Below, piece by piece: positions 1 to 64,000 of a DNA stretch of 64,000 nt (the stretch's first letter is position 1; each line of letters opens with the position of its first letter). The stretch is taken from assembly GCA_947462535.1 (NCBI GenBank), contig CANHPN010000005.1, positions 1 to 64,000 of the forward strand, read 5' to 3'. The notes under the pieces were generated by a model. It did not search any database. It was not told where the DNA came from and worked only from the letters and a program-made list of their open reading frames with translations. Made by a program: the position numbers and the translations under genes. Source of the stretch: Akkermansiaceae bacterium (GTDB lineage: Bacteria; Verrucomicrobiota; Verrucomicrobiia; Verrucomicrobiales; Akkermansiaceae).

Positions 1-1
1 C

Positions 2-1135
2 GCCAGTCTGCAAGGAGTGAAAGGCTTCGCCCGGCTCGGGCTCAAGACCGTCACCTTTTACGCGACATCGTCGCTGGCGGCGATTCTTCTCGGGCTGTTG
101 CTGGTGAACCTGATCGAACCGGGAATCGAAAACGGCAGGCCTAACGAGTTGATCCGCCAGGCCTTCGAGGAAGGGGCCGCCCAAGCGAGCGAGAAGGACC
201 TGGCGACCGTCGCGGGTGCCGGCGGAAGGCACGCGACCGATTTCCTCGAAATCTTCCGCAAGATGCTGCCCGAAAACGTGGTGGCCGCCGCCGCGGACAA
301 CGGCCAGATACTCGGCGTCATCGTGTTCAGCCTCCTTTTCGCGCTGGCCATCACCCGCCTGCCCGCAGAGGAAATGCGAACGATCCGCGAGTTTTTCCAG
401 GCGGCGAACGACGCGATGATCGTCCTCACGCAATGGGTGATGGCGGCCGCGCCCATCGGGGTTTACGCGCTGATCCTGCCGGTCGTTTACGAAACCGGGG
501 CGGAGCTCTTCGTCCACCTCGGCAAGTATTTTCTAACGGTTATGATCGAGTTAGCCCTGCACTTGTTCATCGTCCTGCCGCTGGTGCTGCGCTTCCTCGG
601 GCGGGTGAGCCCGCTGGCTCATTTCCGGGCGATGAGGCCGGCCTTGCTGATGGCGTTTTCCACGGCGTCCTCGTCCGGGACGCTGCCGGTGACGTTGCGT
701 TGCGTGCGGGAAAACGCCGGAGTCTCGCAGCGCGTCTCCAGCTTCACCATCCCGCTCGGCGCCACGGTGAACATGGACGGCACCGCGCTCTATGAATGCG
801 TGGCGGTCATCTTCGTGGCGCAGGTGATGGGCGTGGAGCTCGGAGCGGGCGCGCAGTTTTTCATCGTGTTCGCCTCCCTTCTCACCAGCGTCGGGGTCGC
901 CGGAATTCCCTCCGCGAGCCTGGTGGCGATTTTGTTGATTCTGAAAAACTGCGGCATTCAAGGCGCCGAAACTGCGGTGGTCGCCCTGCTCTCGGTGGAC
1001 CGCCTGCTCGACATGAGCCGCACCACAGTGAACGTCTTCAGCGACTCCTGCGCCGCAGTCATCATCGCGAAATCCGAGGGCGAGGACGTGCTAACGGGCA
1101 GTCCGCAGCTGGTGGCTGGCGGCACGGGGACCTGA
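2..1135 (+). CDS. Dicarboxylate/amino acid:cation symporter (DAACS family), 5' partial
   Basis: Secondary transporter of the glutamate/aspartate/C4-dicarboxylate:Na+ or H+ family in the inner membrane. The reading frame is open to the first base of the window, and a GTG at 17 falls inside conserved sequence (SLQGVKGFARLGLKT), so the true start lies upstream and roughly the first 50-70 residues are missing. Diagnostic motifs are the serine-rich hairpin SSSGTLPVT, the NMDGTALYE motif of helix 7, the second hairpin VAGIPSASLV, and the helix 8 stretch DRLLDMSRTTVNVFSD containing the substrate-binding Arg/Asp/Asn positions of the family. It converges on the aspartase gene with only 21 bases between the stops. 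The pairing suggests aspartate import coupled to deamination (inference). Exact substrate cannot be fixed from sequence. Confidence 0.9.
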   Translation, partial: ASLQGVKGFARLGLKTVTFYATSSLAAILLGLLLVNLIEPGIENGRPNELIRQAFEEGAAQASEKDLATVAGAGGRHATDFLEIFRKMLPENVVAAAADNGQILGVIVFSLLFALAITRLPAEEMRTIREFFQAANDAMIVLTQWVMAAAPIGVYALILPVVYETGAELFVHLGKYFLTVMIELALHLFIVLPLVLRFLGRVSPLAHFRAMRPALLMAFSTASSSGTLPVTLRCVRENAGVSQRVSSFTIPLGATVNMDGTALYECVAVIFVAQVMGVELGAGAQFFIVFASLLTSVGVAGIPSASLVAILLILKNCGIQGAETAVVALLSVDRLLDMSRTTVNVFSDSCAAVIIAKSEGEDVLTGSPQLVAGGTGT

Positions 1136-1156
1136 GTTCCCTATCAAACCAGCGGG

Positions 1157-3022
1157 TCACCTCGGCCGCGTCATTTTCTCCGGCGTCAGCAGGTCGTCGA
1201 GCTGCTCCTTGCTGAGCCAGCCTTTTTCCAACACGAGGCTGTAAACGCTCGCTCCGGTGGCGAGAGCCTCCTTGGCGATGGCCGCGCTGCGCTCGTAGCC
1301 GAGCACCGGATTGAGCGCGGTGACCAGGCCGATGGAATTCTGCACATACGCCAAACACCGCTCGCGGTTCGCCTCAATGCCGGAAATGCAGCGGGTGTGC
1401 AGGGCGATGGCGGCATTGCGCAGCAGCGTGAGTCCGAAGAACAGATTGAAGGCGATGATCGGCTCGGCCATGTTGAGCTCCAACTCGCTCGCCTCGCAAG
1501 CCATGGAAATGGTCACGTCCGCGCCGATGATTTGATAGCAGACCTGGCTAACCATTTCGGGGATCACCGGATTCACCTTGCCGGGCATGATCGAGGAGCC
1601 GGGCTGCATCGCTGGCAGGCGGATTTCATAGAGTCCGGCGCGCGGGCCCGAGGAAAGCCAGCGGAGGTCGTTGCAAATCTTGGAAAGCTGCACGGCGGCG
1701 GTTTTCATCGCGCCGCTCATCAGGGAGAACGAGCCGCTGTCCTGGGTGGACTGCACCAGGTTTTCCGCGAGGCGGACGGGCAAGCCACTGACTTCGGCGA
1801 GGTGCCGGGTGCACAACTCGGCATATCCCGGCGGACTGTTGATGCCGGTGCCGACTGCGGTGGCCCCCATGTTGACGTCGAGAAACTCGCCCGCAGCGCT
1901 CTCGATATAACGGATGCCGTCCTTGATCGTGGCGGCGTAGGCGCTGAATTCCTGGCCGAGCGTCATCGGCACGGCATCCTGGTTCTCCGTGCGACCCATT
2001 TTCATGACATCGTGAAACTCCATGGCCTTGGCGACGAGCGCGGCCCTCAGCTCGCGCAGGGCGGAGGTGGCGTCACGCATGGTTAGAATGACGCCGAGCT
2101 TGATGGCGGTAGGGTAGGCGTCGTTGGTCGATTGCGAGCGGTTGACGTCGTCGTTCGGATGGAGGAATTCGTATTGGCCTTTCCGGTGGCCGAGGATTTC
2201 GAGGGCGCGGTTGGCGATCACCTCGTTGGCGTTCATGTTCGTCGAGGTGCCGGCCCCGCCCTGGATCATGTCGATGGTGAAATGCTGATGCCAGTTCCCG
2301 GCGATGATCTCGTTGCACGCGGCGATAATAGCGTCCGCGCGGTCGGACGCGATCACCCCGAGATCCTTGTTAGCGAGCGCGGCGGCTTTTTTCACATAGG
2401 CGAGACTGCGGACGAAATGGCCGAAGTGATGCAGCGGAATGCCGGAAACCGGGAAGTTCTCCATGCCGCGCAGCGTCTGCACCCCGTAGTAGGCGGTGTC
2501 CGGCAGCTCGCGCTCGCCGAGCGAATCGTGTTCCTTGCGCCAGGTCTCGACCACCGGGGAAACGCCGGTGACAAAGCGCTCGTTAGCCGCCTGCAGGCGC
2601 GTGCTCAGCCGCCGCGCGACGTGACCGACCATCTGATAGAAAACCTCCGGCTGCTCCGCCCGGATCCGCTCGAAAACCGCGCGGGGAATCAGCCGGACCT
2701 TCACTTCCGTCAGCGCCACGCCCGACGCGGAATGCGGCAGATCACCCAACAAACCCCCCTCGCCAAAGGCCGCGCCGCGCGTGAGCGTCGCCAACCGGGT
2801 CGTATGACCGTGACTCCCCCGAACGATTTCCACCTCACCCTCCTCGACGATTCCCATCCACAAACGCGGCATGGATTCGTGAAAAAGATAGCTTCCGGTC
2901 GGATAGGTATGGGACTCGCCCTCGTTGATCAACGCGGCCAAATCGCCCGCCGGAATGGACATCGTTTCGGCCAGGCGGGAAATCCGCGCTTCGGAGAAAA
3001 TTCGATCGTCGGAAGAATCCAT
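1157..3022 (-). CDS. aspA: Aspartate ammonia-lyase with N-terminal cyclic-nucleotide-binding-like domain
   Basis: Two-domain protein of 621 residues. Residues about 20-145 form a CRP-like nucleotide-binding fold (PTGSYLFHES, then FGEGGLLGDLPHSAS near 86-100). Residues about 162-621 are an aspartase (L-aspartate to fumarate plus ammonia): RKEHDSLGERELPDTAYYG start, ENQDAVPMTLGQEF, and the fumarase/aspartase signature GSSIMPGKVNP at 475-485. In the nucleotide-binding cassette the usual Arg of the PRxA motif, which contacts the cyclic phosphate in CRP, is His97, so ligand binding may differ from CRP. A stand-alone aspartase is about 470 residues, so the extra domain is an allosteric candidate. 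It converges with the amino-acid symporter and lies 48 bases downstream of the SulP gene on the same strand. Class II fumarase is the main alternative, but the N-terminal aspartase motifs fit better. Confidence 0.9.
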   Translation of the reverse strand: MDSSDDRIFSEARISRLAETMSIPAGDLAALINEGESHTYPTGSYLFHESMPRLWMGIVEEGEVEIVRGSHGHTTRLATLTRGAAFGEGGLLGDLPHSASGVALTEVKVRLIPRAVFERIRAEQPEVFYQMVGHVARRLSTRLQAANERFVTGVSPVVETWRKEHDSLGERELPDTAYYGVQTLRGMENFPVSGIPLHHFGHFVRSLAYVKKAAALANKDLGVIASDRADAIIAACNEIIAGNWHQHFTIDMIQGGAGTSTNMNANEVIANRALEILGHRKGQYEFLHPNDDVNRSQSTNDAYPTAIKLGVILTMRDATSALRELRAALVAKAMEFHDVMKMGRTENQDAVPMTLGQEFSAYAATIKDGIRYIESAAGEFLDVNMGATAVGTGINSPPGYAELCTRHLAEVSGLPVRLAENLVQSTQDSGSFSLMSGAMKTAAVQLSKICNDLRWLSSGPRAGLYEIRLPAMQPGSSIMPGKVNPVIPEMVSQVCYQIIGADVTISMACEASELELNMAEPIIAFNLFFGLTLLRNAAIALHTRCISGIEANRERCLAYVQNSIGLVTALNPVLGYERSAAIAKEALATGASVYSLVLEKGWLSKEQLDDLLTPEKMTRPR

Positions 3023-3070
3023 GCCCGAATCTTAGGGCGACCGCACACCTCCGTCATGAAGAAAACCAAA

Positions 3071-4621
3071 CTAACCACCAAGCCGGGCGACAAGATACGC
3101 CGGGTCGTCGTCCGCGACCTGCACGTCCACCAGGTTCCCGGCGCGCTCCAACATCCGGCGGCAGTCGGGCGACAAATGCCGGACATGCAGAACCTTTCCG
3201 ACCTTCCGGTAGCGCTCGGCCAGCGCACGGATCGCCTCAAGGCCGGACAGGTCACACACCCGGGCGTCGCGGAAATCCAAGGTCACCTGGTCCGGATCCT
3301 TCGCTGGGGCGAACTTCTCGGAAAAATCCCGCACCGATCCGAAATAGAGCAGCCCTTCCAGACCGTAAATCCGTTCCTGCTCCGAATCCGCTAACAACGA
3401 ACACCGCACGTTCTTCGAGCTCTTCCATGCGAACACCAGCGCGGATAGAACCACTCCGCAGAACACCGCGATTGCCAGGTCCTGCCAGACGGTGATCGCG
3501 GTCACCACCACGATCACCAGCACGTCCGAAAACGGAACCTTGCCGAGAGTGTTCAAGCTCGACCACTCGAAGGTCGCGATCACCACCACGAACATCACGC
3601 CAGTTAGCGCGGCGATGGGGATTTGATCGATCAGCGGCGAGCCGAACACGATGAAAGCCAGCAACGCGCCCGCCGCGATCACCCCGGACATCCGGCCGCG
3701 GCCGCCGGAGGTGATGTTGATGAGACTCTCCCCCACCAGCGCGCAGCCGCCCATGCCCTTGAACAATCCGGCGAAGATGTTAGACACGCCGAGGGCGATG
3801 GCTTCGCGGTTGCCCTTGCCGCGGGTCTCGGTGATTTCATCGATGAGCTGCAGAGTCATCAGCGTTTCTACCAGACCCACCATGGAGAAAATGAACGCGT
3901 AGGGCGCGACGAAACGCAGGGTCTCCCAAGTGAGCGGGACACCGGGCCAGTGGGGCAGCGGAAAAGGCCCTTTCACGCTGGAAAGATCGCCCACCGTCTG
4001 TGTTTCCAGGCCAAGGGCCACCAGACTCACCACAATGATCGCGGCAAGAGACGACGGGATTTTCTTCGTGAACCTGGGCAACACGTAAATGACCGCCATC
4101 GTCAGCCCCACCAATCCCAGCATCGTGTAAAGCGGCAGGCCATGCAGCCAGTCACCCACCGCCGCGCCGTCCCGCTCACGGAACATGCGAAGCTGGGAAA
4201 TGAAAACCACGATCGCCAGGCCTTTCACGAATCCCATCATCACCGGATGGGGCACCAAACGGATCAGCCGCCCTAACCGGAGCAAGCCCACCCCGACCTG
4301 GATCAGGCCCATCAGAATCACCGCCAGAAACAAATACTCAAGTCCGGCACCGGGACCGCCGCGACGATCCCCTTCCGCCACCAAGGCGATCATCACCACC
4401 GCCAGCGACCCGGCCGCCGAGGAGATCATGCCAGGGCGCCCACCGAACGCGGCGGTGATCAAACAGACGAAAAATCCGGCGTAAAGCCCGGCCAGCGGCG
4501 GCGCGCCCGCGACAAAGGCGAAGGCAATCGATCCGGGAACCAGCGCGAGAGCCACGGTCAGGCCGGCGAGGGCGTCGTCTTTCCACGTGCCGCGTTTTTT
4601 TTGGAAGAATTGGGAGAACAT
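3071..4621 (-). CDS. SulP-family anion transporter with C-terminal STAS domain
   Basis: Inner-membrane transporter of 516 residues for sulfate, bicarbonate or a related anion. The N-terminus shows the family motif set: DALAGLTVALALVPGSIAFA, then PPLAGLYAGFF and GRPGMISSAAGS. About ten or more hydrophobic segments follow to residue 400. The C-terminal part from about residue 430 is a STAS domain (VTLDFRDARVCDLSGLEAIR). Which anion is carried cannot be told from sequence; a dedicated sulfate ABC system lies about 25 kb away, so bicarbonate is a reasonable alternative. The start at 4621 is immediately downstream of the terminator of the ATP synthase operon. The aspartase follows on the same strand 48 bases later and could be co-transcribed. 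Confidence 0.9.
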   Translation of the reverse strand: MFSQFFQKKRGTWKDDALAGLTVALALVPGSIAFAFVAGAPPLAGLYAGFFVCLITAAFGGRPGMISSAAGSLAVVMIALVAEGDRRGGPGAGLEYLFLAVILMGLIQVGVGLLRLGRLIRLVPHPVMMGFVKGLAIVVFISQLRMFRERDGAAVGDWLHGLPLYTMLGLVGLTMAVIYVLPRFTKKIPSSLAAIIVVSLVALGLETQTVGDLSSVKGPFPLPHWPGVPLTWETLRFVAPYAFIFSMVGLVETLMTLQLIDEITETRGKGNREAIALGVSNIFAGLFKGMGGCALVGESLINITSGGRGRMSGVIAAGALLAFIVFGSPLIDQIPIAALTGVMFVVVIATFEWSSLNTLGKVPFSDVLVIVVVTAITVWQDLAIAVFCGVVLSALVFAWKSSKNVRCSLLADSEQERIYGLEGLLYFGSVRDFSEKFAPAKDPDQVTLDFRDARVCDLSGLEAIRALAERYRKVGKVLHVRHLSPDCRRMLERAGNLVDVQVADDDPAYLVARLGG

Positions 4622-4640
4622 ATCCAGCGGGTTACGAAAA

Positions 4641-4671
4641 AAGCCCGCTTCGGATAGACCGACGCGGGCTT
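4641..4671 (-). terminator. Intrinsic terminator of the ATP synthase operon
   Basis: Eight-base inverted repeat AAGCCCGC (4641-4648) and GCGGGCTT (4664-4671) with a 15-base loop. Read on the minus strand the stem is followed by a run of T (complement of the A run around 4637-4642). It lies 23 bases after the atpC stop and 20 bases before the SulP start, so it separates the two units. Confidence 0.85.
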
Positions 4672-4693
4672 TGAAATTTCCGAAGGATCAACC

Positions 4694-5107
4694 TCAGTGG
4701 CGAAAGGTCTTCTTGAAGTGCAGCGCGGCGGCGGACTTCGCGATGACGCCCTGGAGATAGGCGACTTCCTCTGCATCCATGCTGTGCTCCACGCCCTGGA
4801 GTTTTTCCTGGGCGCGCTTGATCGCTTCTTCCGCGTTGAGTTCGTCGATCTCGGCCTCTCCCAGCGCCATGTCGGTTAGGACGACGACCTTGGACTGGGA
4901 GACTTCAGCGAACCCCGAACCAATGGCGAGCCTTTCAACTTTGCCGTTGTGGAGGTAGCGCAACTCGCCGGGCTTCAGCGCGGTCACAAGACCGGCGTGC
5001 TGCGGCAGGATGCCCATTTCTCCGTCCGCTCCCGGGAGATAGACGTTGTCCACGGTGTCCGAGAAGATCTTCTTCTCGGGAGTGACGATATCAAGTTGGA
5101 GAGCCAT
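4694..5107 (-). CDS. atpC: F1F0 ATP synthase subunit epsilon
   Basis: Epsilon subunit of the F1 central stalk, 137 residues. It begins MALQLDIVTPEKKIFSDTV, the usual family start; an in-frame upstream extension to 5167 would overlap atpD and is not conserved, so the ATG at 5107 is chosen. The motif GEMGILPQHAGLVTALKPG is characteristic, and the C-terminal helical domain (AEEAIKRAQEKL) is present. Last gene of the operon, 31 bases after the atpD stop and followed by the terminator. Confidence 0.95.
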   Translation of the reverse strand: MALQLDIVTPEKKIFSDTVDNVYLPGADGEMGILPQHAGLVTALKPGELRYLHNGKVERLAIGSGFAEVSQSKVVVLTDMALGEAEIDELNAEEAIKRAQEKLQGVEHSMDAEEVAYLQGVIAKSAAALHFKKTFRH

Positions 5108-5138
5108 GGCAGTGGTAAATGCTGAAAACCTGAAATTC

Positions 5139-6641
<1,503 letters not shown>

Positions 6642-7535
6642 TCATTCCATGGCTTTCATGGCCGTGGTGATTTCGAGAAGCTCGGCGGTGATGGCTCCCT
6701 GGCGGAGCTTGTTGTATTCGAGCGTGAGCTCCTTGATGAATTTCTTCGCGTTGTCGGTCGCGGATTTCATGGCAACCATACGCGCGGAGTGCTCGGAAGC
6801 GCGGGCTTCCATGAGGGCCTGGAAGACCTCGTAATTGACGTAAAGCGGAAGGATCGCGGCGAGCACGCCGGCCGGGCTTGGCTCGAAGATGTAGTCGCAC
6901 GCAGCATCGTTCTCGTGCTCCTCAACCTTGAATCCCGCGCCGATTTCCTCGAACGCCTGTTCCTCGCCCTTACGGTGGCCCTGGATCGGCAGAAGCGTCA
7001 CGACCTCGGGCTCCTGGCGCAGGGTGTTCACGAAACTGGTGAAGGCGATGGAAACCTTGTCATAGTTTCCGTCGAGGAACTGTTGGGTGATGAACTTGGC
7101 GATCGGGCGGGCCTGGGAGAAAGGCACCGGGTCCTTGACGGTGAAATCCGCGATCACCTTGATGCCGAGCTTTTCAGCCATCGTGCGGAGCTTGCGGCCG
7201 ACGGTCACGAAGTGCGCGTCAGGCGAAGCCTGCAACTTGATCTTGCGGGCGAGGTTGGTGTTGATAGGACCGCAGAGCCCCTTATCGGTAGAGATCACCA
7301 GCACCAGCTCGCGGCCGCCCTGACGGCGCTCTAGCAGCGGGTGGGATTCCTCGCCGAAGTTCTTGCGCATGTCGAACAGCATCTGGGTGAGCTGCTTGGC
7401 ATACTCACGCCCGCCGAGCGCTTGGTCCTGCGCCTTCTTCATCTTGGCGGCAGCGACAAGCTGCATCGCGCGAGTGATCTGCGCGGTGTTTTTGACCGAC
7501 TTGATGCGTCGGCGGATGTCGCGGAGGTTTGCCAT
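6642..7535 (-). CDS. atpG: F1F0 ATP synthase subunit gamma
   Basis: Rotor gamma subunit, 297 residues. N-terminus MANLRDIRRRIKSVKNTAQITRAMQLVAAAKM and C-terminal helix ending KLRQGAITAELLEITT are the two coiled-coil strands that enter the alpha3beta3 ring; STDKGLCGPINTN is the conserved central motif. Length is normal. It lies 51 bases downstream of atpA, and the spacer contains a short repeat (see findings). Confidence 0.97.
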   Translation of the reverse strand: MANLRDIRRRIKSVKNTAQITRAMQLVAAAKMKKAQDQALGGREYAKQLTQMLFDMRKNFGEESHPLLERRQGGRELVLVISTDKGLCGPINTNLARKIKLQASPDAHFVTVGRKLRTMAEKLGIKVIADFTVKDPVPFSQARPIAKFITQQFLDGNYDKVSIAFTSFVNTLRQEPEVVTLLPIQGHRKGEEQAFEEIGAGFKVEEHENDAACDYIFEPSPAGVLAAILPLYVNYEVFQALMEARASEHSARMVAMKSATDNAKKFIKELTLEYNKLRQGAITAELLEITTAMKAME

Positions 7536-7586
7536 GTTGTCGAGAGGGTAGAGTCAGGAATCCAGAATCAAGGAAGAGGAAGGAGA

Positions 7587-9128
7587 TTATTTCCAGGACT
7601 TCTTGAAGTCCTCGATGCCTTGGCTGACAGCCTCGACCATCGCCTTGTCCTTTTTAAGATCCGGCTTTTCGTTGCGGATCTTGTCGAGGAGGTCGCCCTT
7701 GCGGGTGTTGAAGAAATCACCGAGCGCGGCTTGGAAACGCTTTACGTCGGCGACGGAGACGTCGTCGAAGTAACCGTTCTGCATCGCGAAGAGATAGATG
7801 GACTCCATCTCCATGGCCAGCGGGCTGTATTGGTTCTGCTTGAAGAGCTCGACGATGCGGGCACCGCGATCGAGCTTCTTCTTGGTGGAAGCATCAAGGT
7901 CGGAACCGAACTGGGCGAAGGCCTGAAGCTCGCGGTACTGGGCGAGGTCGAGCTTGGTGGTGCCGGCGACGGACTTGATCGTCTTGGTCTGGCAGGCGGA
8001 CCCCACGCGGGATACCGAGAGGCCGACGGAGATCGCCGGGCGGACACCTTGATAGAAAAGGTCGGTTTCCAGGTAGATCTGGCCGTCGGTGATGGAGATC
8101 ACGTTGGTCGGAATGTAGGCGGAAACATCGCCGGCCTGCGTCTCGATAATCGGCAGAGCGGTGAGCGAGCCACCACCCGCGGCTTCGGATAGACGGGCGG
8201 AACGCTCAAGCAACCGGCTGTGGAGGTAGAACACGTCACCCGGATAAGCTTCACGGCCGGATGGGCGGCGGAGAATCAGCGACACCTGGCGGTAGGCGAC
8301 GGCGTGCTTGGAAAGGTCATCGAACACGATCAAGCAGTCCTTGCCCTGATCCATGAAATACTCGGCGATGGCGCAACCTGCGTATGGAGCGAGGTATTGC
8401 ATGGCGGCGGCGTCCGAAGCGGATGCGGAAACGATGGTGGTGTATTCCATCGCGCCGGCGTCTTCGAGAATCTTCTGGGTCCGTGCGACGTTAGAGAGCT
8501 TCTGGCCGATGGCGACGTAGATGCAATACATCGGCTTGTGGTTCTGCAGCTTGCCGTTTTCCGCCGCCTTGTTTTGCTGGGCTTGGGAAATGATGGTGTC
8601 CACGGCGATGGTGGTCTTGCCAGTGGAGCGGTCGCCAATGATGAGCTCGCGCTGGCCGCGGCCGACGGGGATCATCGCGTCAATGGACATGATGCCGGTC
8701 TGCACGGGGACGGAAACGGACTTCCGCTTGATGATGCCCGGGGCGATCTTCTCCATCGGGTAGAAAGCGGCGGCGGCGATGTCGCCCTTGCCGTCGATGG
8801 GAGCGCCGAGCGCGTTGACTACGCGGCCGAGGACGGCCTCGCCGACAGGAACGGAGAGGAGTTTGCCTGTGGTGCGGCATTCGGCACCTTCCTTGACGGC
8901 CGCGTAGTCGCCGAGGAGCACGACGCCGACTTCGCTTTCCTCAAGGTTGAGCGCCATCCCGGTGACGCCGCCACCGAACTCGATCATCTCGTTGAGCATG
9001 ACGTCGGAGAGACCTTCGACCTTGGCGACACCATCACCGACCTGGCGGACGGTTCCGACGTTAGTTTTAGCGACGGAGGAAGTGATTCCGGCGATCTGTT
9101 GTTCGAGTTCTTGAAGGATGCTGCTCAT
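7587..9128 (-). CDS. atpA: F1F0 ATP synthase subunit alpha
   Basis: Non-catalytic nucleotide-binding alpha subunit, 513 residues. P-loop is GDRSTGKT (usual GDRQTGKT), followed by AVDTIISQ. The sequence [20 protein letters not shown] and the [12 protein letters not shown] stretch are family hallmarks. Length is normal for bacterial AtpA. Fourth gene from the end in the canonical order, 39 bases after atpH. Confidence 0.98.
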
Positions 9129-9167
9129 GACAAGGTATCTATTGAAAAGTGAGAGTGTTTGAAAAAA

Positions 9168-9560
9168 TTAGAAGGCGTTGGCGAGGCGTTCGAGGCGCCC
9201 TTGGACCGAGCCGTCGAAAACGTCGTTGCCCACGCGGATGCGGAGACCACCCAGAAGGGCGGGAGTGATTTGATATTGGACCACGAGGCCGGGTCCATAC
9301 TGGTTGGTGAGACCGGCGACCACGCGCTGGCGGGTCGAGTCGCCGATTTCCACGGCGCTCTCGACGGTCACCTCGCGGCGCTCGAGCTCGAGGCGGGTCA
9401 GGCGCTGGATCGCGGAGAGGATCGCCTTGTAGTCACGCGGCTTGGCCTCGATAAGGCGGGCAACGACGGTGCGCAGCTTGGACTCGTCAAACCGGCCATC
9501 CGTCTGGCAGAACCCAAACAGGCGGCGGGCGCTGGCAGCGGCGGTTTTGGAAATCTTCAT
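9168..9560 (-). CDS. atpH: F1F0 ATP synthase subunit delta, short form
   Basis: Peripheral-stalk delta subunit. The C-terminal signature is clear (TPALLGGLRIRVGNDVFDGSVQGRLERL), and position between atpF and atpA fits. The protein is only 130 residues against about 175-180 for most bacterial delta subunits. The missing part is from the N-terminal helical domain that binds the alpha subunits. No open extension in the same frame reaches farther upstream with family similarity: the frame begins 27 bases after the atpF stop. So the gene is genuinely compact in this operon rather than mis-started. Confidence 0.9.
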   Translation of the reverse strand: MKISKTAAASARRLFGFCQTDGRFDESKLRTVVARLIEAKPRDYKAILSAIQRLTRLELERREVTVESAVEIGDSTRQRVVAGLTNQYGPGLVVQYQITPALLGGLRIRVGNDVFDGSVQGRLERLANAF

Positions 9561-9587
9561 GGCGGGATGGAGAGGAGAAATTGGAAA

Positions 9588-10139
9588 TCAACCTTCGACC
9601 GTAGCGAGCGCGTCCTCGTTGATGCGCTTCTGGTCGTCGGCGGTGAGTACCTTGCCGGTAACCTGCGAGGTGGTGGCGGCGACCAGGCGGCCGAATTCGC
9701 GCTTCAGCTCGCTGCTGAGGCGGTCGCGGTCAGCCTTGGCGGCGGCTTCCGCCTTGACGAGGATCTGTTGGGCGCTGGCGATCGCCTCCTGGGCTTTCTG
9801 CTCGGTAAATAGCGCGGCTCCCTGTTTGGCCTCGTTGATCAGGCGGACGGCCTCGTCGTTAGCCTTGGCGATGGCGGCGGCGGTGGTCGCTTCGGACTCC
9901 GCGAGCTGCTGCTCGATGCGCTTGAGCTTTTCCTCGCCTGCGGCGATTTTCGAGCGGCGCTCCTCGAGCATCGCCTGGATCGGGCCGAACGCGAATTTCT
10001 TCAGCAAGAGCGCGACGATCAGGAAGCTGACACACTGGGAGATGAAAAGCGACCAGGTGACGTTGAACGTCTTCATGATTTCACCCACCACGCCTTCGGA
10101 TTCGGCGGCGGGGACTGCGGCAAGGAGATCGAACATCAT
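9588..10139 (-). CDS. atpF: F1F0 ATP synthase subunit b
   Basis: Peripheral-stalk b subunit of 183 residues. One transmembrane helix (about residues 25-48, TWSLFISQCVSFLIVALLLKKF) is followed by GPIQAMLEERRSKIAAGEEK and a long charged helix typical of the dimeric b stalk. It lies between atpE and atpH in the standard order; the 90-base spacer after atpE is the largest inside the downstream part of the operon. Confidence 0.96.
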   Translation of the reverse strand: MMFDLLAAVPAAESEGVVGEIMKTFNVTWSLFISQCVSFLIVALLLKKFAFGPIQAMLEERRSKIAAGEEKLKRIEQQLAESEATTAAAIAKANDEAVRLINEAKQGAALFTEQKAQEAIASAQQILVKAEAAAKADRDRLSSELKREFGRLVAATTSQVTGKVLTADDQKRINEDALATVEG

Positions 10140-10229
10140 CGGGGAAAATTCGTTAGTATAAGCGGATGGAAACAGAGAGTCGGGAATGAGAGGCCGGACC
10201 AGGTTTCCCTGGTCCGGCTGGAATCAAAC

Positions 10230-10442
10230 TTACTTGGCAAGGAAGATCGCGAAGAAGACGATACCTTCGATAAGCGCCGCGAGAATGATCGACAGCGTGA
10301 GGATGCTGCCTGCGGCACCTGGGTTGCGGCCGGTGGCTTCAGCAGCCTTGGAGCCGAGGAGGCCGATTCCGAGTGCGGCACCGATGGCAGCGAAGGCGAC
10401 GTGCATGTTACCGGAAAGTTCGGCAAGGATTGGAGTCAACAT
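10230..10442 (-). CDS. atpE: F1F0 ATP synthase subunit c
   Basis: Proteolipid c subunit, 70 residues, two transmembrane helices with the polar loop GRNPGAAG (residues 39-46). The ion-carrying acid is Glu59 in ILAALIEGIVFF. It is followed by Gly, and the Gln/Ser/Thr ligands of sodium-type c rings are not seen, which points to proton coupling (inference from c-ring knowledge). The ATG at 10442 is chosen because an upstream in-frame start at 10481 would add residues of no family similarity. Confidence 0.96.
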   Translation of the reverse strand: MLTPILAELSGNMHVAFAAIGAALGIGLLGSKAAEATGRNPGAAGSILTLSIILAALIEGIVFFAIFLAK

Positions 10443-10514
10443 GATATAATTAGTTTGGTTGTTGGTTTTTCCGATTCCCACAGTTTATTCCATGGTCGAA
10501 TACGGGAAATCGTT

Positions 10515-11405
10515 TTAGTGGGAATGCTCGCTCTCTTCGTCGTGATCGCCATGGTCACAGATCAACTTCAGGAAGACCGCGGTGAGCAGCATGAAGACAA
10601 GGGCTTGGATCAAGCCGACCAGCAGCTCCAGAAAATAGAATGGCAGCGGAGGCAGCCAAGCCAAGTATTTGCCGCCCATCAGCATCATGTTTTCCAGGAT
10701 GTTTTCACCGGCGAAGATGTTTCCATAAAGACGGAAGGACAGCGCCACCGGGCGGAAGAGGATGGAAATTACTTCGAGGACGCCAACGAACCCGAATACG
10801 ACGAGCATCATCAGGCTCATGATTCCGGAGAACTTGCCCTTGGGCGCGAAGATGTGGGCGAAGAAACCCTTCAAGCCGTTTTCGGTGACCGCCCAGTAAA
10901 ACCAAAGCAGTGCGAAGGTAAAGGCCATCGCGGCGGTCATGTTCAAATCCGCGTTGCCGCCGCGAAGGAAGGGGCGGAACGTGTCATGCGGATCCACGCC
11001 TGGCCCGCTCAACTGCCAGCCGAATGTGCCCACACCAGGAATCAAACCGAACCAGTTGGTGAAAAGAATCAGAATGAAAATCGTCCCGAAGAACCAGAAC
11101 GTCCGCTTCACTAGCTGCTTGCCGAGGATGCCTTCGAGGAAATTATACAAGCTCTCGACCATCCACTCGACGAAGTTCTGCAAGCCGCTCGGCACGGTGG
11201 TCATCTTACGCGTCGCCAGCTGCGCCACGATGATGATGAAGGCGGCGACGATCCAGACCATCAGCATCGAGTTGGTCACCACGAAAGAACCGAGGCGAAG
11301 GATCTCCTCCGCATTCGCCGGAAGATGGTCGTGCGTTTCTGACCCCGCGAAAGCAGAAATCAATCCGAAGAGCCAAACGATCGAGGTGGAGAGGAAAAAA
11401 CGCAT
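10515..11405 (-). CDS. atpB: F1F0 ATP synthase subunit a
   Basis: Membrane stator subunit a, 296 residues, first gene of the operon. The conserved half-channel sequence FRPVALSFRLYGNIFAGE contains the essential Arg; the FTNWFGLIPGVGTFGW motif is also diagnostic. A probable signal-like first hydrophobic segment (MRFFLSTSIVWLFGLISAFAG) precedes the mature region, and the C-terminus is rich in His, Asp and Glu (CDHGDHDEESEHSH). No atpI or other atp gene is found upstream. A Rex-type palindrome lies 68 bases upstream of the start. Confidence 0.96.
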   Translation of the reverse strand: MRFFLSTSIVWLFGLISAFAGSETHDHLPANAEEILRLGSFVVTNSMLMVWIVAAFIIIVAQLATRKMTTVPSGLQNFVEWMVESLYNFLEGILGKQLVKRTFWFFGTIFILILFTNWFGLIPGVGTFGWQLSGPGVDPHDTFRPFLRGGNADLNMTAAMAFTFALLWFYWAVTENGLKGFFAHIFAPKGKFSGIMSLMMLVVFGFVGVLEVISILFRPVALSFRLYGNIFAGENILENMMLMGGKYLAWLPPLPFYFLELLVGLIQALVFMLLTAVFLKLICDHGDHDEESEHSH

Positions 11406-11799
11406 GCAAGGAGCCTGCTGACGGCGGGCGCGGGGTCTTTAATGAATCGCCGCCAACCTCCGCAAGTTCTATTTGTGAAAAATTTCACAAGCTCGGAAGA
11501 ATCCGCTGTTTGAAAAGGGATGGAATCTCAAAAGCGTGAAGTCACAAGCGGGCGAACGATTCCTGCCGCCAGCCTGTGACGCCGCCGGCTTCCGAAGCGG
11601 AAACGCCACGGGCACGGACGCGCCAACCTGACTTAACACAAAAGCCGGTATGCCCGCCGCGGTCCGCCGATCGCCGGATCCCGCGCGGCGCAGGCTAGAA
11701 ACGCCCTGCAAGTCAAGCCACCACTGCGGAAAACTCCCTTTATTTTCAATAGATTTTCTCTTGCCAAGCCCCGGTGCCATTCTCAGAAACGTCGCTGCC
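11406..11799. other. Divergent intergenic region between the atp operon and the HU-like gene
   Basis: No convincing gene is seen in these 394 bases; open frames here lack family similarity and mostly mirror the HU gene. The region must carry the atp promoter (minus strand) and the hup promoter (plus strand). It contains the Rex-type palindrome listed separately and an AT-rich stretch (CCTTTATTTTCAATAGATTT, about 11739-11757) in front of the HU gene. Confidence 0.6.
11473..11490. promoter_or_regulatory. Rex-type operator upstream of the ATP synthase operon
   Basis: Perfect dyad TTGTGAAAAATTTCACAA: two eight-base arms with a two-base centre. It matches the known Rex consensus TTGTGAA-N4-TTCACAA exactly and lies 68-85 bases before the atpB start, where a promoter would be. 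It also fits the CRP half-site spacing TGTGA-N6-TCACA. Rex is a NADH/NAD+-sensing repressor that in other bacteria controls respiratory and ATP synthase genes. No rex gene is in this window. Confidence 0.7.
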
Positions 11800-12075
11800 A
11801 TGAACAAATCTGAATTGATCGAAGCCATCCAAGCCGCTCTCGGCAAAGACGCCACCAAGCGTGCCGCCGACGAAGCCCTCGAAGCGGTCCTCTCCTCCAT
11901 CGCCGCTGGCGTGAAGAAGGACCAGAAAGTCCAAATCATCGGATTTGGAACCTTCGAGGTCAAAAAGCGCGCCGCACGCCAAGGTCGCAACCCGAAGACG
12001 GGTGAAGCCATGAAGATCGCCGCTTCCAAGTCGGTCGGCTTCAAGCCTTCGTCCGTCCTCAAGGCCAGCGTGTGA
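11800..12075 (+). CDS. hup: HU-family DNA-binding protein
   Basis: Small nucleoid-associated protein of 91 residues. N-terminus MNKSELIEAIQAALGKDATK and the DNA-binding arm QGRNPKTGEAMKIAASKSVGFKPSS are characteristic of HU. The ATG at 11800 gives the normal length; the frame is open to 11650 but that extension has no similarity to the family. A strong terminator follows at 12122-12149. IHF is less likely because the arm is the HU type. Confidence 0.95.
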   Translation: MNKSELIEAIQAALGKDATKRAADEALEAVLSSIAAGVKKDQKVQIIGFGTFEVKKRAARQGRNPKTGEAMKIAASKSVGFKPSSVLKASV

Positions 12076-12121
12076 TTTGCCGAGAGGTGAAAGCCTCCCT
12101 AACCCACCACTAAAAAACCAA

Positions 12122-12149
12122 AAAACCCCGGCCATCAGGCCGGGGTTTT
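12122..12149 (+). terminator. Intrinsic terminator after hup
   Basis: Twelve-base perfect stem AAAACCCCGGCC / GGCCGGGGTTTT with the loop ATCA, followed by CTTTTT. It starts 47 bases after the HU stop codon. The A/T ends make it potentially active on both strands, but only the plus strand has a gene that needs it. Confidence 0.93.
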
Positions 12150-12278
12150 CTTTTTGAAACGATCAGGCGGTTAAATTCTCAGAACCAACCCTTCCTGTTG
12201 GTGATGTATTGGAAGGTTCTGTGGACATAGTGCTTTTGATCTACTAAGCCCTGCCCGACCAAGCACGCCTCAAGCGCC

Positions 12279-12956
12279 ATGAAACCAAGAATCACTCTCG
12301 CAGAAACCCAGCTCCCTGACGGGAACATCCTCTCGCTCCAGGAGCACGACGGGCGCAAGTCCCTCCTTGTCCACGGCCAGCAAATCTGCGGCCCCGCCAC
12401 CCGCGCGGCCGAGGAGGAACTCGCCCGCCTCGCCTGCGCGCCGTTCCGCCCCGCGCGCCAGCCGCAGATCTGGTTCGCCGGTCTCGGTCTCGGCCACACC
12501 ATCGCCGCCGTCGCCAGGGAACTCCCTCAGAAACGCGCCAGCTTTTTCGTCGCCGAGCCGCTCGCCGCGATCCCCGAGTGGCACCGCGCCCACATCCCGG
12601 ACAGCCCGCTGCTCACTGACAGCCGCATCTCGTTAGAAAACGATTGCGGCCCGCAGGCGCTCATGCGCCACGCCGGACTGCTGCACGCCATCCTCGTCCA
12701 TCTCGACGCCTCCCCCACCGGCCCGCGCAACCGCACCTGGGTGGACGAGCGCCGCTGGGTTTCCGCCGCCTACGAGGCGCTCCAACAGGGCGGCCTGCTC
12801 GCCATCGCCGGCTCGCGCCACGTCGCCAACCTCACCCGCCGCCTCCAGGGCTCGGGCTTCGAAGTCGCGGAATTCACCGTGCCGTCCTCGCCCAACGCCA
12901 AGCGCCCGCGTTTCCTGCCGATCTGGCTGGCCCGCAAAGGCAAAGCTGCGGATTGA
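12279..12956 (+). CDS. Spermidine-synthase-like SAM-fold protein
   Basis: Protein of 225 residues resembling the spermidine synthase/SAM-dependent methyltransferase fold. The nucleotide-binding glycine motif is IWFAGLGLGHT (about residues 66-76), followed by an acidic residue at the end of strand 2 (FFVAEPLAAIP). ILVHLDASPTGP corresponds to the region carrying the catalytic Asp in polyamine synthases. The N-terminal half (LPDGNILSLQEHDGRKSLLVHGQQI) resembles the N-terminal beta domain. It is shorter than true spermidine synthases (about 280), so the substrate is not known. A secreted HlyD-type adaptor follows 36 bases later on the same strand. Confidence 0.65.
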   Translation: MKPRITLAETQLPDGNILSLQEHDGRKSLLVHGQQICGPATRAAEEELARLACAPFRPARQPQIWFAGLGLGHTIAAVARELPQKRASFFVAEPLAAIPEWHRAHIPDSPLLTDSRISLENDCGPQALMRHAGLLHAILVHLDASPTGPRNRTWVDERRWVSAAYEALQQGGLLAIAGSRHVANLTRRLQGSGFEVAEFTVPSSPNAKRPRFLPIWLARKGKAAD

Positions 12957-12992
12957 TCTTTCCCCGGGAGCCTGCTTGATTCCACCCCACCC

Positions 12993-14399
12993 ATGGCCCG
13001 CCTCACTCCTTTCCACATCCTTCCCGCATTGATCGCAGCTGCTTCCCACGCCGGTGAGGTCACCATCGAGCCGAGACCTTTTTCCGTCGAAAAATCATTC
13101 AGCGCGACCGCTCTGCCGGATGGCGATTGCGTGCTGCTCAAGATCGATCCGTTAGTCTGGACGGATTTCAAGATCGTCCAGGTCGCCGGACACGGCGCCA
13201 AGGTGGCCAAAGGCGACGTGCTCGTCCGCTTCGACGCCGGGGAAATCGACAAGAAGCTCGCCGACTCCCGCCGCGCGCTTGAAGCCGGCGCGCTCGGTCT
13301 GGCGCAGGCCGAGCAGGACTCGGAAATCCTCCGGCAAACCGCCACTCACAAACTGGAGACCGTCCGCCGCGCCGCCGGAATCGCCAAGGAGGAGAACGCC
13401 TACTTCACCGAGTTCCGCCGCAAGGCCGCAGAGGAAACTGCCGGCCAGGCGCTCAAGCGCAGCGAGCAGATTCTCTCTAACCAGCGCGAGGAGCTCAAGC
13501 AGCTCTCCAGAATGTACGAGGCGGACGACGTCACGGAAAACACCGAGGAAATCATCCTCGTGCGCCAGCAGGACGCCGTCGCCGCCGCCGAGTTCGCCCT
13601 GCGCATGGAAACCCTCGACCACAAGCGCACCCTCGAAGTCAGCCTCCCCCGCGAGGCGAAAACGCTCGCCGACAACGAGCGCGACACCTCCATCGCCGTC
13701 AAAAAAGCCGAGACCGAGATCCCCCGCTCCATCGCGCTCAACAAGCTCGAACTCGAGTCATTGAAAACCGCCAACCAGCGCGCGAAGCAGGATCTGGCAG
13801 ACCTCGAAACCGACCGCGGCCGCTTCGAATTCAAGGCCCCCGCCGACGGCTGGTTCTATCACGGCCCCATCGAGAACGGCCGCTGGACTCCCGGCAAAAT
13901 CGTCGAAACCCTCGTCCCGCGCGGCCGCCCGCCCGCCCACACCGCCTTCGCCACCTTCGTTCCCGGAGCCGCCAAGCTGGCCCTCGTTTCATTCCTCGAC
14001 GAGGCAACCGCCCACTCGCTCAAGCCCGACCTGAGCGGCACCTCCACCCTACCCGGCCGCGAGGATGTGGAAATCCCGGTCAAGCTCCTCAAGCTGGCCA
14101 CCGTCCCCTGCCCCGACGGCACCTACCGCGCCGATTTCTCGGCCACCTGGCCGAAGGAACCTGCCCCTGCCGCAGGCGCGAGCGTCCAGGTCCGGCTGGT
14201 TTCCTATCAGCAACCCGCGGCCATCGTCATCCCCACCAAGTCCCTCAGTTTCGAGGCCAGCGGCTGGACCGTGGAAGTCAAACTCGCCGACGGCAAGACC
14301 GAGCACCGTCCCGTCAAGCGCGGCCGGGTGTCCAAGGACGACACCGAAATCCTCTCCGGCCTCGAAGCCGGACAAGTCGTCGTCGTCCCGGAGAAGTGA
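12993..14399 (+). CDS. Periplasmic adaptor, HlyD/RND membrane-fusion type, orphan
   Basis: Protein of 468 residues with a short hydrophobic start (FHILPALIAAASHAGE) consistent with a signal peptide. The layout is that of a membrane-fusion protein: a first beta/lipoyl half (about 30-85, VQVAGHGAKVAKGDVLVRFD), a long Gln/Glu/Arg-rich coiled-coil hairpin (about 85-270), the second lipoyl half (FEFKAPADGWFYHG), a beta-barrel and a C-terminal membrane-proximal part (IPTKSLSFEASGW...LEAGQVVVVPEK). No ABC or RND pump gene is adjacent, which is unusual for this family. The following gene is a secreted toroid protein 50 bases away. Confidence 0.8.
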   Translation: MARLTPFHILPALIAAASHAGEVTIEPRPFSVEKSFSATALPDGDCVLLKIDPLVWTDFKIVQVAGHGAKVAKGDVLVRFDAGEIDKKLADSRRALEAGALGLAQAEQDSEILRQTATHKLETVRRAAGIAKEENAYFTEFRRKAAEETAGQALKRSEQILSNQREELKQLSRMYEADDVTENTEEIILVRQQDAVAAAEFALRMETLDHKRTLEVSLPREAKTLADNERDTSIAVKKAETEIPRSIALNKLELESLKTANQRAKQDLADLETDRGRFEFKAPADGWFYHGPIENGRWTPGKIVETLVPRGRPPAHTAFATFVPGAAKLALVSFLDEATAHSLKPDLSGTSTLPGREDVEIPVKLLKLATVPCPDGTYRADFSATWPKEPAPAAGASVQVRLVSYQQPAAIVIPTKSLSFEASGWTVEVKLADGKTEHRPVKRGRVSKDDTEILSGLEAGQVVVVPEK

Positions 14400-14400
14400 G

Positions 14401-14430
14401 ACTCAAGATTCAAGACTCAAGACTTGAAGC
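14401..14430. repeat. Short tandem CAAGA(C/T)T repeat in a gene junction
   Basis: Between the stop of the adaptor gene and the next start the sequence consists of imperfect copies of ACTCAAGATT / ACTCAAGACTT. Related CAAGAATC-type units sit in other gene junctions (7550-7575, 61605-61625, 62012-62040). Confidence 0.6.
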
Positions 14431-14449
14431 CATAAGAAAAGAGACCGTG

Positions 14450-15601
14450 ATGTTGCCATCTTCCACTCTCCGTCTTGCGTCTTGTGTCTTGCTGTCTTGC
14501 CTCTTGATTTCTCCGCTCGCCAGAGCCGGAGAAATCAACGCCTCCATCCGCCGCGGTGTCGATTTCCTCATCGCCCGTCAGAACAAAAACGGCTCCTGGG
14601 GCGACTCCACCCGCACCAAGAACCTGAACATCTACGCGCCCCTCCCCGGCGCCCACCACGCCTACCGCGCCGGTGCGTCCGGTCTCGCGCTCTCCGGCCT
14701 GATCGATGCCGCGGACCCCCGGCCCGAGGTGGAATCCGCCATCGCCCGGGCCGCCGCATGGACCGCCGCCGAGCTGCCGAAACTCCGCCGCGCGGACCCC
14801 ACGACCACCTACAACATCTGGGGCCACGCCTACGGACTCCGCGCCATTTCCCGCCTCCATGCCCGCGAGAAAGACCCCGCGAAAAAATCCGAATGGGCCG
14901 CCCTCGCCCAGGGCCAGGTCGATCTCGCCAACCGCTACGCCGACATCAATGGCGGTTGGGGCTACCTCGATGTCTTCGACAACCTAACCACCCAGAAACC
15001 CTCCGGCATCCCCACCTCCTTCACCACCGCCACCTTGCTCCTCGCGATGGACCAGGCCCGCGACGAGACGGGGGTGAAACTCGATGATGCCCTCGTCCGC
15101 AAAGCCATCGCCGGCATCAACTATCAGCGCACGCCGGACTTCTCCTACACCTACTCGTTCACCCACCGGATGCACCCGCGGACCGACATCAACCGCCCCG
15201 CCGGCTCGCTCGCCCGCTCACAGGCCTGCAACGCCGCGCTCCGCGTCTTCGGGGAAAAAGCCGTCACCGACCAGGTCCTCACCGAGTGGGCCGACCGCTT
15301 CCTCGCCCGCGAAGGCTTCCTCAGCAACGTCCGCAAGCGCCCGGTGCCGCACGAGGGTGCATTCCGCATCGCCGGTTATTTCTATTACTACGGCATCTAT
15401 TATTTCACCGAATCCGTGAACCTCCTGCCCGAGGAAAAACACGCCGCCTACGCGAAACGCCTCGCCGCGATTCTGTTGGAGCGGCAGGAAAAGGACGGCT
15501 CGTGGTGGGACTATCCACTCTACGACTACCACCAGGCCTACGGCACCGGCTACTCACTCATGGCACTCGCCTGGTGCCGCAAAGCCCTTGCAACGCCGTA
15601 A
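14450..15601 (+). CDS. Secreted prenyltransferase/squalene-cyclase-like alpha-toroid protein
   Basis: 383 residues with a clear signal peptide (SSTLRLASCVLLSCLLISPLARAG). The body has repeated helical units of the squalene-cyclase type: RRGVDFLIARQNKNGSWGD near the mature N-terminus and ILLERQEKDGSWWDYPLY near the C-terminus are QW-like repeats. The acidic DxDD catalytic motif of cyclases is not obvious, so it is probably a non-cyclising toroid protein, as is common in secreted Verrucomicrobia/Planctomycetes proteins. The ATG at 14450 is chosen because the upstream frame to 14396 is made of a low-complexity repeat and overlaps the adaptor gene. Confidence 0.75.
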   Translation: MLPSSTLRLASCVLLSCLLISPLARAGEINASIRRGVDFLIARQNKNGSWGDSTRTKNLNIYAPLPGAHHAYRAGASGLALSGLIDAADPRPEVESAIARAAAWTAAELPKLRRADPTTTYNIWGHAYGLRAISRLHAREKDPAKKSEWAALAQGQVDLANRYADINGGWGYLDVFDNLTTQKPSGIPTSFTTATLLLAMDQARDETGVKLDDALVRKAIAGINYQRTPDFSYTYSFTHRMHPRTDINRPAGSLARSQACNAALRVFGEKAVTDQVLTEWADRFLAREGFLSNVRKRPVPHEGAFRIAGYFYYYGIYYFTESVNLLPEEKHAAYAKRLAAILLERQEKDGSWWDYPLYDYHQAYGTGYSLMALAWCRKALATP

Positions 15602-15667
15602 ACCCCACGTCGACGGAGATCTGATACCAAATCCCGGAAACGAGGTGACTCTTCAATTGGAGCGCGT

Positions 15668-18600
15668 TCATTCCGGACGCCGGACACCCCGGCCTAACGA
15701 AACAACCAGCAGATCGCCGCTGCCTGTCAGGCCGCAGCTCAACGCCCCCATCGAAACCCGGACGGCCCCGGCCCGGTAGGGATTGGCCTCGCCGGTGAAA
15801 TCGAGATCCACGCCGTTGAGGGCGACTGAAACCGGTCCGCAACCGGAGCCTTCGATTTGATAGACGACCTCCACCGGATGCCCGGCGAGGCGCAGCGCCA
15901 CCTTCAGCCCGCTCAGCGACGACGGGATGACCGGATCGATGATGAGCGAGGATTTCTCCAGCCGCAGGCCGAGGAAACACTGCATGATCAGCCGCGTGCT
16001 GATGCCCGCGCCGCTGGAATAGACCCGCCAACCGCCTTCCAGCGCGATCCCGCCGCTTTTCACCTTGTCGTAATCGTCGAAGGCTTCGTAGCGGTCGGCG
16101 AAGGCGGCGTCGGAGCTCGAATAATAACAGTTCGACTGGCGCGGGGCGGCGGAGGGAACGAGCTCGCGGATGGCGATCGGGTTGAGCTGGCAGAGCGCCC
16201 GGAAGAAGCCCTCCGCGTCGCCGAAGCGGGCGAGCGCCTCGCAGTAGCGGAGGTGGGCGTGCATGTACATGATGCCGATTTCCCGCCCGAAGTAGCTCGC
16301 ACTCTCGGCCCGCTGGAAATAGGTCTGCAACCCGCCGTGATAGGCCAGCGGGCGGTCGAACAGCCGCGCGCCGTCGGGGCCTAGCAGATGATCCCGGATG
16401 ATGCCGAGATGGGCCGCCGCCTGCTCCGGGGTGAACATGTCGTTGATGATGGCGTGGATCATCGGCAGCAGGCTATAGGACAAACCGGTAGTGGCGTCGC
16501 GGGGATGAAGCAGGTGTTCGGTTTCCCCGCCCTCATGGAAATAGGCGAGGCCGGCGAGGACGCCGTCCACGACGAGCAAGCGCTGGAACTCCCCGAGGAT
16601 TTCGGCGGCCATGGCCTCGAACCCGCTCGCGAGGTCCGCGTTTCCGAGACGCCGGAAGGCGGCGGCCAGCGCGATGTAAGTCTGATAGTTGAGCGCCACC
16701 GTCCAGGAACTGCAAAGCCGCTCGCGCATGTCCGGCTTGGCGGGCTGGAGCGAGTCGTTCCAATCGCCGTGGCCGTAGGCGGCGAGGCTGGTGCCCTCGA
16801 TCACGCGCCGCCGGATCAGTTCCAGCGCGCGCTCGACATGCTGCCAAACGGTGACTTTTTCCGCCGCGGCGTCCCCGTCCGGATGGAAATACGGCAGGAT
16901 CTCGTCCAACAGGCCGGCGTCGCCGGTGGCGGATAGATACTGGGCGAGGGCGAGCAGCGGCCAATAGACGATGTCGCCGTGCGAATCCCCGGGCCGGATG
17001 TTGCGCTCGCGCTCGAAGAACATGAACCATTGCGGCCAGTCGCCATCGGCGTTCTGCTGGCGGAACACCCGGCACAACAGATCCCGTATCGGCTCGAAGC
17101 GGCCGAGTGCGAGCAGTAGCTCGACAGGTCCCTGGCAGACATCGCGAGTGCCCCAGCCGCCGCCGGAGTATTGTTCGAGGCCGCGTGGGGAGAGATAGTG
17201 GACGAGCGCGTTGTGGATGAACCACGGGAAGATCTCGCCCGCGCGCCCGGCGGCCGGAGCCAACGCGCTGGCCGCTGGCGCGGTGATTTTCAAACCGGAA
17301 GTGATCGATTCCCAGAAATCTCCGCTTTGTCCGGCGGGCTCATCGATGAGCCGGCCGCGGATGAGCAGTCCAGTGCTCGCGGCTGGCGCGGTGATGAAGC
17401 ACAGGAACGGCTGCTTGCGGGAAACGCCGTCCGCGAAGAGCAATTCGTCGCCGCCGACGCTCTCGACAAGTGTGCCCGCGCCCCCTTCAACCACGAATCC
17501 GCCATCCGGGAAACGCCGACCCACGTCGCTATCAGGGACGGCGCGGACGAAAGCGGCGGCACCATCAAGATGATAGACGGCAGGCACCGAGGCGCTTCCA
17601 TCATCGCCGTTAAGCGCGACGTGGTGGGAGATCAGGAATCTGGCAGGAGCGCCTTTCAGGACCGTCAGTGACAGGCGGAGTTCGTGTCCGTCGTCCGGAG
17701 CGGAGGAAACCGCCTCGATCACGCCGCCCGAGTGCTTGTAGATCCAGCGGCATGACTCCGGGGTCATTTCAAACGCCGACGGCAAACCCAACAAAAACCA
17801 CGCTCCATCGACCTCCACGAAGACCCGCTGGCCGTGGCTGCGGAACAGCCCGAGGTAGCTGTGACAGGTGGAAAGGAAGCGGTTGATGCTCACGTGACCC
17901 TGGGTGACCATCGAGTGGAAGACGCCGTTCATCCAGGCGGTGGAGGTCAGGGCGGACTCATCGGGTGTTAGCATTCCGCCGGAGCGCAGGATGTGGCCGT
18001 GAGGCCGCAGCACCTCACACTCCTTCGCCTTGAGCACGACGTGACGGTTCTCGCCCGTGAAAAATGATCGCAGCCGCCCGCTCTCGCGCTCTTCATGGCG
18101 CCGGAACGGGCTAAAAAGCGCGCTCGTTTCCGCCTCATTGAGCTCCTCCGCGTCCAGGAGCGGGGCGGACGCAAACAGGCTTTGTGCCGGGCATGATCCG
18201 GAGCATTCCTCCGGCCATGGCGGACAGGCCGCCTCCGGCAGGGCCAGCGCGGCGTCGATCCAACAGACATCCTCCGCGGAGGTGGCCGCCGGCTTGTCCG
18301 CTTCAAACCAACCGAAAAACCCGCGTTGCGATTTCGCCCCCGGTTCCAGCACGACGGGCCCGTCCTGGATGGCGACCAGCGAGTGCTCGTGCTGCAGCCG
18401 CTTGCCGGGAAGTCCGGATGTGAGTGCGACGGGACCGTCTCCCGCGCGGGTGGCAAGACCATGGAACTGAAGCGCGTCGGTGGACCAGGCGGCGGCCTTT
18501 CCGAGCGATCCGATGACGGTCCACGGGCAGCGTCCGCCCATCGACTGGTTCTGCCGCGAAGCGACGGCCACGCCCGTGTCCGCGTGATCGAGCGGCGCGT

Positions 18601-19063
18601 GGTCCACGTACTGACTCACGTAAAATTCATTGAGCCGCGCCGCGCCGTAATGGGCGATGCCGATGTCCTGGGTGTGAATGAGCTCACAGGTGACCGCCTC
18701 AGCGCCGGTGTTTTCGAGCTCCACATGCCAGAACCAGGCCTTGGCGGACTCCGCCAGCACCAGCTGCACTCGGAAGGCAATGTCGCCCCAGGTGCTGCAG
18801 GCGACCATGCCGCATTCGGAAGTTTGATAGACGGCCGGGCTGCCGGGCCCTATCAGAGGCATGGATTCGACGGTTTTCCCAAGGCGTCGCAGATAGAGGT
18901 TCGCGGGGCCTCCCTCGGCTTCGTTTCCGAGAAACAAGTTCAACATGATGTCCCCGCAGTCCATCCGCCGGACAGAGCCGTTGGAATTGAGTTCGACGCT
19001 GATGCCGGAGGGGCTTGCTGCGCGGAAAGGGAAAACGACAGGCTGCGGGTTAGGTGGCTTCAT
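15668..19063 (-). CDS. GH94-family glycoside phosphorylase, 1,2-beta-oligoglucan-phosphorylase-like
   Basis: Large enzyme of 1131 residues. The catalytic domain carries the GH94 hallmark [11 protein letters not shown], with the general-acid Asp at about residue 770, and the substrate-loop sequence [21 protein letters not shown]. The N-terminal beta-sandwich region contains [17 protein letters not shown] and VASRQNQS. The length (over 1100) and these N-terminal motifs fit the 1,2-beta-oligoglucan phosphorylase branch better than cellobiose phosphorylase (about 800). It would cleave a beta-glucoside with phosphate to give glucose-1-phosphate, in the cytoplasm (no signal peptide). The ATG at 19063 is chosen; the frame is open upstream only because an IS66 tnpB remnant reads into it. 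No other carbohydrate gene is adjacent. Confidence 0.82.
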
Positions 19064-19144
19064 GAGCAAACGACGGGACGTCCCGGAAGAGCTTTTATAA
19101 TCGAAGCCGACGACATTGGAAGCCGGACATCGGAGCTTTTCCAT

Positions 19145-19414
19145 CAGACACCTGAGCGGCCTGGGAGCGGGCCAGCTGAAGCGGCCGGTTTCCAGACGTT
19201 TTGCCGCGACCCACGCGCCGGTTCCGTCAAAGTAGAGGAGCTTGATGCGGTTGCGCCGCTTGTTGGTGAAGACGAAGAGGGCGTCGCGGGCGGGAGCTGA
19301 TTAAAGTTGATCGGCGGCGAGGGTGTGGAGACCGTTGAAGGACTTGCGCATGTCGCAGGGATCGAGCGCGAGGAAGATCTTGAGGGCTGCGCTGGTAAGG
19401 TTCAGGATTTCCAG
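19145..19414 (-). pseudogene. Remnant of IS66-type tnpB (orf2)
   Basis: Minus-strand translation gives ILNLTSAALKIFLALDPCDMRKSFNGL, the N-terminus of the IS66 TnpB accessory protein, then a TAA stop (19301-19303), and in the same frame [20 protein letters not shown] and [19 protein letters not shown], the remainder of TnpB. The element is thus inactivated by one in-frame stop and has lost its tnpA and tnpC partners and recognisable ends. The same frame continues without a further stop into the 5' side of the GH94 gene. Confidence 0.85.
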
Positions 19415-19503
19415 CACAGTGGGCAGTGGGGGTTGGATTGCGAACGTTGGCTGGACCCGCATATTGCTCAACCCTCCAGCCGGTGGCCCCGGAGAAAACC
19501 CAG

Positions 19504-20217
19504 TCACTCCGGAGTGAGCTCCATCCAAGGAGGAAAGTCCGTGTACATCCGCACCGTGGGTTGTTTGAACCGGGCATCGACCAAGGTCAGGACGATTTCG
19601 CGACGCCGCTCGGTGGCTTTCCAACTGACCGATTGGCCTTTGACCCATTCACCCGTGGTGCTCCGGAACTCGACCACGACGGGATACATGTTGTAGTCAT
19701 TCACCCGCTTCGAATGGGGAAACTGGACGTGTTTTCCGGGCGGGATCTCGGGGGTGGTGGCTCCGGACAAGACGAATCGCACCGGCACCGGTGCCAGATT
19801 GATCGCGCGGATGAAGCCCATGCCGAAGCTGCGGGTGTCATCATCGAAGCTCCGAACCTGATAGACCGGTTTGCCCTCGCCCTCTCCTCCCGGCAGGAAG
19901 AGAAACAATTGGCGTTCGGATTTTCCGATGGGGCACTTGCCCACCAACTCGAGCACGGGTTTTCCGTCCGGACCGGTTTTCTCAAGATAAAATGCGGCCT
20001 CGTTGGTTTTGAAAACGCCCTTCAATTCCGGCGAAACATCCGTGTAGAGCGGTATCTCCGTTCTGTTCCCGCCAACTGCATTGAAAATGACGACCTTGTC
20101 GATGCCGCCGACTTGCTCAAGGCATAAGGTGCGGAATGTGATCTTGCGTTCCTCCCCGGCACGGGAAATGGCGGCAAACAGAAAAAACAGGATGGTAAGG
20201 AATCGGAAGTGTTTCAT
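19504..20217 (-). CDS. Secreted protein of unknown function, downstream of the Verru_Chthon-type gene
   Basis: 237 residues with a signal peptide (MKHFRFLTILFFLFAAISRAGEE). I do not recognise a domain. The mature part looks beta-rich (TEIPLYTDVSPELKGVFKTNEAAFYLEK, PVPVRFVLSGATTPEIPPG). It starts 22 bases after the stop of the large Verru_Chthon-type gene, so the two are probably co-transcribed and may act together at the cell surface (inference). Its stop lies next to the IS66 remnant, but the reading frame appears complete. Confidence 0.7.
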   Translation of the reverse strand: MKHFRFLTILFFLFAAISRAGEERKITFRTLCLEQVGGIDKVVIFNAVGGNRTEIPLYTDVSPELKGVFKTNEAAFYLEKTGPDGKPVLELVGKCPIGKSERQLFLFLPGGEGEGKPVYQVRSFDDDTRSFGMGFIRAINLAPVPVRFVLSGATTPEIPPGKHVQFPHSKRVNDYNMYPVVVEFRSTTGEWVKGQSVSWKATERRREIVLTLVDARFKQPTVRMYTDFPPWMELTPE

Positions 20218-20239
20218 GCGAATGAGGTCAGGGGGGATC

Positions 20240-23200
20240 TCAGATCTCGGCAGGATTCAGCCACCGGAAGGAGATGATCCTGAACTGGCGTCCGAAGAGA
20301 TTGTTAGATGGCAAGGCCGGCATGGATTCCGCGGATTCCGCAGGGTCGAGATAATCGGGAATACGCTGGACGATGGCCTCGCAATGGGCGCGTGCCGTGA
20401 TCTTGCCAGCGGAGTCGCGGGCCTCGCCGCAGGCGCGGATGCGGAAGGTGTCGGAGCGGACTGAGACGAATGAGCCGATGGCGGACAAGACATCGCCCTG
20501 GCTGATTTCCCCCGGAGCGCCGGCACCGGTATTCCCGGTCACGGCGGCGTCATTTTTCCACCCGTATCCGGCCACGTCCGCCGGGGCGATGGGGAGGGCA
20601 TTGGCAGCCATGTTCGCATTGACATTGGACCGGTCGAGGGCCGCTTGGATTGCGCCCGTGTTCGATAAGCCGCCGGGGTCTCCGAGGCGCCGGTTCACGA
20701 ACTCGGACATCGAGAGAAACGGTCCGCGGGTTCTGACTTCCGCCACGATTTCCTCGGCGAGTTTTTTGATTTCTTCCGGTGTGAGTGTCCGGTAGCCATT
20801 CCAGAGTTTTCCAATGGCGGTGAAGCTGCTGCTCGCGACTGCGGGCCGGCGGACGCGCAGGAAGGGAACTCCGGTGGATTTTTCATTCGCGCCGGTGGCA
20901 AGCGGGATATCGCTCTCGGACAGTCCGGATAACACCGCGGTCCATGCGGGCACCGAGGTGCTGTTCACGTTGAAGCCGCCTTGCGTCAGGATGTGCGCCG
21001 CAGACTTCCTGCCGCCGACAGTCAGGGCAGCGGTGCTGACAGCCGTCGCGGACATGCCCGAAGGCAGGTAGGCGGCGTTGCGCTTGTTTGGCAGGCTCCG
21101 GGTGCCGGCGAAAAATTGATCGGCCAACTCTTTCTGGGTCATCGCGGAAGCTCCCGTGTAGGCCGTGCCTTGAAGGGTGGACAACGTGGAAAACCAGCAA
21201 GCGTCCCACAACCGGTCGTTGGCCAGCCACGAGTGGTCGAGCACGGTTCTCGAAGAGTCCACTTTGAAGAATGCGGCATTGGGTGGGAGTGCCGGATGGG
21301 CGCGGGACTCGCCGACCGTATAAGTCACATAAGGCATGCTGCCGAGGCTGCCGCCATTGGCGTGGCGGAGTTGGGCGATGGACTGCAGCGGTGCCATCGG
21401 AATTTCATAAACGGTGGAGGAGATTTCCCCGTTCTGGGAACCATTGCCGCCGAACAGGAATCCCTGCTGGTTCCCAGGCCCGCCGGATTCGATGGCGCCG
21501 CTGCCATTTTTCACCGGGACAAAAGCGAACTCCAGGGGGTTGGTGCCTTGCGATGTGGAGTTGATGAAATCACAGGTCGCCATCTGGAAGGCCGCTCCCG
21601 TATCCGCCACCGGGCGGCTCTTGGTGAATGATTCGACCGTGGTCTTCGCGCCGACGCTGAAGATGGCGAACGGGCGGGCTTGGGAGTAGTCTTTTACTTG
21701 GGTGGTGTTCGCCTCATAGATCATCAGCGTGGTGAGAGACGAGCCCCCCGGAGCTGGAAAGAGCGCGGGAAATGACCGTGGGTCCGGAAAGCGTGGCGAT
21801 GTGCCTTCTTCCAGAACATTCTTCAGGTTCATCTGATCCTTGTAGAAAAACTGGGTTTTCGCCGCCTCGCCGCCGTTCAATCGCACCGTGATCGCAAAGG
21901 TATTGTTGGCGTTGGCGGGGATGAGAGGGCCATAACGGACTTGGATTTTGTCCGTCGGTGCCAGTACCATAAGAGGATTGTCGAGCCGCGCGATTTTGGC
22001 AGGTGAGCGATTATAGGGGACCAGGTGGTCGATGGTGAAACCCGCGCCGTCATTGGGGCCGGTGATCATGCCTGGAATCATCCTGGCGGCTCCTGTCAGG
22101 CTGCTGAACCAGTCGAACATTTTGCTCTCATCATTCTGCATGGTTGCGTCTTGGGGAAAGGGTGTGCCAAAAATTTTCGTTTCGCCCGGCTTCATCACCA
22201 CCTCCGTCGCGCTGTCCAGACTGGTCGAGAGCGTCATGTTGAAGGTTTTATTTGTACCTCGCCCCCAAATATACATGTCATTGAAGGGAATGAGTCCGGA
22301 GGTTGAACACGACTGGTCGTTGATGATGAATTCGAATCCGATGGGAATCTTGGCGAACTCGACTTGGAGATTGGTGCAGCGGAGTGGCACGTTGTAGGGA
22401 TTGTGCAACGTGATGACCGGCAGATACATCAGTCTGAGCTCGTATTCGTAAGCTGGCCTACCCAAATTGGTGTGATTTGTCCGTGACATCAAACTGAACA
22501 CCATGTCCACCCGCGCCACCGTGGGCATCAGCACGGGCCTCTTCACCTTGCTCATGTCCGGCTCGTAACGGGTCTTGTTCAAGGTGGCGTCGGTGATTCC
22601 CTTCAAATAGCTTGGCGGAGTGGTCACGACGGGAAGGGTCGCTACGAGTCCGTCCTTGGGGTTGTCATTGGCGGTGGTGCGGCGATAGAGCCTGGCGAAA
22701 TTCGCATAGAGTTCCCACTGGCTGTCTGATGTTGCGTTTTCAAATGGAGTGGTTGTGTTGGAGTAAAGATACCGCCCTGAATAATCGGCAGGCAGGGTGG
22801 CCGTCCCATACTCCCCATCGAACAACACGCTCAGATCGGTCTTCAGCCCGCCGTTTGCCACATCCGTCTGCAAGGAAGAGGAGCAGACCGTGAAATCATT
22901 GAAGAACCGCTGTATGGTGCCCTTCGTGGACTCCTTGATTTGCGCCTCGTTGAGACTGACGAGTTTGGGCAGTGAATCGCGTAAAATTGCGGCAGGCTCA
23001 TCGAGAAACTCCAAACCATCCACCTTCATAAAGCGGTTGCGCGCCGGAGTGCCCGCTTGCGTGATCGAGTCACCCACGCCGGTCGGTATCTCCGCCGGGA
23101 GGAGATCGATGCGGCTCTTCACTCCCTCGTCAAGGACCACCCAAGCAAAGGAACCGGGGGAATTGCCCGTCCCTCCCGTTCCGCCCTTGACGGAAATTAG

Positions 23201-23722
23201 AGGCGCGGAGATTTTACGGTTGGTCAGATTGCTCCCGACACTGCCTGTGCTTACGAGATCGGTGCTTCCCAGCACGGAAGCGGACGGGAGCGTCTGCGGA
23301 TCCAGCGTGGCTGCGGGATTCGGATTGGACATGAGATACCCGAGAAAGTTGGCTCCCGTTTTCGCATCCACATAATTCTGATTTGAAACGCCGAATGGCG
23401 CGGGTTTCCAGGATTTCCACACCCCTGTGACACCCTCCGGATGGGTGGACTTCGCCAAGTTCGCCGGGGCGGTCACCCGGCGGTCCGGGCCCGCGTATTT
23501 TTGTAGGTCGCCGATTGCGAGCATGAGGGCCAACCGCGCGTTGGCACGGGCTTCGGCCTGGGCCATTCCCTGCGAACTGCTTCGCAGTGACACCGCCGAA
23601 AGCCCGAGCAAGCCCACCGCGATCACCGTCAACAGGATCATGAGGGAAAGCGTGACAACCAAGGCGAAGCCGCTTTTCATCGCTCGGGTGGGACGACTGT
23701 GAAATTGAGTTAAGAGACTCAT
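20240..23722 (-). CDS. Verru_Chthon cassette protein A-like, prepilin-type N-terminus
   Basis: Very large protein of 1160 residues. The N-terminus has a prepilin-like hydrophobic helix (SGFALVVTLSLMILLTVIAVG) followed by SLRSSSQGMAQAEARANARLALMLAIGDLQ, which I recognise from the Verru_Chthon cassette protein A family. Position 5 after the presumed cleavage (G|FALVV) is Val rather than the Glu of type IV pilins. The rest is a long extracellular-type domain rich in Ser, Thr, Asn, Pro. The start at ATG 23722 is chosen; the frame is open farther upstream without similarity, and a second ATG at 23680 directly before KSGFALVV is an alternative. The usual companion genes B, C and D are not present here. 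Confidence 0.85.
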   Translation of the reverse strand: MSLLTQFHSRPTRAMKSGFALVVTLSLMILLTVIAVGLLGLSAVSLRSSSQGMAQAEARANARLALMLAIGDLQKYAGPDRRVTAPANLAKSTHPEGVTGVWKSWKPAPFGVSNQNYVDAKTGANFLGYLMSNPNPAATLDPQTLPSASVLGSTDLVSTGSVGSNLTNRKISAPLISVKGGTGGTGNSPGSFAWVVLDEGVKSRIDLLPAEIPTGVGDSITQAGTPARNRFMKVDGLEFLDEPAAILRDSLPKLVSLNEAQIKESTKGTIQRFFNDFTVCSSSLQTDVANGGLKTDLSVLFDGEYGTATLPADYSGRYLYSNTTTPFENATSDSQWELYANFARLYRRTTANDNPKDGLVATLPVVTTPPSYLKGITDATLNKTRYEPDMSKVKRPVLMPTVARVDMVFSLMSRTNHTNLGRPAYEYELRLMYLPVITLHNPYNVPLRCTNLQVEFAKIPIGFEFIINDQSCSTSGLIPFNDMYIWGRGTNKTFNMTLSTSLDSATEVVMKPGETKIFGTPFPQDATMQNDESKMFDWFSSLTGAARMIPGMITGPNDGAGFTIDHLVPYNRSPAKIARLDNPLMVLAPTDKIQVRYGPLIPANANNTFAITVRLNGGEAAKTQFFYKDQMNLKNVLEEGTSPRFPDPRSFPALFPAPGGSSLTTLMIYEANTTQVKDYSQARPFAIFSVGAKTTVESFTKSRPVADTGAAFQMATCDFINSTSQGTNPLEFAFVPVKNGSGAIESGGPGNQQGFLFGGNGSQNGEISSTVYEIPMAPLQSIAQLRHANGGSLGSMPYVTYTVGESRAHPALPPNAAFFKVDSSRTVLDHSWLANDRLWDACWFSTLSTLQGTAYTGASAMTQKELADQFFAGTRSLPNKRNAAYLPSGMSATAVSTAALTVGGRKSAAHILTQGGFNVNSTSVPAWTAVLSGLSESDIPLATGANEKSTGVPFLRVRRPAVASSSFTAIGKLWNGYRTLTPEEIKKLAEEIVAEVRTRGPFLSMSEFVNRRLGDPGGLSNTGAIQAALDRSNVNANMAANALPIAPADVAGYGWKNDAAVTGNTGAGAPGEISQGDVLSAIGSFVSVRSDTFRIRACGEARDSAGKITARAHCEAIVQRIPDYLDPAESAESMPALPSNNLFGRQFRIISFRWLNPAEI

Positions 23723-24029
23723 GGCAATGAACTTACAAATTATGCGGGTCTTGTTATCACTGATTCTCAACCGAGAACCATGTTTGGAAAAAAGGAACCC
23801 CCAAAAAGACTCCTGCACAAGCCTTTTTGTGAGCCTTTTTGTGGGGGTGGATCCGGCAGGGCGTCGATTTTCTTCCTGAGATCCGGAATATCGGATCGGA
23901 AGCCCTTGTGGGTTTTTTCCCTTTGGTCCCTCGATGCAGGCCACTTCCCTGTCCTTGCTCATTGCCCCTAACCGGCGTCTTCGTGGTGGACGACTCGGGC
24001 TTGTCAAAGAACAGGCAGGAATGCCTATT
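23723..24029. other. Intergenic region with tandem repeat and hairpin
   Basis: No gene is seen. It contains a tandem direct repeat GCCTTTTTGTG (23821-23831 and 23833-23843) and a long imperfect dyad ACCCCCAAAAAG (23797-23808) with CTTTTTGTGGGGGT (23835-23848). On the minus strand the latter is followed by a T-rich tract, so it may terminate the ABC ATPase transcript or sit in the leader of the Verru_Chthon-type gene. Confidence 0.5.
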
Positions 24030-24704
24030 TCACTCCTCCGCGTGGATGGCCCCGTCCTTGATGATGAGCGTGCGGTCGCCGATTTTCGCTAGCTCCTGAT
24101 CGTGGGTGACGACGACGAGGGTCACGCCGTGCTCGGTGGCGAGATCGAGCAGGATGGCCATGATTTCCGCGCTGTTGCGGGAGTCGAGATTGCCCGTCGG
24201 CTCGTCGGCGAAGAGGACTTTCGGCTCGTTGACAATGGCGCGGGCGATGGCGACTCGCTGTTGCTCGCCGCCGGAAAGCTCGGCGGGCAGATGGTCCGTG
24301 CGGTCCGCCAAGCCGACTCGCGCCAGCGCCTTCAGCGCGAGCTCGGTGCTGTCCTTGCCGGAAATGGCACCGGGCACGGCGACGTTTTCCAGCGCGGTGA
24401 GCTCCGGCAGCAGGTGGTAGTTTTGGAAAACGTAGCCGATCCGCTGGTTGCGGAAATGCGCCTGCGCGCGGCGGCCGAGGGCGTAAATGTCGGTGCCATC
24501 GATGTGGACCGTGCCTTTTTCCGGATGCTCCAGCCCGGCGAGCGTGTAAAGCAGCGTCGTCTTGCCCGCGCCGCTGGGACCGCAGAGGAAGACCTTCTCG
24601 CCGCGGTGGATTTCCAGGTCGATCCCGTGCAGCACCTCGATGGATTTCCGCCCGATCCGGTAGCTGCGGTGGAGGTCTGTCGTTTGGATCATCACGTCGT
24701 TCAC
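24030..24704 (-). CDS. ABC transporter ATP-binding protein, LolD/MacB type, orphan
   Basis: Complete nucleotide-binding subunit of 224 residues: Walker A GPSGAGKT, Q-loop YVFQNYHLLPELTALENV, signature LSGGEQQRVAIARAI, Walker B VLFADEPTGNLD, switch His in VVVTHDQEL. The sequence NLDSRNSAEIM after Walker B is typical of the LolD/MacB/FtsE group, which serve lipoprotein release or periplasm-facing mechanotransmission. No MacB/LolCE-type permease is adjacent; the neighbours are the Verru_Chthon-type gene and a divergent sigma factor, so its partner must be elsewhere. Confidence 0.88.
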   Translation of the reverse strand: MNDVMIQTTDLHRSYRIGRKSIEVLHGIDLEIHRGEKVFLCGPSGAGKTTLLYTLAGLEHPEKGTVHIDGTDIYALGRRAQAHFRNQRIGYVFQNYHLLPELTALENVAVPGAISGKDSTELALKALARVGLADRTDHLPAELSGGEQQRVAIARAIVNEPKVLFADEPTGNLDSRNSAEIMAILLDLATEHGVTLVVVTHDQELAKIGDRTLIIKDGAIHAEE

Positions 24705-24885
24705 GCCACAGGCTGTGACATGGCTGGGCCGCGTGCAAGCGCCGGAACTTCATTTAGGCTGGCGTTCCGTCCGGGATTCCCCATGGTCCGGGCGTCGGCG
24801 AAAAAAGTTCCTGTTTTTTCATCAAAATCCGTGCGCGGCAGCATACCTGCTTTAGAAGATAACAAGTTTTCCACCAATCCTACCC

Positions 24886-25746
24886 ATGGCCTACGATTCC
24901 GAGAGCAGCATGAAACTCTATTTGCGGGAGATTTCCAAGACCCCGCTTCTCACTGTCGAGCAGGAAAACGCCCTCGCCGAGCGGATCAAAATGGGCGACG
25001 AGGAGGCCCGCACCCACATGATCAAGGCCAACCTCCGGCTGGTGGTGAAGATCGCCCACGACTACTCGGGTTACGGACTTTCCCTCAGCGACCTCGTGTC
25101 CGAGGGCAACATCGGCCTGATGAACGCCGTCGAGCGCTTCGACCCGGAAAAAGGTGGCAAACTCTCGACTTACGGTGCCTGGTGGATCAAGCAGTCGATC
25201 AAGCGCGCACTGGCCAACCAATCCAAGACAATCCGCCTGCCGATCCACATGGTGGACAAGATCGCCCGCATGCGCCGGATTTCCTCCACCCTCGCGGAAT
25301 CACTCGGCCGCGAACCGACCGACGAAGAGCTCGCCACCGAGCTCGGCCTGCCGCGCCAGAAGATCGCCATGCTCAAGCAAGCCTCGCAGCGCCCAGCCTC
25401 GCTCGACGCGCCGATCAACGAAGGCGAAGCCACCGAATACGGTGAAATCATCAGTGACGTAGCCGCCTCCGACCCGCTCGAATTGCTGGTCGATAAGAAT
25501 CTTCGTGCCGAGATCGGCGGGCTACTTTCTCTTCTCAACGAGCGCGAACGGCGGATCATCGACGAGCGTTTCGGTCTCAACGGCCTCAAACCGATGCTGC
25601 TGGAAGACGTGGGTCGCGAATTCGGAGTCTCCCGCGAGCGGATCCGTCAGTTGCAGAACTCGGCGCTCGCCAAGATGCGCAAGGCGCTCCTGAAGAAGGA
25701 CAAGCCCACGCCGCAGCCTTACAACCCGGGCATGGCCGAGGCCTGA
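24886..25746 (+). CDS. RNA polymerase sigma factor, sigma70 group 2 (RpoD/RpoS-like)
   Basis: 286 residues. Region 1.2 (SSMKLYLREISKTPLLT), region 2 (LRLVVKIAHDYSGYGLSLSDL, EGNIGLMNAVERFDPEKGGK, LSTYGAWWIKQSIKRAL), region 3 (RMRRISSTLAESLGREPTDEEL) and region 4 (ERRIIDERFGLNG, EDVGREFGVSRERIRQLQNS) are all present. Region 1.1 and the non-conserved insert of the primary sigma are absent, and the length is short, so it is an alternative group 2 factor rather than the housekeeping RpoD. It is transcribed divergently from the ABC ATPase; the metallophosphoesterase follows after 51 bases. Confidence 0.9.
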   Translation: MAYDSESSMKLYLREISKTPLLTVEQENALAERIKMGDEEARTHMIKANLRLVVKIAHDYSGYGLSLSDLVSEGNIGLMNAVERFDPEKGGKLSTYGAWWIKQSIKRALANQSKTIRLPIHMVDKIARMRRISSTLAESLGREPTDEELATELGLPRQKIAMLKQASQRPASLDAPINEGEATEYGEIISDVAASDPLELLVDKNLRAEIGGLLSLLNERERRIIDERFGLNGLKPMLLEDVGREFGVSRERIRQLQNSALAKMRKALLKKDKPTPQPYNPGMAEA

Positions 25747-25797
25747 GCAGTCTGCTGCCGGCTGAGACAGCCGGGGCACTTTCAGCTCCGCCACCCC

Positions 25798-26967
25798 ATG
25801 CCCGTCGTCTTTTTCATCATCATTGGAATCCCGCTGCTGTCGCTGGGGTGGTGGATCTGGGCGGACCGCCGCCTCTACAAACTCGGCGCGGGCCGCGGCG
25901 CACGGCTGGGGGTGTCACTGGCGGTGCTGCTGGTTTTGAGCGGCTTCGTCTGGGTGATTTGCGCGCGGAGGGATCTGGTGACGATGCCGATTCCGGCCGC
26001 GCTCTACTCGCTGGTCCTCCTCTGGGGCTTGATTTTCATGCCGATGCTGGGCCTGCCGACCATGATGGGTTGGTCGCTGTGGTCCATCGGGCGGTGCCTG
26101 AGCCGGAAGACTCCCGCAGTCGCGGCGACCAGCCGGAGCTGGACGCGGCGCGAGTGGCTAGGCGCGGCGGCGGTGACGATGCCTGTGCTGGCGACCTTCG
26201 GCGCGACGGCTTACGGCATCCCGCAGATGACGCGGTTCCGGATCCGCGAGATGACGGCCTCCCTCAAGGATTTGCCGCAAGCGCTCGACGGGATGCGGAT
26301 CGCACACGTGACGGACACGCACGTCGGCAAGTTCACGCGCGGCCGTGTGCTGGATGAAATCGTCACCGCGACCAACCGGCTGGATGCGGATCTGGTGTTG
26401 TTCACCGGCGACCTGATCGACAACACGATCCGCGACCTGCCGGACGGAGTGAGAATGCTCCAACAGATGCGCGCTAAGTCGGGCGTGTTCGTGGTGGAGG
26501 GAAACCACGACCTTTTCGACGATCCGGCGGAGTTCGTGAGGGGCCTGCGGAACGGCGGCATCGCGCTGCTCCGGAACCAGGCCGCGACCGTGCGGGTGCG
26601 CGACGTGCCGGTGCAGCTTCTCGGGATCGTCTGGAATCACAGCGAGCAGGAAATGGCGCGAAGCGTGGAAGCCGTGGCCGGCCTGCGCGATTCGGACGCG
26701 TTCCCGATCCTGCTGGCGCACCATCCGCACGCCTTCGAGCGGGCGGCCGAGCTGGGACTCCCGCTGACGCTGGCTGGCCACACCCACGGCGGGCAGTTGA
26801 TGCTCACGCCGGAGCTCGGCCCGGGTCCGGCGATGTTCCGCTACTGGTCCGGGCTCTACCAGAATAACAACCGGACGGTGGTGGTGAGCAACGGCACCGG
26901 CAACTGGTTCCCCGTGCGGGTGAACGCTCCGGCGGAAATCATCCACCTGACGCTGCGGCGGGCGTGA
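25798..26967 (+). CDS. Membrane-anchored metallophosphoesterase (YaeI/YkuE type)
   Basis: 389 residues. Three hydrophobic helices (about 3-22, 37-56, 65-95) precede a calcineurin-like phosphoesterase domain with motifs DTHVG (173-177), GDLID, GNHDLF, AHHPH and AGHTHGGQ, which together bind two metals. Between helices and domain lies TSRSWTRREWLGAAAVTMPVLA, a twin-arginine-like stretch (RR at 117-118) resembling the Tat signal of YaeI homologues, so an N-terminal membrane module seems to have been added in front of the usual secreted form. Likely acts on a lipid or nucleotide phosphate at the periplasmic face (inference). It converges on the lipoate-ligase-like gene with 10 bases between. Confidence 0.85.
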   Translation: MPVVFFIIIGIPLLSLGWWIWADRRLYKLGAGRGARLGVSLAVLLVLSGFVWVICARRDLVTMPIPAALYSLVLLWGLIFMPMLGLPTMMGWSLWSIGRCLSRKTPAVAATSRSWTRREWLGAAAVTMPVLATFGATAYGIPQMTRFRIREMTASLKDLPQALDGMRIAHVTDTHVGKFTRGRVLDEIVTATNRLDADLVLFTGDLIDNTIRDLPDGVRMLQQMRAKSGVFVVEGNHDLFDDPAEFVRGLRNGGIALLRNQAATVRVRDVPVQLLGIVWNHSEQEMARSVEAVAGLRDSDAFPILLAHHPHAFERAAELGLPLTLAGHTHGGQLMLTPELGPGPAMFRYWSGLYQNNNRTVVVSNGTGNWFPVRVNAPAEIIHLTLRRA

Positions 26968-26977
26968 CCCGCCGATC

Positions 26978-27628
26978 TCAGCGCCGCGCGGTCCACGCGG
27001 CCTGGGCGTATCTCTCCCGCACCTTCGCGGAAATCACCTCTGCTGGCGGATGAAATCCATGGTTCTCCCAATTTTCCGCCAGACTTGAAGCCAGGCGCTC
27101 CGGATCACAAGCCACCGCCACCGAGCCCTGATGCAGTAATCCTCGCTTGGTCCTCCGCTGTCCGGCACCGGCTATTTTTCGGCCCGCAGCATCGACGATG
27201 TCATGGCTGACGGGGTTTTCAAAACAAGCCGCCGCCCCGGTTTCTGCGGTGCCGGAGCTGAGGCGGGCGTCGGTCCCCTCGCCTGCCAGCAGCTCCGCAA
27301 GCGCCGAGTGCAGCAACCGATAGCTCTCCGCGCCGCGCGAGGCGGCCAGCGTTTCCCCGGCAGGTGCCACCACGGTGTAAGTCCAGTCCGCCCGGTGATC
27401 TACCGTCCCGCCGCCGGTCCAGCGCCGCACCCACTCGACTCCGGGAAACGAAGCGCGCGCGTCCGCCAGATTTCCGAAATACCCTACGCTCCCCCACTCT
27501 CCCAGCCAGCCGTAAACTCGCAGCACCGGCGTTTCCGTCGTCTCCAACAGCCACTCGTCCACCGCCATCGCCTCCGGACCGGAGCGTTTCACCGGATCAA
27601 TCCACAACCGCAAGCACCCGAAAATCAC
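26978..27628 (-). CDS. Lipoate/biotin protein ligase-family protein (LplA-like)
   Basis: About 216 residues of the BPL/LPL catalytic fold. Motifs: PVLRVYGWLGEWGSVGYFG, RRWTGGGTVDHRADWTYTVV (substrate loop), and RKIAGAGQRRTKRGLLHQGS, whose Lys corresponds to the catalytic lysine. AMAVDEWLLE near the N-terminus is also typical. The start is uncertain: GTG at 27628 gives the normal family N-terminus, whereas the frame is open to 27787. Lipoylation of a dehydrogenase or GcvH subunit is likely, but octanoyl transfer or a non-lipoate substrate cannot be excluded. Confidence 0.75.
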   Translation of the reverse strand: MIFGCLRLWIDPVKRSGPEAMAVDEWLLETTETPVLRVYGWLGEWGSVGYFGNLADARASFPGVEWVRRWTGGGTVDHRADWTYTVVAPAGETLAASRGAESYRLLHSALAELLAGEGTDARLSSGTAETGAAACFENPVSHDIVDAAGRKIAGAGQRRTKRGLLHQGSVAVACDPERLASSLAENWENHGFHPPAEVISAKVRERYAQAAWTARR

Positions 27629-27888
27629 CCGCCCTTGGTAATCGCCGCCAGCAAGAACCGCAACCCTCTTCACCGATCCTCCAACGCATGCACGGAAGCC
27701 ATTCCATGCCACCACGGCGGCACCTACGACGACTCCCACGCCGATCTTGGGTGTTCGCGGAATCACACAAATGAGGCACCGCTCCACAAGCCGAATCCGG
27801 CAGTCGCCGAGGCCCCCTCAATCCTTTATTCCATAAGGATTTACCGGCAAAATATCGATCAGAAACGCCGCCGGATCAACCCCCCAAA

Positions 27889-27909
27889 ATCCGGCTTTCT
27901 TAGCCGGAT
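27889..27909. other. Short perfect hairpin
   Basis: ATCCGGCT TTCTT AGCCGGAT, eight-base arms with a five-base loop, in the region between the lipoate-ligase-like gene and the zinc peptidase gene. No T-run follows on either strand, so it is not an obvious terminator; an operator or RNA structure is possible. Confidence 0.4.
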
Positions 27910-28019
27910 CTTCGCGCTTCCAACTGAGAGAGTCGGAACACTTTCCCATTGGAAAATCCCCGGCCTTTTCCACCAGGAAATCAGTTGCGACAAAATCAAA
28001 GGGCGGTAAACATTCCCCC

Positions 28020-28763
28020 ATGAATTTCGAAATCCTCTCCCTCGCCCAAGTCGGCCTCGCTCCCGGCGGTTTTTCGATGACCTATATAGTCATCATCGGC
28101 GTTTCGATGCTCGCCAGCTTTCTCATCAGCGGCACGCTCAAGCGCCGTTTCAACGAGTATTCGCAAATCCCGATCCGCATGACCGGTGCGCAGATCGCCG
28201 AGGCCATGCTCCGCCAGCACGGGATCAACGACGTGCAGGTCATCTGCACGCCCGGCCACCTCACCGACCACTACGACCCGACGAAAAAAACCGTCAATCT
28301 CAGCGAGTCGGTCTATTCCGTGAACTCCGTGGCCGCCGCCGCCGTCGCGGCCCACGAATGCGGCCACGCCGTCCAGCACCAGCAGGCCTACCACTGGCTC
28401 GGGCTCCGCTCGAAGCTGGTGCCCGCCGTCGAGTTCTCGAGCAAGATGCTTAACTGGCTGATGATCATCGGCATCCTCGGCATCGGCGTGGCCCACAGCC
28501 CGATGATGCTGTGGGCGTGGGTGGTGCTTTTTGGCGTCACCACGGTTTTCTCGGTCATCACGCTGCCCGTCGAGTTCGACGCCAGCCGTCGCGCCTTGGT
28601 TTGGATGGAAAGCAGCGGAGTCGCCGCGAGCATGGAACATGACAAGGCCAAGAACGCGCTGTTCTGGGCGGCCATGACCTACTTCGCCGCCGCAGTCGGC
28701 TCGATCGCCCAGCTCGCGTATTTCCTGATGATGGCTCTCGGTGGCCGCCGGGATGAGAATTGA
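28020..28763 (+). CDS. Zinc metallopeptidase, YugP type
   Basis: 247 residues, membrane protein with an N-terminal helix (about 20-38) and C-terminal helices (about 142-180 and 220-240). The zinc motif HECGH is at 112-116 in the sequence AAAVAAHECGHAVQHQQAYHW, preceded by KTVNLSESVYSVNSVAA, both diagnostic of the YugP neutral zinc peptidase family. Function in the cell is poorly known. It converges with the sulfate ABC operon, 42 bases separating the stop codons. Confidence 0.9.
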   Translation: MNFEILSLAQVGLAPGGFSMTYIVIIGVSMLASFLISGTLKRRFNEYSQIPIRMTGAQIAEAMLRQHGINDVQVICTPGHLTDHYDPTKKTVNLSESVYSVNSVAAAAVAAHECGHAVQHQQAYHWLGLRSKLVPAVEFSSKMLNWLMIIGILGIGVAHSPMMLWAWVVLFGVTTVFSVITLPVEFDASRRALVWMESSGVAASMEHDKAKNALFWAAMTYFAAAVGSIAQLAYFLMMALGGRRDEN

Positions 28764-28805
28764 GGCCAATGGGTAACCTCCCCGCCCCGGGCGATCCGAC
28801 GCGGG

Positions 28806-29801
28806 TCAGCTTTGACCCCGCTCGAATGGTGGCGGGCGGACCGCTACCTCGTCCCCGACGCTCAGGCTGAGCTCGGCGAGGTGGCGGCGCGAGAGCTCGA
28901 TGTCGAGGAATTGGCCGTCGCCGAGTTTGACGGTTAGCGTCGCGATGGGGCCGGCGGAGAAGAGATGGTGGACGCGGGCGAGCGAGTCGGTGGCGGGATC
29001 GAACTCGGCGGCGAAGAGGACGTCGATTTCATGGGGGCGGACGTAGCGGACGTCCTTGCCGGCGTGCAGCTTGTTGACGTTGCCAAGGAACTCGTAAACG
29101 AATGGACTGCGCGGGTGGTCATAGACGGTCTGCGGTTTACCGACCTGCTCGATGCGGGCGTTGCGCATGACGACGACCTGGTCGGAAAGCTCCAGCGCTT
29201 CTTCCTGGTCGTGGGTGACGAAGAGGGTGGTGAGGCCGATTTCATCATGGAACACGCGCAGCCAGCGGCGGAGATCTTTGCGGACCTGGGCGTCGAGCGC
29301 GCCGAAGGGCTCGTCTAGCAGCAGGACCTTGGGCCGGATGGCGAGGGCGCGGGCGAGGGCGACGCGCTGGCGCTGGCCGCCGGAAAGTTCGTGCGGGCGG
29401 CGGAGGTCGAGGCCTTCGAGTTTCACCAGTTTGAGCAGCTCTTTCACGCGGTCGCGGATTTCGGTTTTTTTCGGACGGGCGGCACCGGGCAATACGCTGA
29501 GGCCGAAGGCGATGTTCTGGGCGACGCTCATGTGGCGGAACAAGGCGTAGTGCTGGAAGACGAAGCCGACGCCGCGTTTGGCCGCGGGGATGTCAATGAC
29601 GTCCTCGCCGTGGAAGGCGATTTTTCCGGGGCCGGGATCGGCGAAGTCGAGGCCGGCGACGATGCGCAGGAGCGTGGTTTTGCCGGAGCCGGACGGACCT
29701 ACCAGCGCGGTGAGCGAGCCGTCGGGCACTTCGAGCGAGATGTCTTCCAGGGCGGCGTAAGCGCCGAAGGATTTGCTAATCGATTGGATGGAAATGGACA
29801 T
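28806..29801 (-). CDS. cysA: Sulfate/thiosulfate ABC transporter ATPase
   Basis: 331 residues. Walker [10 protein letters not shown]-loop [16 protein letters not shown], signature [16 protein letters not shown], Walker [13 protein letters not shown] and H-loop VTHDQEEAL. The region [13 protein letters not shown] and the C-terminal regulatory domain (VRPHEIDV) are typical of CysA. The ATG at 29801 lies two bases after the cysW stop, so the genes are translationally close; the longer frame to 30059 is only a shadow. Last gene of the sulfate-uptake module. Confidence 0.93.
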
Positions 29802-29803
29802 GA

Positions 29804-30643
29804 TCAGTGGTTGTTCTGGGAGGAGTGGCCGGTGAAGTGCTCGACGGCGGTTTTCAGGCTGAGGGTGATGAGCGCGAGGAAGGCGAGCAGGGTGGCGCAG
29901 GCGAAGGCGGCGCTGAACTGGTATTCGTTGTAAAGGACCTCGACGTGGAGCGGCAGGGTGTTGGTCTCGCCGCTGATGTGACCGGAGACCACCGACACCG
30001 CGCCGAACTCGCCCATGGCGCGGGCGTTGCAAAGCAGCACGCCGTAGAGCAGGCCCCACTTGATGTTAGGCAGCGTGACGCGCCAGAAGATGTGCCAGCC
30101 GTTAGCACCGAGCGTGACGGCGGCTTCCTCCTGGTCGCTGCCCTGCGTTTCCATCAGCGGGATGAGTTCCCGCGCGACGAAGGGAAAAGTCACGAACACG
30201 GTGGCGATGACGATGCCGGGCAGCGCGAAGATGATCTTGATGTCATGCTCGGCGAGCCAGTGGCCGAACCAGCCTTTCGCGCCGAAGAGCAGCACCCAGA
30301 CGAGGCCGGCGATGACCGGGGAGACGGCGAAGGGCAGATCGATGAGCGAGACAAGCAGCGAGCGCCCGCGAAACTTGAATTTCGTCACCAGCCAGGCGGC
30401 GGAAACGCCGAAGAGCGTGTTGAGCGGCACCGAGATGCCGGCGGCTAACAAGGTGAGCTTGATCGCGTCGAGCGCGGCTTCCTCATGCAGCGAGGCGAGG
30501 AAAACCTCCCAGCCCTTGCGGAAGGCCTCGACGAAAACGGCGGCCAGCGGCAGCAGCAGGAACAATGATAGAAACGCGACGGCCGTGCCGATGAGCAGCA
30601 AGCGGACGGGCGCGGATTCGGTGGTGACGGTGGAGCGGGACAT
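29804..30643 (-). CDS. cysW: Sulfate ABC transporter permease CysW
   Basis: 279 residues, six hydrophobic helices. The cytoplasmic coupling loop is [23 protein letters not shown], the EAA motif of binding-protein-dependent permeases; [19 protein letters not shown] and [17 protein letters not shown] are diagnostic of CysW. It sits between cysT (6 bases upstream) and cysA (2 bases downstream). Confidence 0.93.
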
Positions 30644-30649
30644 GGGGAG

Positions 30650-31468
30650 TTAGCGGTTCTGCCAGCTGAGGCGGCGCTGGAGCAGGTTGATGAGAAACAG
30701 CAGGACGAAGGAGACGATGAGCATGCCGGCGGCGATCACGGCGGCGGCTTCGTATTTGAACTGCTCCAGCTGCGAGACGATGAGCAGCGGCAGGATCTCG
30801 GTTTGCATCGGCAAATTTCCCGAGATGAAAATCACCGAGCCGTATTCGCCGATGGCCCGCGCGAAGGCGAGGGTGAAGCCGGTGATCAGCGCCGGAATGA
30901 ACATCGGGAAAATCACCCGCCGGAAGATCACCCACCGGCCCGCGCCGAGGGTGGCGGCGGCTTCCTCGCACTCGCTGCCGAAGTCTTCCATCACCGGCTG
31001 CAAGGTGCGGACGACGAAGGGAAAGCCGATGAATGTCAGCGCGATGAAAACGCCGAGCGGGCTGTAGGCGGCCTCGATACCCCACTTCGCGAGAGTTTCT
31101 CCCAGCCATCCGTTAGGTGCGTAAATCGCGGTGAGAGTGATGCCCGCGACGGCGGTCGGCAGGGCGAAGGGAAGGTCCACCATCGCGTCCAACAGCCGGC
31201 GGCCGGGGAAGCGGTAGCGGACCAGAACCCAGGTGACGAGCAGGCCGAAGACCGTGCTGACCAGCGCCGCGGCGGCGCTGGCACCGAAGGTCAGCTTGGC
31301 GGCGGCGATCATCCGCGGAGAGGTCAGGATGAACCACCACTCGGCGGGTCCCAGCGTCGCGGCCTTGAGGAACAAGGCCACGAGCGGGATGAGAATGATC
31401 AGGCTGAGGTAGGTGATGGAGAAACCCATCGACAGCCCGAATCCGGGGATGACGCGTCGTTTGGACAT
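30650..31468 (-). CDS. cysT: Sulfate ABC transporter permease CysT
   Basis: 272 residues with six helices. [22 protein letters not shown] and [18 protein letters not shown] are CysT/CysU signatures; [21 protein letters not shown] is the EAA loop. The ATG at 31468 is chosen ([16 protein letters not shown], a normal permease start); the frame to 31606 runs inside the binding-protein gene. It lies 11 bases after the binding-protein stop. Confidence 0.93.
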
Positions 31469-31479
31469 ATCGTGTGAAT

Positions 31480-32460
31480 TCAGCGGTTGCCGTAAACCTG
31501 GTCGAAGGTGCCGCCGTCGTCGAAGTGGGTCTTCTGCGCCTTGGTCCAGCCGCCGAAGTCCTTGTCGATGGTGACGAGATTGATCGCGGGGAAATTCTTC
31601 GACCACTTCGCGAGAGCCTTGGCATCGCGTGGGCGATAGAAGTTCTTGCCGGCGATGTCCTGGGCCTCGGCGCTGTAGAGGTAGCTCAGGTAGGCCTTGG
31701 CGAGCTCTTCGGTGCCGTGCTTCTTCGCGTTTTTCTCAACCACCGCGACCGGCGGCTCGGCGAGGATGCTGATGGACGGGATGATGATCTGCGTCTTGCC
31801 GGGGAATTCCTTTTCGATCAGGTGGGCCTCGTTTTCCCATGATAGAAACACGTCACCGATGCCGCGCTGGGCGAAGGTGGTGGTGGAGCCGCGGGCACCG
31901 GTGTCGAGGACGGGCACGTTTTTGAGGAGCGCGCCGATGAACTGCTTCACCTTCGCCTCGTCGCCGCCGAACTTGCGGTCGGCGTAGGCCCAGGCGGCGA
32001 GGTAGTTCCAGCGCGCGCCGCCCGAGGTCTTCGGGTTGGGCGTGATCACCTTGACTCCGGGCCTAACGAGATCGCCCCAGTCCTTGATGCCCTTGGGATT
32101 TCCCTTCCGCACCACGAAGACGATGGTGGAGGTGTAGGGCGAGCTGTTATCCGGCAGCTTGGTCTGCCAGTCTTTGGGCAGCAGGTTCGCCTGCTTGGCG
32201 ATGGAGTCGATGTCGCCGGAGAGGGCGAGGGTGACGACATCGGCGCTGAGGCCGTCGATGACCGAGCGCGCCTGCTTGCCGGAGCCGCCGTGGGATTGTT
32301 TGACGGTGAGGGACTTGCCGGTCTGCTGTTTCCACTGTTTGGCGAATGCCGAGTTGATTTCCTGGTAGAATTCCCGGGTGGGATCGTAGGAGACGTTGAG
32401 CAGTTCGTCCGCGAAGACGCTGGTGGCGAGGAGGAATGATAGAAGTGCGATTAATTTCAT
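31480..32460 (-). CDS. Periplasmic sulfate-binding protein
   Basis: 326 residues with signal peptide [19 protein letters not shown]. Ligand-site motifs [26 protein letters not shown] and [14 protein letters not shown] are the conserved sulfate/thiosulfate-binding sequences (Sbp/CysP). It delivers sulfate to CysTWA in the same transcription unit. Sbp and CysP cannot be told apart here, so no symbol is given. Confidence 0.93.
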
Positions 32461-32497
32461 GGGAATCCTAAAAAAGAGGTTGAATGCGGGTTTGATA

Positions 32498-33676
32498 TTA
32501 AAACGACAAACGGATGCCGGTGAGCAAGGTCAATCCGTCGTAGGAGTCGCCCTTGTCATTTTCGAGGGTCGCCCATTCGGCTCCGGCTATGAGCTTCAGC
32601 TTGTCACCATGGATGAAGTATTGGGCGCCGCCGTAGAGCGAGTGATAGACATCACCGACTCCTTTGTTGGATGCGACCTTGCGTTCATAGCGGGACTGTC
32701 CGACCACGCCTTCCGAGCCCTCGCTGTTGGCATAGGAATAACGGCCGACGAGTTGGAGCTTTTTGGGGATGATGTCGTAGGTCGGCTGGATGAAGAACCC
32801 GAAGACGTCGCTGTTATTGCCGTCCCCGCCGGTTGCGGAGAAGCCTTCGACGACGACGGCCGAGTAGCCTTCCTTCACGAAAAAGGTGGCGGAGACGATG
32901 TCATCGTATTTGCCCAGGACAAGATCGCCTTGCTCGCGCTCGCTGTGGAGCCAGTCGAGGCGGAAGTCGGCTTTCTCCAAATCGAGCAGGTGCTTGAGGT
33001 CGTATCCCGCGCCGAGGGTGTAGGAGATGCCGCCGTTGAAGTCGCCGAACTCTCCGTCGCCGAAAGATCCGGTGCCGCCGGTGGAGGACGGAGTGCTGTT
33101 CGAGTAGATTCCGGCGCGCCAGGAGAGTTCGTCTTTCGTCCCTTCCGCGGTCAGTCCGGTGGCGCGGTTGATGCCGAGCTGGTTGAAAATCTGCGAGCGC
33201 TCGAAGGTGGGCTGGCTGTTGGTGGATTCGAGCCAGTCGTATTGACCGAGCAACGGCTTGGTTTTGCCTGCGGTGACGCTGATGGATGAGTTGGGTTTCC
33301 AGCGGATATAGGCATCGACGAGGCCGTCGTAGAAATCGTCGAATCCGTCGTTGCTCTGGAAGTCGGCACGGACTTCGATTTTTTTCCCGAAGAGTTTGGC
33401 GTCGAAACCGAAGCGCGAGCGGCGGTCTTCCCAGTGGCTCTGGCTGCCTTGGTCGGCATCGACATCCCAGTATTGGCCGTGGTAGCGGCCGCGGAGTTTG
33501 AACTCCTGGAGGATGGGATTGAGGTCGTCCTTGTAGAGGCCGGCATAGCCCCATATCTTGTCGAAGGCGTTAGGCTCGACGAATTCGGTGGAGTTGTCCT
33601 GCGCGCTGGCGAGCAGCGGGAATGCGGCGATGGCTATCAGTGGAGTTGCGATGCGATGGTATTGTGTTGTTTTCAT
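32498..33676 (-). CDS. Outer-membrane porin, phosphate-selective O/P type
   Basis: 392 residues with signal peptide ([19 protein letters not shown]), alternating amphipathic strands, many aromatic residues and a terminal Phe (LTGIRLSF), as in 16-stranded porins. [23 protein letters not shown] and the closing strands resemble the OprP/OprO family. It is the first gene after the structured intergenic RNA and precedes the sulfate-binding protein by 37 bases, so it is probably the outer-membrane entry pore for sulfate (inference from context). Confidence 0.85.
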
Positions 33677-33775
33677 GGATGTCTGCGGAGCGTCCGCGTC
33701 CGGTATTCCGGTGAGCTTTCGCAGTTGTTAAGATACCCCCGTTAGTGCGGTGGGCGTGGGAGAGATTTGGATGCA

Positions 33776-33885
33776 AAAAAGAGACCGGCCGGAGGCGGAG
33801 GATGACCGTGCGCGGGCCGCGGCGTGAATGACGCCGGGGAAAGTTGCGCGCTGGTCGATTCCTCCGGTGGTCCGGTCGGTCTCTA
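33776..33885 (-). terminator. Large structured hairpin with T-run between yezD and the porin gene
   Basis: On the minus strand AGAGACCGACCGG (33885-33873) pairs with CCGGCCGGTCTCT (33793-33781) with one mismatch, followed by TTTTTT. Between the arms are nested pairs GGAGGA/TCCTCC, GACC/GGTC, GCGCG/CGCGC and an apical hairpin GGCGT-CATTC-ACGCC. It begins 16 bases after the yezD stop and ends about 100 bases before the porin start. It acts at least as an intrinsic terminator, and its elaborate interior suggests an attenuator or riboswitch-like leader for sulfate uptake. Confidence 0.7.
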
Positions 33886-33901
33886 GGAGCGTAATGGAGT
33901 G

Positions 33902-34102
33902 TTATTTCTGGCCGGGGCCGACGTCATCGCGGGAGGCGACGAAGCGGGTTTTCTCGATGCTTTCGACCTGGGTCACGCGGCCGTCGTGGACGGTGATCTG
34001 TACCGAGCCGAAGCGGAGGTTGGCCACGTTCTGGCGGACGACTTCGAGCCAATCGGTCTTGGGACCGTCGGGGGAGGAGCGTTCAGAGGTGATCGTGTTC
34101 AT
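33902..34102 (-). CDS. YezD family (DUF2292) small protein
   Basis: 66 residues. The DUF2292 core is DWLEVVRQNVANLRFGSVQI followed by TVHDGRVTQVESIEKTRF, matching B. subtilis YezD, whose gene lies among sulfur-assimilation genes. No catalytic motif is visible. The ATG at 34102 overlaps the last 20 bases of the Rrf2 gene, so the two are translationally coupled. The role is probably linked to sulfate or cysteine metabolism by context. Confidence 0.85.
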   Translation of the reverse strand: MNTITSERSSPDGPKTDWLEVVRQNVANLRFGSVQITVHDGRVTQVESIEKTRFVASRDDVGPGQK

Positions 34103-34673
34103 CGGGAGTGGAAGTGAGGGTGGCGAGTTGGGAAAGCCCGGCGAGGAATCCATCGGCCGGATCGGCTTTGCGGTGGGGGGCGGCTTCTGCGGCGGCGAGC
34201 GAGTTGGCGGTGGCGAATGGCGGGACAATGCCGTCGCGGCGCATTTTCCGCAGGGTGACCTCGACGACTTGGGCGACGGTGTAGCGGTCGAGGATGTTGG
34301 CGATGGCGTTGCGGACATCGATCATCACCATCCGCAGGCCGCAGTGGTCCTCGTCCGGACAGGTACAGGGCTGGTAAGCGTTTTCGCTGGCGCAGCAGAT
34401 CGGGGCGAGGCGGCCGTCCATCAGGCGGACGAGCTGGCCGATGCCGATTTCGGACGCGGGCTTGGCGAGCGAATAGCCGCCAAATTTCCCGCGGTGGGTC
34501 TCGACGAGTCCGGCTTCGCGCAGTTCTTGGAGGATTCGCTCGACGAATTTCAGGGGCAGGCGGTTCGCCTCGGCGAGCTCGGAGCCGGAGATGGTGCCGC
34601 GGCCCACTTCGGTCGCGATGCCGAGGTGGATGGTGGCGCGCAGCGCGTATTCAGCTTTTTTTGAAAGGTGCAT
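34083..34673 (-). CDS. Rrf2-family transcriptional regulator, probable sulfur-assimilation regulator
   Basis: 196 residues. N-terminal winged helix-turn-helix MHLSKKAEYALRATIHLGI, then SGSELAEANRLPLKFVERILQELREAGLVE and RGKFGGYSLAK are the Rrf2/IscR/CymR hallmarks. The ligand region has five Cys (93, 94, 103, 105, 111; CCASENAYQPCTCPDEDHC), more than the three of IscR, so an iron-sulfur cluster or redox switch is possible. It is the first gene of the sulfate-uptake module, which suggests it senses a sulfur signal, as CymR does in Bacillus. Length is longer than usual (about 150) because of a Ala/Pro-rich C-terminal tail that overlaps yezD. Confidence 0.88.
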   Translation of the reverse strand: MHLSKKAEYALRATIHLGIATEVGRGTISGSELAEANRLPLKFVERILQELREAGLVETHRGKFGGYSLAKPASEIGIGQLVRLMDGRLAPICCASENAYQPCTCPDEDHCGLRMVMIDVRNAIANILDRYTVAQVVEVTLRKMRRDGIVPPFATANSLAAAEAAPHRKADPADGFLAGLSQLATLTSTPDEHDHL

Positions 34674-34807
34674 TCGTTAATCTGGACATAAAAGTAGGGA
34701 TTGATGCCGGGTTGCCAAGAAAAATTTTCAGAAATCCGTGAATTCCCGATATGTCAACGTTTCCGGGCCGTCGGCGCAGGGCTATCAGCCGGGAAGTCCT
34801 TAGCACG

Positions 34808-34873
34808 GGCTGGAGTTAGGAGGCTCCAGCCACCTTCCCCGCTGCCGATTGGCGCTTGATCGCAAGCGGCAGC
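34808..34873. other. Two adjacent hairpins in the divergent region upstream of lpxK
   Basis: GGCTGGAG (34808-34815) with CTCCAGCC (34824-34831), and GCTGCCG (34841-34847) with CGGCAGC (34867-34873) enclosing GCTTG/CAAGC. No T-run follows. The region between Rrf2 and lpxK (34674-34896) otherwise has no gene; a TTGACA-like -35 hexamer is at 34752-34757 on the minus strand for the Rrf2 promoter. Confidence 0.4.
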
Positions 34874-34896
34874 GCGGGACATGATCGGCGCAGGCC

Positions 34897-36108
34897 ATGA
34901 AGGAACTCATCGAAGAACTCGAACGCTGGGGAGCGGATGTGATCTTCGGGCGCGCCAAGGGCCTGCGGGCGGCGCTGATGCGGTTCGCGATGCGGGCGCT
35001 TTCCGGGGTTTTCCGGATGATCGTGCAAATCCGGCTGTGGCGCTACCGCAGCGGCTGGCGCAGGCAGCATCATTTGGGGACGCAGGTGGTGGCCATCGGA
35101 AATATCACGGTGGGCGGCACGGGCAAGACGCCGGTGGTCGAGTTGCTGGCGAAATCGCTGCGCGACCGCGGCCGACGGGTGGCGATCCTTTCCCGCGGCT
35201 ACAAGAGCAAGAAGCTTGATCACCCGCAAAAGTGGCAGGACAAAAACGGCCGGGCGGTGCCGGAGGAAAAAATGCCCAAGGTCGTCTCGACGGGCAGCGC
35301 GCTTTTACTCGATTCGAAATACGCGGGCGACGAGCCGTTCATGCTCGCCCGCAACCTCGATGGCGTGGCGGTGGTGGTGGATAAGAACCGGGTGAAAGGC
35401 GGGCTTTTCGCCGTCGGCCAGCTTGATGCGGACACGCTTTTGCTCGACGACGGGATGCAGTATCTCGATCTGGCTCACTCGATCGACATCGTGCTGGTGG
35501 ACGCCGGTTCGCCGTTCGGGACGGAGGCGCTGCTGCCGCGCGGAACACTGCGCGAGCCGCCGAAAAATTTGCGCCGCGCGAGCTACATCCTGATCACAAA
35601 ATGCACCGGCAGCTCGAATGAGGCGCTGGTTTCCCGCATCCGGAAATATAACAAGACGGCGGAAATCATCGAGTGCATGCACGGACCGATCTATCTGGAA
35701 GATGTCTTCACGCGCGAGCGCCAGCCGCTGGAGTTCCTCAAGGACAAGTGGGTGGGGGCGATCAGCGCCATCGCGGTGCCGGAGGCCTTCGAGGGCTCGC
35801 TGGAAAAACTCGGCGCGCGGGTGGAAATCCGGCGGCGGTTTTCCGACCACTATCGGTTCTCGCGCAGGGAGGTGGAGCATTTTATGCAGCGCTGCGTGGA
35901 GCGGGACATGGAGATCATCGTGACCACGGAAAAGGACGCGGTGCGGTTTCCCAAGCCGGCCTCTATCGACGTGCCGGTCTATTTCCTGCGGATCGAGGTG
36001 GAAATCCTCAAAGGCCGGGAAATCTGGGACGATCTGGTCACGCGCGTTTGCAATCCGCCGCCGGCGTTCCAGTCGGTGCTGCGGAACCGGCACGCTTACC
36101 GGCCGTGA
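34897..36108 (+). CDS. lpxK: Tetraacyldisaccharide 4'-kinase
   Basis: 403 residues. LpxK phosphorylates the 4' position of the lipid A disaccharide precursor at the inner membrane. The P-loop is [12 protein letters not shown] (68-79), followed by [32 protein letters not shown] and DDGMQYLDL are the second Walker region and substrate motif, and [10 protein letters not shown] is also conserved. An N-terminal amphipathic/hydrophobic segment (about 27-48) anchors it. Longer than most LpxK (about 330) because of its N- and C-terminal parts. Presence of lpxK shows that this organism makes lipid A. Confidence 0.93.
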
Positions 36109-36250
36109 GGGGGCCATGGTAGGGACTGGCACCGACAAGTCGGGGCTTTGGCACTGGCCGAGATGAAAAACAAAGTCGGCATCGGACTAAAGTCATGGAC
36201 CACTTTTGTTGCTCGCCAGCGGGTCGGCTCGGGGCTTAGTTTGCGGCCAG

Positions 36251-36961
36251 ATGATTTTGGGATTGATGGAAGCTTCTGGGTTGATCGAGCAGGGTGGCCC
36301 GCTGGTGTGGGTGCTGCTGGGTCTGGCGTTTATCGGCGCGGTGTGCGTGGTGGAGCGCTTGTTTTTCTTCCACCGGGCGCGGATCAACGTCGGGGATTTG
36401 CTGGTCGGCTTGTCGCATCACATCCGGCGACGGGCGTTCGCAGAAGCGTTGCACGAAGCGGCCCGCGCACCGGGGCCGGTGGCTCGCGTGGCACATGCGG
36501 CGCTACTGCGGTATTATTTGCCGCGCGCGGATTTGCGGGACGTGGTGCAGGAGGCGGGCCAACTGGAAGTGCCGCAGATCGAGAAAAACATCCGGGCGAT
36601 CCTCGGCGTTTCCTTGCTGGCGCCGCTGGTCGGGATGCTCGGAACCTTGATCGGGATGCTGGAAACCTTTCAAAAAGTTAGCGAGCAAGGCGGTTTCACC
36701 GGCCCGGCTGAGCTCTCTGCGGGGGTGTTCACCGCGCTGATCACCTCGGTGATGGGGCTGACGGTGGCGATCCCGCTGTATTTGTTTTACCTGTATTTCC
36801 TCGGCCGGGCGAAACGGCTGGTGCACCGGATCGAGCGGGCGGGGATTGAAATGGTCAATCTCATCGCGGACGCGCGGGAGGAGGAGGAATTCGCTCCGTT
36901 CCGCGGCGAGGTGACGGCGGGGAAAAAGCCGGTGAAGGCAAAACAGGAGCCAGCCAAATGA
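36251..36961 (+). CDS. MotA/TolQ/ExbB-family proton channel subunit
   Basis: 236 residues, three transmembrane helices. The family region LAPLVGMLGTLIGMLETFQKVSEQG and SAGVFTALITSVMGLTVAIPLYLFYLYF match ExbB/TolQ helices 2-3, including the conserved Thr in the pore. The ATG at 36251 gives a normal N-terminus; the upstream GTG/ATG at 36206 would add unrelated residues. The stop overlaps the ExbD-like start (ATGA), so the pair is translationally coupled. Confidence 0.9.
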   Translation: MILGLMEASGLIEQGGPLVWVLLGLAFIGAVCVVERLFFFHRARINVGDLLVGLSHHIRRRAFAEALHEAARAPGPVARVAHAALLRYYLPRADLRDVVQEAGQLEVPQIEKNIRAILGVSLLAPLVGMLGTLIGMLETFQKVSEQGGFTGPAELSAGVFTALITSVMGLTVAIPLYLFYLYFLGRAKRLVHRIERAGIEMVNLIADAREEEEFAPFRGEVTAGKKPVKAKQEPAK

Positions 36962-37410
36962 AACTGGAAATGACCTTGCCGGAGCGCCCGGGATTCCTGC
37001 ACGCGGTGCCGATCCTGAATATTTTCGCGCTGGTGCAGCTATTTTTCCTGCTCGGGCCGTCGCTGGTTTTGCAATCGGGCGTGGCGGTGGATCTGGCGCC
37101 GTCGCGGTTTCAAATGGAGCGCTATCAGGACTCGATCGTCGTCACGCTGGGGCCCGGCGAACCGGGGCCTCGGATTCACTTCGGGCGCGACGCGGTGACT
37201 TTGGAGGAGCTTTCCGCACGGCTCGACAAACTGCGGGCCGACGGCGCGCCGACGAGGGCGATCGTGCTGCTTCAGACCGACACGGGCACGCCGGTCGGGA
37301 TCGAGCGCGAGGTCACGGAGTTGGTGTTAGAAAGGGGATTTCGGCTGGCGCTGGTTGGGGAAAATTCGCCATCCGCAGTGGTTCCGGGTCCGAAAAAAAT
37401 GGCTGAATGA
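36958..37410 (+). CDS. ExbD/TolR-like protein lacking the membrane aspartate
   Basis: 150 residues, one N-terminal helix and a periplasmic domain, in the ExbD/TolR arrangement. In ExbD, TolR and MotB the helix carries an essential protonatable Asp (VPLIDV-type); here the corresponding sequence is VPILNIFALVQLFFLL with Asn21 (codon AAT). The periplasmic part (RIHFGRDAVTLEELSARLDKLR, IVLLQTDTGTPVGIEREVTELV) otherwise resembles ExbD. Either the protein does not conduct protons itself or a neighbouring acid substitutes. It overlaps both neighbours by four bases (ATGA). Confidence 0.82.
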   Translation: MKLEMTLPERPGFLHAVPILNIFALVQLFFLLGPSLVLQSGVAVDLAPSRFQMERYQDSIVVTLGPGEPGPRIHFGRDAVTLEELSARLDKLRADGAPTRAIVLLQTDTGTPVGIEREVTELVLERGFRLALVGENSPSAVVPGPKKMAE

Positions 37411-38204
37411 TGGCTGGTGGCATGGTCAAAGCGCGCAAGTCGGCGGGCGCTCCGGAGCTGGTGTTCCGCTGGGGCGCGAGCAACACGCCGCTGTTTCCAA
37501 AGCTGTTCGCGATGGTGTTCGTAGCTGCGGCGTTCGCGTTTTTGATCGGCTCGGTCCGGATCCGGGTGACGGCGTTGGAGAAATCCTCGCTGCAGAAGGC
37601 GGCGGTGATCTATCTGCGCGACGATCCGGAAGGGCGGGCGCTGACCTTGCGGGCGCGCGAGGGTGGGCCGTTTCCCTCGCGTTTCGAGCCGACGCAGTGG
37701 GAAGGCATGGCCGGGTTGGAAAGTGCCGCTCTTGATGCCGTGCGGTTCCAGCCGCAACCGTATGTGCCCGCGCTGGCGGATTTACCGGCGGGAAATCGGG
37801 TTCAGCCGCTGGAACTGGCGGCCAAGGGGCAGTCGTTTTTCCCGAAGCGCAGTCCGGCATCCGGTCCCGCGCCGGAGTCGGCCAAGCTGAAACTCGCGCC
37901 CGCGCTCTATTCGCTTTCCGGGATTTCCGCCGCGACGCTGCCGGAAGCTCTCCCGCCATTTGAAGCGCCGGTGGCTGGCGCGATGCCCTCGGCGTCCTGG
38001 CGCTTTCTCGTGCGGTTGAATCCCGATGGCGGCGTGGCGGAATGCGTATCGCTCGAAAAAGGCGGCGAGGCGGGAACTCCTGAATTGGAGGCCTGGCTGC
38101 ACAAAATCCGGTTCAAGCCGGAGCTCGGAAAACCTTTCCGCTGGATCGCCGTGGGCATCGGATTCACCAACCAACCCGTCGCCGATGGACCTGACGCTCG
38201 CTGA
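37407..38204 (+). CDS. TonB-like periplasmic energy-transducing protein (candidate)
   Basis: 265 residues. One N-terminal helix (about 30-48, PKLFAMVFVAAAFAFLIGSV), a Pro/Ala-rich middle, and a C-terminal segment (WRFLVRLNPDGGVAECVSLEKG, ELEAWLHKIRFKPE) resembling the TonB C-terminal fold. TonB usually has a Pro-Lys/Pro-Glu linker and about 240 residues. Placement directly after ExbB/ExbD genes with an ATGA overlap supports a TonB role; sequence similarity alone is weak. Confidence 0.6.
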   Translation: MMAGGMVKARKSAGAPELVFRWGASNTPLFPKLFAMVFVAAAFAFLIGSVRIRVTALEKSSLQKAAVIYLRDDPEGRALTLRAREGGPFPSRFEPTQWEGMAGLESAALDAVRFQPQPYVPALADLPAGNRVQPLELAAKGQSFFPKRSPASGPAPESAKLKLAPALYSLSGISAATLPEALPPFEAPVAGAMPSASWRFLVRLNPDGGVAECVSLEKGGEAGTPELEAWLHKIRFKPELGKPFRWIAVGIGFTNQPVADGPDAR

Positions 38205-38424
38205 TTTCGTGCTCTTCGTGCTGCTGGGCGTTTTCGTGCTGGTGCCTTTTCTCGCAGTGGTTTCGCGGACCCTGCATGCGCGGGCGGAAAAGCGTTCGCT
38301 CGCCAACCGCGTCATTTGCCGGCTCTGCCTGCACGCCTTCGAAGACTCCAGCCATGTGAACACCGTCAATTGCCCGATCTGCGGCGCGACCAATGAAAAG
38401 GGCCGCAGCCGCCGTCTCGGGTGA
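38185..38424 (+). CDS. Small membrane protein with a zinc-ribbon-like Cys pair motif
   Basis: 79 residues. One transmembrane helix (LADFVLFVLLGVFVLVPFLAV) followed by a cytoplasmic or periplasmic tail with CRLCLHAFED and CPICGATNEKG, two CxxC pairs typical of a zinc ribbon. It overlaps the TonB-like gene by 20 bases, so it belongs to the same operon. No known function; it may be a regulatory or assembly component of the motor (inference). Confidence 0.7.
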   Translation: MDLTLADFVLFVLLGVFVLVPFLAVVSRTLHARAEKRSLANRVICRLCLHAFEDSSHVNTVNCPICGATNEKGRSRRLG

Positions 38425-38499
38425 ATGCCTTTATTTTTCGTGCCTTATTTCGGATTTCCTGCTTTCCCTCCCGCCGTCCCCGCCGACTTTCCTTTGCCC

Positions 38500-41388
<2,889 letters not shown>

Positions 41389-41686
41389 CCCCGCAGGCGG
41401 TGGCGTTCAAGCGCGATTTTCAGATCAGCGTTTCCAATCGGTGATCTTGGTCACGGTTCCGGTGGCCAGGCCAGGACTGTGGCTTTGGCATCGCCATAAC
41501 GCATGCGGGTGTCCTCCCTGAAGAATCGCGCGTTCTCAAGCCCGGAAAAGCCGGCGCACCGCTGCGTCTGCGACCGGGATTTTTGGCGCTTGAGGGATTT
41601 GCGGAAGGGAGTCACTTGCAGGGCGATTCACCAATCCCGAGACCATCATTAGGCTCCTGCGGCGAGGTTCAAATAACAGGCAGCGA
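41389..41686. other. Intergenic region with a possible broken reading frame
   Basis: 298 bases without a confident gene. On the minus strand LENARFFREDTRMRYGDAKA is followed, after a frameshift, by GLATGTVTKITDWKR and a stop near 41426; this may be a gene remnant, but I do not recognise the family. No terminator or repeat is obvious. Confidence 0.3.
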
Positions 41687-43267
41687 TCAGCGCACGCGCT
41701 CCAGCAGCCAGGCGAGCAGGCTGCTCACAGGAAGGCGCTCCTGCTCCATCGAGTCGCGGTGGCGGATGGTGACGGTGCCTTTGAGATCGGGATTTTCCTC
41801 GCCGAGGGTTTCGAAATCGACGGTGACGCAGAACGGCGTGCCGACTTCGTCCTGGCGGCGATAGCGGCGACCGAGCGCGCCGCCGTCGTCGTAGAAGACG
41901 TTCATCCACGGTTGGAGGGTTTTCTGGATCTCCTTACAGATGCGGACCTGTTCCTCGTTCTTCTTGAGCAACGGGAAAATTCCGACCTTGATCGGAGCCA
42001 TCCGCGGGACGAAGCGCAGCACCGTGCGGACGTCTTCCTTACCCTTGTCGTCGGTGAGTGTCTCCTCGTCAAAGGCTTCGCAAATGAGGGCGAGCACCGT
42101 GCGGTCGCAGCCGGCGGACGGCTCGACGACGTGCGGCAGGAACTTTTCCTTCGTCTCCTCGTCGAAATATACCAGCGATTTGCCGGAGCCTTTTTCATGC
42201 ACGCCGAGATCGTAGTCGGTGCGGTAAGCCACGCCCTCGAGCTCCTGGATGCCGAACGGGAATTCGTATTCGATGTCGTAGGTTTTCTGTGAGTAGAACG
42301 CGCGCTCGCCATCCGGGATGTCGAGGATGTGAAGCTTCTCGCGCGGAATGCCAATTTCGCCGTAGAACTTGAGGCGCTCGGCCAGCCACTCGTCGGTGAG
42401 GCGCAGGCCGTCGTCAGGGTGGCAGAAATACTCGATTTCCATCTGCTCGAACTCGCGCGAGCGAAAGGTGAAATTGCGCGGGTTGATCTCGTTGCGGAAC
42501 GACTTGCCCATCTGCGCGATACCGAAAGGAAGCTTCACACGGTTAGAATCGAGCACGTTCTTATATTGCACGAAGATCGATTGCGCGGTCTCCGGGCGGA
42601 GGTAGGCGATGGCCTTGGGATCATTGTCAGCGGCCAACGCGCCGAGCTTGGTGGATAGCATCAGGTCGAAGGAACGCGGCTCCGAAAGCATCACGCCATT
42701 TTCGGGATTGTAGAGCGCGCCTTCACGAGGGCCCGGTTTGACTTCGCGGTTGCCGATCACTGGCTTCGCATTCTTTCCTAGCAACTCGCGGTAGAATTGC
42801 ACCGCCAGCTTTTCGGCGGAACGCTCGGGGTCCTGCTTTCCTTCCGGAATGAGAACGGTGAAATGTTTGTCGGTGGATTTTCCCGACTCCTCATCGGACG
42901 CGCCGAAAAACGTCACCTCGGTGCCAGGTTCTGCGGCAGGCACCTGATCGGCGCGCAGGCGCGCCTTGGTGAGCGGACATTCGCTCATGGGATCGTTGAA
43001 GCTATCGACATGGCCGCTGGCCTTCAGCACGTCTTGATGGGTCAAAATCGCGCCGTCCATGCCGAGCACGTCCTCTCGCTCCTGCACGGTTTTGCGCCAC
43101 CAATAATCCTTCAAGTTCCGCTTCAGCTCCGCGCCGAGCGGGCCGTAGTCCCAGCAACCGTTGAGGCCGCCGTAAAGCTCCCCGGCTTGGAAAATGAAGC
43201 CGCGGCGTTTGCACAGCGACACGATTTTTTCCATGCGGGCGGGATCGGTGACGTCTTTGTTGGCCAT
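41687..43267 (-). CDS. glyS: Glycyl-tRNA synthetase, dimeric alpha2 type
   Basis: 526 residues. Class II aminoacyl-tRNA synthetase of the eukaryote/archaeal-like dimeric type. Motif 1 GGLNGCWDYGPLGAELKRNL, motif 2 AQMGKSFRNEINPRNFTFRSREF, motif 3 PSAGCDRTVLAL, and the C-terminal anticodon-binding domain (APIKVGIFPLLKKNEEQVRI, DEVGTPFCVTVD) are seen. The ATG at 43267 (MANKDVTDPARMEKIV) is chosen; the frame to 43876 is a shadow over the tag gene. Divergent from tag. Confidence 0.96.
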   Translation of the reverse strand: MANKDVTDPARMEKIVSLCKRRGFIFQAGELYGGLNGCWDYGPLGAELKRNLKDYWWRKTVQEREDVLGMDGAILTHQDVLKASGHVDSFNDPMSECPLTKARLRADQVPAAEPGTEVTFFGASDEESGKSTDKHFTVLIPEGKQDPERSAEKLAVQFYRELLGKNAKPVIGNREVKPGPREGALYNPENGVMLSEPRSFDLMLSTKLGALAADNDPKAIAYLRPETAQSIFVQYKNVLDSNRVKLPFGIAQMGKSFRNEINPRNFTFRSREFEQMEIEYFCHPDDGLRLTDEWLAERLKFYGEIGIPREKLHILDIPDGERAFYSQKTYDIEYEFPFGIQELEGVAYRTDYDLGVHEKGSGKSLVYFDEETKEKFLPHVVEPSAGCDRTVLALICEAFDEETLTDDKGKEDVRTVLRFVPRMAPIKVGIFPLLKKNEEQVRICKEIQKTLQPWMNVFYDDGGALGRRYRRQDEVGTPFCVTVDFETLGEENPDLKGTVTIRHRDSMEQERLPVSSLLAWLLERVR

Positions 43268-43360
43268 GTGTTTGAAAGGTTGGGGCGCGAAGGGAAGCAG
43301 GCGCGGCGGCGGGCGGCAAGGCGGGATTGCGTTACCCGCGCGGATGGGGAAAATGCCGCC

Positions 43361-43909
43361 ATGACCCGCTGCCCGTGGCTTCCGCTCCAACATTCGCTCT
43401 ACGTGGAATACCACGACACCGAGTGGGGCGTGCCCTCGCGCGATCCCCGTTATTTGTTCGAGTGCATCTGCCTCGAGGGCGCGCAGGCCGGCCTCTCCTG
43501 GTGGACGGTGCTCCAGAAACGCGAGTGCTACCGCCAGGTTTTCCACAACTTCCAGCCGGAAAAAGTCGCCGCGATGACCGATGCCGAACTCGAAAAACTC
43601 ATCCCCGATCCCGGCATCATCCGCCACCGCGGGAAAATTTTCTCCGTCCGCCAGAACGCCCGCGCCTGGCTGGAACTCAGCGATCCCGTGGAATGGCTCT
43701 GGAGTTTCACCGGCGGGCAAACCATCGTGAACCACTTCAAAACGATGACTGACTTTCCCTCCAAGACCCCCGAGTCCGACGCGCTTTCCAAGGCCCTGAG
43801 GAAAGCCGGATTCAACTTCGTCGGCTCGACCACGATGTATGCGCTGATGCAAGCCGTCGGCATGGTGAACGACCACACCATCGACTGCTGCCGGAGAAAT
43901 TCGGCCTAA
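43361..43909 (+). CDS. tag: DNA-3-methyladenine glycosylase I
   Basis: 182 residues; base-excision glycosylase for 3-methyladenine. MTRCPW...YHDTEWGVP carries the first zinc ligands (Cys4, His near 18), FECICLEGAQAGLSWW the catalytic Glu, and DHTIDCCRR the last zinc ligands. The ATG at 43361 gives the family start. Its stop overlaps the stop of the gamma-carbonic anhydrase on the other strand by three bases (TAA/TAG). Confidence 0.96.
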   Translation: MTRCPWLPLQHSLYVEYHDTEWGVPSRDPRYLFECICLEGAQAGLSWWTVLQKRECYRQVFHNFQPEKVAAMTDAELEKLIPDPGIIRHRGKIFSVRQNARAWLELSDPVEWLWSFTGGQTIVNHFKTMTDFPSKTPESDALSKALRKAGFNFVGSTTMYALMQAVGMVNDHTIDCCRRNSA

Positions 43910-44418
43910 CCACGCTCCAAGTAGATCCGCGAGCCGCGCACGTATTTTTCCGCCCAGCCTTTAATTTTGGCCTGCTCGTCGAGCGATAGCGTTCTAACAA
44001 CCTTCGCCGGCGAGCCCAGAACCAGCGAGCCCGGCGGAATGATCGTCCCGCCCGTGACCAGCGCGCCAGCTCCGATGATCGAGCGCTCGCCGATCACCGC
44101 GCCGTCGAGCACGATCGAACCCATGCCGATGAGCACCTCGTCTTTCACCGTGCAGGCGTGCAGGATCGCCGAGTGGCCCACGGTCACCAGCTCGCCGACA
44201 TAACAGCCGTAGTCGTCCGCCAGATGGATCACCGCGTTGTCCTGCACGTTAGACCGTGGACCGATCACGATCTCGTTGATGTCGCCGCGCAAGGTCGCGT
44301 TATACCAAATGCTCGTCTCCTCGTGCAAAGTCACCCGCCCGATCACGTCCGCGCTCGCGGCGATGAACGCACTTGGATGAATGCTTGGTGAAAACCCGGC
44401 GATTGTCTCGATGGCCAT
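43906..44418 (-). CDS. Gamma-carbonic-anhydrase-family left-handed beta-helix protein
   Basis: 170 residues with hexapeptide repeats (SADVIGRVTLHEETSIWYNA, VIGERSIIGAGALVTGGTII). The zinc-binding histidines of the YrdA/PaaY/CaiE group are in NAVIHLADD and VTVGHSAILHAC. The core Cam-type acid loop is short, as usual in this subgroup, so enzymatic carbonic anhydrase activity is uncertain; an acyl-transferase-related role is the alternative. FolK lies upstream on the same strand, eight bases from its stop. Confidence 0.9.
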   Translation of the reverse strand: MAIETIAGFSPSIHPSAFIAASADVIGRVTLHEETSIWYNATLRGDINEIVIGPRSNVQDNAVIHLADDYGCYVGELVTVGHSAILHACTVKDEVLIGMGSIVLDGAVIGERSIIGAGALVTGGTIIPPGSLVLGSPAKVVRTLSLDEQAKIKGWAEKYVRGSRIYLERG

Positions 44419-44426
44419 GCCGGAAA

Positions 44427-44948
44427 CTAGAGTCGTGAATCCTGGATCGCAAGCGCGACGAGGACCAGCGGCGGCTCGGTGGATTCCAGGCGGACCAGAA
44501 GCTCCGCAACGCCTGCGGCCTGTCCTGGCAGGACCAGGTCGGGACGGATTTCCGCCAGCGGTTGGAGCACGAAACGCCGCTCGCCGATCCGCGGATGGGG
44601 GAGGACCAGCGCTTCGGTGTCGATCACTGTGTCACCGAAATAGAGCAGGTCGACATCGATGACCCGCGGCGCGTTCCGCGCGGGAACGCCGGTGCGGCCG
44701 AGCTTTCTTTCGATCGACTGGGTGATTTCCAACAGCTCGAACGGGCCGCCCTCGAAGTCGATCTCAACTGCGGAATTATAGAAAAGCGGCGAGCCGGGCG
44801 GGCACAGAAGCGGCTCGGTTTGATAGATCGAAGCGGACAGGAACAAAGCGCCCGGCGTGGCGATTTCCAACAAACAGTCGCGGGCCGCCCGCAGGTTGGC
44901 GAGACGGTCTCCGAGATTCGAGCCCAGGGCGATGCCGACACGGGGCAT
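44427..44948 (-). CDS. folK: 2-amino-4-hydroxy-6-hydroxymethyldihydropteridine diphosphokinase
   Basis: 173 residues; folate pathway kinase. GIALGSNLGDRLANL at the start, YQTEPL, FYNSAVEI, and RNAPRVIDVDLLYFG (the HPPK signature with metal Asp residues) are present, followed by LPHPRIGERRFVLQPLAEI. Three bases separate it from the protease stop and eight from the beta-helix gene, so the three form a likely operon. Confidence 0.95.
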   Translation of the reverse strand: MPRVGIALGSNLGDRLANLRAARDCLLEIATPGALFLSASIYQTEPLLCPPGSPLFYNSAVEIDFEGGPFELLEITQSIERKLGRTGVPARNAPRVIDVDLLYFGDTVIDTEALVLPHPRIGERRFVLQPLAEIRPDLVLPGQAAGVAELLVRLESTEPPLVLVALAIQDSRL

Positions 44949-44951
44949 GGC

Positions 44952-46412
44952 TCAGTCCTCGAGGTTTTCTAGGCGGGTGATGCCGTTTTCCCGCATCCGC
45001 TTGTCGGCATCCGCGACTTTGGCGGACGGGATCACGATGGGGCGCTCGGCTCCGAAGAGCTCGATCACGAAAAATTCCGGTGCCTCCTTCGGGTGGAGAA
45101 GTTCGTGCGCGTGAGCGAGATCGCAGACTTCGACGCCGTTGATTTTGTCCACGGCGAAACCGGTGAAATTCGAAAGCTGGCTGGTCACCGGATCGCTCTC
45201 GACCCGCGTCAACACCACGATGTCCTTATGTTTTTCAAACAGCCCCTTCGGCACGTAGTCGGTGTAAAGCCGGCGCACGGTGACATCCTCGAATTTGGAG
45301 GTGACGAAGAGGTTGGTGTCTAATGGTTGGAAAACGAGACCCGCGAAAACCGTGTAGCGCGGCTTCTTTTCGTATGAAACGGCATACATCCGAGACCATT
45401 CCAGAGGCTTGAGCGTGATGTCCACGTCGTTCACCGCGCCGTCGCGGAGGCAGCGGACGGCGACTTTGTCTCCGGCGTATTTCCGCTCGACGATCTCGTT
45501 GAGGTTCACGTTTTCGCCGTCGATGGTGATCATGCCCGCGCTGTCCACCGGCTTGCCGTCCAGCGACATGAGGACGTCTCCGGGCTTGAGGAAGCCGTCG
45601 CTCGAACTGGTGGGAATGACGTTGGTGATGAGCACGCCCTTGTCGTCGTCAGGCAGGCCTAACGCCTTGCGCATCGCCGGATTGAAGAGCTGGAACTCGC
45701 TGATTCCGAGGTCAGCGTAGGAATCGTATTTGCCGTCCTCGATGTCCTTGATGAAGCGCCGGACCACCGGGGTGGGAATGATGTAGCCGGTGTTGTCCGC
45801 CTGGCGGAGACCCTGGAATGCAACGCCGACGACCTTGCCGTCCTGCACGACGGGGCCGCCGGAGTTGCCGGGGTTGATGGCGGCGTCGATCTGGACGACG
45901 AGGTGCGAGTCGGCGCGGGAGTGTGAGTAGGGCTGGAAATCGATGCGGGAAACGACGCCGCGGGTGACTGACAGGCGCTCGCCGCCGACCGGGTAGCCGA
46001 TCACGCGGACTTGGGATTCGAGGCTCGGGACATCGCCGAACTCGAAGGTGGCGAAGGATTCCAAGTCCTTGAAGTCCTCGATGGAGAGCAAGGCGAGATC
46101 GCAATCATGGGCGATGAACTCCACCTTGGCCGGGTATTTCTTGGGGCTGCCGTAAACGGTGATGAGGATGCGGCGGGCGTTGGAAACGACATGGGCGTTG
46201 GTGAGAATCTTGTTTTTCCCGATGAGGAAACCGGTGCCGATCCCGCCGCCGAAGCGTCCAGAATTCCAAGGCGTCTGATAGTCGGGGACCTGGGTGGCGA
46301 CCTCGATGCGGAGCACGGATTTATAGATATCCGAGGGCAGTGACGGGGTTTGCGCGACGAGCGCCGGAATGGCGGATACCAGCAGGGTGAGGAAGAAGAG
46401 CAGACGGATCAT
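44952..46412 (-). CDS. HtrA/Deg-like trypsin-type serine protease with PDZ domain
   Basis: 486 residues with signal peptide (MIRLLFFLTLLVSAIPALVAQ). Catalytic triad: His in ILTNAHVV, Asp in AHDCDLALLSI, Ser in NPGNSGGPVV. A PDZ domain follows (GVLITNVIPTSSSDGFLKPG, DVLMSLDGKPVD), then a second C-terminal globular region (KYAGDKVAVRCLRDG, AEFFVIELFG-type) seen in the Deg9/10-like group. Envelope protein quality control or regulated proteolysis. folK follows three bases later. Confidence 0.92.
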   Translation of the reverse strand: MIRLLFFLTLLVSAIPALVAQTPSLPSDIYKSVLRIEVATQVPDYQTPWNSGRFGGGIGTGFLIGKNKILTNAHVVSNARRILITVYGSPKKYPAKVEFIAHDCDLALLSIEDFKDLESFATFEFGDVPSLESQVRVIGYPVGGERLSVTRGVVSRIDFQPYSHSRADSHLVVQIDAAINPGNSGGPVVQDGKVVGVAFQGLRQADNTGYIIPTPVVRRFIKDIEDGKYDSYADLGISEFQLFNPAMRKALGLPDDDKGVLITNVIPTSSSDGFLKPGDVLMSLDGKPVDSAGMITIDGENVNLNEIVERKYAGDKVAVRCLRDGAVNDVDITLKPLEWSRMYAVSYEKKPRYTVFAGLVFQPLDTNLFVTSKFEDVTVRRLYTDYVPKGLFEKHKDIVVLTRVESDPVTSQLSNFTGFAVDKINGVEVCDLAHAHELLHPKEAPEFFVIELFGAERPIVIPSAKVADADKRMRENGITRLENLED

Positions 46413-46454
46413 GGACTTGCGGCGGAGTTTACGGGCGCGGGAAGGAGCGGCAAA

Positions 46455-46685
46455 TCAAATCAGCAGCCGATTTCCCGAATGAGGCAGCCAAGGGCATCTG
46501 CAGCGCGGGCGGTGGCTGGCGGCGATGGTGTCGGTGTAAATGGAATTGGCGACCTCGGTCGTGAGGGCGGCGCGGGGCGCGTTGAGGATCAGATCCACGG
46601 TGCCGTCCTCCATCGGGGTGAAGCTGATGGAAGCCGCAAGCGCAGTCAGTAAAAGTGCGGGAAGTGTCACGGCGGGGATTTTCAC
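46455..46685 (-). CDS. Small secreted hypothetical protein (candidate)
   Basis: 76 residues starting at a GTG, with a hydrophobic leader (IPAVTLPALLLTALAASISF) and no recognised domain in the rest. It sits 42 bases upstream of the HtrA-like gene on the same strand. Weak start context and low complexity at the C-terminus make it doubtful; it may be only an open frame. Confidence 0.35.
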   Translation of the reverse strand: MKIPAVTLPALLLTALAASISFTPMEDGTVDLILNAPRAALTTEVANSIYTDTIAASHRPRCRCPWLPHSGNRLLI

Positions 46686-46733
46686 GGCATCCGGGCTTGC
46701 AGTGGCTGTCCGCCGGGATTACTCCCCTGCGCC

Positions 46734-47033
46734 ATGGACCACCATGTTTATTTCTGGCTGAAGGAAGGATATCAAAATGACGTGGACCGCGCAATCTTCG
46801 AGCAAGGTCTAGCAGCGCTGTTCGACATCGACCTGGTGGCCGGCGGCCGTTGGGCGGTTCCCGCGAAAGTGGTGGTGCGTCCGGTCATCGACCAGTCATG
46901 GGACTACGCGCTGACCATGCAGTTCAACACCATCGAGGATCACGATGCCTATCAGGTGAATCCGGATCACCACGTGTTCATCAACACCTTCAAGGAATGG
47001 TGGGCGCAGGTGCAAGTGAAAGACTTGGCTTGA
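46734..47033 (+). CDS. Dabb-domain (stress-responsive A/B barrel) protein
   Basis: 99 residues of the dimeric alpha/beta barrel family. HHVYFWLKEG at the start, FEQGLAALFDIDLVAGGRWAVP in the middle and DYALTMQFNTIEDHDAYQVNPDHHVFI are characteristic. Biochemical role unknown. Converges with the large TPR protein gene, four bases apart. Confidence 0.85.
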   Translation: MDHHVYFWLKEGYQNDVDRAIFEQGLAALFDIDLVAGGRWAVPAKVVVRPVIDQSWDYALTMQFNTIEDHDAYQVNPDHHVFINTFKEWWAQVQVKDLA

Positions 47034-47037
47034 TCCG

Positions 47038-49560
47038 TCACTGCGAGAACTGGCCGAGGACCGCTTTGAGCTCCACGGGCCATTCGAGCGTGTCGAGGGT
47101 GGCGGGATCGGCCCAGGCGGGATCAATCTTCAGCAGCTCGCGGAAATAGATAGCCGCGTCATCGCTCGCGCCGGTCTGCGCGGCTGCGATGGCGAGCAGC
47201 GCGGTGGCATTCTCAAGTTTCCCATCCGGGAAACCGATGCGCTGGCCCTCGCGCAGGAACCGATAGGCCCGCTCGGAATTGCCGGTCAGCAGCGCGACCC
47301 AACCCGCCCGCAGCGCGAAATTTCCGTCCTGCGGGAAGCGGTGCATGCCGGTGGTTAGGATTTCCATCGCCTGCCGCGGGTCGGCGTTTTCGAACGCGGT
47401 GTAGGCGGCCTCCGCGTAGTCGCCGGGTAAAGTCGTCTCCACCGGATGCTCGGTGATGAGCTCGATCCAGCGCGGGTGGGCGTTCTGATAGTCGCCGAGG
47501 GCGGTCAGGGCGAGCGCCTCGGCCCGCAGGCAGGGCCCGGGTGGCGCGCCGAGATTGCGGGCGAGGTTGGCGAGCTGGAACGTGGCCTCCTTTTCCTCCT
47601 TGTGGGCGGAAAACGCGAGCGCCGCCTTGAGGCAGGCGTCCGCAAACCGGGCGCGGCCGACGGCGGCGATGGTGGCGGGATCGGTGAAGCGCGCGATGAC
47701 GGCTTTCCGTTGCTCGGGCGTGGAGTTTTCCGGAACCTGGATCGCGGCGAGCTCACTGCTAACACATTGGCGGAGTTGGTCGAGCGCCGGCTGAAAGTCG
47801 GTCCACTCCCAGCCTAGCCAGTCCTCGCGGAGCCGGACTTCCGCTAGATCAGGGAACACCCCGGACCAGCCGGAAAGCGCGTCCGCCTTGCGACCTTGCA
47901 GCCAGGCGATGCGCGAGAGCGAGATGCGCCGGAGCAGCGGTGGAAGGTCCACGGCGGTGGCAAGGCAGGCTTTGATCTGCTCCGCGTCCTCTGATTTCAG
48001 GGCAAGCGCGAGAGCGGAGGCGGCAGCGGGAGCGGCCCGCACGAGGCGGTCCCGCAGCGGCGCGAACGCCCCGGGAGCGGCGCTGCGAGGGTCGATGGTT
48101 TTGAATTCCGCAAGCATCGGGCCGAAGTCCAGGCGGGGGAAAACGGTGAGAAGCGCCGCGAAGTTACAAGCGTTGAACGCCGAGGTCCGCGCTCCGGATG
48201 CGATGCGCGTGAAGCTCCGCCCCTTCTCATCATAGCGGCTGCCGGCCAGGGCTTGGCTGAGATTTTCCAACGCGAGCAAGGACGCTTCATCGATGGGAGC
48301 GGGCTTTTTTCCGTTAGTATTTCCGCCGGGCAAAGGCAGCAGCCGGTGGATCTTCAGCGTGCCGCTTTGCTCGCCGGTGAGCACGCTCTTCTCATCGAAG
48401 GCGAGCGCGGTGATTGCCGCCGCGACCTCGATAGGCGCGTGCGGGTTTGTGAGAATTTCCACGCGGTTGCCATTGACCGCGAACGGTGCGTGCTCCGGAT
48501 CGCTCATCAGGCCGGTCCACAAGTTAGGATGGCGGCTCCACGGGAACCGGCGGGCCAGCGCCTCCGTGCCGAGCGAGCCGTCCTCCTCGTCGCGGTAGGA
48601 AATCACGGCCGGAACGGGCGCTTGGTGCGGACCCTGGTCCTGGAGTGTTAGTGCCGCGTTTCCATCCAGTGAGAATTGCGCCTGAAGCAGCTTCACCGGC
48701 TCCGGAATCGGAGTCTTCAGGACCGGCTCGACCGGAGAAACGGGCATCTCCAACAGGCTTCCGTCGGCGTGCAGCACTCTCAACCGCGCGCGGTCCAGGA
48801 AGGCGGCGAGCGGGCGCGGTGCGAGCGGTTCGGAGGAGCGGATGATTTCCCCGGTGGAGGTGTCCCGCAGGTGCCAGACCACGGAATGGTCTTTTTCCGA
48901 TAGGAAACCGGGGTGCGCCATCAGCAGGCCGTCCGGGGAAAAAACGATGACGGCCGAGGGGGTGAGGAAATCCGGCAGAGGGCCGAGATCCCGGATCGGC
49001 TTCAGCGTCCGGGCGTTGCAAAGCAAGGTCACCGGTCCACGCTCGACGACCACCGACTGGTGCCCCGGATCAAATACCAAACTGCGGGCCTGGTGGCCCG
49101 CCACGGGAAACAGCACGCTCTGGATTTGCAGATTCTCGAGATTCCAGCGGACGGTCGTGTTAGCCGCTCCGCCGAGGTTCACCCACAACGACGACGGCCC
49201 GGCGACGGCGAGCTCCTCTATCGAAAACGGATGGTCGAGAGTCAGCACCGGAAAATTCCAGACCGTTTCCTTCAGGATGGTTTCTGCCAAATCGCGGGCC
49301 TCCTGGGACGCTGGCTCCGCTTTCAGGGCGGATACCAGCAGCGCGAGCGCCTCGTCCGGACGCCGCTGTTCGAGCTTGGTCCTGGCGGCGTCGATCCGCG
49401 CGCCCGCGAGCTGCGAGACGAGTTCCACTACACTCGCGCGGGCGGATTTTTCGCGCGGTTTGCAGTTAGAGACGAGCGCGCCGAGAACCAGCAACGGAAC
49501 CACAAAACCCCAGCCGATGCGGCGGCGCACCGTGGAGGATCGAGGGGTATGGCCGGGCAT
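47038..49560 (-). CDS. Large membrane-anchored TPR/beta-propeller-like protein of unknown function
   Basis: 840 residues. N-terminal single helix (GWGFVVPLLVLGALVSNC), possibly a lipid anchor at the Cys. Residues about 35-100 and 620-840 are tetratricopeptide-like (RRPDEALALLVSALKAEPASQEA, YFRELLKIDPAWADPA). The middle part (about 110-440) looks like WD40-type propeller strands (AVIVFSPDGLLMAHPG, FDEKSVLTGEQSGTLKIHRL). This layout is frequent in Verrucomicrobia and Planctomycetes but no function is known to me. Divergent from nothing nearby; ends four bases from the Dabb gene. Confidence 0.7.
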   Translation of the reverse strand: MPGHTPRSSTVRRRIGWGFVVPLLVLGALVSNCKPREKSARASVVELVSQLAGARIDAARTKLEQRRPDEALALLVSALKAEPASQEARDLAETILKETVWNFPVLTLDHPFSIEELAVAGPSSLWVNLGGAANTTVRWNLENLQIQSVLFPVAGHQARSLVFDPGHQSVVVERGPVTLLCNARTLKPIRDLGPLPDFLTPSAVIVFSPDGLLMAHPGFLSEKDHSVVWHLRDTSTGEIIRSSEPLAPRPLAAFLDRARLRVLHADGSLLEMPVSPVEPVLKTPIPEPVKLLQAQFSLDGNAALTLQDQGPHQAPVPAVISYRDEEDGSLGTEALARRFPWSRHPNLWTGLMSDPEHAPFAVNGNRVEILTNPHAPIEVAAAITALAFDEKSVLTGEQSGTLKIHRLLPLPGGNTNGKKPAPIDEASLLALENLSQALAGSRYDEKGRSFTRIASGARTSAFNACNFAALLTVFPRLDFGPMLAEFKTIDPRSAAPGAFAPLRDRLVRAAPAAASALALALKSEDAEQIKACLATAVDLPPLLRRISLSRIAWLQGRKADALSGWSGVFPDLAEVRLREDWLGWEWTDFQPALDQLRQCVSSELAAIQVPENSTPEQRKAVIARFTDPATIAAVGRARFADACLKAALAFSAHKEEKEATFQLANLARNLGAPPGPCLRAEALALTALGDYQNAHPRWIELITEHPVETTLPGDYAEAAYTAFENADPRQAMEILTTGMHRFPQDGNFALRAGWVALLTGNSERAYRFLREGQRIGFPDGKLENATALLAIAAAQTGASDDAAIYFRELLKIDPAWADPATLDTLEWPVELKAVLGQFSQ

Positions 49561-49617
49561 GTTCCTTCCTTTTTAACACCGCGGGACGGGCTTCGTGTCT
49601 GTAACCCGCCGATCCGC

Positions 49618-50058
49618 TCAAAGCCCGCTTTTCTGAATCAAATCGCGGAGCTGCTTCTGGAATTCCATGATGTCCTCCTGCGTCGGACGATAGCCCTCGG
49701 TATCCGGATCGAGGCCGGGGCGGCCGGTTTGATCGAGCATCCAGACGGCCGTCTCGCCATCGCTGAAGGTGGCTTTTCCGCTGACCAGCGCGCCGGGCAA
49801 CGTGAGGCTGTCCATCGTCACGGTGACGAATCCGGTCGGCACCGGCACGGGTTTCTCGTCCTTTTTCGCTTCCACTTTCGGCGTCTCGATCAGCTCGATG
49901 CCGAGGTCGAGGATCAGAAAACGGGTTTCCATGTAGGTGAGGGAGTGGCCGAAATCGTCTTTCAATTGGCGCTGGAGATCCGACATGGTGGCTCCCTCGG
50001 CGGCCCGTTGCTTAAGCGCGTCTTTTTGTTCCGGGGTGAGGTTATTGGCACTGAACAT
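49618..50058 (-). CDS. Conserved protein of unknown function
   Basis: 146 residues, no signal peptide or transmembrane helix. The N-terminus has a helix-rich segment (LTPEQKDALKQRAAEGATMSDLQ) that looks like a helical DNA-binding or coiled region, then a beta-rich part (TVTMDSLTLPGALVSGKATF) and another helix (TQEDIMEFQKQLRDLIQKSG). I do not recognise the family. The last core-type gene before the accessory region. Confidence 0.6.
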   Translation of the reverse strand: MFSANNLTPEQKDALKQRAAEGATMSDLQRQLKDDFGHSLTYMETRFLILDLGIELIETPKVEAKKDEKPVPVPTGFVTVTMDSLTLPGALVSGKATFSDGETAVWMLDQTGRPGLDPDTEGYRPTQEDIMEFQKQLRDLIQKSGL

Positions 50059-50179
50059 GGCCCACTTTCAAACACCGGTCATGGATTGCCAAGCTTCAAG
50101 AGAAGGAAAGTGACGCAGGATGTGCATCTTGGCCTCACTCGGCGTTGGCCTGCTCGTGGGCATCATGTCGCTCGTCAGC

Positions 50180-50309
50180 AGGTGAAGAAAATGCGGGGGC
50201 GGTAGAAACCCTCCTCAAGATAGCCCGAGCCTGATTGGAACAGCCCTGTACGGAGCCGTATGCAGGGTGGTGCGGGACCGGGGAGCTAATTACTCCCCGG
50301 GACCCGATT
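50180..50309 (+). mobile_element. Group II intron 3' fragment (domains V and VI)
   Basis: A domain V hairpin: CAGCCCTG (lower strand, 50241-50248) with CAGGGTGG (50263-50270), inner stem TACGG/CCGTA (50249-50260) and a two-base bulge TG (50261-50262), the classic domain V shape. A domain VI hairpin follows: CCGGGGAG (50278-50285) with CTCCCCGG (50293-50300), GGG/CCC (50274-50276/50303-50305) and a bulged A (50302) as branch-point candidate, ending in CCCGATT. No reverse transcriptase frame precedes it, so only the 3' end remains; the upstream limit is approximate. Confidence 0.7.
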
Positions 50310-50691
50310 CTGCATTCTGTGTTGTCTGCGATTGTGCGTGTAATCCGACTCGTCTGCCAACAATGAGCACAAGTGCAAGAGGAAGCCCCCAAAGAAGTAG
50401 AGGCCCCAAAAACCCAAGAAATAATGCAGGTAGAGTCACTGTAACCATGAAAGCAAATGGGATGGCCGGAATAGCTGCAGCTAGCTTCGCTGACATGCCA
50501 CCGTGACGAACACAAGCCCATGATAGATAAGCCGTAATTGCTAATGTAGTAGCCATAACCAACGTGAAGAATGCCAATCCAACGAGCTCTGTGCTCCACG
50601 TGAAACCGGCTGAAATAAGAATCCCAATCGACGGAGCCAAGAAGGCACACGCACCGAGGCTCAGCTTAGTGACGAGTTGGGTGGTATTCAT
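50290..50691 (-). CDS. Small four-helix integral membrane protein
   Basis: 133 residues with four hydrophobic segments (about 10-32, 36-58, 66-90, 92-112), no known domain. Base composition is more AT-rich than the surrounding core genes. Its last residues (about AESGPGE) and stop codon are encoded within the domain VI hairpin of the intron fragment, so the C-terminus was probably created by the insertion. It lies 32 bases downstream of the DUF2806 gene on the same strand. A pore-forming or effector role is possible but not shown. Confidence 0.65.
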   Translation of the reverse strand: MNTTQLVTKLSLGACAFLAPSIGILISAGFTWSTELVGLAFFTLVMATTLAITAYLSWACVRHGGMSAKLAAAIPAIPFAFMVTVTLPALFLGFLGPLLLWGLPLALVLIVGRRVGLHAQSQTTQNAESGPGE

Positions 50692-50723
50692 ATTACAGGC
50701 AGAACGTCGAGGCCTGGCACCCG

Positions 50724-51815
50724 CTACCGGGAGGGCACCTCCGATTCAGATTGAGGTTTGTCGCTACCCTCCGACTTCGACTCGGGGCTGGTAGCGGGTT
50801 GCTCAGTGCCGGCTTGTTCGACTTCGAATCTCCGGATAATGTCGAAGCTAATCCGACCATCTGGAAACTCCTCCTTAACCCGTCCTAGAGTGACATCGCC
50901 CTTGTGGTCAGTAAATAGCTTTGCGACCTGCTCAATGTAACCTGCATCCAAATGCGACGGGAGGAGCGGAAGCATCTCAGCTCCAATACCAGTGAACTTC
51001 CAAATCTGCATGTGAACAGGTGCTTGTATTTGCCCTCGGCGTATCACCAAAAGTTGATTATGCATCCGTAAAACAGACTCGGATGAGGACTCATCCATAA
51101 ATAATTTGAGCTGGAGATCGGTAGGATACATTATGCCAAGCTCTGCCAGCAAAAAATGGTCTGCCTCTTGAATACCACGCTCGGCAGACAGCCACTTCTT
51201 GTCAGCAATCGAGATGAAAGCACTTCCACCAGTGCGAAATGCTAGCTTCCCTACTCGTTCAAAGAGCTCTGCCTCAGAAGTCGAAATATTCCTAATGAAG
51301 TCTAGGGTTCGGAGTGAATACGAACCAGGCTTCTTTATCTCTCCGGATAGAATTCTACCCCAAAGGTCTTGCATCTGCTTAGAGTTGATGTCCTGTGCCG
51401 CTGTGAAAAATCTGGCAATCCAGTCATCATCAGGCTGCTGAGCGCCGACCTCAGTCTCTCCGGCAAGCTCAGAAGCAGCCACGCCAGTAATACTTTCAAT
51501 ATTGTTTTGTCTTCGCCGCTCCGTGAATTCCAGCCTGCGTTCGGCACGAACTTCGATAGCGGTGTCTTCGAGAACCAGCGTTCCGTCATCTGGCTTCTGC
51601 CATGTGGTAATCTCTCCGTTGTTGTAAATGATCGGGAGATTGTGCGCCTTCCGTGCGGCATCAAGTGCACTGGTAATCATCTTGATCTCATAGGCTTTCG
51701 CGTCGGCATTTTTGCGAATTAAATGAGGCGAATAAACGGCACCAACACCCCGGGAGATCACGTCTATCAAACGCTCCAACGGTTTGCTAAGTCCTACGAG
51801 ATCTGCAATATTCAT
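50724..51815 (-). CDS. DUF2806-family protein
   Basis: 363 residues. The N-terminal part SKPLERLIDVISRGVGAVYSPH and RKNADAKAYEIK, then RLEFTERRRQNNIESITG and DDDWIARFFTAAQDINSKQMQDLWGRILSGEIKKPGSYS are the DUF2806 hallmarks. The C-terminus is acidic and low in complexity. Biochemical role unknown to me; I connect the family with accessory regions from memory only. AT content is higher than in core genes. Together with the following membrane-protein gene it looks like a two-gene cassette next to an integron-type integrase. Confidence 0.8.
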   Translation of the reverse strand: MNIADLVGLSKPLERLIDVISRGVGAVYSPHLIRKNADAKAYEIKMITSALDAARKAHNLPIIYNNGEITTWQKPDDGTLVLEDTAIEVRAERRLEFTERRRQNNIESITGVAASELAGETEVGAQQPDDDWIARFFTAAQDINSKQMQDLWGRILSGEIKKPGSYSLRTLDFIRNISTSEAELFERVGKLAFRTGGSAFISIADKKWLSAERGIQEADHFLLAELGIMYPTDLQLKLFMDESSSESVLRMHNQLLVIRRGQIQAPVHMQIWKFTGIGAEMLPLLPSHLDAGYIEQVAKLFTDHKGDVTLGRVKEEFPDGRISFDIIRRFEVEQAGTEQPATSPESKSEGSDKPQSESEVPSR

Positions 51816-51822
51816 AATCTTT

Positions 51823-51890
51823 GCCTAACAGTTTTATTGAGTCACACGCGGCATTTTACCTGGAACAGTCGCGCGCGGTTGTTTTAGGAC
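51823..51890. repeat. attC-like imperfect dyad (candidate recombination site)
   Basis: GCCTAAC (51823-51829, fitting the RYYYAAC box) and GTTTTAGGAC (51881-51890, a degenerate partner of GTTRRRY) flank an inner pair CGCGGC (51849 region) / GTCGCG (51869 region) with a 15-base loop, 68 bases overall. It lies between the integrase stop and the DUF2806 start. The size suits attC, but the second box is imperfect. Confidence 0.35.
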
Positions 51891-51999
51891 AAAGGCAGCC
51901 CGGAAGGGCATATTTGTGGAAATTCCATTCATTTTTCGCAACCTACGCGTCTACGAAGGAAGTGCCAAGAGCAATCTGGAAGGGGTGAGGTGGTGGTGG

Positions 52000-53399
52000 T
52001 CAGGTGAGATCAAGGGGACTCGGAGCACCGGCTCCGGGCTTTTTCATGACGTGAAGGTAGATCATGGTGGTTTCGACGTGTGCGTGTCCCATAAGAGATT
52101 GAACCATACGGATGTCGGTGCCGGATTCGAGCAGATGTGTCGCGAACGAATGGCGCATCGTGTGGCAGGTGGCTCGCTTGGAGATCCCAGACTTCCGGAC
52201 AGCCTCCTTCATGTGGCGTTGCATGGAAGCCTCGTGGAGGTGGTGGCGGGCGATCCTTCCGGTGCGCGGGTGGGGGCAGAGGGTCGCGGAGGGAAAGACG
52301 TATTGCCAGCACCACTCGTGGGAGGCGTTGGGCCATTTCCGCTGAAGGGATTCCGGCATGTGGACGTCGCCCGCGCCGACGACGAGGTCTTGGAGGTGTT
52401 TTTCGCGTAGGCGGTCGAGGTGTTGCTGGAGGCGCTGTTCGAGTGCTCTTGGCAAGGTGACGACGCGGTGTCTGCCGCCCTTGCCATCGTGGATGGCGAT
52501 AATACCTTGGCCGAAGTCGAGGTCCTTGACGCGGAGGCGCATGGCTTCCATGAGGCGGAGACCGCTGCCATACATGACTTGGGCGATGAGCTTCCACGGA
52601 TCTTCCAGGCGGGCGAAGATGGCGCGGACTTCCTCGCGGGTCATGACGACGGGCGGGCGGCGCTGGCCACGGGCCGGGGTGATGTGGTCGAGGGTGAATT
52701 CCGCGATTCCGAAGATGTTCTTTGTTAGAAAAGCCATGGCATTGAGCGCCTGCTTCTGTGTGGCTGGAGCGACGTTGTGCTCCAAGGCGAGGAAGTCCAG
52801 ATAAGCGGTGATGGCGGGTGGTCCCGCGATGCGTGGGGCTGGCCTAGTTTTTGCTGGCAGAAGCGGGTGAAGCGGGAGTTCCAGTGAATGTAAGTTTCCT
52901 CGGTGGCCATGGCCAAGTTCTTGAGGCGGATGGCGCGGCGAAGGGCGTCGATGATTTGCCGGAGTTCATCTTCCGCGTCCCGTGCCTGATCTGGAGACGC
53001 AGGCGGCAAGGCGGGAAGCACCGTGCGCACCGGAACCGCTTCACGCGCGATTGTCCGGTGATCGGTGGCCAAGGATCTGGCCTGATCTGAAAGCCCGCGC
53101 CAATCGAAAGAGAGTGCCCAAGAAAGGGTGAGGACATCGCAGGCCAAGATCCGGACGGCATCCACGGCCTGCCGGAATTGCCAATCGGCCAAGTGGGCAG
53201 CACGACCGAGGGTATCGAAATAAGCATGCGTGCGCTCGGCGGATTGATGGCCGCGGGCCTTAATCCAAGCTTCAGCCCAGCGGAGGTAATGATCGCGCGC
53301 GGCAGGTTTGATGGCTAGCCTCTCGACGCGCCGGATAAACTCCTGACGGGCCGGGGACATGGGTTGGTCTGTTGACTGGGTGGCTGCCGGGGAAAGCAT
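52000..53399 (-). pseudogene. Integron-type tyrosine recombinase (IntI-like), frameshifted
   Basis: Two consecutive frames form one integrase. The 5' part (from ATG 53399) has an extra N-terminal helical domain of about 170 residues, then the core-binding start (IRLKNLAMATEETYIHWNSRFTRF). The 3' part (to 52000) has the catalytic domain: Arg in YGSGLRLMEAMRLR, HTMRHSFATHLLE, LMGHAHVETTMIYLHV with the Tyr nucleophile, and the IntI-specific insert VHMPESLQRKWPNASHEWCW. The frames join if one base is added to the A5 tract (T5 at 52848-52852), giving a continuous CQQKTRPAPRIAGPPAITAYLDF. The change could be a real mutation, a sequencing error or a regulated frameshift. Placed next to tRNA-Ser. Confidence 0.85.
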
Positions 53400-53731
53400 G
53401 GATTTGCTCTTAAAGAGTTCAAATGAACACATCAAGCACAAAAAGCATCGGAGGAATGAGAGATGGCAGCGAGAGGATTCGAAGAGGAAGCCTAAAGATT
53501 CGATCTTGAAATCCCGCACCTTCCAGCCAGATTCTGAAGGATGCCGTTAGAGAAGCCGTGATGCCGGGGTGCAAATTTCAAGTCCTCGACAGAAATCTGT
53601 CCCGTTCCACACGGATTCCACACAAACGGACCATTAAAGACACAAAAACATGCAACACCGACAAAATCCAGTAACGCAAGAATCCCTATGAATACGCAAA
53701 AAGACGCACGAACTGTTGCTAATCAACAAGA
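53400..53731. other. Region between the integrase gene and tRNA-Ser
   Basis: 332 bases without a confident gene; the frame open upstream of the integrase ATG has no similarity. It contains the palindrome GACAGAAATCTGTC (53588-53601), TGTTGCTAATCAACA (53714-53728, a five-base-arm hairpin near the tRNA 3' end) and A-rich sequence. A promoter for the integrase and an attachment site are expected here, but neither can be pinpointed. Confidence 0.4.
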
Positions 53732-53821
53732 TGGCGGACAGGGAGGGATTCGAACCCTCGGTGACACTGCTGCCACACACGCTTTCCAAGCGTGCTCATT
53801 CGACCACTCTGACACCTGCCC
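53732..53821 (-). tRNA. tRNA-Ser, anticodon GGA
   Basis: The minus strand folds as a class II tRNA of 90 bases including an encoded CCA. Acceptor arms GGGCAGG (53821-53815) and CCTGTCC (53742-53736), discriminator G, CCA at 53734-53732. Anticodon arm CACGCTTGGAAAGCGTG holds GGA, a long variable arm is present, and the T arm is GAGGGTTCGAATCCCTC. tRNA 3' ends are typical integration sites, and the broken integrase is the next gene. Confidence 0.97.
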
Positions 53822-53911
53822 TTGGAGGGCGGGACGCTAGGAACTCGATCCGGGCTTGGCAACTCCTTTTTGACACCCCTTTTTGAAATCTTTGAAAATC
53901 AATTGCCGGAC

Positions 53912-54442
53912 TCATCGATCTTCCACACGGGCGAGGATCCAGAGGAGGTCGGAAAGGCGGTTGAAAAACAATCTCACGACTTCCGGAACGGGTTGGCCGG
54001 ATTCGTGCAAAACGAGCACGGCGCGCTCGGCGCGGCGGGCGACGGATCTGGAATAATCCAAGCCGGCGCGGGCCAGCGAGCCTTCCGCGCCGGGACGGGC
54101 CCAGCTGGTGAAGCGGACGCCGCGCTTTTCGTATTCGTGGGCGGTGGCGGTGACCCATTCGAGATCCTCCGGGCTGAGATAGGCGTATTTTTTCTCCACA
54201 TATTTCTGCTCGTCCTCGGGAAGAGTGGCGAGCTGGCCCATCAGTCCGACGAGTCGCGCCTGGATGCCGTCGATGATGGTGACGATGTCGGCATGGCCTT
54301 CCATGGCACGGGCGAGACCGAGGGCGGCGTTCAGCTCATCGACGGAGCCGAGCGCCTCGACGCGGAGGGAGGTTTTGGCGATGCGCTTGGAAAACATCAG
54401 ATCCGTTTCCCCTGAATCGCCGCGGCCTGAAATAATGCTCAT
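53912..54442 (-). CDS. Cob(I)yrinic acid a,c-diamide adenosyltransferase, PduO type
   Basis: 176 residues. Converts cob(I)alamin and ATP to adenosylcobalamin. RGDSGETDL is the N-terminal ATP-binding loop (usually TGxGDxGxTxL), RVEALGSVDELNAALGLAR is the main signature, RRAERAVLVL and FFNRLSDLLWILAR the C-terminal helices of the trimer. Length is normal. Divergent from queE. Confidence 0.93.
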   Translation of the reverse strand: MSIISGRGDSGETDLMFSKRIAKTSLRVEALGSVDELNAALGLARAMEGHADIVTIIDGIQARLVGLMGQLATLPEDEQKYVEKKYAYLSPEDLEWVTATAHEYEKRGVRFTSWARPGAEGSLARAGLDYSRSVARRAERAVLVLHESGQPVPEVVRLFFNRLSDLLWILARVEDR

Positions 54443-54509
54443 GGGCGGAGGCTAGCAGCGGAAAATTTCATGTCCATCCGCGTTCATCCGTGTTTTCTCC
54501 GGGGTGTCC

Positions 54510-55262
54510 ATGAAACTCGCGAAGCTCGGCGACGGCCCTGAAATTTTCCACACCATCCAAGGCGAGGGCGTGAGCGTCGGCGCGCCTGCCGTGTTCATCC
54601 GCGCCTCGCGCTGCAATCTCCACTGCGTCTGGTGTGACACGGATCACACGTGGAATTTCGAGGGCACGCCGTGGCCGCACGAGAAGGATGCGGTGCCGGG
54701 ATACGCGAAATTCCGCAAGGCGGACGTGACTTGCGAGATCGATCCGGCAGACGCGGCGGAGCGGGTTTTGGCGTTCGGCTGCCCGCGCACGGTGATCACC
54801 GGCGGGGAGCCGTTGTTGCAGGAGAATGCATTTTGGGAAATGATCGGCCATATTCGGGAGCGCCAGCCGGAGCATCAATTCGAGGTGGAAACGAACGCGA
54901 CGCGGATTCCGTCGGCCGCTTTTCATGAGGCGGTGAACCAGTTCAATGTTTCCCCGAAGCTCTCGAACGCGGGCATGCCGGAGTCGCTTCGGCTGAATGC
55001 GGAGGCGCTCGAATTTTTCGCGAAATCGCCGAAGGCGTGGTTCAAGTTCGTGGTGGCCGGGCCGGCGGATCTTGAGGAAATCGAGGCGCTGTGTCTTGCC
55101 CACACGCTGCCGCGGCAACGCGTGCTGCTGATGCCGGAAGGTCGCACCTCGGCGGATCTGGACCGGCACGCGGGATGGCTCGCGGAAATCTGCCGCGACC
55201 GGGGTTTCCGCTTTTGCGACCGGCTGCACATCCGGCTGTGGGGCGACAAGCGCGGGGTGTGA
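54510..55262 (+). CDS. queE: 7-carboxy-7-deazaguanine synthase
   Basis: 250 residues; radical SAM enzyme of queuosine/archaeosine synthesis, making CDG from CPH4. Start MKLAKLGDGPEIFHTIQGEG, cluster motif CNLHCVWCDTDHTW (CxxxCxxC), VITGGEPLLQ and VETNATRIP are QueE hallmarks. The ATG at 54510 is chosen; the GTG six bases upstream would add two residues. No queC/queD genes are adjacent in the window. Confidence 0.93.
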   Translation: MKLAKLGDGPEIFHTIQGEGVSVGAPAVFIRASRCNLHCVWCDTDHTWNFEGTPWPHEKDAVPGYAKFRKADVTCEIDPADAAERVLAFGCPRTVITGGEPLLQENAFWEMIGHIRERQPEHQFEVETNATRIPSAAFHEAVNQFNVSPKLSNAGMPESLRLNAEALEFFAKSPKAWFKFVVAGPADLEEIEALCLAHTLPRQRVLLMPEGRTSADLDRHAGWLAEICRDRGFRFCDRLHIRLWGDKRGV

Positions 55263-55345
55263 AGGGCCGAGTTTGATTTTTACGATGAGAAGCGCAACTT
55301 TCGGATCGGCAGCGGGTTTTCCCAAACGTCAAACCTCGCAACGTG

Positions 55346-55735
55346 ATGAATCGCCACTCACTTCCTCCTGACGACTCTTGGGAATCCGACGCCGTTTGGA
55401 AGCTGCTCGACCAGGCCCCGCCGAAAGCGGCGGGCGCGCGATTTGCCGACGAAACGGTCCGCGCGGCGCGACTTTCCTTGGCGGTCAAACCATGGTGGAG
55501 CCGCCTGTTTGCCCCTGCTCCGTTAGCGGGCCTTGCGGCCGCCACCGCCGCGGTCGCCTTCGCGGCGATCACGTGGGTCGGGCCGGCACCTGGACCGGGC
55601 GTCCAAACCGCGATGCAGAATTCTCCGCAAGCCGCCGTCATCCAGGAAATCGCGGAGGCGGAAACCCTGATCGCCGCCGTGGATCATCTGGAGGATTTCA
55701 GCGACAACGAGCTGGTCAGCCTGATCGGGTTTTAA
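55346..55735 (+). CDS. Small single-helix membrane protein of unknown function
   Basis: 129 residues (an in-frame GTG lies one codon upstream). The N-terminus is hydrophilic (DDSWESDAVWKLLDQAPPKAAG), a helix is at about 58-77 (LAGLAAATAAVAFAAITWVG) and a short acidic tail follows (AEAETLIAAVDHLEDFSDNE). The layout resembles anti-sigma-like or regulatory small membrane proteins found in Verrucomicrobia, but no sigma-factor gene is adjacent. Function unknown. Confidence 0.6.
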   Translation: MNRHSLPPDDSWESDAVWKLLDQAPPKAAGARFADETVRAARLSLAVKPWWSRLFAPAPLAGLAAATAAVAFAAITWVGPAPGPGVQTAMQNSPQAAVIQEIAEAETLIAAVDHLEDFSDNELVSLIGF

Positions 55736-55774
55736 GCGCTTCCCCAGCGCGTCCGATCCCGCCAACTTCGCGGC

Positions 55775-56455
55775 GTGAAACACGGTTTGGTTTTTGATCT
55801 GGACGGCACCTTGGTGGATTCCCTGCAGGGCATCGCGGTTTCGTTGAATCACGCGCTCGCATTGTCCGGCCTGCCCGCCCACTCCCAGAAATCTGTTAGA
55901 GGATTCATCGGCAACGGCGTGAAGATTCTGATCCGGCGCGCCTCACCGGCGGACGCGGACGACGCCCTGCTCGACGCCATCGAGCGGGCTTTCAAAGCCC
56001 ACTACGATCTCAGCTGGCAGACCGGCACGATCATTTACCCGGGAATCACCGATATGTTAGAATCCCTGCAAAGCCGCGGCCATCCGCTTGCCGTGCTTTC
56101 CAACAAGCCGCATCCGTTCACGGTTGCAATGGTTTCACAACTCTTCCCGAGCGTGCGTTTCTCGGTCGTGTTAGGCCAGCGCCCCGGCATTCCCCACAAG
56201 CCGGACCCGGCGGGAGCTCTCGAAATTTCCGCCGCGCTCGGTTTGGGTCCGTCGGAGTGCTGGGTCATCGGCGATTCCACGATGGACATCGAAACCGCGC
56301 GGAACGCCGGCATGCGGGCGATCGCCGTGACTTGGGGTTTTCACGATCGCGAGCGGCTGCGGGCAGCCGGGGCAGATCAGCTGGTCGATGCGCCGGAGGA
56401 GTTGCTCGATTTGAATCTGAATCTGGCTGGGACAGCCGGGATGCGCTTTGATTAG
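55775..56455 (+). CDS. HAD-family phosphoglycolate-phosphatase-like hydrolase
   Basis: 226 residues, HAD superfamily. Motif I VFDLDGTLVDS (Asp nucleophile), motif II VLSNKP, Lys in IPHKPDP, motif IV VIGDSTMDIETARNAGM. Cap domain is C1 type, as in Gph. It starts at a GTG (55775). The product is likely phosphoglycolate phosphatase, but other small phosphates are possible. It converges on the next gene; their ends overlap by four bases. Confidence 0.9.
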   Translation: MKHGLVFDLDGTLVDSLQGIAVSLNHALALSGLPAHSQKSVRGFIGNGVKILIRRASPADADDALLDAIERAFKAHYDLSWQTGTIIYPGITDMLESLQSRGHPLAVLSNKPHPFTVAMVSQLFPSVRFSVVLGQRPGIPHKPDPAGALEISAALGLGPSECWVIGDSTMDIETARNAGMRAIAVTWGFHDRERLRAAGADQLVDAPEELLDLNLNLAGTAGMRFD

Positions 56456-58656
56456 AACGCGCCGTTGAGTTTGCGGCCGACCCAGAAGACGCCTAGCAGG
56501 GTGACGAGCGCGGCGATGGTGGCCCAGTGGGACCAGAGCGGGATGCGGTTTTCCAGCGGCCGCGGCTCGGGGAGGGCGTTGATTTCCTGGATGAGGTCGG
56601 CGAGTTGCGCGGGCTGGATGACGCGGCCGCGGGAGACCTTGGCCATTTCCTCGAGGACTTCGGGGCGGGCGGGCTGGCCGATTTTCTCGATCTCGGTGCC
56701 TTGGACGAGAATGGTGGTTTCCAGCGGCTTGTCCTCGGCTCCGGTGGCGGTGGCGCGGAGTTTCCAGGTGCCGGGGAGATCGACCTTGAAGCGGCCGCTG
56801 AAGGCTCCCCAGGCGGTGTCGTTTTTCTGGAGCTCGATGCGCTGGGCGCGGCCGTCGGGCGCGGTGAGGTCCACCGCGACGGTGCCTTCCTTGAGCGGCG
56901 CGCCGTTAGGGTCGAAGGCGTTGGCGTTGAGGGTGACGGACGCGCCGGGCTCGGGGCGCCCGGGGTTGAAGAAGAGGCGGACGCGCTGGCCGGCGGCCAT
57001 GTTCCGCTGATAGGACATCCAGCGGGCAACCTGGCCCCAGAAGCGGTAATGATAGAGATCCTCGACGCCGCGCCGCCAGCGCCAGGCGGAGTCGATGCCC
57101 ATGAAGAGGACCTTGCCGCTGCCGGCGGGCTTGGTGACGAGCAGCGGGACGGGGCCGTATTTCCCGCGGCGGTTGCCGTGGACGGCGAGGACTTCCGCGC
57201 CGCCCTTGGCCTTGACGACGGGGGCGTGCCAGTAGAAGCCGGGAAGGCGCCGCCAGATTTCCGGGTTCTCCTCCTCGTTGTTTCCTAACATGGTGAGCAG
57301 CGAGGCGCGGCCCTCGGTGGTGAGGGTGAGCGGGGAAGGAACGGATTCCGCGACGCCGCGCGGGTTCTCATAATCGAGGATGACGGGCATGAGGTCGGAC
57401 AGCCCGGTTTCCAACAGGGAAAACTCATTGCCTTGGGAGCCGGGCATGAAGATGAGTCCGGACGCCTGGTTTTCGACGAGGCCGCGGATGAGCTCGCATT
57501 GTTCCTTGGTGAGTTGGTCGGCTCCGACGCCTACGTCGCCGAGGAAGATGACGTCGTATTTGGCGAGGTCCTCGATTTTCGAGGGGAATTCCTTGAGGTA
57601 GTCCTTGCCCTCGCCGGGGCCGAGCGTGGGGTGGAAAAGCAGGCAGGAAAGCTCGACGCCGGGATCGCGGGAGAGGGCGTTGCGCAGGAAGCGGTATTCC
57701 CAGCGGGGCAGGGTCTCGATGACGAGGACACGGATTTTTTCAGGGCGACCGGCGATGGTGAATTTCCGGGAATTGTTAGTCGCGACGAGCTCGCCATCCG
57801 CCACGGGGATGGAGAGTTCGAGGGTGGAGGTGCCTTCCTTTTCCAAACGCCAGAGGATGGAATCGTAGGTCTCGGCGTTCGGCGGGATGACGATATCCTT
57901 GGTGCGCTCGCGGCCGGATTCGTCGCGGAGGCGGACGATGGTGCGGACCTGGCGGTCGAGCGAGGAGCGGATGGTGAAGGGGATCTGCACGTTCTCGCCG
58001 ACGATGCCGTAGGTGGGCGCGGTGACTGATAGAAGGTCGAGATCGGGAAGGCGGACCTTGCTGCCGATGGGGATGGGAAACAGCGGGATGCCGCGGAGGC
58101 GGAGTTTCTGGGCGGCGGCGACGGGCGGCTGGCCGAGGTTGTAGTCACCGTCGCTGAGCATGACGACGGCGCGGAGGTTGGTTTGCTTGGCGAGGAGGTC
58201 GGTGAGCGGGGCTTCCAGATCGGTGCCCGCGATGGCGGTGCTTTCCGCCGGGGGAGTGGCGAAGGGCAGGGCGGTGAGGTCGTTCGCACCGCTGGCTTCG
58301 AGGGGTTTCCAGAGGTCGGAGGCGAGGGCTCTTTTCACCCAGTCGGCGCGGGAGACGACTTCGGATTTTTCGGATAGAACGGGCGGCAGCGTGGCATCGA
58401 CGGTGGTCATCGATTTGGAGTCGTCCCAGAGGATGGCGATCTGCGGCTTGGTGTCGGGGTGGAGGGTGGTGAGCCACTCGGGCTGCCAGAGCATGAGGAC
58501 GACGGTGAGTGCGGATAGAAAACGCAGGCATTCCAGCGCGGCGGTGCGTCCGCGGTGGGAGCTGCGTTTCCATGAAATCACCGACAACGCGCCGACGAGG
58601 ATCAAGGCGATGATGCCGATCCAGAGGGTGATGGGAGTGGGTGAGAGGTGGAGCAA
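56452..58656 (-). CDS. Large membrane protein with VWA-type N-terminus, MoxR-operon associated
   Basis: 734 residues. Two N-terminal helices (about 10-28 and 42-60), a von-Willebrand-factor-A-like stretch (PQIAILWDDSKSMTT, VMLSDGDYNLG), a glutamine-amidotransferase-like middle domain (VLVIETLPRWEYRFLRN, LIFMPGSQGNEF), a beta-sandwich and a C-terminal helix (HWATIAALVTLLGVFWVG). This architecture accompanies BatA and MoxR genes in many bacteria and is thought to help with envelope or periplasmic protein processes; the exact role is unknown. The BatA-like gene is directly upstream on the same strand. Confidence 0.8.
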   Translation of the reverse strand: MLHLSPTPITLWIGIIALILVGALSVISWKRSSHRGRTAALECLRFLSALTVVLMLWQPEWLTTLHPDTKPQIAILWDDSKSMTTVDATLPPVLSEKSEVVSRADWVKRALASDLWKPLEASGANDLTALPFATPPAESTAIAGTDLEAPLTDLLAKQTNLRAVVMLSDGDYNLGQPPVAAAQKLRLRGIPLFPIPIGSKVRLPDLDLLSVTAPTYGIVGENVQIPFTIRSSLDRQVRTIVRLRDESGRERTKDIVIPPNAETYDSILWRLEKEGTSTLELSIPVADGELVATNNSRKFTIAGRPEKIRVLVIETLPRWEYRFLRNALSRDPGVELSCLLFHPTLGPGEGKDYLKEFPSKIEDLAKYDVIFLGDVGVGADQLTKEQCELIRGLVENQASGLIFMPGSQGNEFSLLETGLSDLMPVILDYENPRGVAESVPSPLTLTTEGRASLLTMLGNNEEENPEIWRRLPGFYWHAPVVKAKGGAEVLAVHGNRRGKYGPVPLLVTKPAGSGKVLFMGIDSAWRWRRGVEDLYHYRFWGQVARWMSYQRNMAAGQRVRLFFNPGRPEPGASVTLNANAFDPNGAPLKEGTVAVDLTAPDGRAQRIELQKNDTAWGAFSGRFKVDLPGTWKLRATATGAEDKPLETTILVQGTEIEKIGQPARPEVLEEMAKVSRGRVIQPAQLADLIQEINALPEPRPLENRIPLWSHWATIAALVTLLGVFWVGRKLNGAF

Positions 58657-58708
58657 GGGAAAAGGAAGATGTGGGTCGTATCGGTCTTATGAGAACTATG
58701 GGAGTGGA

Positions 58709-60688
58709 TCAAGCAGCGGCTTTTGCAGGAAGAGCCTGGGGATGCGATTTTTTCGGCAGACAAAGGATGGCCTCGGAGATGAGGAAGAAAAGCACTGCAA
58801 TGAGAAAGGCGCGCCAGACGTCGCGGGAGAGCGAGGGGTCGTCGGCTTGGCCGGCCTGGTCGAGCAGGGTGTAGCGGGTGCCATCGAGGGCTTGGTCCAG
58901 TTGTTCTCTGGATAGAATTTCGGGATTGTCTTCCTGGGCCGGGCGGTTGACGGCGAGCAGGCGCTCGCCGAGGCGGTAGATGCCGGATTCGTAGGCGGCG
59001 TTGGCAGGGTTCTGAGTGCCGTAGTCGTCGAGGCGGGCGCGGGTTTCTCCGGCGAGCGGTTGGGCGGTTTCGCTGCCGACGGTGGTGAGGAAGGAGGCGT
59101 CGAAGCGGTCGGCCCCGGCGGCGATGACTCGCTGGACGGTGGGGAGCAGGACGTCGGCGTCGCCCAAGTTAGACCAGGTGTAATCGGGCAGTGAGCCGAG
59201 GAACCATGCGGTGCCTTGCTCGAGGATGCGGCGGGCGATGAAAGGCTCGCCGCCTTCCCAGCGGGCGAGGGCTGTGGCGTCGCCTAACGGGATTTGACGA
59301 CGGACGGCCTTGAGCCGCTCTGCGGGGATGGGAGTGCCGTCGCTGGCGTCGCGGAGCGGGCCGTCGCTGTGATTCCAGTCCTTGAGGATGAAAAATTTTC
59401 CGGCGGGGGCTTCGGTGGGGTTCGACCATTTCAGATCGAGAAATGAATCGTCCGAGGAAGTGACGGGCGGGAGAAAGATGACGTGGCCGCCGGATGTTAG
59501 GAAACGGGAGACCGTTTCCTGGGCGGGGCCGGTGGGAAGGGGGGCTGCCCAAAGGATGGCGGCGAGGTCTCCGGTGGCGAGGCTGGCGGCGGTGGCGGGA
59601 TCGACGCGCTGGGTGGCTTGATTTCCGAAGCCCGGGGGCGCGGCGGCGAGCGCGAGGTAGTCGGCGGCTTCTCCGGCGGGGGCGACGACGACGGATTTGA
59701 CCGGGCGGGCGGGACCGTAAGCGAAGAAGGTGGAGTTGTCGCGGGAGTTTCCATCGGCGGGAATGGAGAGCCAGCCGGAGCCGGTTTCGCTGCCGCCGGG
59801 GAGGGTGACGCGCTTTTGAAACCGGAGGGATTGGCCGGGGAGGGTCAGGTTCTCGGTGGTGCGGGTGCCGTTGAGATTGGTGGTGAGCGGGAGGGTGGTG
59901 GTGCCGCGGGTATCGGCGGCGCGGAGGATTTCGAGATCGAAGAGCATCTCGTCTCCGGAGCGGCGCGAGCCGAGGATGCGGATGGCGGTGTTAGGCGCGG
60001 ATGGGCCGGTGAGGGAGAGGACGCGGACGGCGGGCTTTTGAGGCAGGGCTGCGAGGCTGGCGCGGGCGGCGGCCCAGCGCTCGTCCTCGGGGTGCCAGTT
60101 GGAGGTTTGGAGGTCGGAGGCGAGCCAGACCTCGGAGCGGCCGGTGGTTTCAGCTAGAAATTCGGCGGCGCGGGCGAGCAGGGCGGGTAAGTCGGCGGCG
60201 CTGTCGGTGGGCGCGGTGGCGGCGATTTCCGCTAGGACATCGGGCGAGGGGATTTCCTGGGGTTTTCCGCTGGCGCTGTCGATGAGGACGAGGCGGGTGG
60301 CACCCAGGGTTTTCATGGCGTCGCGGACTTTTTCGATGACGATCTGGCGGCGCGGGGCGAGGCCGTCGCCGGGCTTGGTCTCCATGGAGGCGGAGCGGTC
60401 TAGCAGGAGGACGACGGTGTCGATGGATCCGCCGCCCCAGCCGATGAGGCCGGAAACTACGGGGCGCGCGGCGGCGAAGGCGAGCGCGGCGACGGCGAGC
60501 GCGCGGCACGTTAGGATGAGGATGTGGCGGAGTTTTTTCTTCCCGCGGGACTCGCGGGTGGCCTTGAGCAGGAACTGCATGGCCGCCCACTGGATCGTCT
60601 TGTGGCGGCGCTTGTTGATCAGATGGATCGCAATGGGAATGGCTGCGGCGAGCAGGCCCCAGAGCAATAGCGGATTGAGAAAAAGCAT
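58709..60688 (-). CDS. BatA-like membrane protein with VWA domain
   Basis: 659 residues. N-terminal double helix MLFLNPLLLWGLLAAAIPIAIHLINKRR and HILILTCRALAVAALAFAAARPV is the BatA N-terminal domain. The VWA MIDAS motif is LLDRSASM (about residues 95-102). A large periplasmic or extracellular part follows, with a C-terminal helix (DVWRAFLIAVLFFLISEAILC). It follows the DUF58 gene by nine bases and precedes the large VWA-like membrane gene by 52. Confidence 0.85.
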   Translation of the reverse strand: MLFLNPLLLWGLLAAAIPIAIHLINKRRHKTIQWAAMQFLLKATRESRGKKKLRHILILTCRALAVAALAFAAARPVVSGLIGWGGGSIDTVVLLLDRSASMETKPGDGLAPRRQIVIEKVRDAMKTLGATRLVLIDSASGKPQEIPSPDVLAEIAATAPTDSAADLPALLARAAEFLAETTGRSEVWLASDLQTSNWHPEDERWAAARASLAALPQKPAVRVLSLTGPSAPNTAIRILGSRRSGDEMLFDLEILRAADTRGTTTLPLTTNLNGTRTTENLTLPGQSLRFQKRVTLPGGSETGSGWLSIPADGNSRDNSTFFAYGPARPVKSVVVAPAGEAADYLALAAAPPGFGNQATQRVDPATAASLATGDLAAILWAAPLPTGPAQETVSRFLTSGGHVIFLPPVTSSDDSFLDLKWSNPTEAPAGKFFILKDWNHSDGPLRDASDGTPIPAERLKAVRRQIPLGDATALARWEGGEPFIARRILEQGTAWFLGSLPDYTWSNLGDADVLLPTVQRVIAAGADRFDASFLTTVGSETAQPLAGETRARLDDYGTQNPANAAYESGIYRLGERLLAVNRPAQEDNPEILSREQLDQALDGTRYTLLDQAGQADDPSLSRDVWRAFLIAVLFFLISEAILCLPKKSHPQALPAKAAA

Positions 60689-60697
60689 GGGCGGGGG

Positions 60698-61588
60698 TCA
60701 GTGCTTGGACTTCGGGAGGCGCGCGGTGAGGAACTCGCGGAGGAGCGGCTCCAGCGGGGTGTCGGTGGTGACGAGCTGATAGTCGGTGGAGGCGTCATGG
60801 CACTTGGCGCGGACGGCGGTGAGGAAGTCGCGGAGCGCGGATTTGTATTCGTCGGCGATGAGGTTGGGCTCGGCGACGATGGAGGTGCCGTCTTCGAGAT
60901 CGACGAAGCGGTGCGGACGGTCGAACTCAAAACCGAGCTCGAGTGGGTCCATCAGGTGGAAAACGGAGATGTCGTGCTTGCGGTAGCGGAGGTGCTGGAG
61001 CGCGTCGCCGAGGGCGGCGGTGTCGGTGAAGAGGTCAGATAGGATGACGACGAAGGCGCGCTGGCCGATTTTTTCCGCGATGGTGTGGAGGGCCTGGATG
61101 AGGCCGGTTTCGCCGGATGGCTGCACTTTGCCGAGGGTGGAGAAAAAACGCTCGAGGTGGGCGGCGCGGCGGCTGGGCGGGACCTCGAGGTGAAGCTTGT
61201 CGGTGCAGATCGAGAGTCCGGCGGCGTCGCCCTGGTTGACGAGCAGATAGGCGAGCGACGCGGCGATGCGGCGGGCGACCTGGATTTTCGACTCGCCATT
61301 TCCCGCGAAGTTCATGGAGCCGGAGGCATCGACGACGAAGTAGGCGCGGAGGTTGGTGTCGGCTTCGAATTCCTTGATGTAAAAGCGATCCGAGCGGGCG
61401 AAGGCTTTCCAATCGAGGCGGCGGGTGTCGTCGCCGGCGACGTATTTCCGGTATTCGGCGAATTCAACGGACGATCCGCGGTGGGGCGAGCGGTGTTTGC
61501 CCGCGACGTTTCCGAGCATCGGCGCGCGCGACTCGATGGGCAGCGAGGCGAGGCGGGAGAGCAGGGTGTTGTCGATGAAATCGTGCAC
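60698..61588 (-). CDS. DUF58 domain protein
   Basis: 296 residues. DUF58 motifs RGSSVEFAEYRKYVAGDDTRR, LDWKAFARSDRFYIKEFE, then the VWA-type AYFVVDASGSMNF are found. DUF58 proteins are encoded beside MoxR AAA+ ATPases, which are thought to act on VWA-domain proteins. The spacer to the preceding gene contains a repeat of the CAAGAATC type. Starts at ATG 61588. Confidence 0.9.
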   Translation of the reverse strand: MHDFIDNTLLSRLASLPIESRAPMLGNVAGKHRSPHRGSSVEFAEYRKYVAGDDTRRLDWKAFARSDRFYIKEFEADTNLRAYFVVDASGSMNFAGNGESKIQVARRIAASLAYLLVNQGDAAGLSICTDKLHLEVPPSRRAAHLERFFSTLGKVQPSGETGLIQALHTIAEKIGQRAFVVILSDLFTDTAALGDALQHLRYRKHDISVFHLMDPLELGFEFDRPHRFVDLEDGTSIVAEPNLIADEYKSALRDFLTAVRAKCHDASTDYQLVTTDTPLEPLLREFLTARLPKSKH

Positions 61589-61611
61589 AATTTAGAAGCA
61601 AGAGGGTAGAA

Positions 61612-61995
61612 TCAAGAATCAAGAGAGAGCGAAGACGGAGGCTTCAGGTGGCCGATGAAACCGCTGAGCATGCGGGAGATTTCCCGGGTCTCTTCAATCA
61701 TCCCATCCGTGTTGGCAAATGGCTCGATCTCTAACACGCGACACACCTCCCGATGAATCATGAGCTGGGTGCGAAGCTCTCCGCAGGAGCCCTTGCTGTA
61801 GGACAGAAATCCCGAGAAATCGGCTTCGGAGGATCGCTCAGCGCCTTCAGCGATATTGGATGGTATCGAAATAGCGGAACGGCGAATTTGATCCTTTAAG
61901 GCCAAATCACGGGATTTGTGCGATGCGACGCAAACATTGACCGCCAGCCTGCACCCGCGTTTCCAAATTTCCAGATTTTCAAAATTGTGGTTCAT
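61612..61995 (-). CDS. Four-helix bundle protein (23S rRNA intervening-sequence type)
   Basis: 127 residues. FENLEIWKRGCRLAVNVCVA, KDQIRRSAISIPSNIAEGAERSSEADF and SKGSCGELRTQLMI are the family hallmarks of small four-helix-bundle proteins first seen in 23S rRNA intervening sequences. It has no known function there or elsewhere. It sits between moxR and the DUF58 gene, where such a gene is not expected, and is flanked on both sides by CAAGAATC-type repeats, which suggests insertion. Confidence 0.88.
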   Translation of the reverse strand: MNHNFENLEIWKRGCRLAVNVCVASHKSRDLALKDQIRRSAISIPSNIAEGAERSSEADFSGFLSYSKGSCGELRTQLMIHREVCRVLEIEPFANTDGMIEETREISRMLSGFIGHLKPPSSLSLDS

Positions 61996-62041
61996 GGACG
62001 CTTTCAGTCTTCCTTGATTCTGGGCTCTTGTCTCTGGATTC

Positions 62042-63064
62042 TCACTCCTCCCGCATTTCCTTGATCAGCCGCTCGACGATTTTCTTGGAGGTCATGCCCT
62101 GTGATTCTGCGGAGAAATTCGTGATCACGCGATGGGTGAGCACGGATGACGCGATTGCCTCCAGGTCTTCGAGCGACGCCATGTAAGCGCCGCGGAGGGC
62201 GGCGCGGGATTTGGCACCGAGGATGAGATACTGCACGGCGCGCGGGCCGGCGCCCCAGCCGACGGTGTCTTTGATCCATTGCGGCGACTCGGGTTCGCCG
62301 GGGCGGGTCTTGCGGACGATTTTCACCGCGTAGTCGTAGAGGTGCTCGGGGACCGGGACGCGGCGGACAAGTTGCTGGTAGGCGATGACTTTTTCGCCGT
62401 CGAGCAGGTGGCGGAGGACTTGGCGGGCGGTGCCGGTGGTGGCGCGGGCGATTTCCTTTTCCTCGCCGGCGGATGGATAGCCGACCTCGATGAGGAACAT
62501 GAAGCGATCGAGCTGGGCTTCCGGCAGCGGATAGGTGCCCTCCTGTTCGATCGGGTTCTGGGTCGCGAGGACGAAAAACGGCGGCTGCAGCGTGTAGGTG
62601 TTGCCGAGGACGGTGACCTTGTTTTCCTGCATCGCCTCGAGCATCGCGGACTGGGTTTTGGCCGGTGAGCGGTTGATTTCGTCGGCGAGCACGATGTTTG
62701 CGAATACCGGGCCTTTGATGAACTGGAATTCGCGTCGGCCGCCGACGCCGGATTCCTGGATGATGTCGGTGCCGGTGATGTCGGCGGGCATCAGGTCGGG
62801 CGTGAACTGGATGCGGTTGAAGGAAAGATCGAAAGTCTGGGCGACGGAGGAAACCAGCAGGGTTTTGGCGAGGCCGGGGACTCCCATCAGCAGTGCGTGG
62901 CCGCGGGCGAAAAGACAGATCGCGAGTTGCTCGATGACTTGGTCCTGGCCGACGATTGCCTTGGCGAGCTCCGTGCGGAACGCTTGGTAGGTTTTTCCGA
63001 GCTCGTCGATGGCGGCGACGTCATCGGGTGGGAGTTGGTTGCTGAAGTCGTACGGGATTTCCAT
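62042..63064 (-). CDS. MoxR-family AAA+ ATPase
   Basis: 340 residues. Walker A GVPGLAKT (61-68), Walker B IVLADEINR, sensor-type ATQNPIEQEGTYPLPEAQLDRF. The MoxR chaperone-like ATPase pairs with the VWA-domain proteins of this operon (DUF58, BatA-like and the large membrane protein). First gene of the operon on the minus strand; 256 bases of non-coding sequence separate it from rpsM on the other strand. Confidence 0.95.
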   Translation of the reverse strand: MEIPYDFSNQLPPDDVAAIDELGKTYQAFRTELAKAIVGQDQVIEQLAICLFARGHALLMGVPGLAKTLLVSSVAQTFDLSFNRIQFTPDLMPADITGTDIIQESGVGGRREFQFIKGPVFANIVLADEINRSPAKTQSAMLEAMQENKVTVLGNTYTLQPPFFVLATQNPIEQEGTYPLPEAQLDRFMFLIEVGYPSAGEEKEIARATTGTARQVLRHLLDGEKVIAYQQLVRRVPVPEHLYDYAVKIVRKTRPGEPESPQWIKDTVGWGAGPRAVQYLILGAKSRAALRGAYMASLEDLEAIASSVLTHRVITNFSAESQGMTSKKIVERLIKEMREE

Positions 63065-63225
63065 GGGCGTAATGCGAGTGCGTAAAAACTAGGAGCCGCC
63101 CTGACTTTGTCCAGAAGGGAAGTCGTGCAATCCGCCTGCATTAAGAACATGTGGTTGATTTTATGATTTCAAGGCCCCGCTTGCCGATAAATCTTCGCAG
63201 GCGCGAGAAAATTTCCATTTCCCGC

Positions 63226-63253
63226 TTGCCAGCCCTCCGCGGTCTGCTAAATC
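63226..63253 (+). promoter_or_regulatory. Candidate promoter of the rpsM operon
   Basis: TTGCCA (63226-63231) and TAAATC (63248-63253) with a 16-base spacer, 68 bases before the rpsM start. The match to the sigma70 consensus is partial. No Shine-Dalgarno sequence precedes the start codon. Confidence 0.35.
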
Positions 63254-63320
63254 ACCCGCCCCGCGGAGTCGCCAGAGAAGTCTGGACGTCCTCCCGCGGT
63301 CACGCGAAATCACGCACATC

Positions 63321-63689
63321 ATGGCACGTATCCTAGGCATTGAAATTCCCAATGAGAAGCGCATCGAAGCTTCTCTGCCCTACATGTTTGGCATCGGTCG
63401 CCCCACGGCGGCCAAGATCCTCGAGCACGCAGGAGTCGACCCCAACATCCGCACCGGACAACTCAGCGAGGACCAATTGGTCCGCATCGCCCAGGTCATC
63501 ACGTCCGAGTCGATCATCGTCGAGGGCGATCTTCGTCGTGAGCGCCAATCCCAGCTCAAGCGTCTGACCTCCATCAACTGCTATCGTGGCATCCGCCACA
63601 AGCGTGGATTGCCCGTCCGTGGCCAGCGCACCCGCACCAACGCCCGCACCCGCAAGGGCAAGAAGAAGACGGTCGGCGTTAAGAAGTAA
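63321..63689 (+). CDS. rpsM: 30S ribosomal protein S13
   Basis: 122 residues; ribosomal head protein contacting t[29 protein letters not shown] at the N-terminus and the basic tail [22 protein letters not shown] are highly conserved. First gene of a ribosomal operon on the plus strand, followed 12 bases later by rpsK. Confidence 0.98.
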
Positions 63690-63701
63690 TTTTTTGTAAT
63701 C

Positions 63702-64000
63702 ATGTCTGAAGAAACCAACCAAAATTCCGCCGAAATTCCGGCGGTTGAGCCCGTAGCAGCTCCAGCACCCGCCACCACTCCTGCTCCTGAAGCGGCCGCC
63801 TCCACTCCAATCGGAGAGGCACCGAAAAAGGACGTCAAGCGCGACATCTTCGCCGAAATCGGCGGAGGCGAGGAAGAAATCAAGATTCACAAAGCCAAGG
63901 GCTCGAAGAATGTCACCCGCGGTATCGTCCATGTGACCGCGACTTTCAACAACACCCTCGTCAGCGTGACGGATCCAAGTGGCAATGCCATTGGTTGGTC
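63702..64000 (+). CDS. rpsK: 30S ribosomal protein S11, 3' partial, with N-terminal extension
   Basis: The frame starts at ATG 63702 and is cut by the window end. The S11 core begins near residue 64 ([32 protein letters not shown]). Ahead of it is an extension of about 60 residues rich in Ala, Pro, Thr and Glu ([17 protein letters not shown]... [21 protein letters not shown]). Typical bacterial S11 has at most about 15 residues before the core. The context directly after rpsM fixes the identity. Confidence 0.93.

Follow-up and report, generated by a model that had tools for sequence, protein, structure and literature searches.

A Rex-type palindrome precedes the atp operon

The window, a stretch of 64,000 nucleotides from an Akkermansiaceae genome (GCA_947462535.1, contig CANHPN010000005.1), carries on its minus strand an operon that begins with atpB, the gene for ATP synthase subunit a (10515-11405; PF00119, 1.4e-44). 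The open reading frames behind it on the same strand putatively encode subunits c (atpE-like, 10230-10481, with alternative start codons possible), b (atpF-like, 9588-10139), delta (atpH-like, 9168-9560), alpha (atpA-like, 7587-9128), gamma (atpG-like, 6642-7535) and beta (atpD-like, 5139-6602). Upstream of the atpB start codon (position 11405), with its nearest base 68 positions away, the window sequence reads TTGTGAAAAATTTCACAA (11473-11490). The preliminary description had reported a perfect 18-mer at this place and distance, and both were found as given. The palindrome is unique in the window when up to three mismatches are allowed (mean of 0.05 in shuffled sequence) and is a perfect match to the general Rex consensus TTGTGAA-N4-TTCACAA, which is given as TTGTGAANNNNTTCACAA in PMC5317091. 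A divergent gene for an HU-type DNA-binding protein lies upstream of the atp operon (11800-12075; PF00216); with about 310 bp between its start and the operator, it is probably not a target.

Six nucleotides downstream of the palindrome is the sequence CTTGC (11462-11466, minus strand), which resembles a -35 core promoter element; the overlapping hexamer TTGCGG (11465-11460) would be the -35 box. A spacer of 18 nt separates this hexamer from TAAAGA (11436-11441, minus strand), a putative -10 element in a block that is partly conserved. If transcription starts accordingly, the operator would cover about -61 to -44, i.e. the UP-element zone adjoining the -35; it sits over an AT-rich, UP-like stretch and does not overlap the putative -35. 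A simple sigma-70 scan called no promoter at the place of the operator and CTTGC.

The spacing between the end of the operator and CTTG was fixed in related genomes. Of 40 atpB promoters, 38 had a spacing of 6 nt and the other two one of 17 nt, which corresponds to the addition of one helical turn (11 bp) to the 6 nt. The distance was 4 nt before nuoD (17/17) and nuoB (15/15), and 5 or 6 nt before nuoG (19/19). No CTTG element followed the operator of actA in 17 out of 18 genomes, so that the geometry of this site differs. The AtpB proteins of the window's own genome (G000) and of G001 are only 63% identical, though their ActA and NuoB proteins are 100% identical; judging from these sequences, an exchange of the atp operon seems to have taken place, unless one of the assemblies is chimeric. 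Both atp copies keep the operator with the same spacing.

The same site lies before other respiratory genes of this genome

We searched the whole of G000 (2.82 Mb in 104 contigs, 95% complete) for TTGTGA-N6-TCACAA. Four perfect palindromic sites and two with one mismatch were found, compared with a single match to the reversed control when one mismatch was allowed. The perfect sites precede atpB in the window, nuoG (contig C15, with nuoH behind it), nuoD (C19) and actA (C31), while one of the one-mismatch sites precedes nuoB (C50). The label actA is our own, given because of a multihaem cytochrome match and because ActD, a protein of alternative complex III, is encoded nearby; the genes behind actA encode a large iron-sulfur/molybdopterin-like protein, an NrfD-type protein, ActD (PF11821) and a cytochrome c. 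The operator of nuoD (L016:6855-6872) overlaps the 3' end of the upstream open reading frame (5406-6860), the stop codon of which is the TGA within TTGTGA. The other one-mismatch site (C17, L019:5222) lies inside a coding open reading frame, presumably that of an oxidoreductase, and was treated as a chance occurrence.

The targets are NADH-oxidizing or respiratory genes, and no fermentation genes were seen in the regulon. Sites had been predicted before cyd, nuo or ldh genes; those before nuo were indeed present, while none was seen before cyd or ldh.

The genome encodes a canonical Rex

The rex homologue that the preliminary description had proposed to look for was present as a single gene in G000 (C15:21790; PF06971, 1.5e-19). 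The encoded protein comprises the winged-helix and NAD(H)-binding domains and is a canonical Rex as assessed with the NCBIfam Rex model NF003995 (2.3e-69) and a solved Rex structure (5zz5, 3.5e-44). Ten of the 12 DNA-contact residues of Thermotoga maritima Rex, taken from PMC8836258, are identical in the G000 protein, as is the GxGxxG loop.

In G000 and 14 further genomes, rex sits behind the pyruvate dehydrogenase genes for E1-beta and E2 (15 locus records beyond G000 were examined, G004 being represented twice), and in most genomes examined the next genes are one for an ECF-type sigma factor and a conserved open reading frame adjoining it. All of these are found on C15 of G000 (L015:504-5199). 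Because rex follows the E1-beta and E2 genes, its co-expression with pyruvate dehydrogenase is likely, and the NADH sensor would thus probably be made together with a source of NADH. As to autoregulation, TTGTGA-N6-TCACAA was absent from all 15 rex locus records.

Operators and Rex occur together in congeneric genomes

Across 73 congeneric genomes we counted 222 perfect sites, versus 5 for the reversed control. Rex scored above the cut-off (PF06971) in 43 of these genomes, all of which have 2-6 perfect sites. A further search for rex in the remaining 30 found nothing; 25 of them had no site, three had one and two had five. The latter two, G005 and G067, which keep their sites without a detectable rex, reflect either assembly gaps or a recent loss of rex.

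AtpB was found in 69 of the 73 genomes (G034, G065, G080 and G093 gave no match, the additional, second fragment of AtpB in G033 was not counted, and the protein of G082 is partial). Among the genomes with Rex, 40 of 41 carried the operator before atpB, compared with 2 of 28 among those without (Fisher p of 1.4e-15, a value that overstates the association since the co-loss was mostly one event, described below, and the test treats genomes as independent). G081 has Rex and lacks the atpB operator. Operators were present with Rex and lost without it, except in G005, G067 and G081, and mostly within one clade. The preliminary description had regarded two findings as incompatible with a Rex operator, namely a genome devoid of rex and a palindrome that is not conserved upstream of atpB in close relatives; rex is present, the palindrome is kept in all but one of the Rex-bearing relatives compared, and the proposed Rex operator is upheld.

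The other targets were scored in a subset of 30 genomes (20 with Rex, 10 without). Perfect operators were found before actA in 18/19 genomes with Rex and 1/9 without, before nuoD in 16/20 and 0/9, before nuoB in 14/19 and 0/10, and before nuoG in 19/19 and 1/8, respectively; both positives among the Rex-less genomes belong to G005. In G024 and G013 actA lies at a contig edge and was not counted. The counts also omit the partial nuoG of G036, nuoB of G061, where the divergent copy alone was found, and three genes for which there was no match (nuoD in G028, nuoG in G068 and in G073). Additional sites were found in relatives before ndh-2, encoding type II NADH dehydrogenase, and nuoF. The nuoD match of G010 (L148, C246) carries six in-frame stops and is for this reason either a broken or frameshifted copy or an assembly error.

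The operator is also found in other families of the order

Outside the family, perfect sites were present in 22 of 22 genomes of the order (2-13 per genome; none for the reversed control), and Rex was found in 20 of them. Of the 15 sites whose loci are given, 13 precede NuoB, NuoG, NuoF, ActA or AtpB; the other two lie before open reading frames that we take to encode AtpG and a transketolase.

We also inspected up to 400 bp upstream of atpB in 80 named loci, among them those of Luteolibacter, Haloferula, Roseibacillus and Rubritalea. The cultured species Luteolibacter pohnpeiensis (L233) is one of those with the operator at atpB. A perfect operator was found in 46, an operator with one mismatch in 10 and one with two mismatches in a single locus, while 23, many of which are named as other orders, had three or more; the reversed control gave no hit at one mismatch or fewer. 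Five of the public MAG records used (L230, L234, L238, L250 and L299) are titled Akkermansia muciniphila. These titles look wrong, because the AtpB proteins place some of these records with Luteolibacter-like genomes.

Loss of Rex is accompanied by decay of the operator arms

In a tree of four respiratory proteins from the 30-genome subset, nine of the ten Rex-less genomes fell on one side of a branch (support 82/96), while the tenth, G005, was placed beside G004, which has Rex. This tree calls for two changes of Rex and two of the operator. With nine of ten Rex-less genomes in one clade, the co-loss is best seen as mostly a single event, and none of the independent-pairs tests was significant. 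An AtpB gene tree gave seven changes of Rex and six of the operator; we rejected these as independent losses, since AtpB conflicts with the remaining respiratory genes.

The operator arms carry 2.0 bits in genomes with Rex (n = 37) and 0.1-0.7 bits at most positions in those without (n = 28), in which the AT-rich centre is partly retained. Of the 40 sequences with an operator, 37 were used here, without G023, which reaches a contig edge, and without G059 and G083, which have the 11-bp insertion. The 28, with G005 and G067 among them, were aligned on CTTG, so that this element scores there by construction. A CTTGC or CTTGA-type element is kept before atpB in 28/28 Rex-less genomes. Operators that are complete but for one mismatch remain upstream of nuoD in G078 and of nuoG in G085. 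The decay of the arms next to a persisting CTTG core fits the loss of a repressor better than that of an activator.

A second, divergent complex I was seen in 7 of the 10 Rex-less genomes of the subset and in 2 of the 20 with Rex. In these copies (e.g. L149 and L179) NuoD is about 45% and NuoB about 60% identical. The loss of Rex may thus be associated with the presence of a second complex I.

Discussion

The operator, the Rex gene, their conservation and co-loss, the set of targets and the fixed spacing are all computed from the genomes. As judged from these sequences, the palindrome is likely to be the operator of Rex, a repressor that senses NADH/NAD+, and, jointly with this explanation and just as likely, the about five operators of the genome would form an oxidative-phosphorylation regulon comprising complex I, alternative complex III and ATP synthase.

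The operator occupies an UP-like stretch and ends 6 nt before the -35-like CTTGC, so that repression by occlusion, relieved by NADH, appears the likeliest mode of action. At a low NADH/NAD+ ratio, Rex would occupy the operator, which covers AT-rich sequence immediately before the presumed -35, and keep RNA polymerase off the promoter; we infer that the contacts occluded are those of the alpha C-terminal domains and of sigma region 4. When NADH rises, Rex would be released, and the respiratory chain and ATP synthase would be made together. The presence of the same site before other respiratory-chain genes means that one NADH sensor probably sets the amount of the energy-making machinery.

The rigid distances between operator and CTTG (6 or 17 nt for atpB, 4 nt for nuoD and nuoB, 5-6 nt for nuoG), together with the location of the operator upstream of the putative -35 rather than on top of it, could also be read as the signature of an NAD+-dependent activator, in which case Rex would contact RNA polymerase upstream of the -35 and high NADH would turn the genes down. 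We consider this unlikely. The CTTGC core is kept in Rex-less genomes despite the decay of the operator, as expected if a repressor had become dispensable, and some atpB promoters elsewhere in the order (L311 and L320) have no CTTG in the stretch examined behind the operator. Furthermore, Rex represses atpI and nuoA1 in Streptomyces avermitilis, according to PMC5355995. A mainly structural role, in which the palindrome would serve the promoter as an AT-rich UP element or as a DNA-structure element and Rex would be incidental, could account for the partial retention of the AT-rich centre in genomes without Rex; it is very improbable, given that the arms of the palindrome persist only in genomes with Rex and that the same perfect palindrome precedes unrelated respiratory operons.

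The least probable reading is that of a site for a CRP/FNR-family regulator, which the preliminary description had offered as an alternative. The spacing formally fits (TGTGA-N6-TCACA), and HTH_Crp_2 scored above the cut-off in 19 of the 73 congeneric genomes, but G000, with 95% completeness, has no HTH_Crp_2 match. The sites track Rex rather than Crp: genomes with at least two sites have Rex in 43/45 cases and Crp in 7/45, and those with fewer than two have Rex in 0/28 and Crp in 12/28. In addition, every one of the 42 atpB operators has A at position 7 and T at position 12, two positions that the Rex consensus fixes.

Rex control of atp genes, which had been said to be known in a few phyla, is documented experimentally in S. 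avermitilis, in which Rex controls atpIBEFHAGDC, nuoA1-N1 and ndh2 through the same operator as that found before atpB in G000 (PMC5355995). The S. avermitilis regulon additionally has cydABCD, rex-hem, hppA and wblE. The Rex footprint at its atpI is described as 29 nt long, reaching from -50 to -22 and including the -35, whereas the position expected for the operator in G000 is about -61 to -44; a footprint of 29 nt at atpB of G000 would reach the edge of the -35. G000 and its relatives also differ in that rex is located behind pyruvate dehydrogenase genes, that the rex loci examined contain no operator and that alternative complex III is a target. Staphylococcus aureus Rex uses the same operator sequence, TTGTGAAW4TTCACAA, but its targets are anaerobically induced genes (PMC2883068), while those seen in G000 and its relatives are respiratory and ATP synthase genes. 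The comparison of Rex in 119 genomes from 11 taxonomic groups by Ravcheev et al. (2012), as relayed in PMC5886521 and PMC5317091, arrived at a generalized consensus and at NADH-oxidation targets that resemble ours. The preliminary description knew of no report for Verrucomicrobiota; our literature search likewise found none of Rex in this phylum, nor of Rex controlling alternative complex III, among open papers in PubMed Central, a scope that does not include the main comparative study.

On balance we lean towards the view that Verrucomicrobiales, and perhaps much of the class, have a Rex circuit devoted to oxidative phosphorylation alone, in which a sensor co-expressed with pyruvate dehydrogenase would set complex I, type II NADH dehydrogenase, alternative complex III and ATP synthase together, from an operator placed over an UP-like stretch rather than over the -35 or -10; one clade would have lost Rex and more often has a second, divergent complex I. 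If true, this would extend the control of ATP synthase by Rex to Verrucomicrobiota and link Rex to alternative complex III, for which it would be the first such case. The Rex-less clade, with its decayed operators and intact core promoters, would represent a natural experiment on the loss of an NADH-responsive switch, and the circuit as a whole would provide a testable rule for how a large and mostly uncultured group of bacteria matches its respiratory capacity to the supply of NADH.

What the first reader, a model, noticed from the sequence alone, without database searches (positions are those of the whole stretch)
36251..38424. ExbB/ExbD/TonB-like operon in which ExbD lost the proton-carrying aspartate
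The four overlapping genes encode an ExbB-like channel, an ExbD-like protein with Asn21 instead of the essential Asp, a weakly TonB-like protein and a small membrane zinc-ribbon protein. Since all ExbD/TolR/MotB motors use that Asp, this operon may be a motor of a different mechanism, a non-conducting complex, or a regulator of a canonical motor. I do not know of a described system of this composition.
Basis: partly seen in the sequence, partly recalled or inferred. Interest (0 to 1): 0.62.

Follow-up and report, generated by a model that had tools for sequence, protein, structure and literature searches.

The report
Ton-like motor operon toggling its catalytic aspartate
A conserved four-gene membrane operon of Verrucomicrobiota resembles the proton-driven motor that powers nutrient uptake through the outer membrane, but the one amino acid that carries the protons (aspartate) has switched to or from its uncharged look-alike asparagine many times while the genes stayed under strong selection, which suggests that much of this family works without proton flow through that site.

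Summary
Confirmed. Window 36251-38424 holds exbB-exbD-tonB-like-zinc-ribbon in one tightly overlapping operon between lpxK and lepA. ExbD residue 21, aligned to E. coli ExbD Asp25, is Asn (codon AAT). This is neither an error nor a recent mutation. The operon occurs across Verrucomicrobiota, and in 144 distinct ExbB/ExbD pairs the site is Asn 76, Asp 64, Thr 2, Ser 1, Cys 1. The switch occurred repeatedly: 20 parsimony changes on the full tree; 13 on a careful 94-row tree (11-14 over bootstrap trees, 7 on strongly supported branches). All 84 other ExbD-family genes checked in 11 of these genomes keep Asp. Asn forms are under purifying selection as strong as Asp forms. ExbB's Thr148-equivalent is invariant; the few Thr181-equivalent changes to Ala occur only without Asp. 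The third protein has a TonB-like C-terminal fold, but its TM lacks TonB's SxxxH motif. The genome has a separate canonical Ton locus with Asp.

Best reading: a phylum-wide Ton-paralogous complex for which proton transfer through ExbD-Asp is dispensable; Asn versions assemble but probably do not work as canonical proton-driven motors. Cellular role untested.

The parts
36251..36961 (+). ExbB-like protein, 236 aa. T132 = E. coli ExbB Thr148, S166 = Thr181, T161 = Glu176 position
   Evidence: Pfam PF01618 81.7 bits; profile aligned to TolQ/ExbB structures; one group against 27 other ExbB, support 90
36958..37410 (+). ExbD-like protein, 150 aa, one TM helix (model H13-39) and an ExbD-like periplasmic domain
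   Evidence: Pfam PF02472 31.6 bits; AlphaFold model pLDDT 81 matches ExbD/TolR periplasmic domains; aligned to 6tyi ExbD
37018..37020 (+). codon AAT = Asn21 at the position of E. coli ExbD Asp25; one transition away from an Asp codon
   Evidence: sequence; alignments
37407..38204 (+). TonB-like protein, 265 aa: N-terminal TM helix without the SxxxH motif, proline-rich middle, TonB-like C-terminal domain
   Evidence: AlphaFold model of A3, fold search top hits TonB CTD, E 0.009-0.16, prob 0.84-0.99; the Akkermansia orthologue hits PF03544 weakly, E 0.003; TM table
38185..38424 (+). small membrane protein, 79 aa, one TM helix plus C-x2-C ... C-x2-C zinc-ribbon-like domain, probably cytoplasmic (positive-inside rule)
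   Evidence: sequence; four Cys kept in all 132 rows where the gene was found

Best explanation
The operon encodes a phylum-wide paralogue of the Ton motor: an ExbB pentamer around an ExbD dimer, presumably joined to a TonB-like trans-periplasmic arm and a small cytoplasm-facing zinc-ribbon protein. In the lineages with Asn, this window included, the ExbD side chain keeps its size and can still hydrogen-bond to the ExbB threonine ring, so the complex still assembles, but it cannot carry a proton. The conserved job is therefore most likely non-motor: a non-conducting trans-envelope scaffold, tether or regulatory complex, from which proton coupling has been removed (and perhaps re-added) repeatedly, while canonical Ton motors elsewhere in the genome do the energised transport. 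Shown: composition, homology, repeated Asp/Asn switching, selection, Asp in all other ExbD genes tested. Inferred: assembly, absence of proton flow, the scaffold role.
For: Asn 76 / Asp 64 of 144; 20 changes on the full quick tree; 13 on a careful tree of 94 rows, 11-14 over bootstrap trees, 7 independent contrasts on strongly supported branches. Asp in 84 of 84 other ExbD-family proteins of 11 genomes. Purifying selection equal in both states: Asn pairs ExbB dN/dS 0.02-0.08, ExbD 0.05-0.17; Asp pairs 0.03-0.10 and 0.07-0.17. No compensating acidic residue found among ExbB/ExbD columns. Thr148-equivalent invariant in both states. Thr181-equivalent changed to Ala in 4 lineages, all Asn; family Thr/Ser at the neighbouring site lost in 5, all non-Asp (together 8 lineages; non-Asp branches are 47% of tree length). 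Glu at the Glu176 position occurs only in Asp lineages. E. coli ExbD(D25N) is reported inactive (PMC11658791). The genome has one Pfam TonB_C gene near a receptor plug domain and an Asp ExbD on contig C11.
Against: Nothing here measures proton flow, assembly or function. Asp is kept, or regained, in almost half of the orthologues, odd if proton transfer had no value. Several switches rest on weakly supported branches. The neighbouring-site losses (165) are not at a residue conserved in E. coli ExbB (Ala there), and the four Thr181-equivalent losses alone are weak (0.47^4 = 0.05). The Glu176 link has few independent origins. Part of one family (L039, L045-L047, L062) keeps ExbBD without the TonB-like and zinc-ribbon genes beside it.
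Confidence: 0.5

Rival explanations
1. Mixed motor: the Asn ExbD pairs in one ExbD dimer, or shares its ExbB, with an Asp ExbD encoded elsewhere in the genome, so that a half-active or tuned proton motor results.
For: All 11 genomes examined encode several Asp ExbD proteins; such a supply would make the operon's own Asp dispensable.
Against: The operon's ExbB and ExbD are co-encoded with overlapping genes and the ExbB form a group apart from the other ExbB; their ExbD TM sequences differ strongly from the canonical ones.
Confidence: 0.15
2. A real motor with another ion path or energy source: proton or sodium passage through other residues (for example the acidic residue at ExbB 138, at the periplasmic mouth), so that Asp or Asn at site 21 is only structural.
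For: ExbB 138 is acidic in 69 of 76 Asn rows and 41 of 64 Asp rows; Thr132 is invariant; only Asp or Asn is accepted in 140 of 144 rows.
Against: Independent pairs show no link between 138 and the Asp/Asn state; no other column changes consistently with the state.
Confidence: 0.15
3. Asp is restored after or during translation: deamidation of Asn21 or mis-incorporation of Asp at Asn codons.
For: Would explain why nearly only Asp and Asn are seen.
Against: The next residue is Leu/Ile/Val/Ala/Thr in the Asn rows, a context of slow deamidation (general knowledge); a full-length asparaginyl-tRNA synthetase is present in all 6 genomes tested.
Confidence: 0.04
4. Decay: Asn versions are degenerating former motors.
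For: In the 0.9-Mb genome G114 (Ser at the site) the TonB-like frame is broken; some lineages lack the two small genes.
Against: Asn genes in the window's clade and in whole families have intact frames and the same strong purifying selection as Asp genes; zinc-ribbon cysteines are kept.
Confidence: 0.06

Closest known systems
Ton motor ExbB-ExbD-TonB (E. coli, 6tyi; ExbD periplasmic domain with TonB 8p9r)
   Same: Homologous ExbB and ExbD, same ExbD fold, threonine ring of ExbB kept, a TonB-like protein with TM helix and TonB-fold C-terminus encoded next to it
   Different: Asn at the Asp25 site in half of the family, no Glu176 equivalent in most, no SxxxH motif in the TonB-like TM of the window's family, an extra zinc-ribbon membrane protein, no TonB-dependent receptor gene beside it
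Tol-Pal motor TolQ-TolR-TolA
   Same: ExbB profile scores best against TolQ structures; a periplasmic arm with TolA/TonB-type C-terminal fold
   Different: No TolB_N domain in 6 genomes tested; no TolB or Pal gene in the operon; TolR's Asp is not kept
vWA force transducers and TolQ-like/TolR-like clusters in the PVC group (PMC12204202)
   Same: Motor-derived trans-envelope systems of unknown function in the same superphylum
   Different: The pore-inserting vWA kind described there keeps the proton-binding Asp; no vWA domain here, and a zinc-ribbon protein instead

Membership tests
ExbB/TolQ/MotA family | MotA_ExbB domain above the curated cut-off | tested here: met
   81.7 bits against 22.9
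ExbB/TolQ/MotA family | Threonine ring (E. coli ExbB Thr148, Thr181) | tested here: met
   T132 invariant in all Asn and Asp rows; 166 is Ser/Thr in 136 of 140 of them
ExbD/TolR/MotB family | ExbD domain and periplasmic fold | tested here: met
   31.6 bits against 25.4; fold match to ExbD 8p9r TMt 0.82
ExbD/TolR/MotB proton motor | Protonatable Asp in the TM helix | tested here: not met
   Asn21 at the Asp25 position; orthologues Asn 76, Asp 64, other 4
ExbD/TolR/MotB proton motor | PMF-dependent ion flow and rotation | not testable with these tools
   needs reconstitution or a phenotype
TonB | TonB-type C-terminal domain | tested here: met
   predicted fold, top 8 PDB matches TonB/FusB CTD, E 0.009-0.16; no Pfam hit in the window protein
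TonB | SxxxH motif in the TM helix that contacts the motor | tested here: not met
   absent in the window protein and its family; present in several other families
Ton system for receptor energisation | Association with TonB-dependent receptors | tested here: inconclusive
   no receptor gene between lpxK and lepA; 5 plug domains elsewhere in the genome, one on contig C11 near the canonical TonB/ExbD
Tol-Pal | TolB with N-terminal domain | tested here: not met
   no TolB_N in 6 genomes

The most novel reading that the evidence does not exclude
A Ton-family rotary complex whose catalytic aspartate is evolutionarily switchable: one orthologous trans-envelope machine that exists in nature in a proton-coupled (Asp) and an uncoupled (Asn) form, showing that the 5:2 motor fold has a conserved function that needs no ion flow.
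Probability: 0.4. Interest if true: 0.8.

Novelty: new variant of a known kind. Interest (0 to 1): 0.6.

Why it matters
The TM Asp is regarded as essential in ExbD, TolR and MotB, and D25N inactivates E. coli ExbD. A family in which that residue switches between Asp and Asn repeatedly under unchanged purifying selection offers natural pairs of possibly coupled and uncoupled complexes, and makes directly testable what part of a 5:2 motor's function depends on ion flow. No paper found in the searched open-access library describes a natural ExbD of this kind or this four-gene operon; the library lacks most subscription journals.

Tried and rejected
Sequencing error or recent mutation: rejected, Asn in 76 distinct sequences and whole families. 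Pseudogene: rejected for the window's clade by dN/dS. Compensating acidic residue in ExbB/ExbD: 1527 column features scanned with independent pairs; no feature other than the site itself goes with the state in more than about 5 of 10 pairs, none convincing after that many tests. Mis-incorporation through missing AsnRS: AsnRS present. TonB His as the partner of Asp: no link, the SxxxH motif is absent in Asp and Asn members of the window's family and present in some Asn members of others. Sequence-profile search of the TonB-like protein against PDB and Pfam: nothing, only the fold search told. An initial reading of site 165 as a canonical pore hydroxyl was corrected after aligning to TolQ/ExbB structures. 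lpxK or lepA linkage as a clue to function: lepA adjacency seen only in close relatives, lpxK hardly beyond the nearest one. Literature on Akkermansia transposon mutants with ExbD: nothing.

Full report
What is there. Between lpxK (34897-36108) and lepA (ORF from 38425) lie four overlapping genes on the + strand: exbB 36251-36961, exbD 36958-37410, a third gene 37407-38204 and a small gene 38185-38424. ExbB and ExbD are clear Pfam members. ExbD residue 21 is Asn, codon AAT; a profile of its orthologues aligns this position with Asp25 of E. coli ExbD 6tyi, the residue described as essential and close to the ExbB Thr148/Thr181 ring (PMC6778125). D25N is reported as inactive in E. coli (PMC11658791).

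Where it lies. The window is contig C5 of a 2.8-Mb, 104-contig genome. Its genus in the search includes the genome whose contig matches that of Luteolibacter pohnpeiensis KCTC 22041 in length and position, so it belongs to the Luteolibacter group of Akkermansiaceae, Verrucomicrobiota (inference). ExbD orthologues were found in 75 of 79 relatives, 57 of 57 of the more complete ones. ExbB, ExbD and the ribbon gene occur in order in loci of the family, order, class and phylum; the profile search over 289 genomes of the phylum matched 219, but at that level it also picks up other ExbD genes (for example L216, L217), so the number is an upper bound. A tree of ExbB puts 42 operon ExbB on one side of a branch against 27 other ExbB of the same group of genomes, support 90, not decisive.

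The Asp/Asn site. Over 144 distinct ExbB/ExbD pairs the state is Asn 76, Asp 64, Thr 2, Ser 1, Cys 1. Within the order, the sampled members of families coded f2 and f6 have Asp and those of f3, f4 and f5 have Asn; the window's genus, the Haloferula-like group and Akkermansia hold both. On the quick tree of all rows 20 changes are needed; independent contrasts on strongly supported branches number 10, on all branches 17. On a careful tree of 94 rows: 13 changes, 7 independent contrasts on strongly supported branches, and 11 to 14 changes over 300 bootstrap trees. Direction cannot be read safely from parsimony; gains and losses of Asp are both possible. The site column was left out of the trees.

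Control. All other ExbD-family ORFs retrieved from G000 and ten further genomes have Asp at the site: 84 of 84 distinct sequences. So the relaxation is a property of this operon, not of the organisms.

Selection. Close pairs with Asn have dN/dS 0.02-0.08 for ExbB and 0.05-0.17 for ExbD; pairs with Asp 0.03-0.10 and 0.07-0.17. The TonB-like gene evolves faster (about 0.1-0.4) in both. The Asn forms are therefore maintained, functional genes. That nearly only Asp and Asn are seen (140 of 144), never Glu, Ala or Gly, indicates a kept structural or hydrogen-bonding role (inference).

The proton path. ExbB Thr132 (= Thr148) is invariant. Ser/Thr166 (= Thr181) is changed to Ala in four rows from four lineages, all Asn. 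Thr/Ser165, a family feature where E. coli has Ala, is lost in five lineages, all non-Asp. Taken together these are eight lineages, all on non-Asp branches, which make up 47% of the tree length (0.47^8 = 0.002, a rough figure framed after looking at the data; the Thr181 losses alone give 0.05). Glu at the Glu176 position is found only in Asp rows. No compensating residue was found. I read this as modest evidence that the proton path is less constrained in Asn lineages.

The partners. The third protein has no Pfam hit and no PDB sequence hit of note; its AlphaFold model (pLDDT 80; most of the C-terminal part above 90) matches TonB-type C-terminal domains in all of the top eight PDB hits, and the Akkermansia orthologue has a weak TonB_C hit. 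In many other families its TM helix carries SxxxH as in TonB, but in the window's family and in f4 that motif is absent, whatever the ExbD state; the SHLS motif residues are described as contacts of TolA/TonB to the motor (PMC12204202) and TonB(H20A) as inactive (PMC11658791). The fourth protein keeps four cysteines in every one of the 132 rows where it was found. The ExbD periplasmic model matches ExbD bound to TonB.

Canonical Ton elsewhere. The genome has five other ExbD genes, five receptor plug domains and one Pfam TonB_C gene, the latter on contig C11 near an Asp ExbD and a plug domain. The operon is thus not the only Ton apparatus. A 0.9-Mb genome of the class (G114, endosymbiont-like by size) keeps exbB, exbD (Ser) and the ribbon gene with no plug domain at all, while the frame between exbD and the ribbon gene is broken.

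Conclusion. The likeliest mechanism is a motor-derived complex whose conserved role does not need proton transfer through ExbD; in the window's lineage it would be a non-conducting trans-envelope scaffold or regulatory complex. Mixed assembly with Asp ExbD from other loci and an alternative ion path remain open. Function itself was not tested by any search here.

Noticed in passing
L209 1600-4100 (G114, 0.9-Mb genome): exbB, exbD (Ser at the site) and ribbon gene intact, but the TonB-like frame between them is in pieces; the genome has no receptor plug domain.
   Followed up: partly
L039, L045, L046, L047, L062: Asn-type exbB-exbD kept while the TonB-like and zinc-ribbon genes are absent downstream (other genes follow).
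   Followed up: partly
window:37407-38204 and orthologues: The SxxxH motif of the TonB TM helix is present in many families of the phylum but missing from the TonB-like protein of Akkermansiaceae and family f4.
   Followed up: partly
L044, L065, L203: No ExbB match beside an otherwise intact exbD or ribbon gene; possible frameshift or assembly fault.
   Followed up: no
Akkermansia loci L187, L188, L190-L195, L205, L206: Akkermansia species split into an Asp group and an Asn group; the Asn group has also changed ExbB 161 to Arg or Gln and 165 to Leu/Val/Ala.
   Followed up: partly
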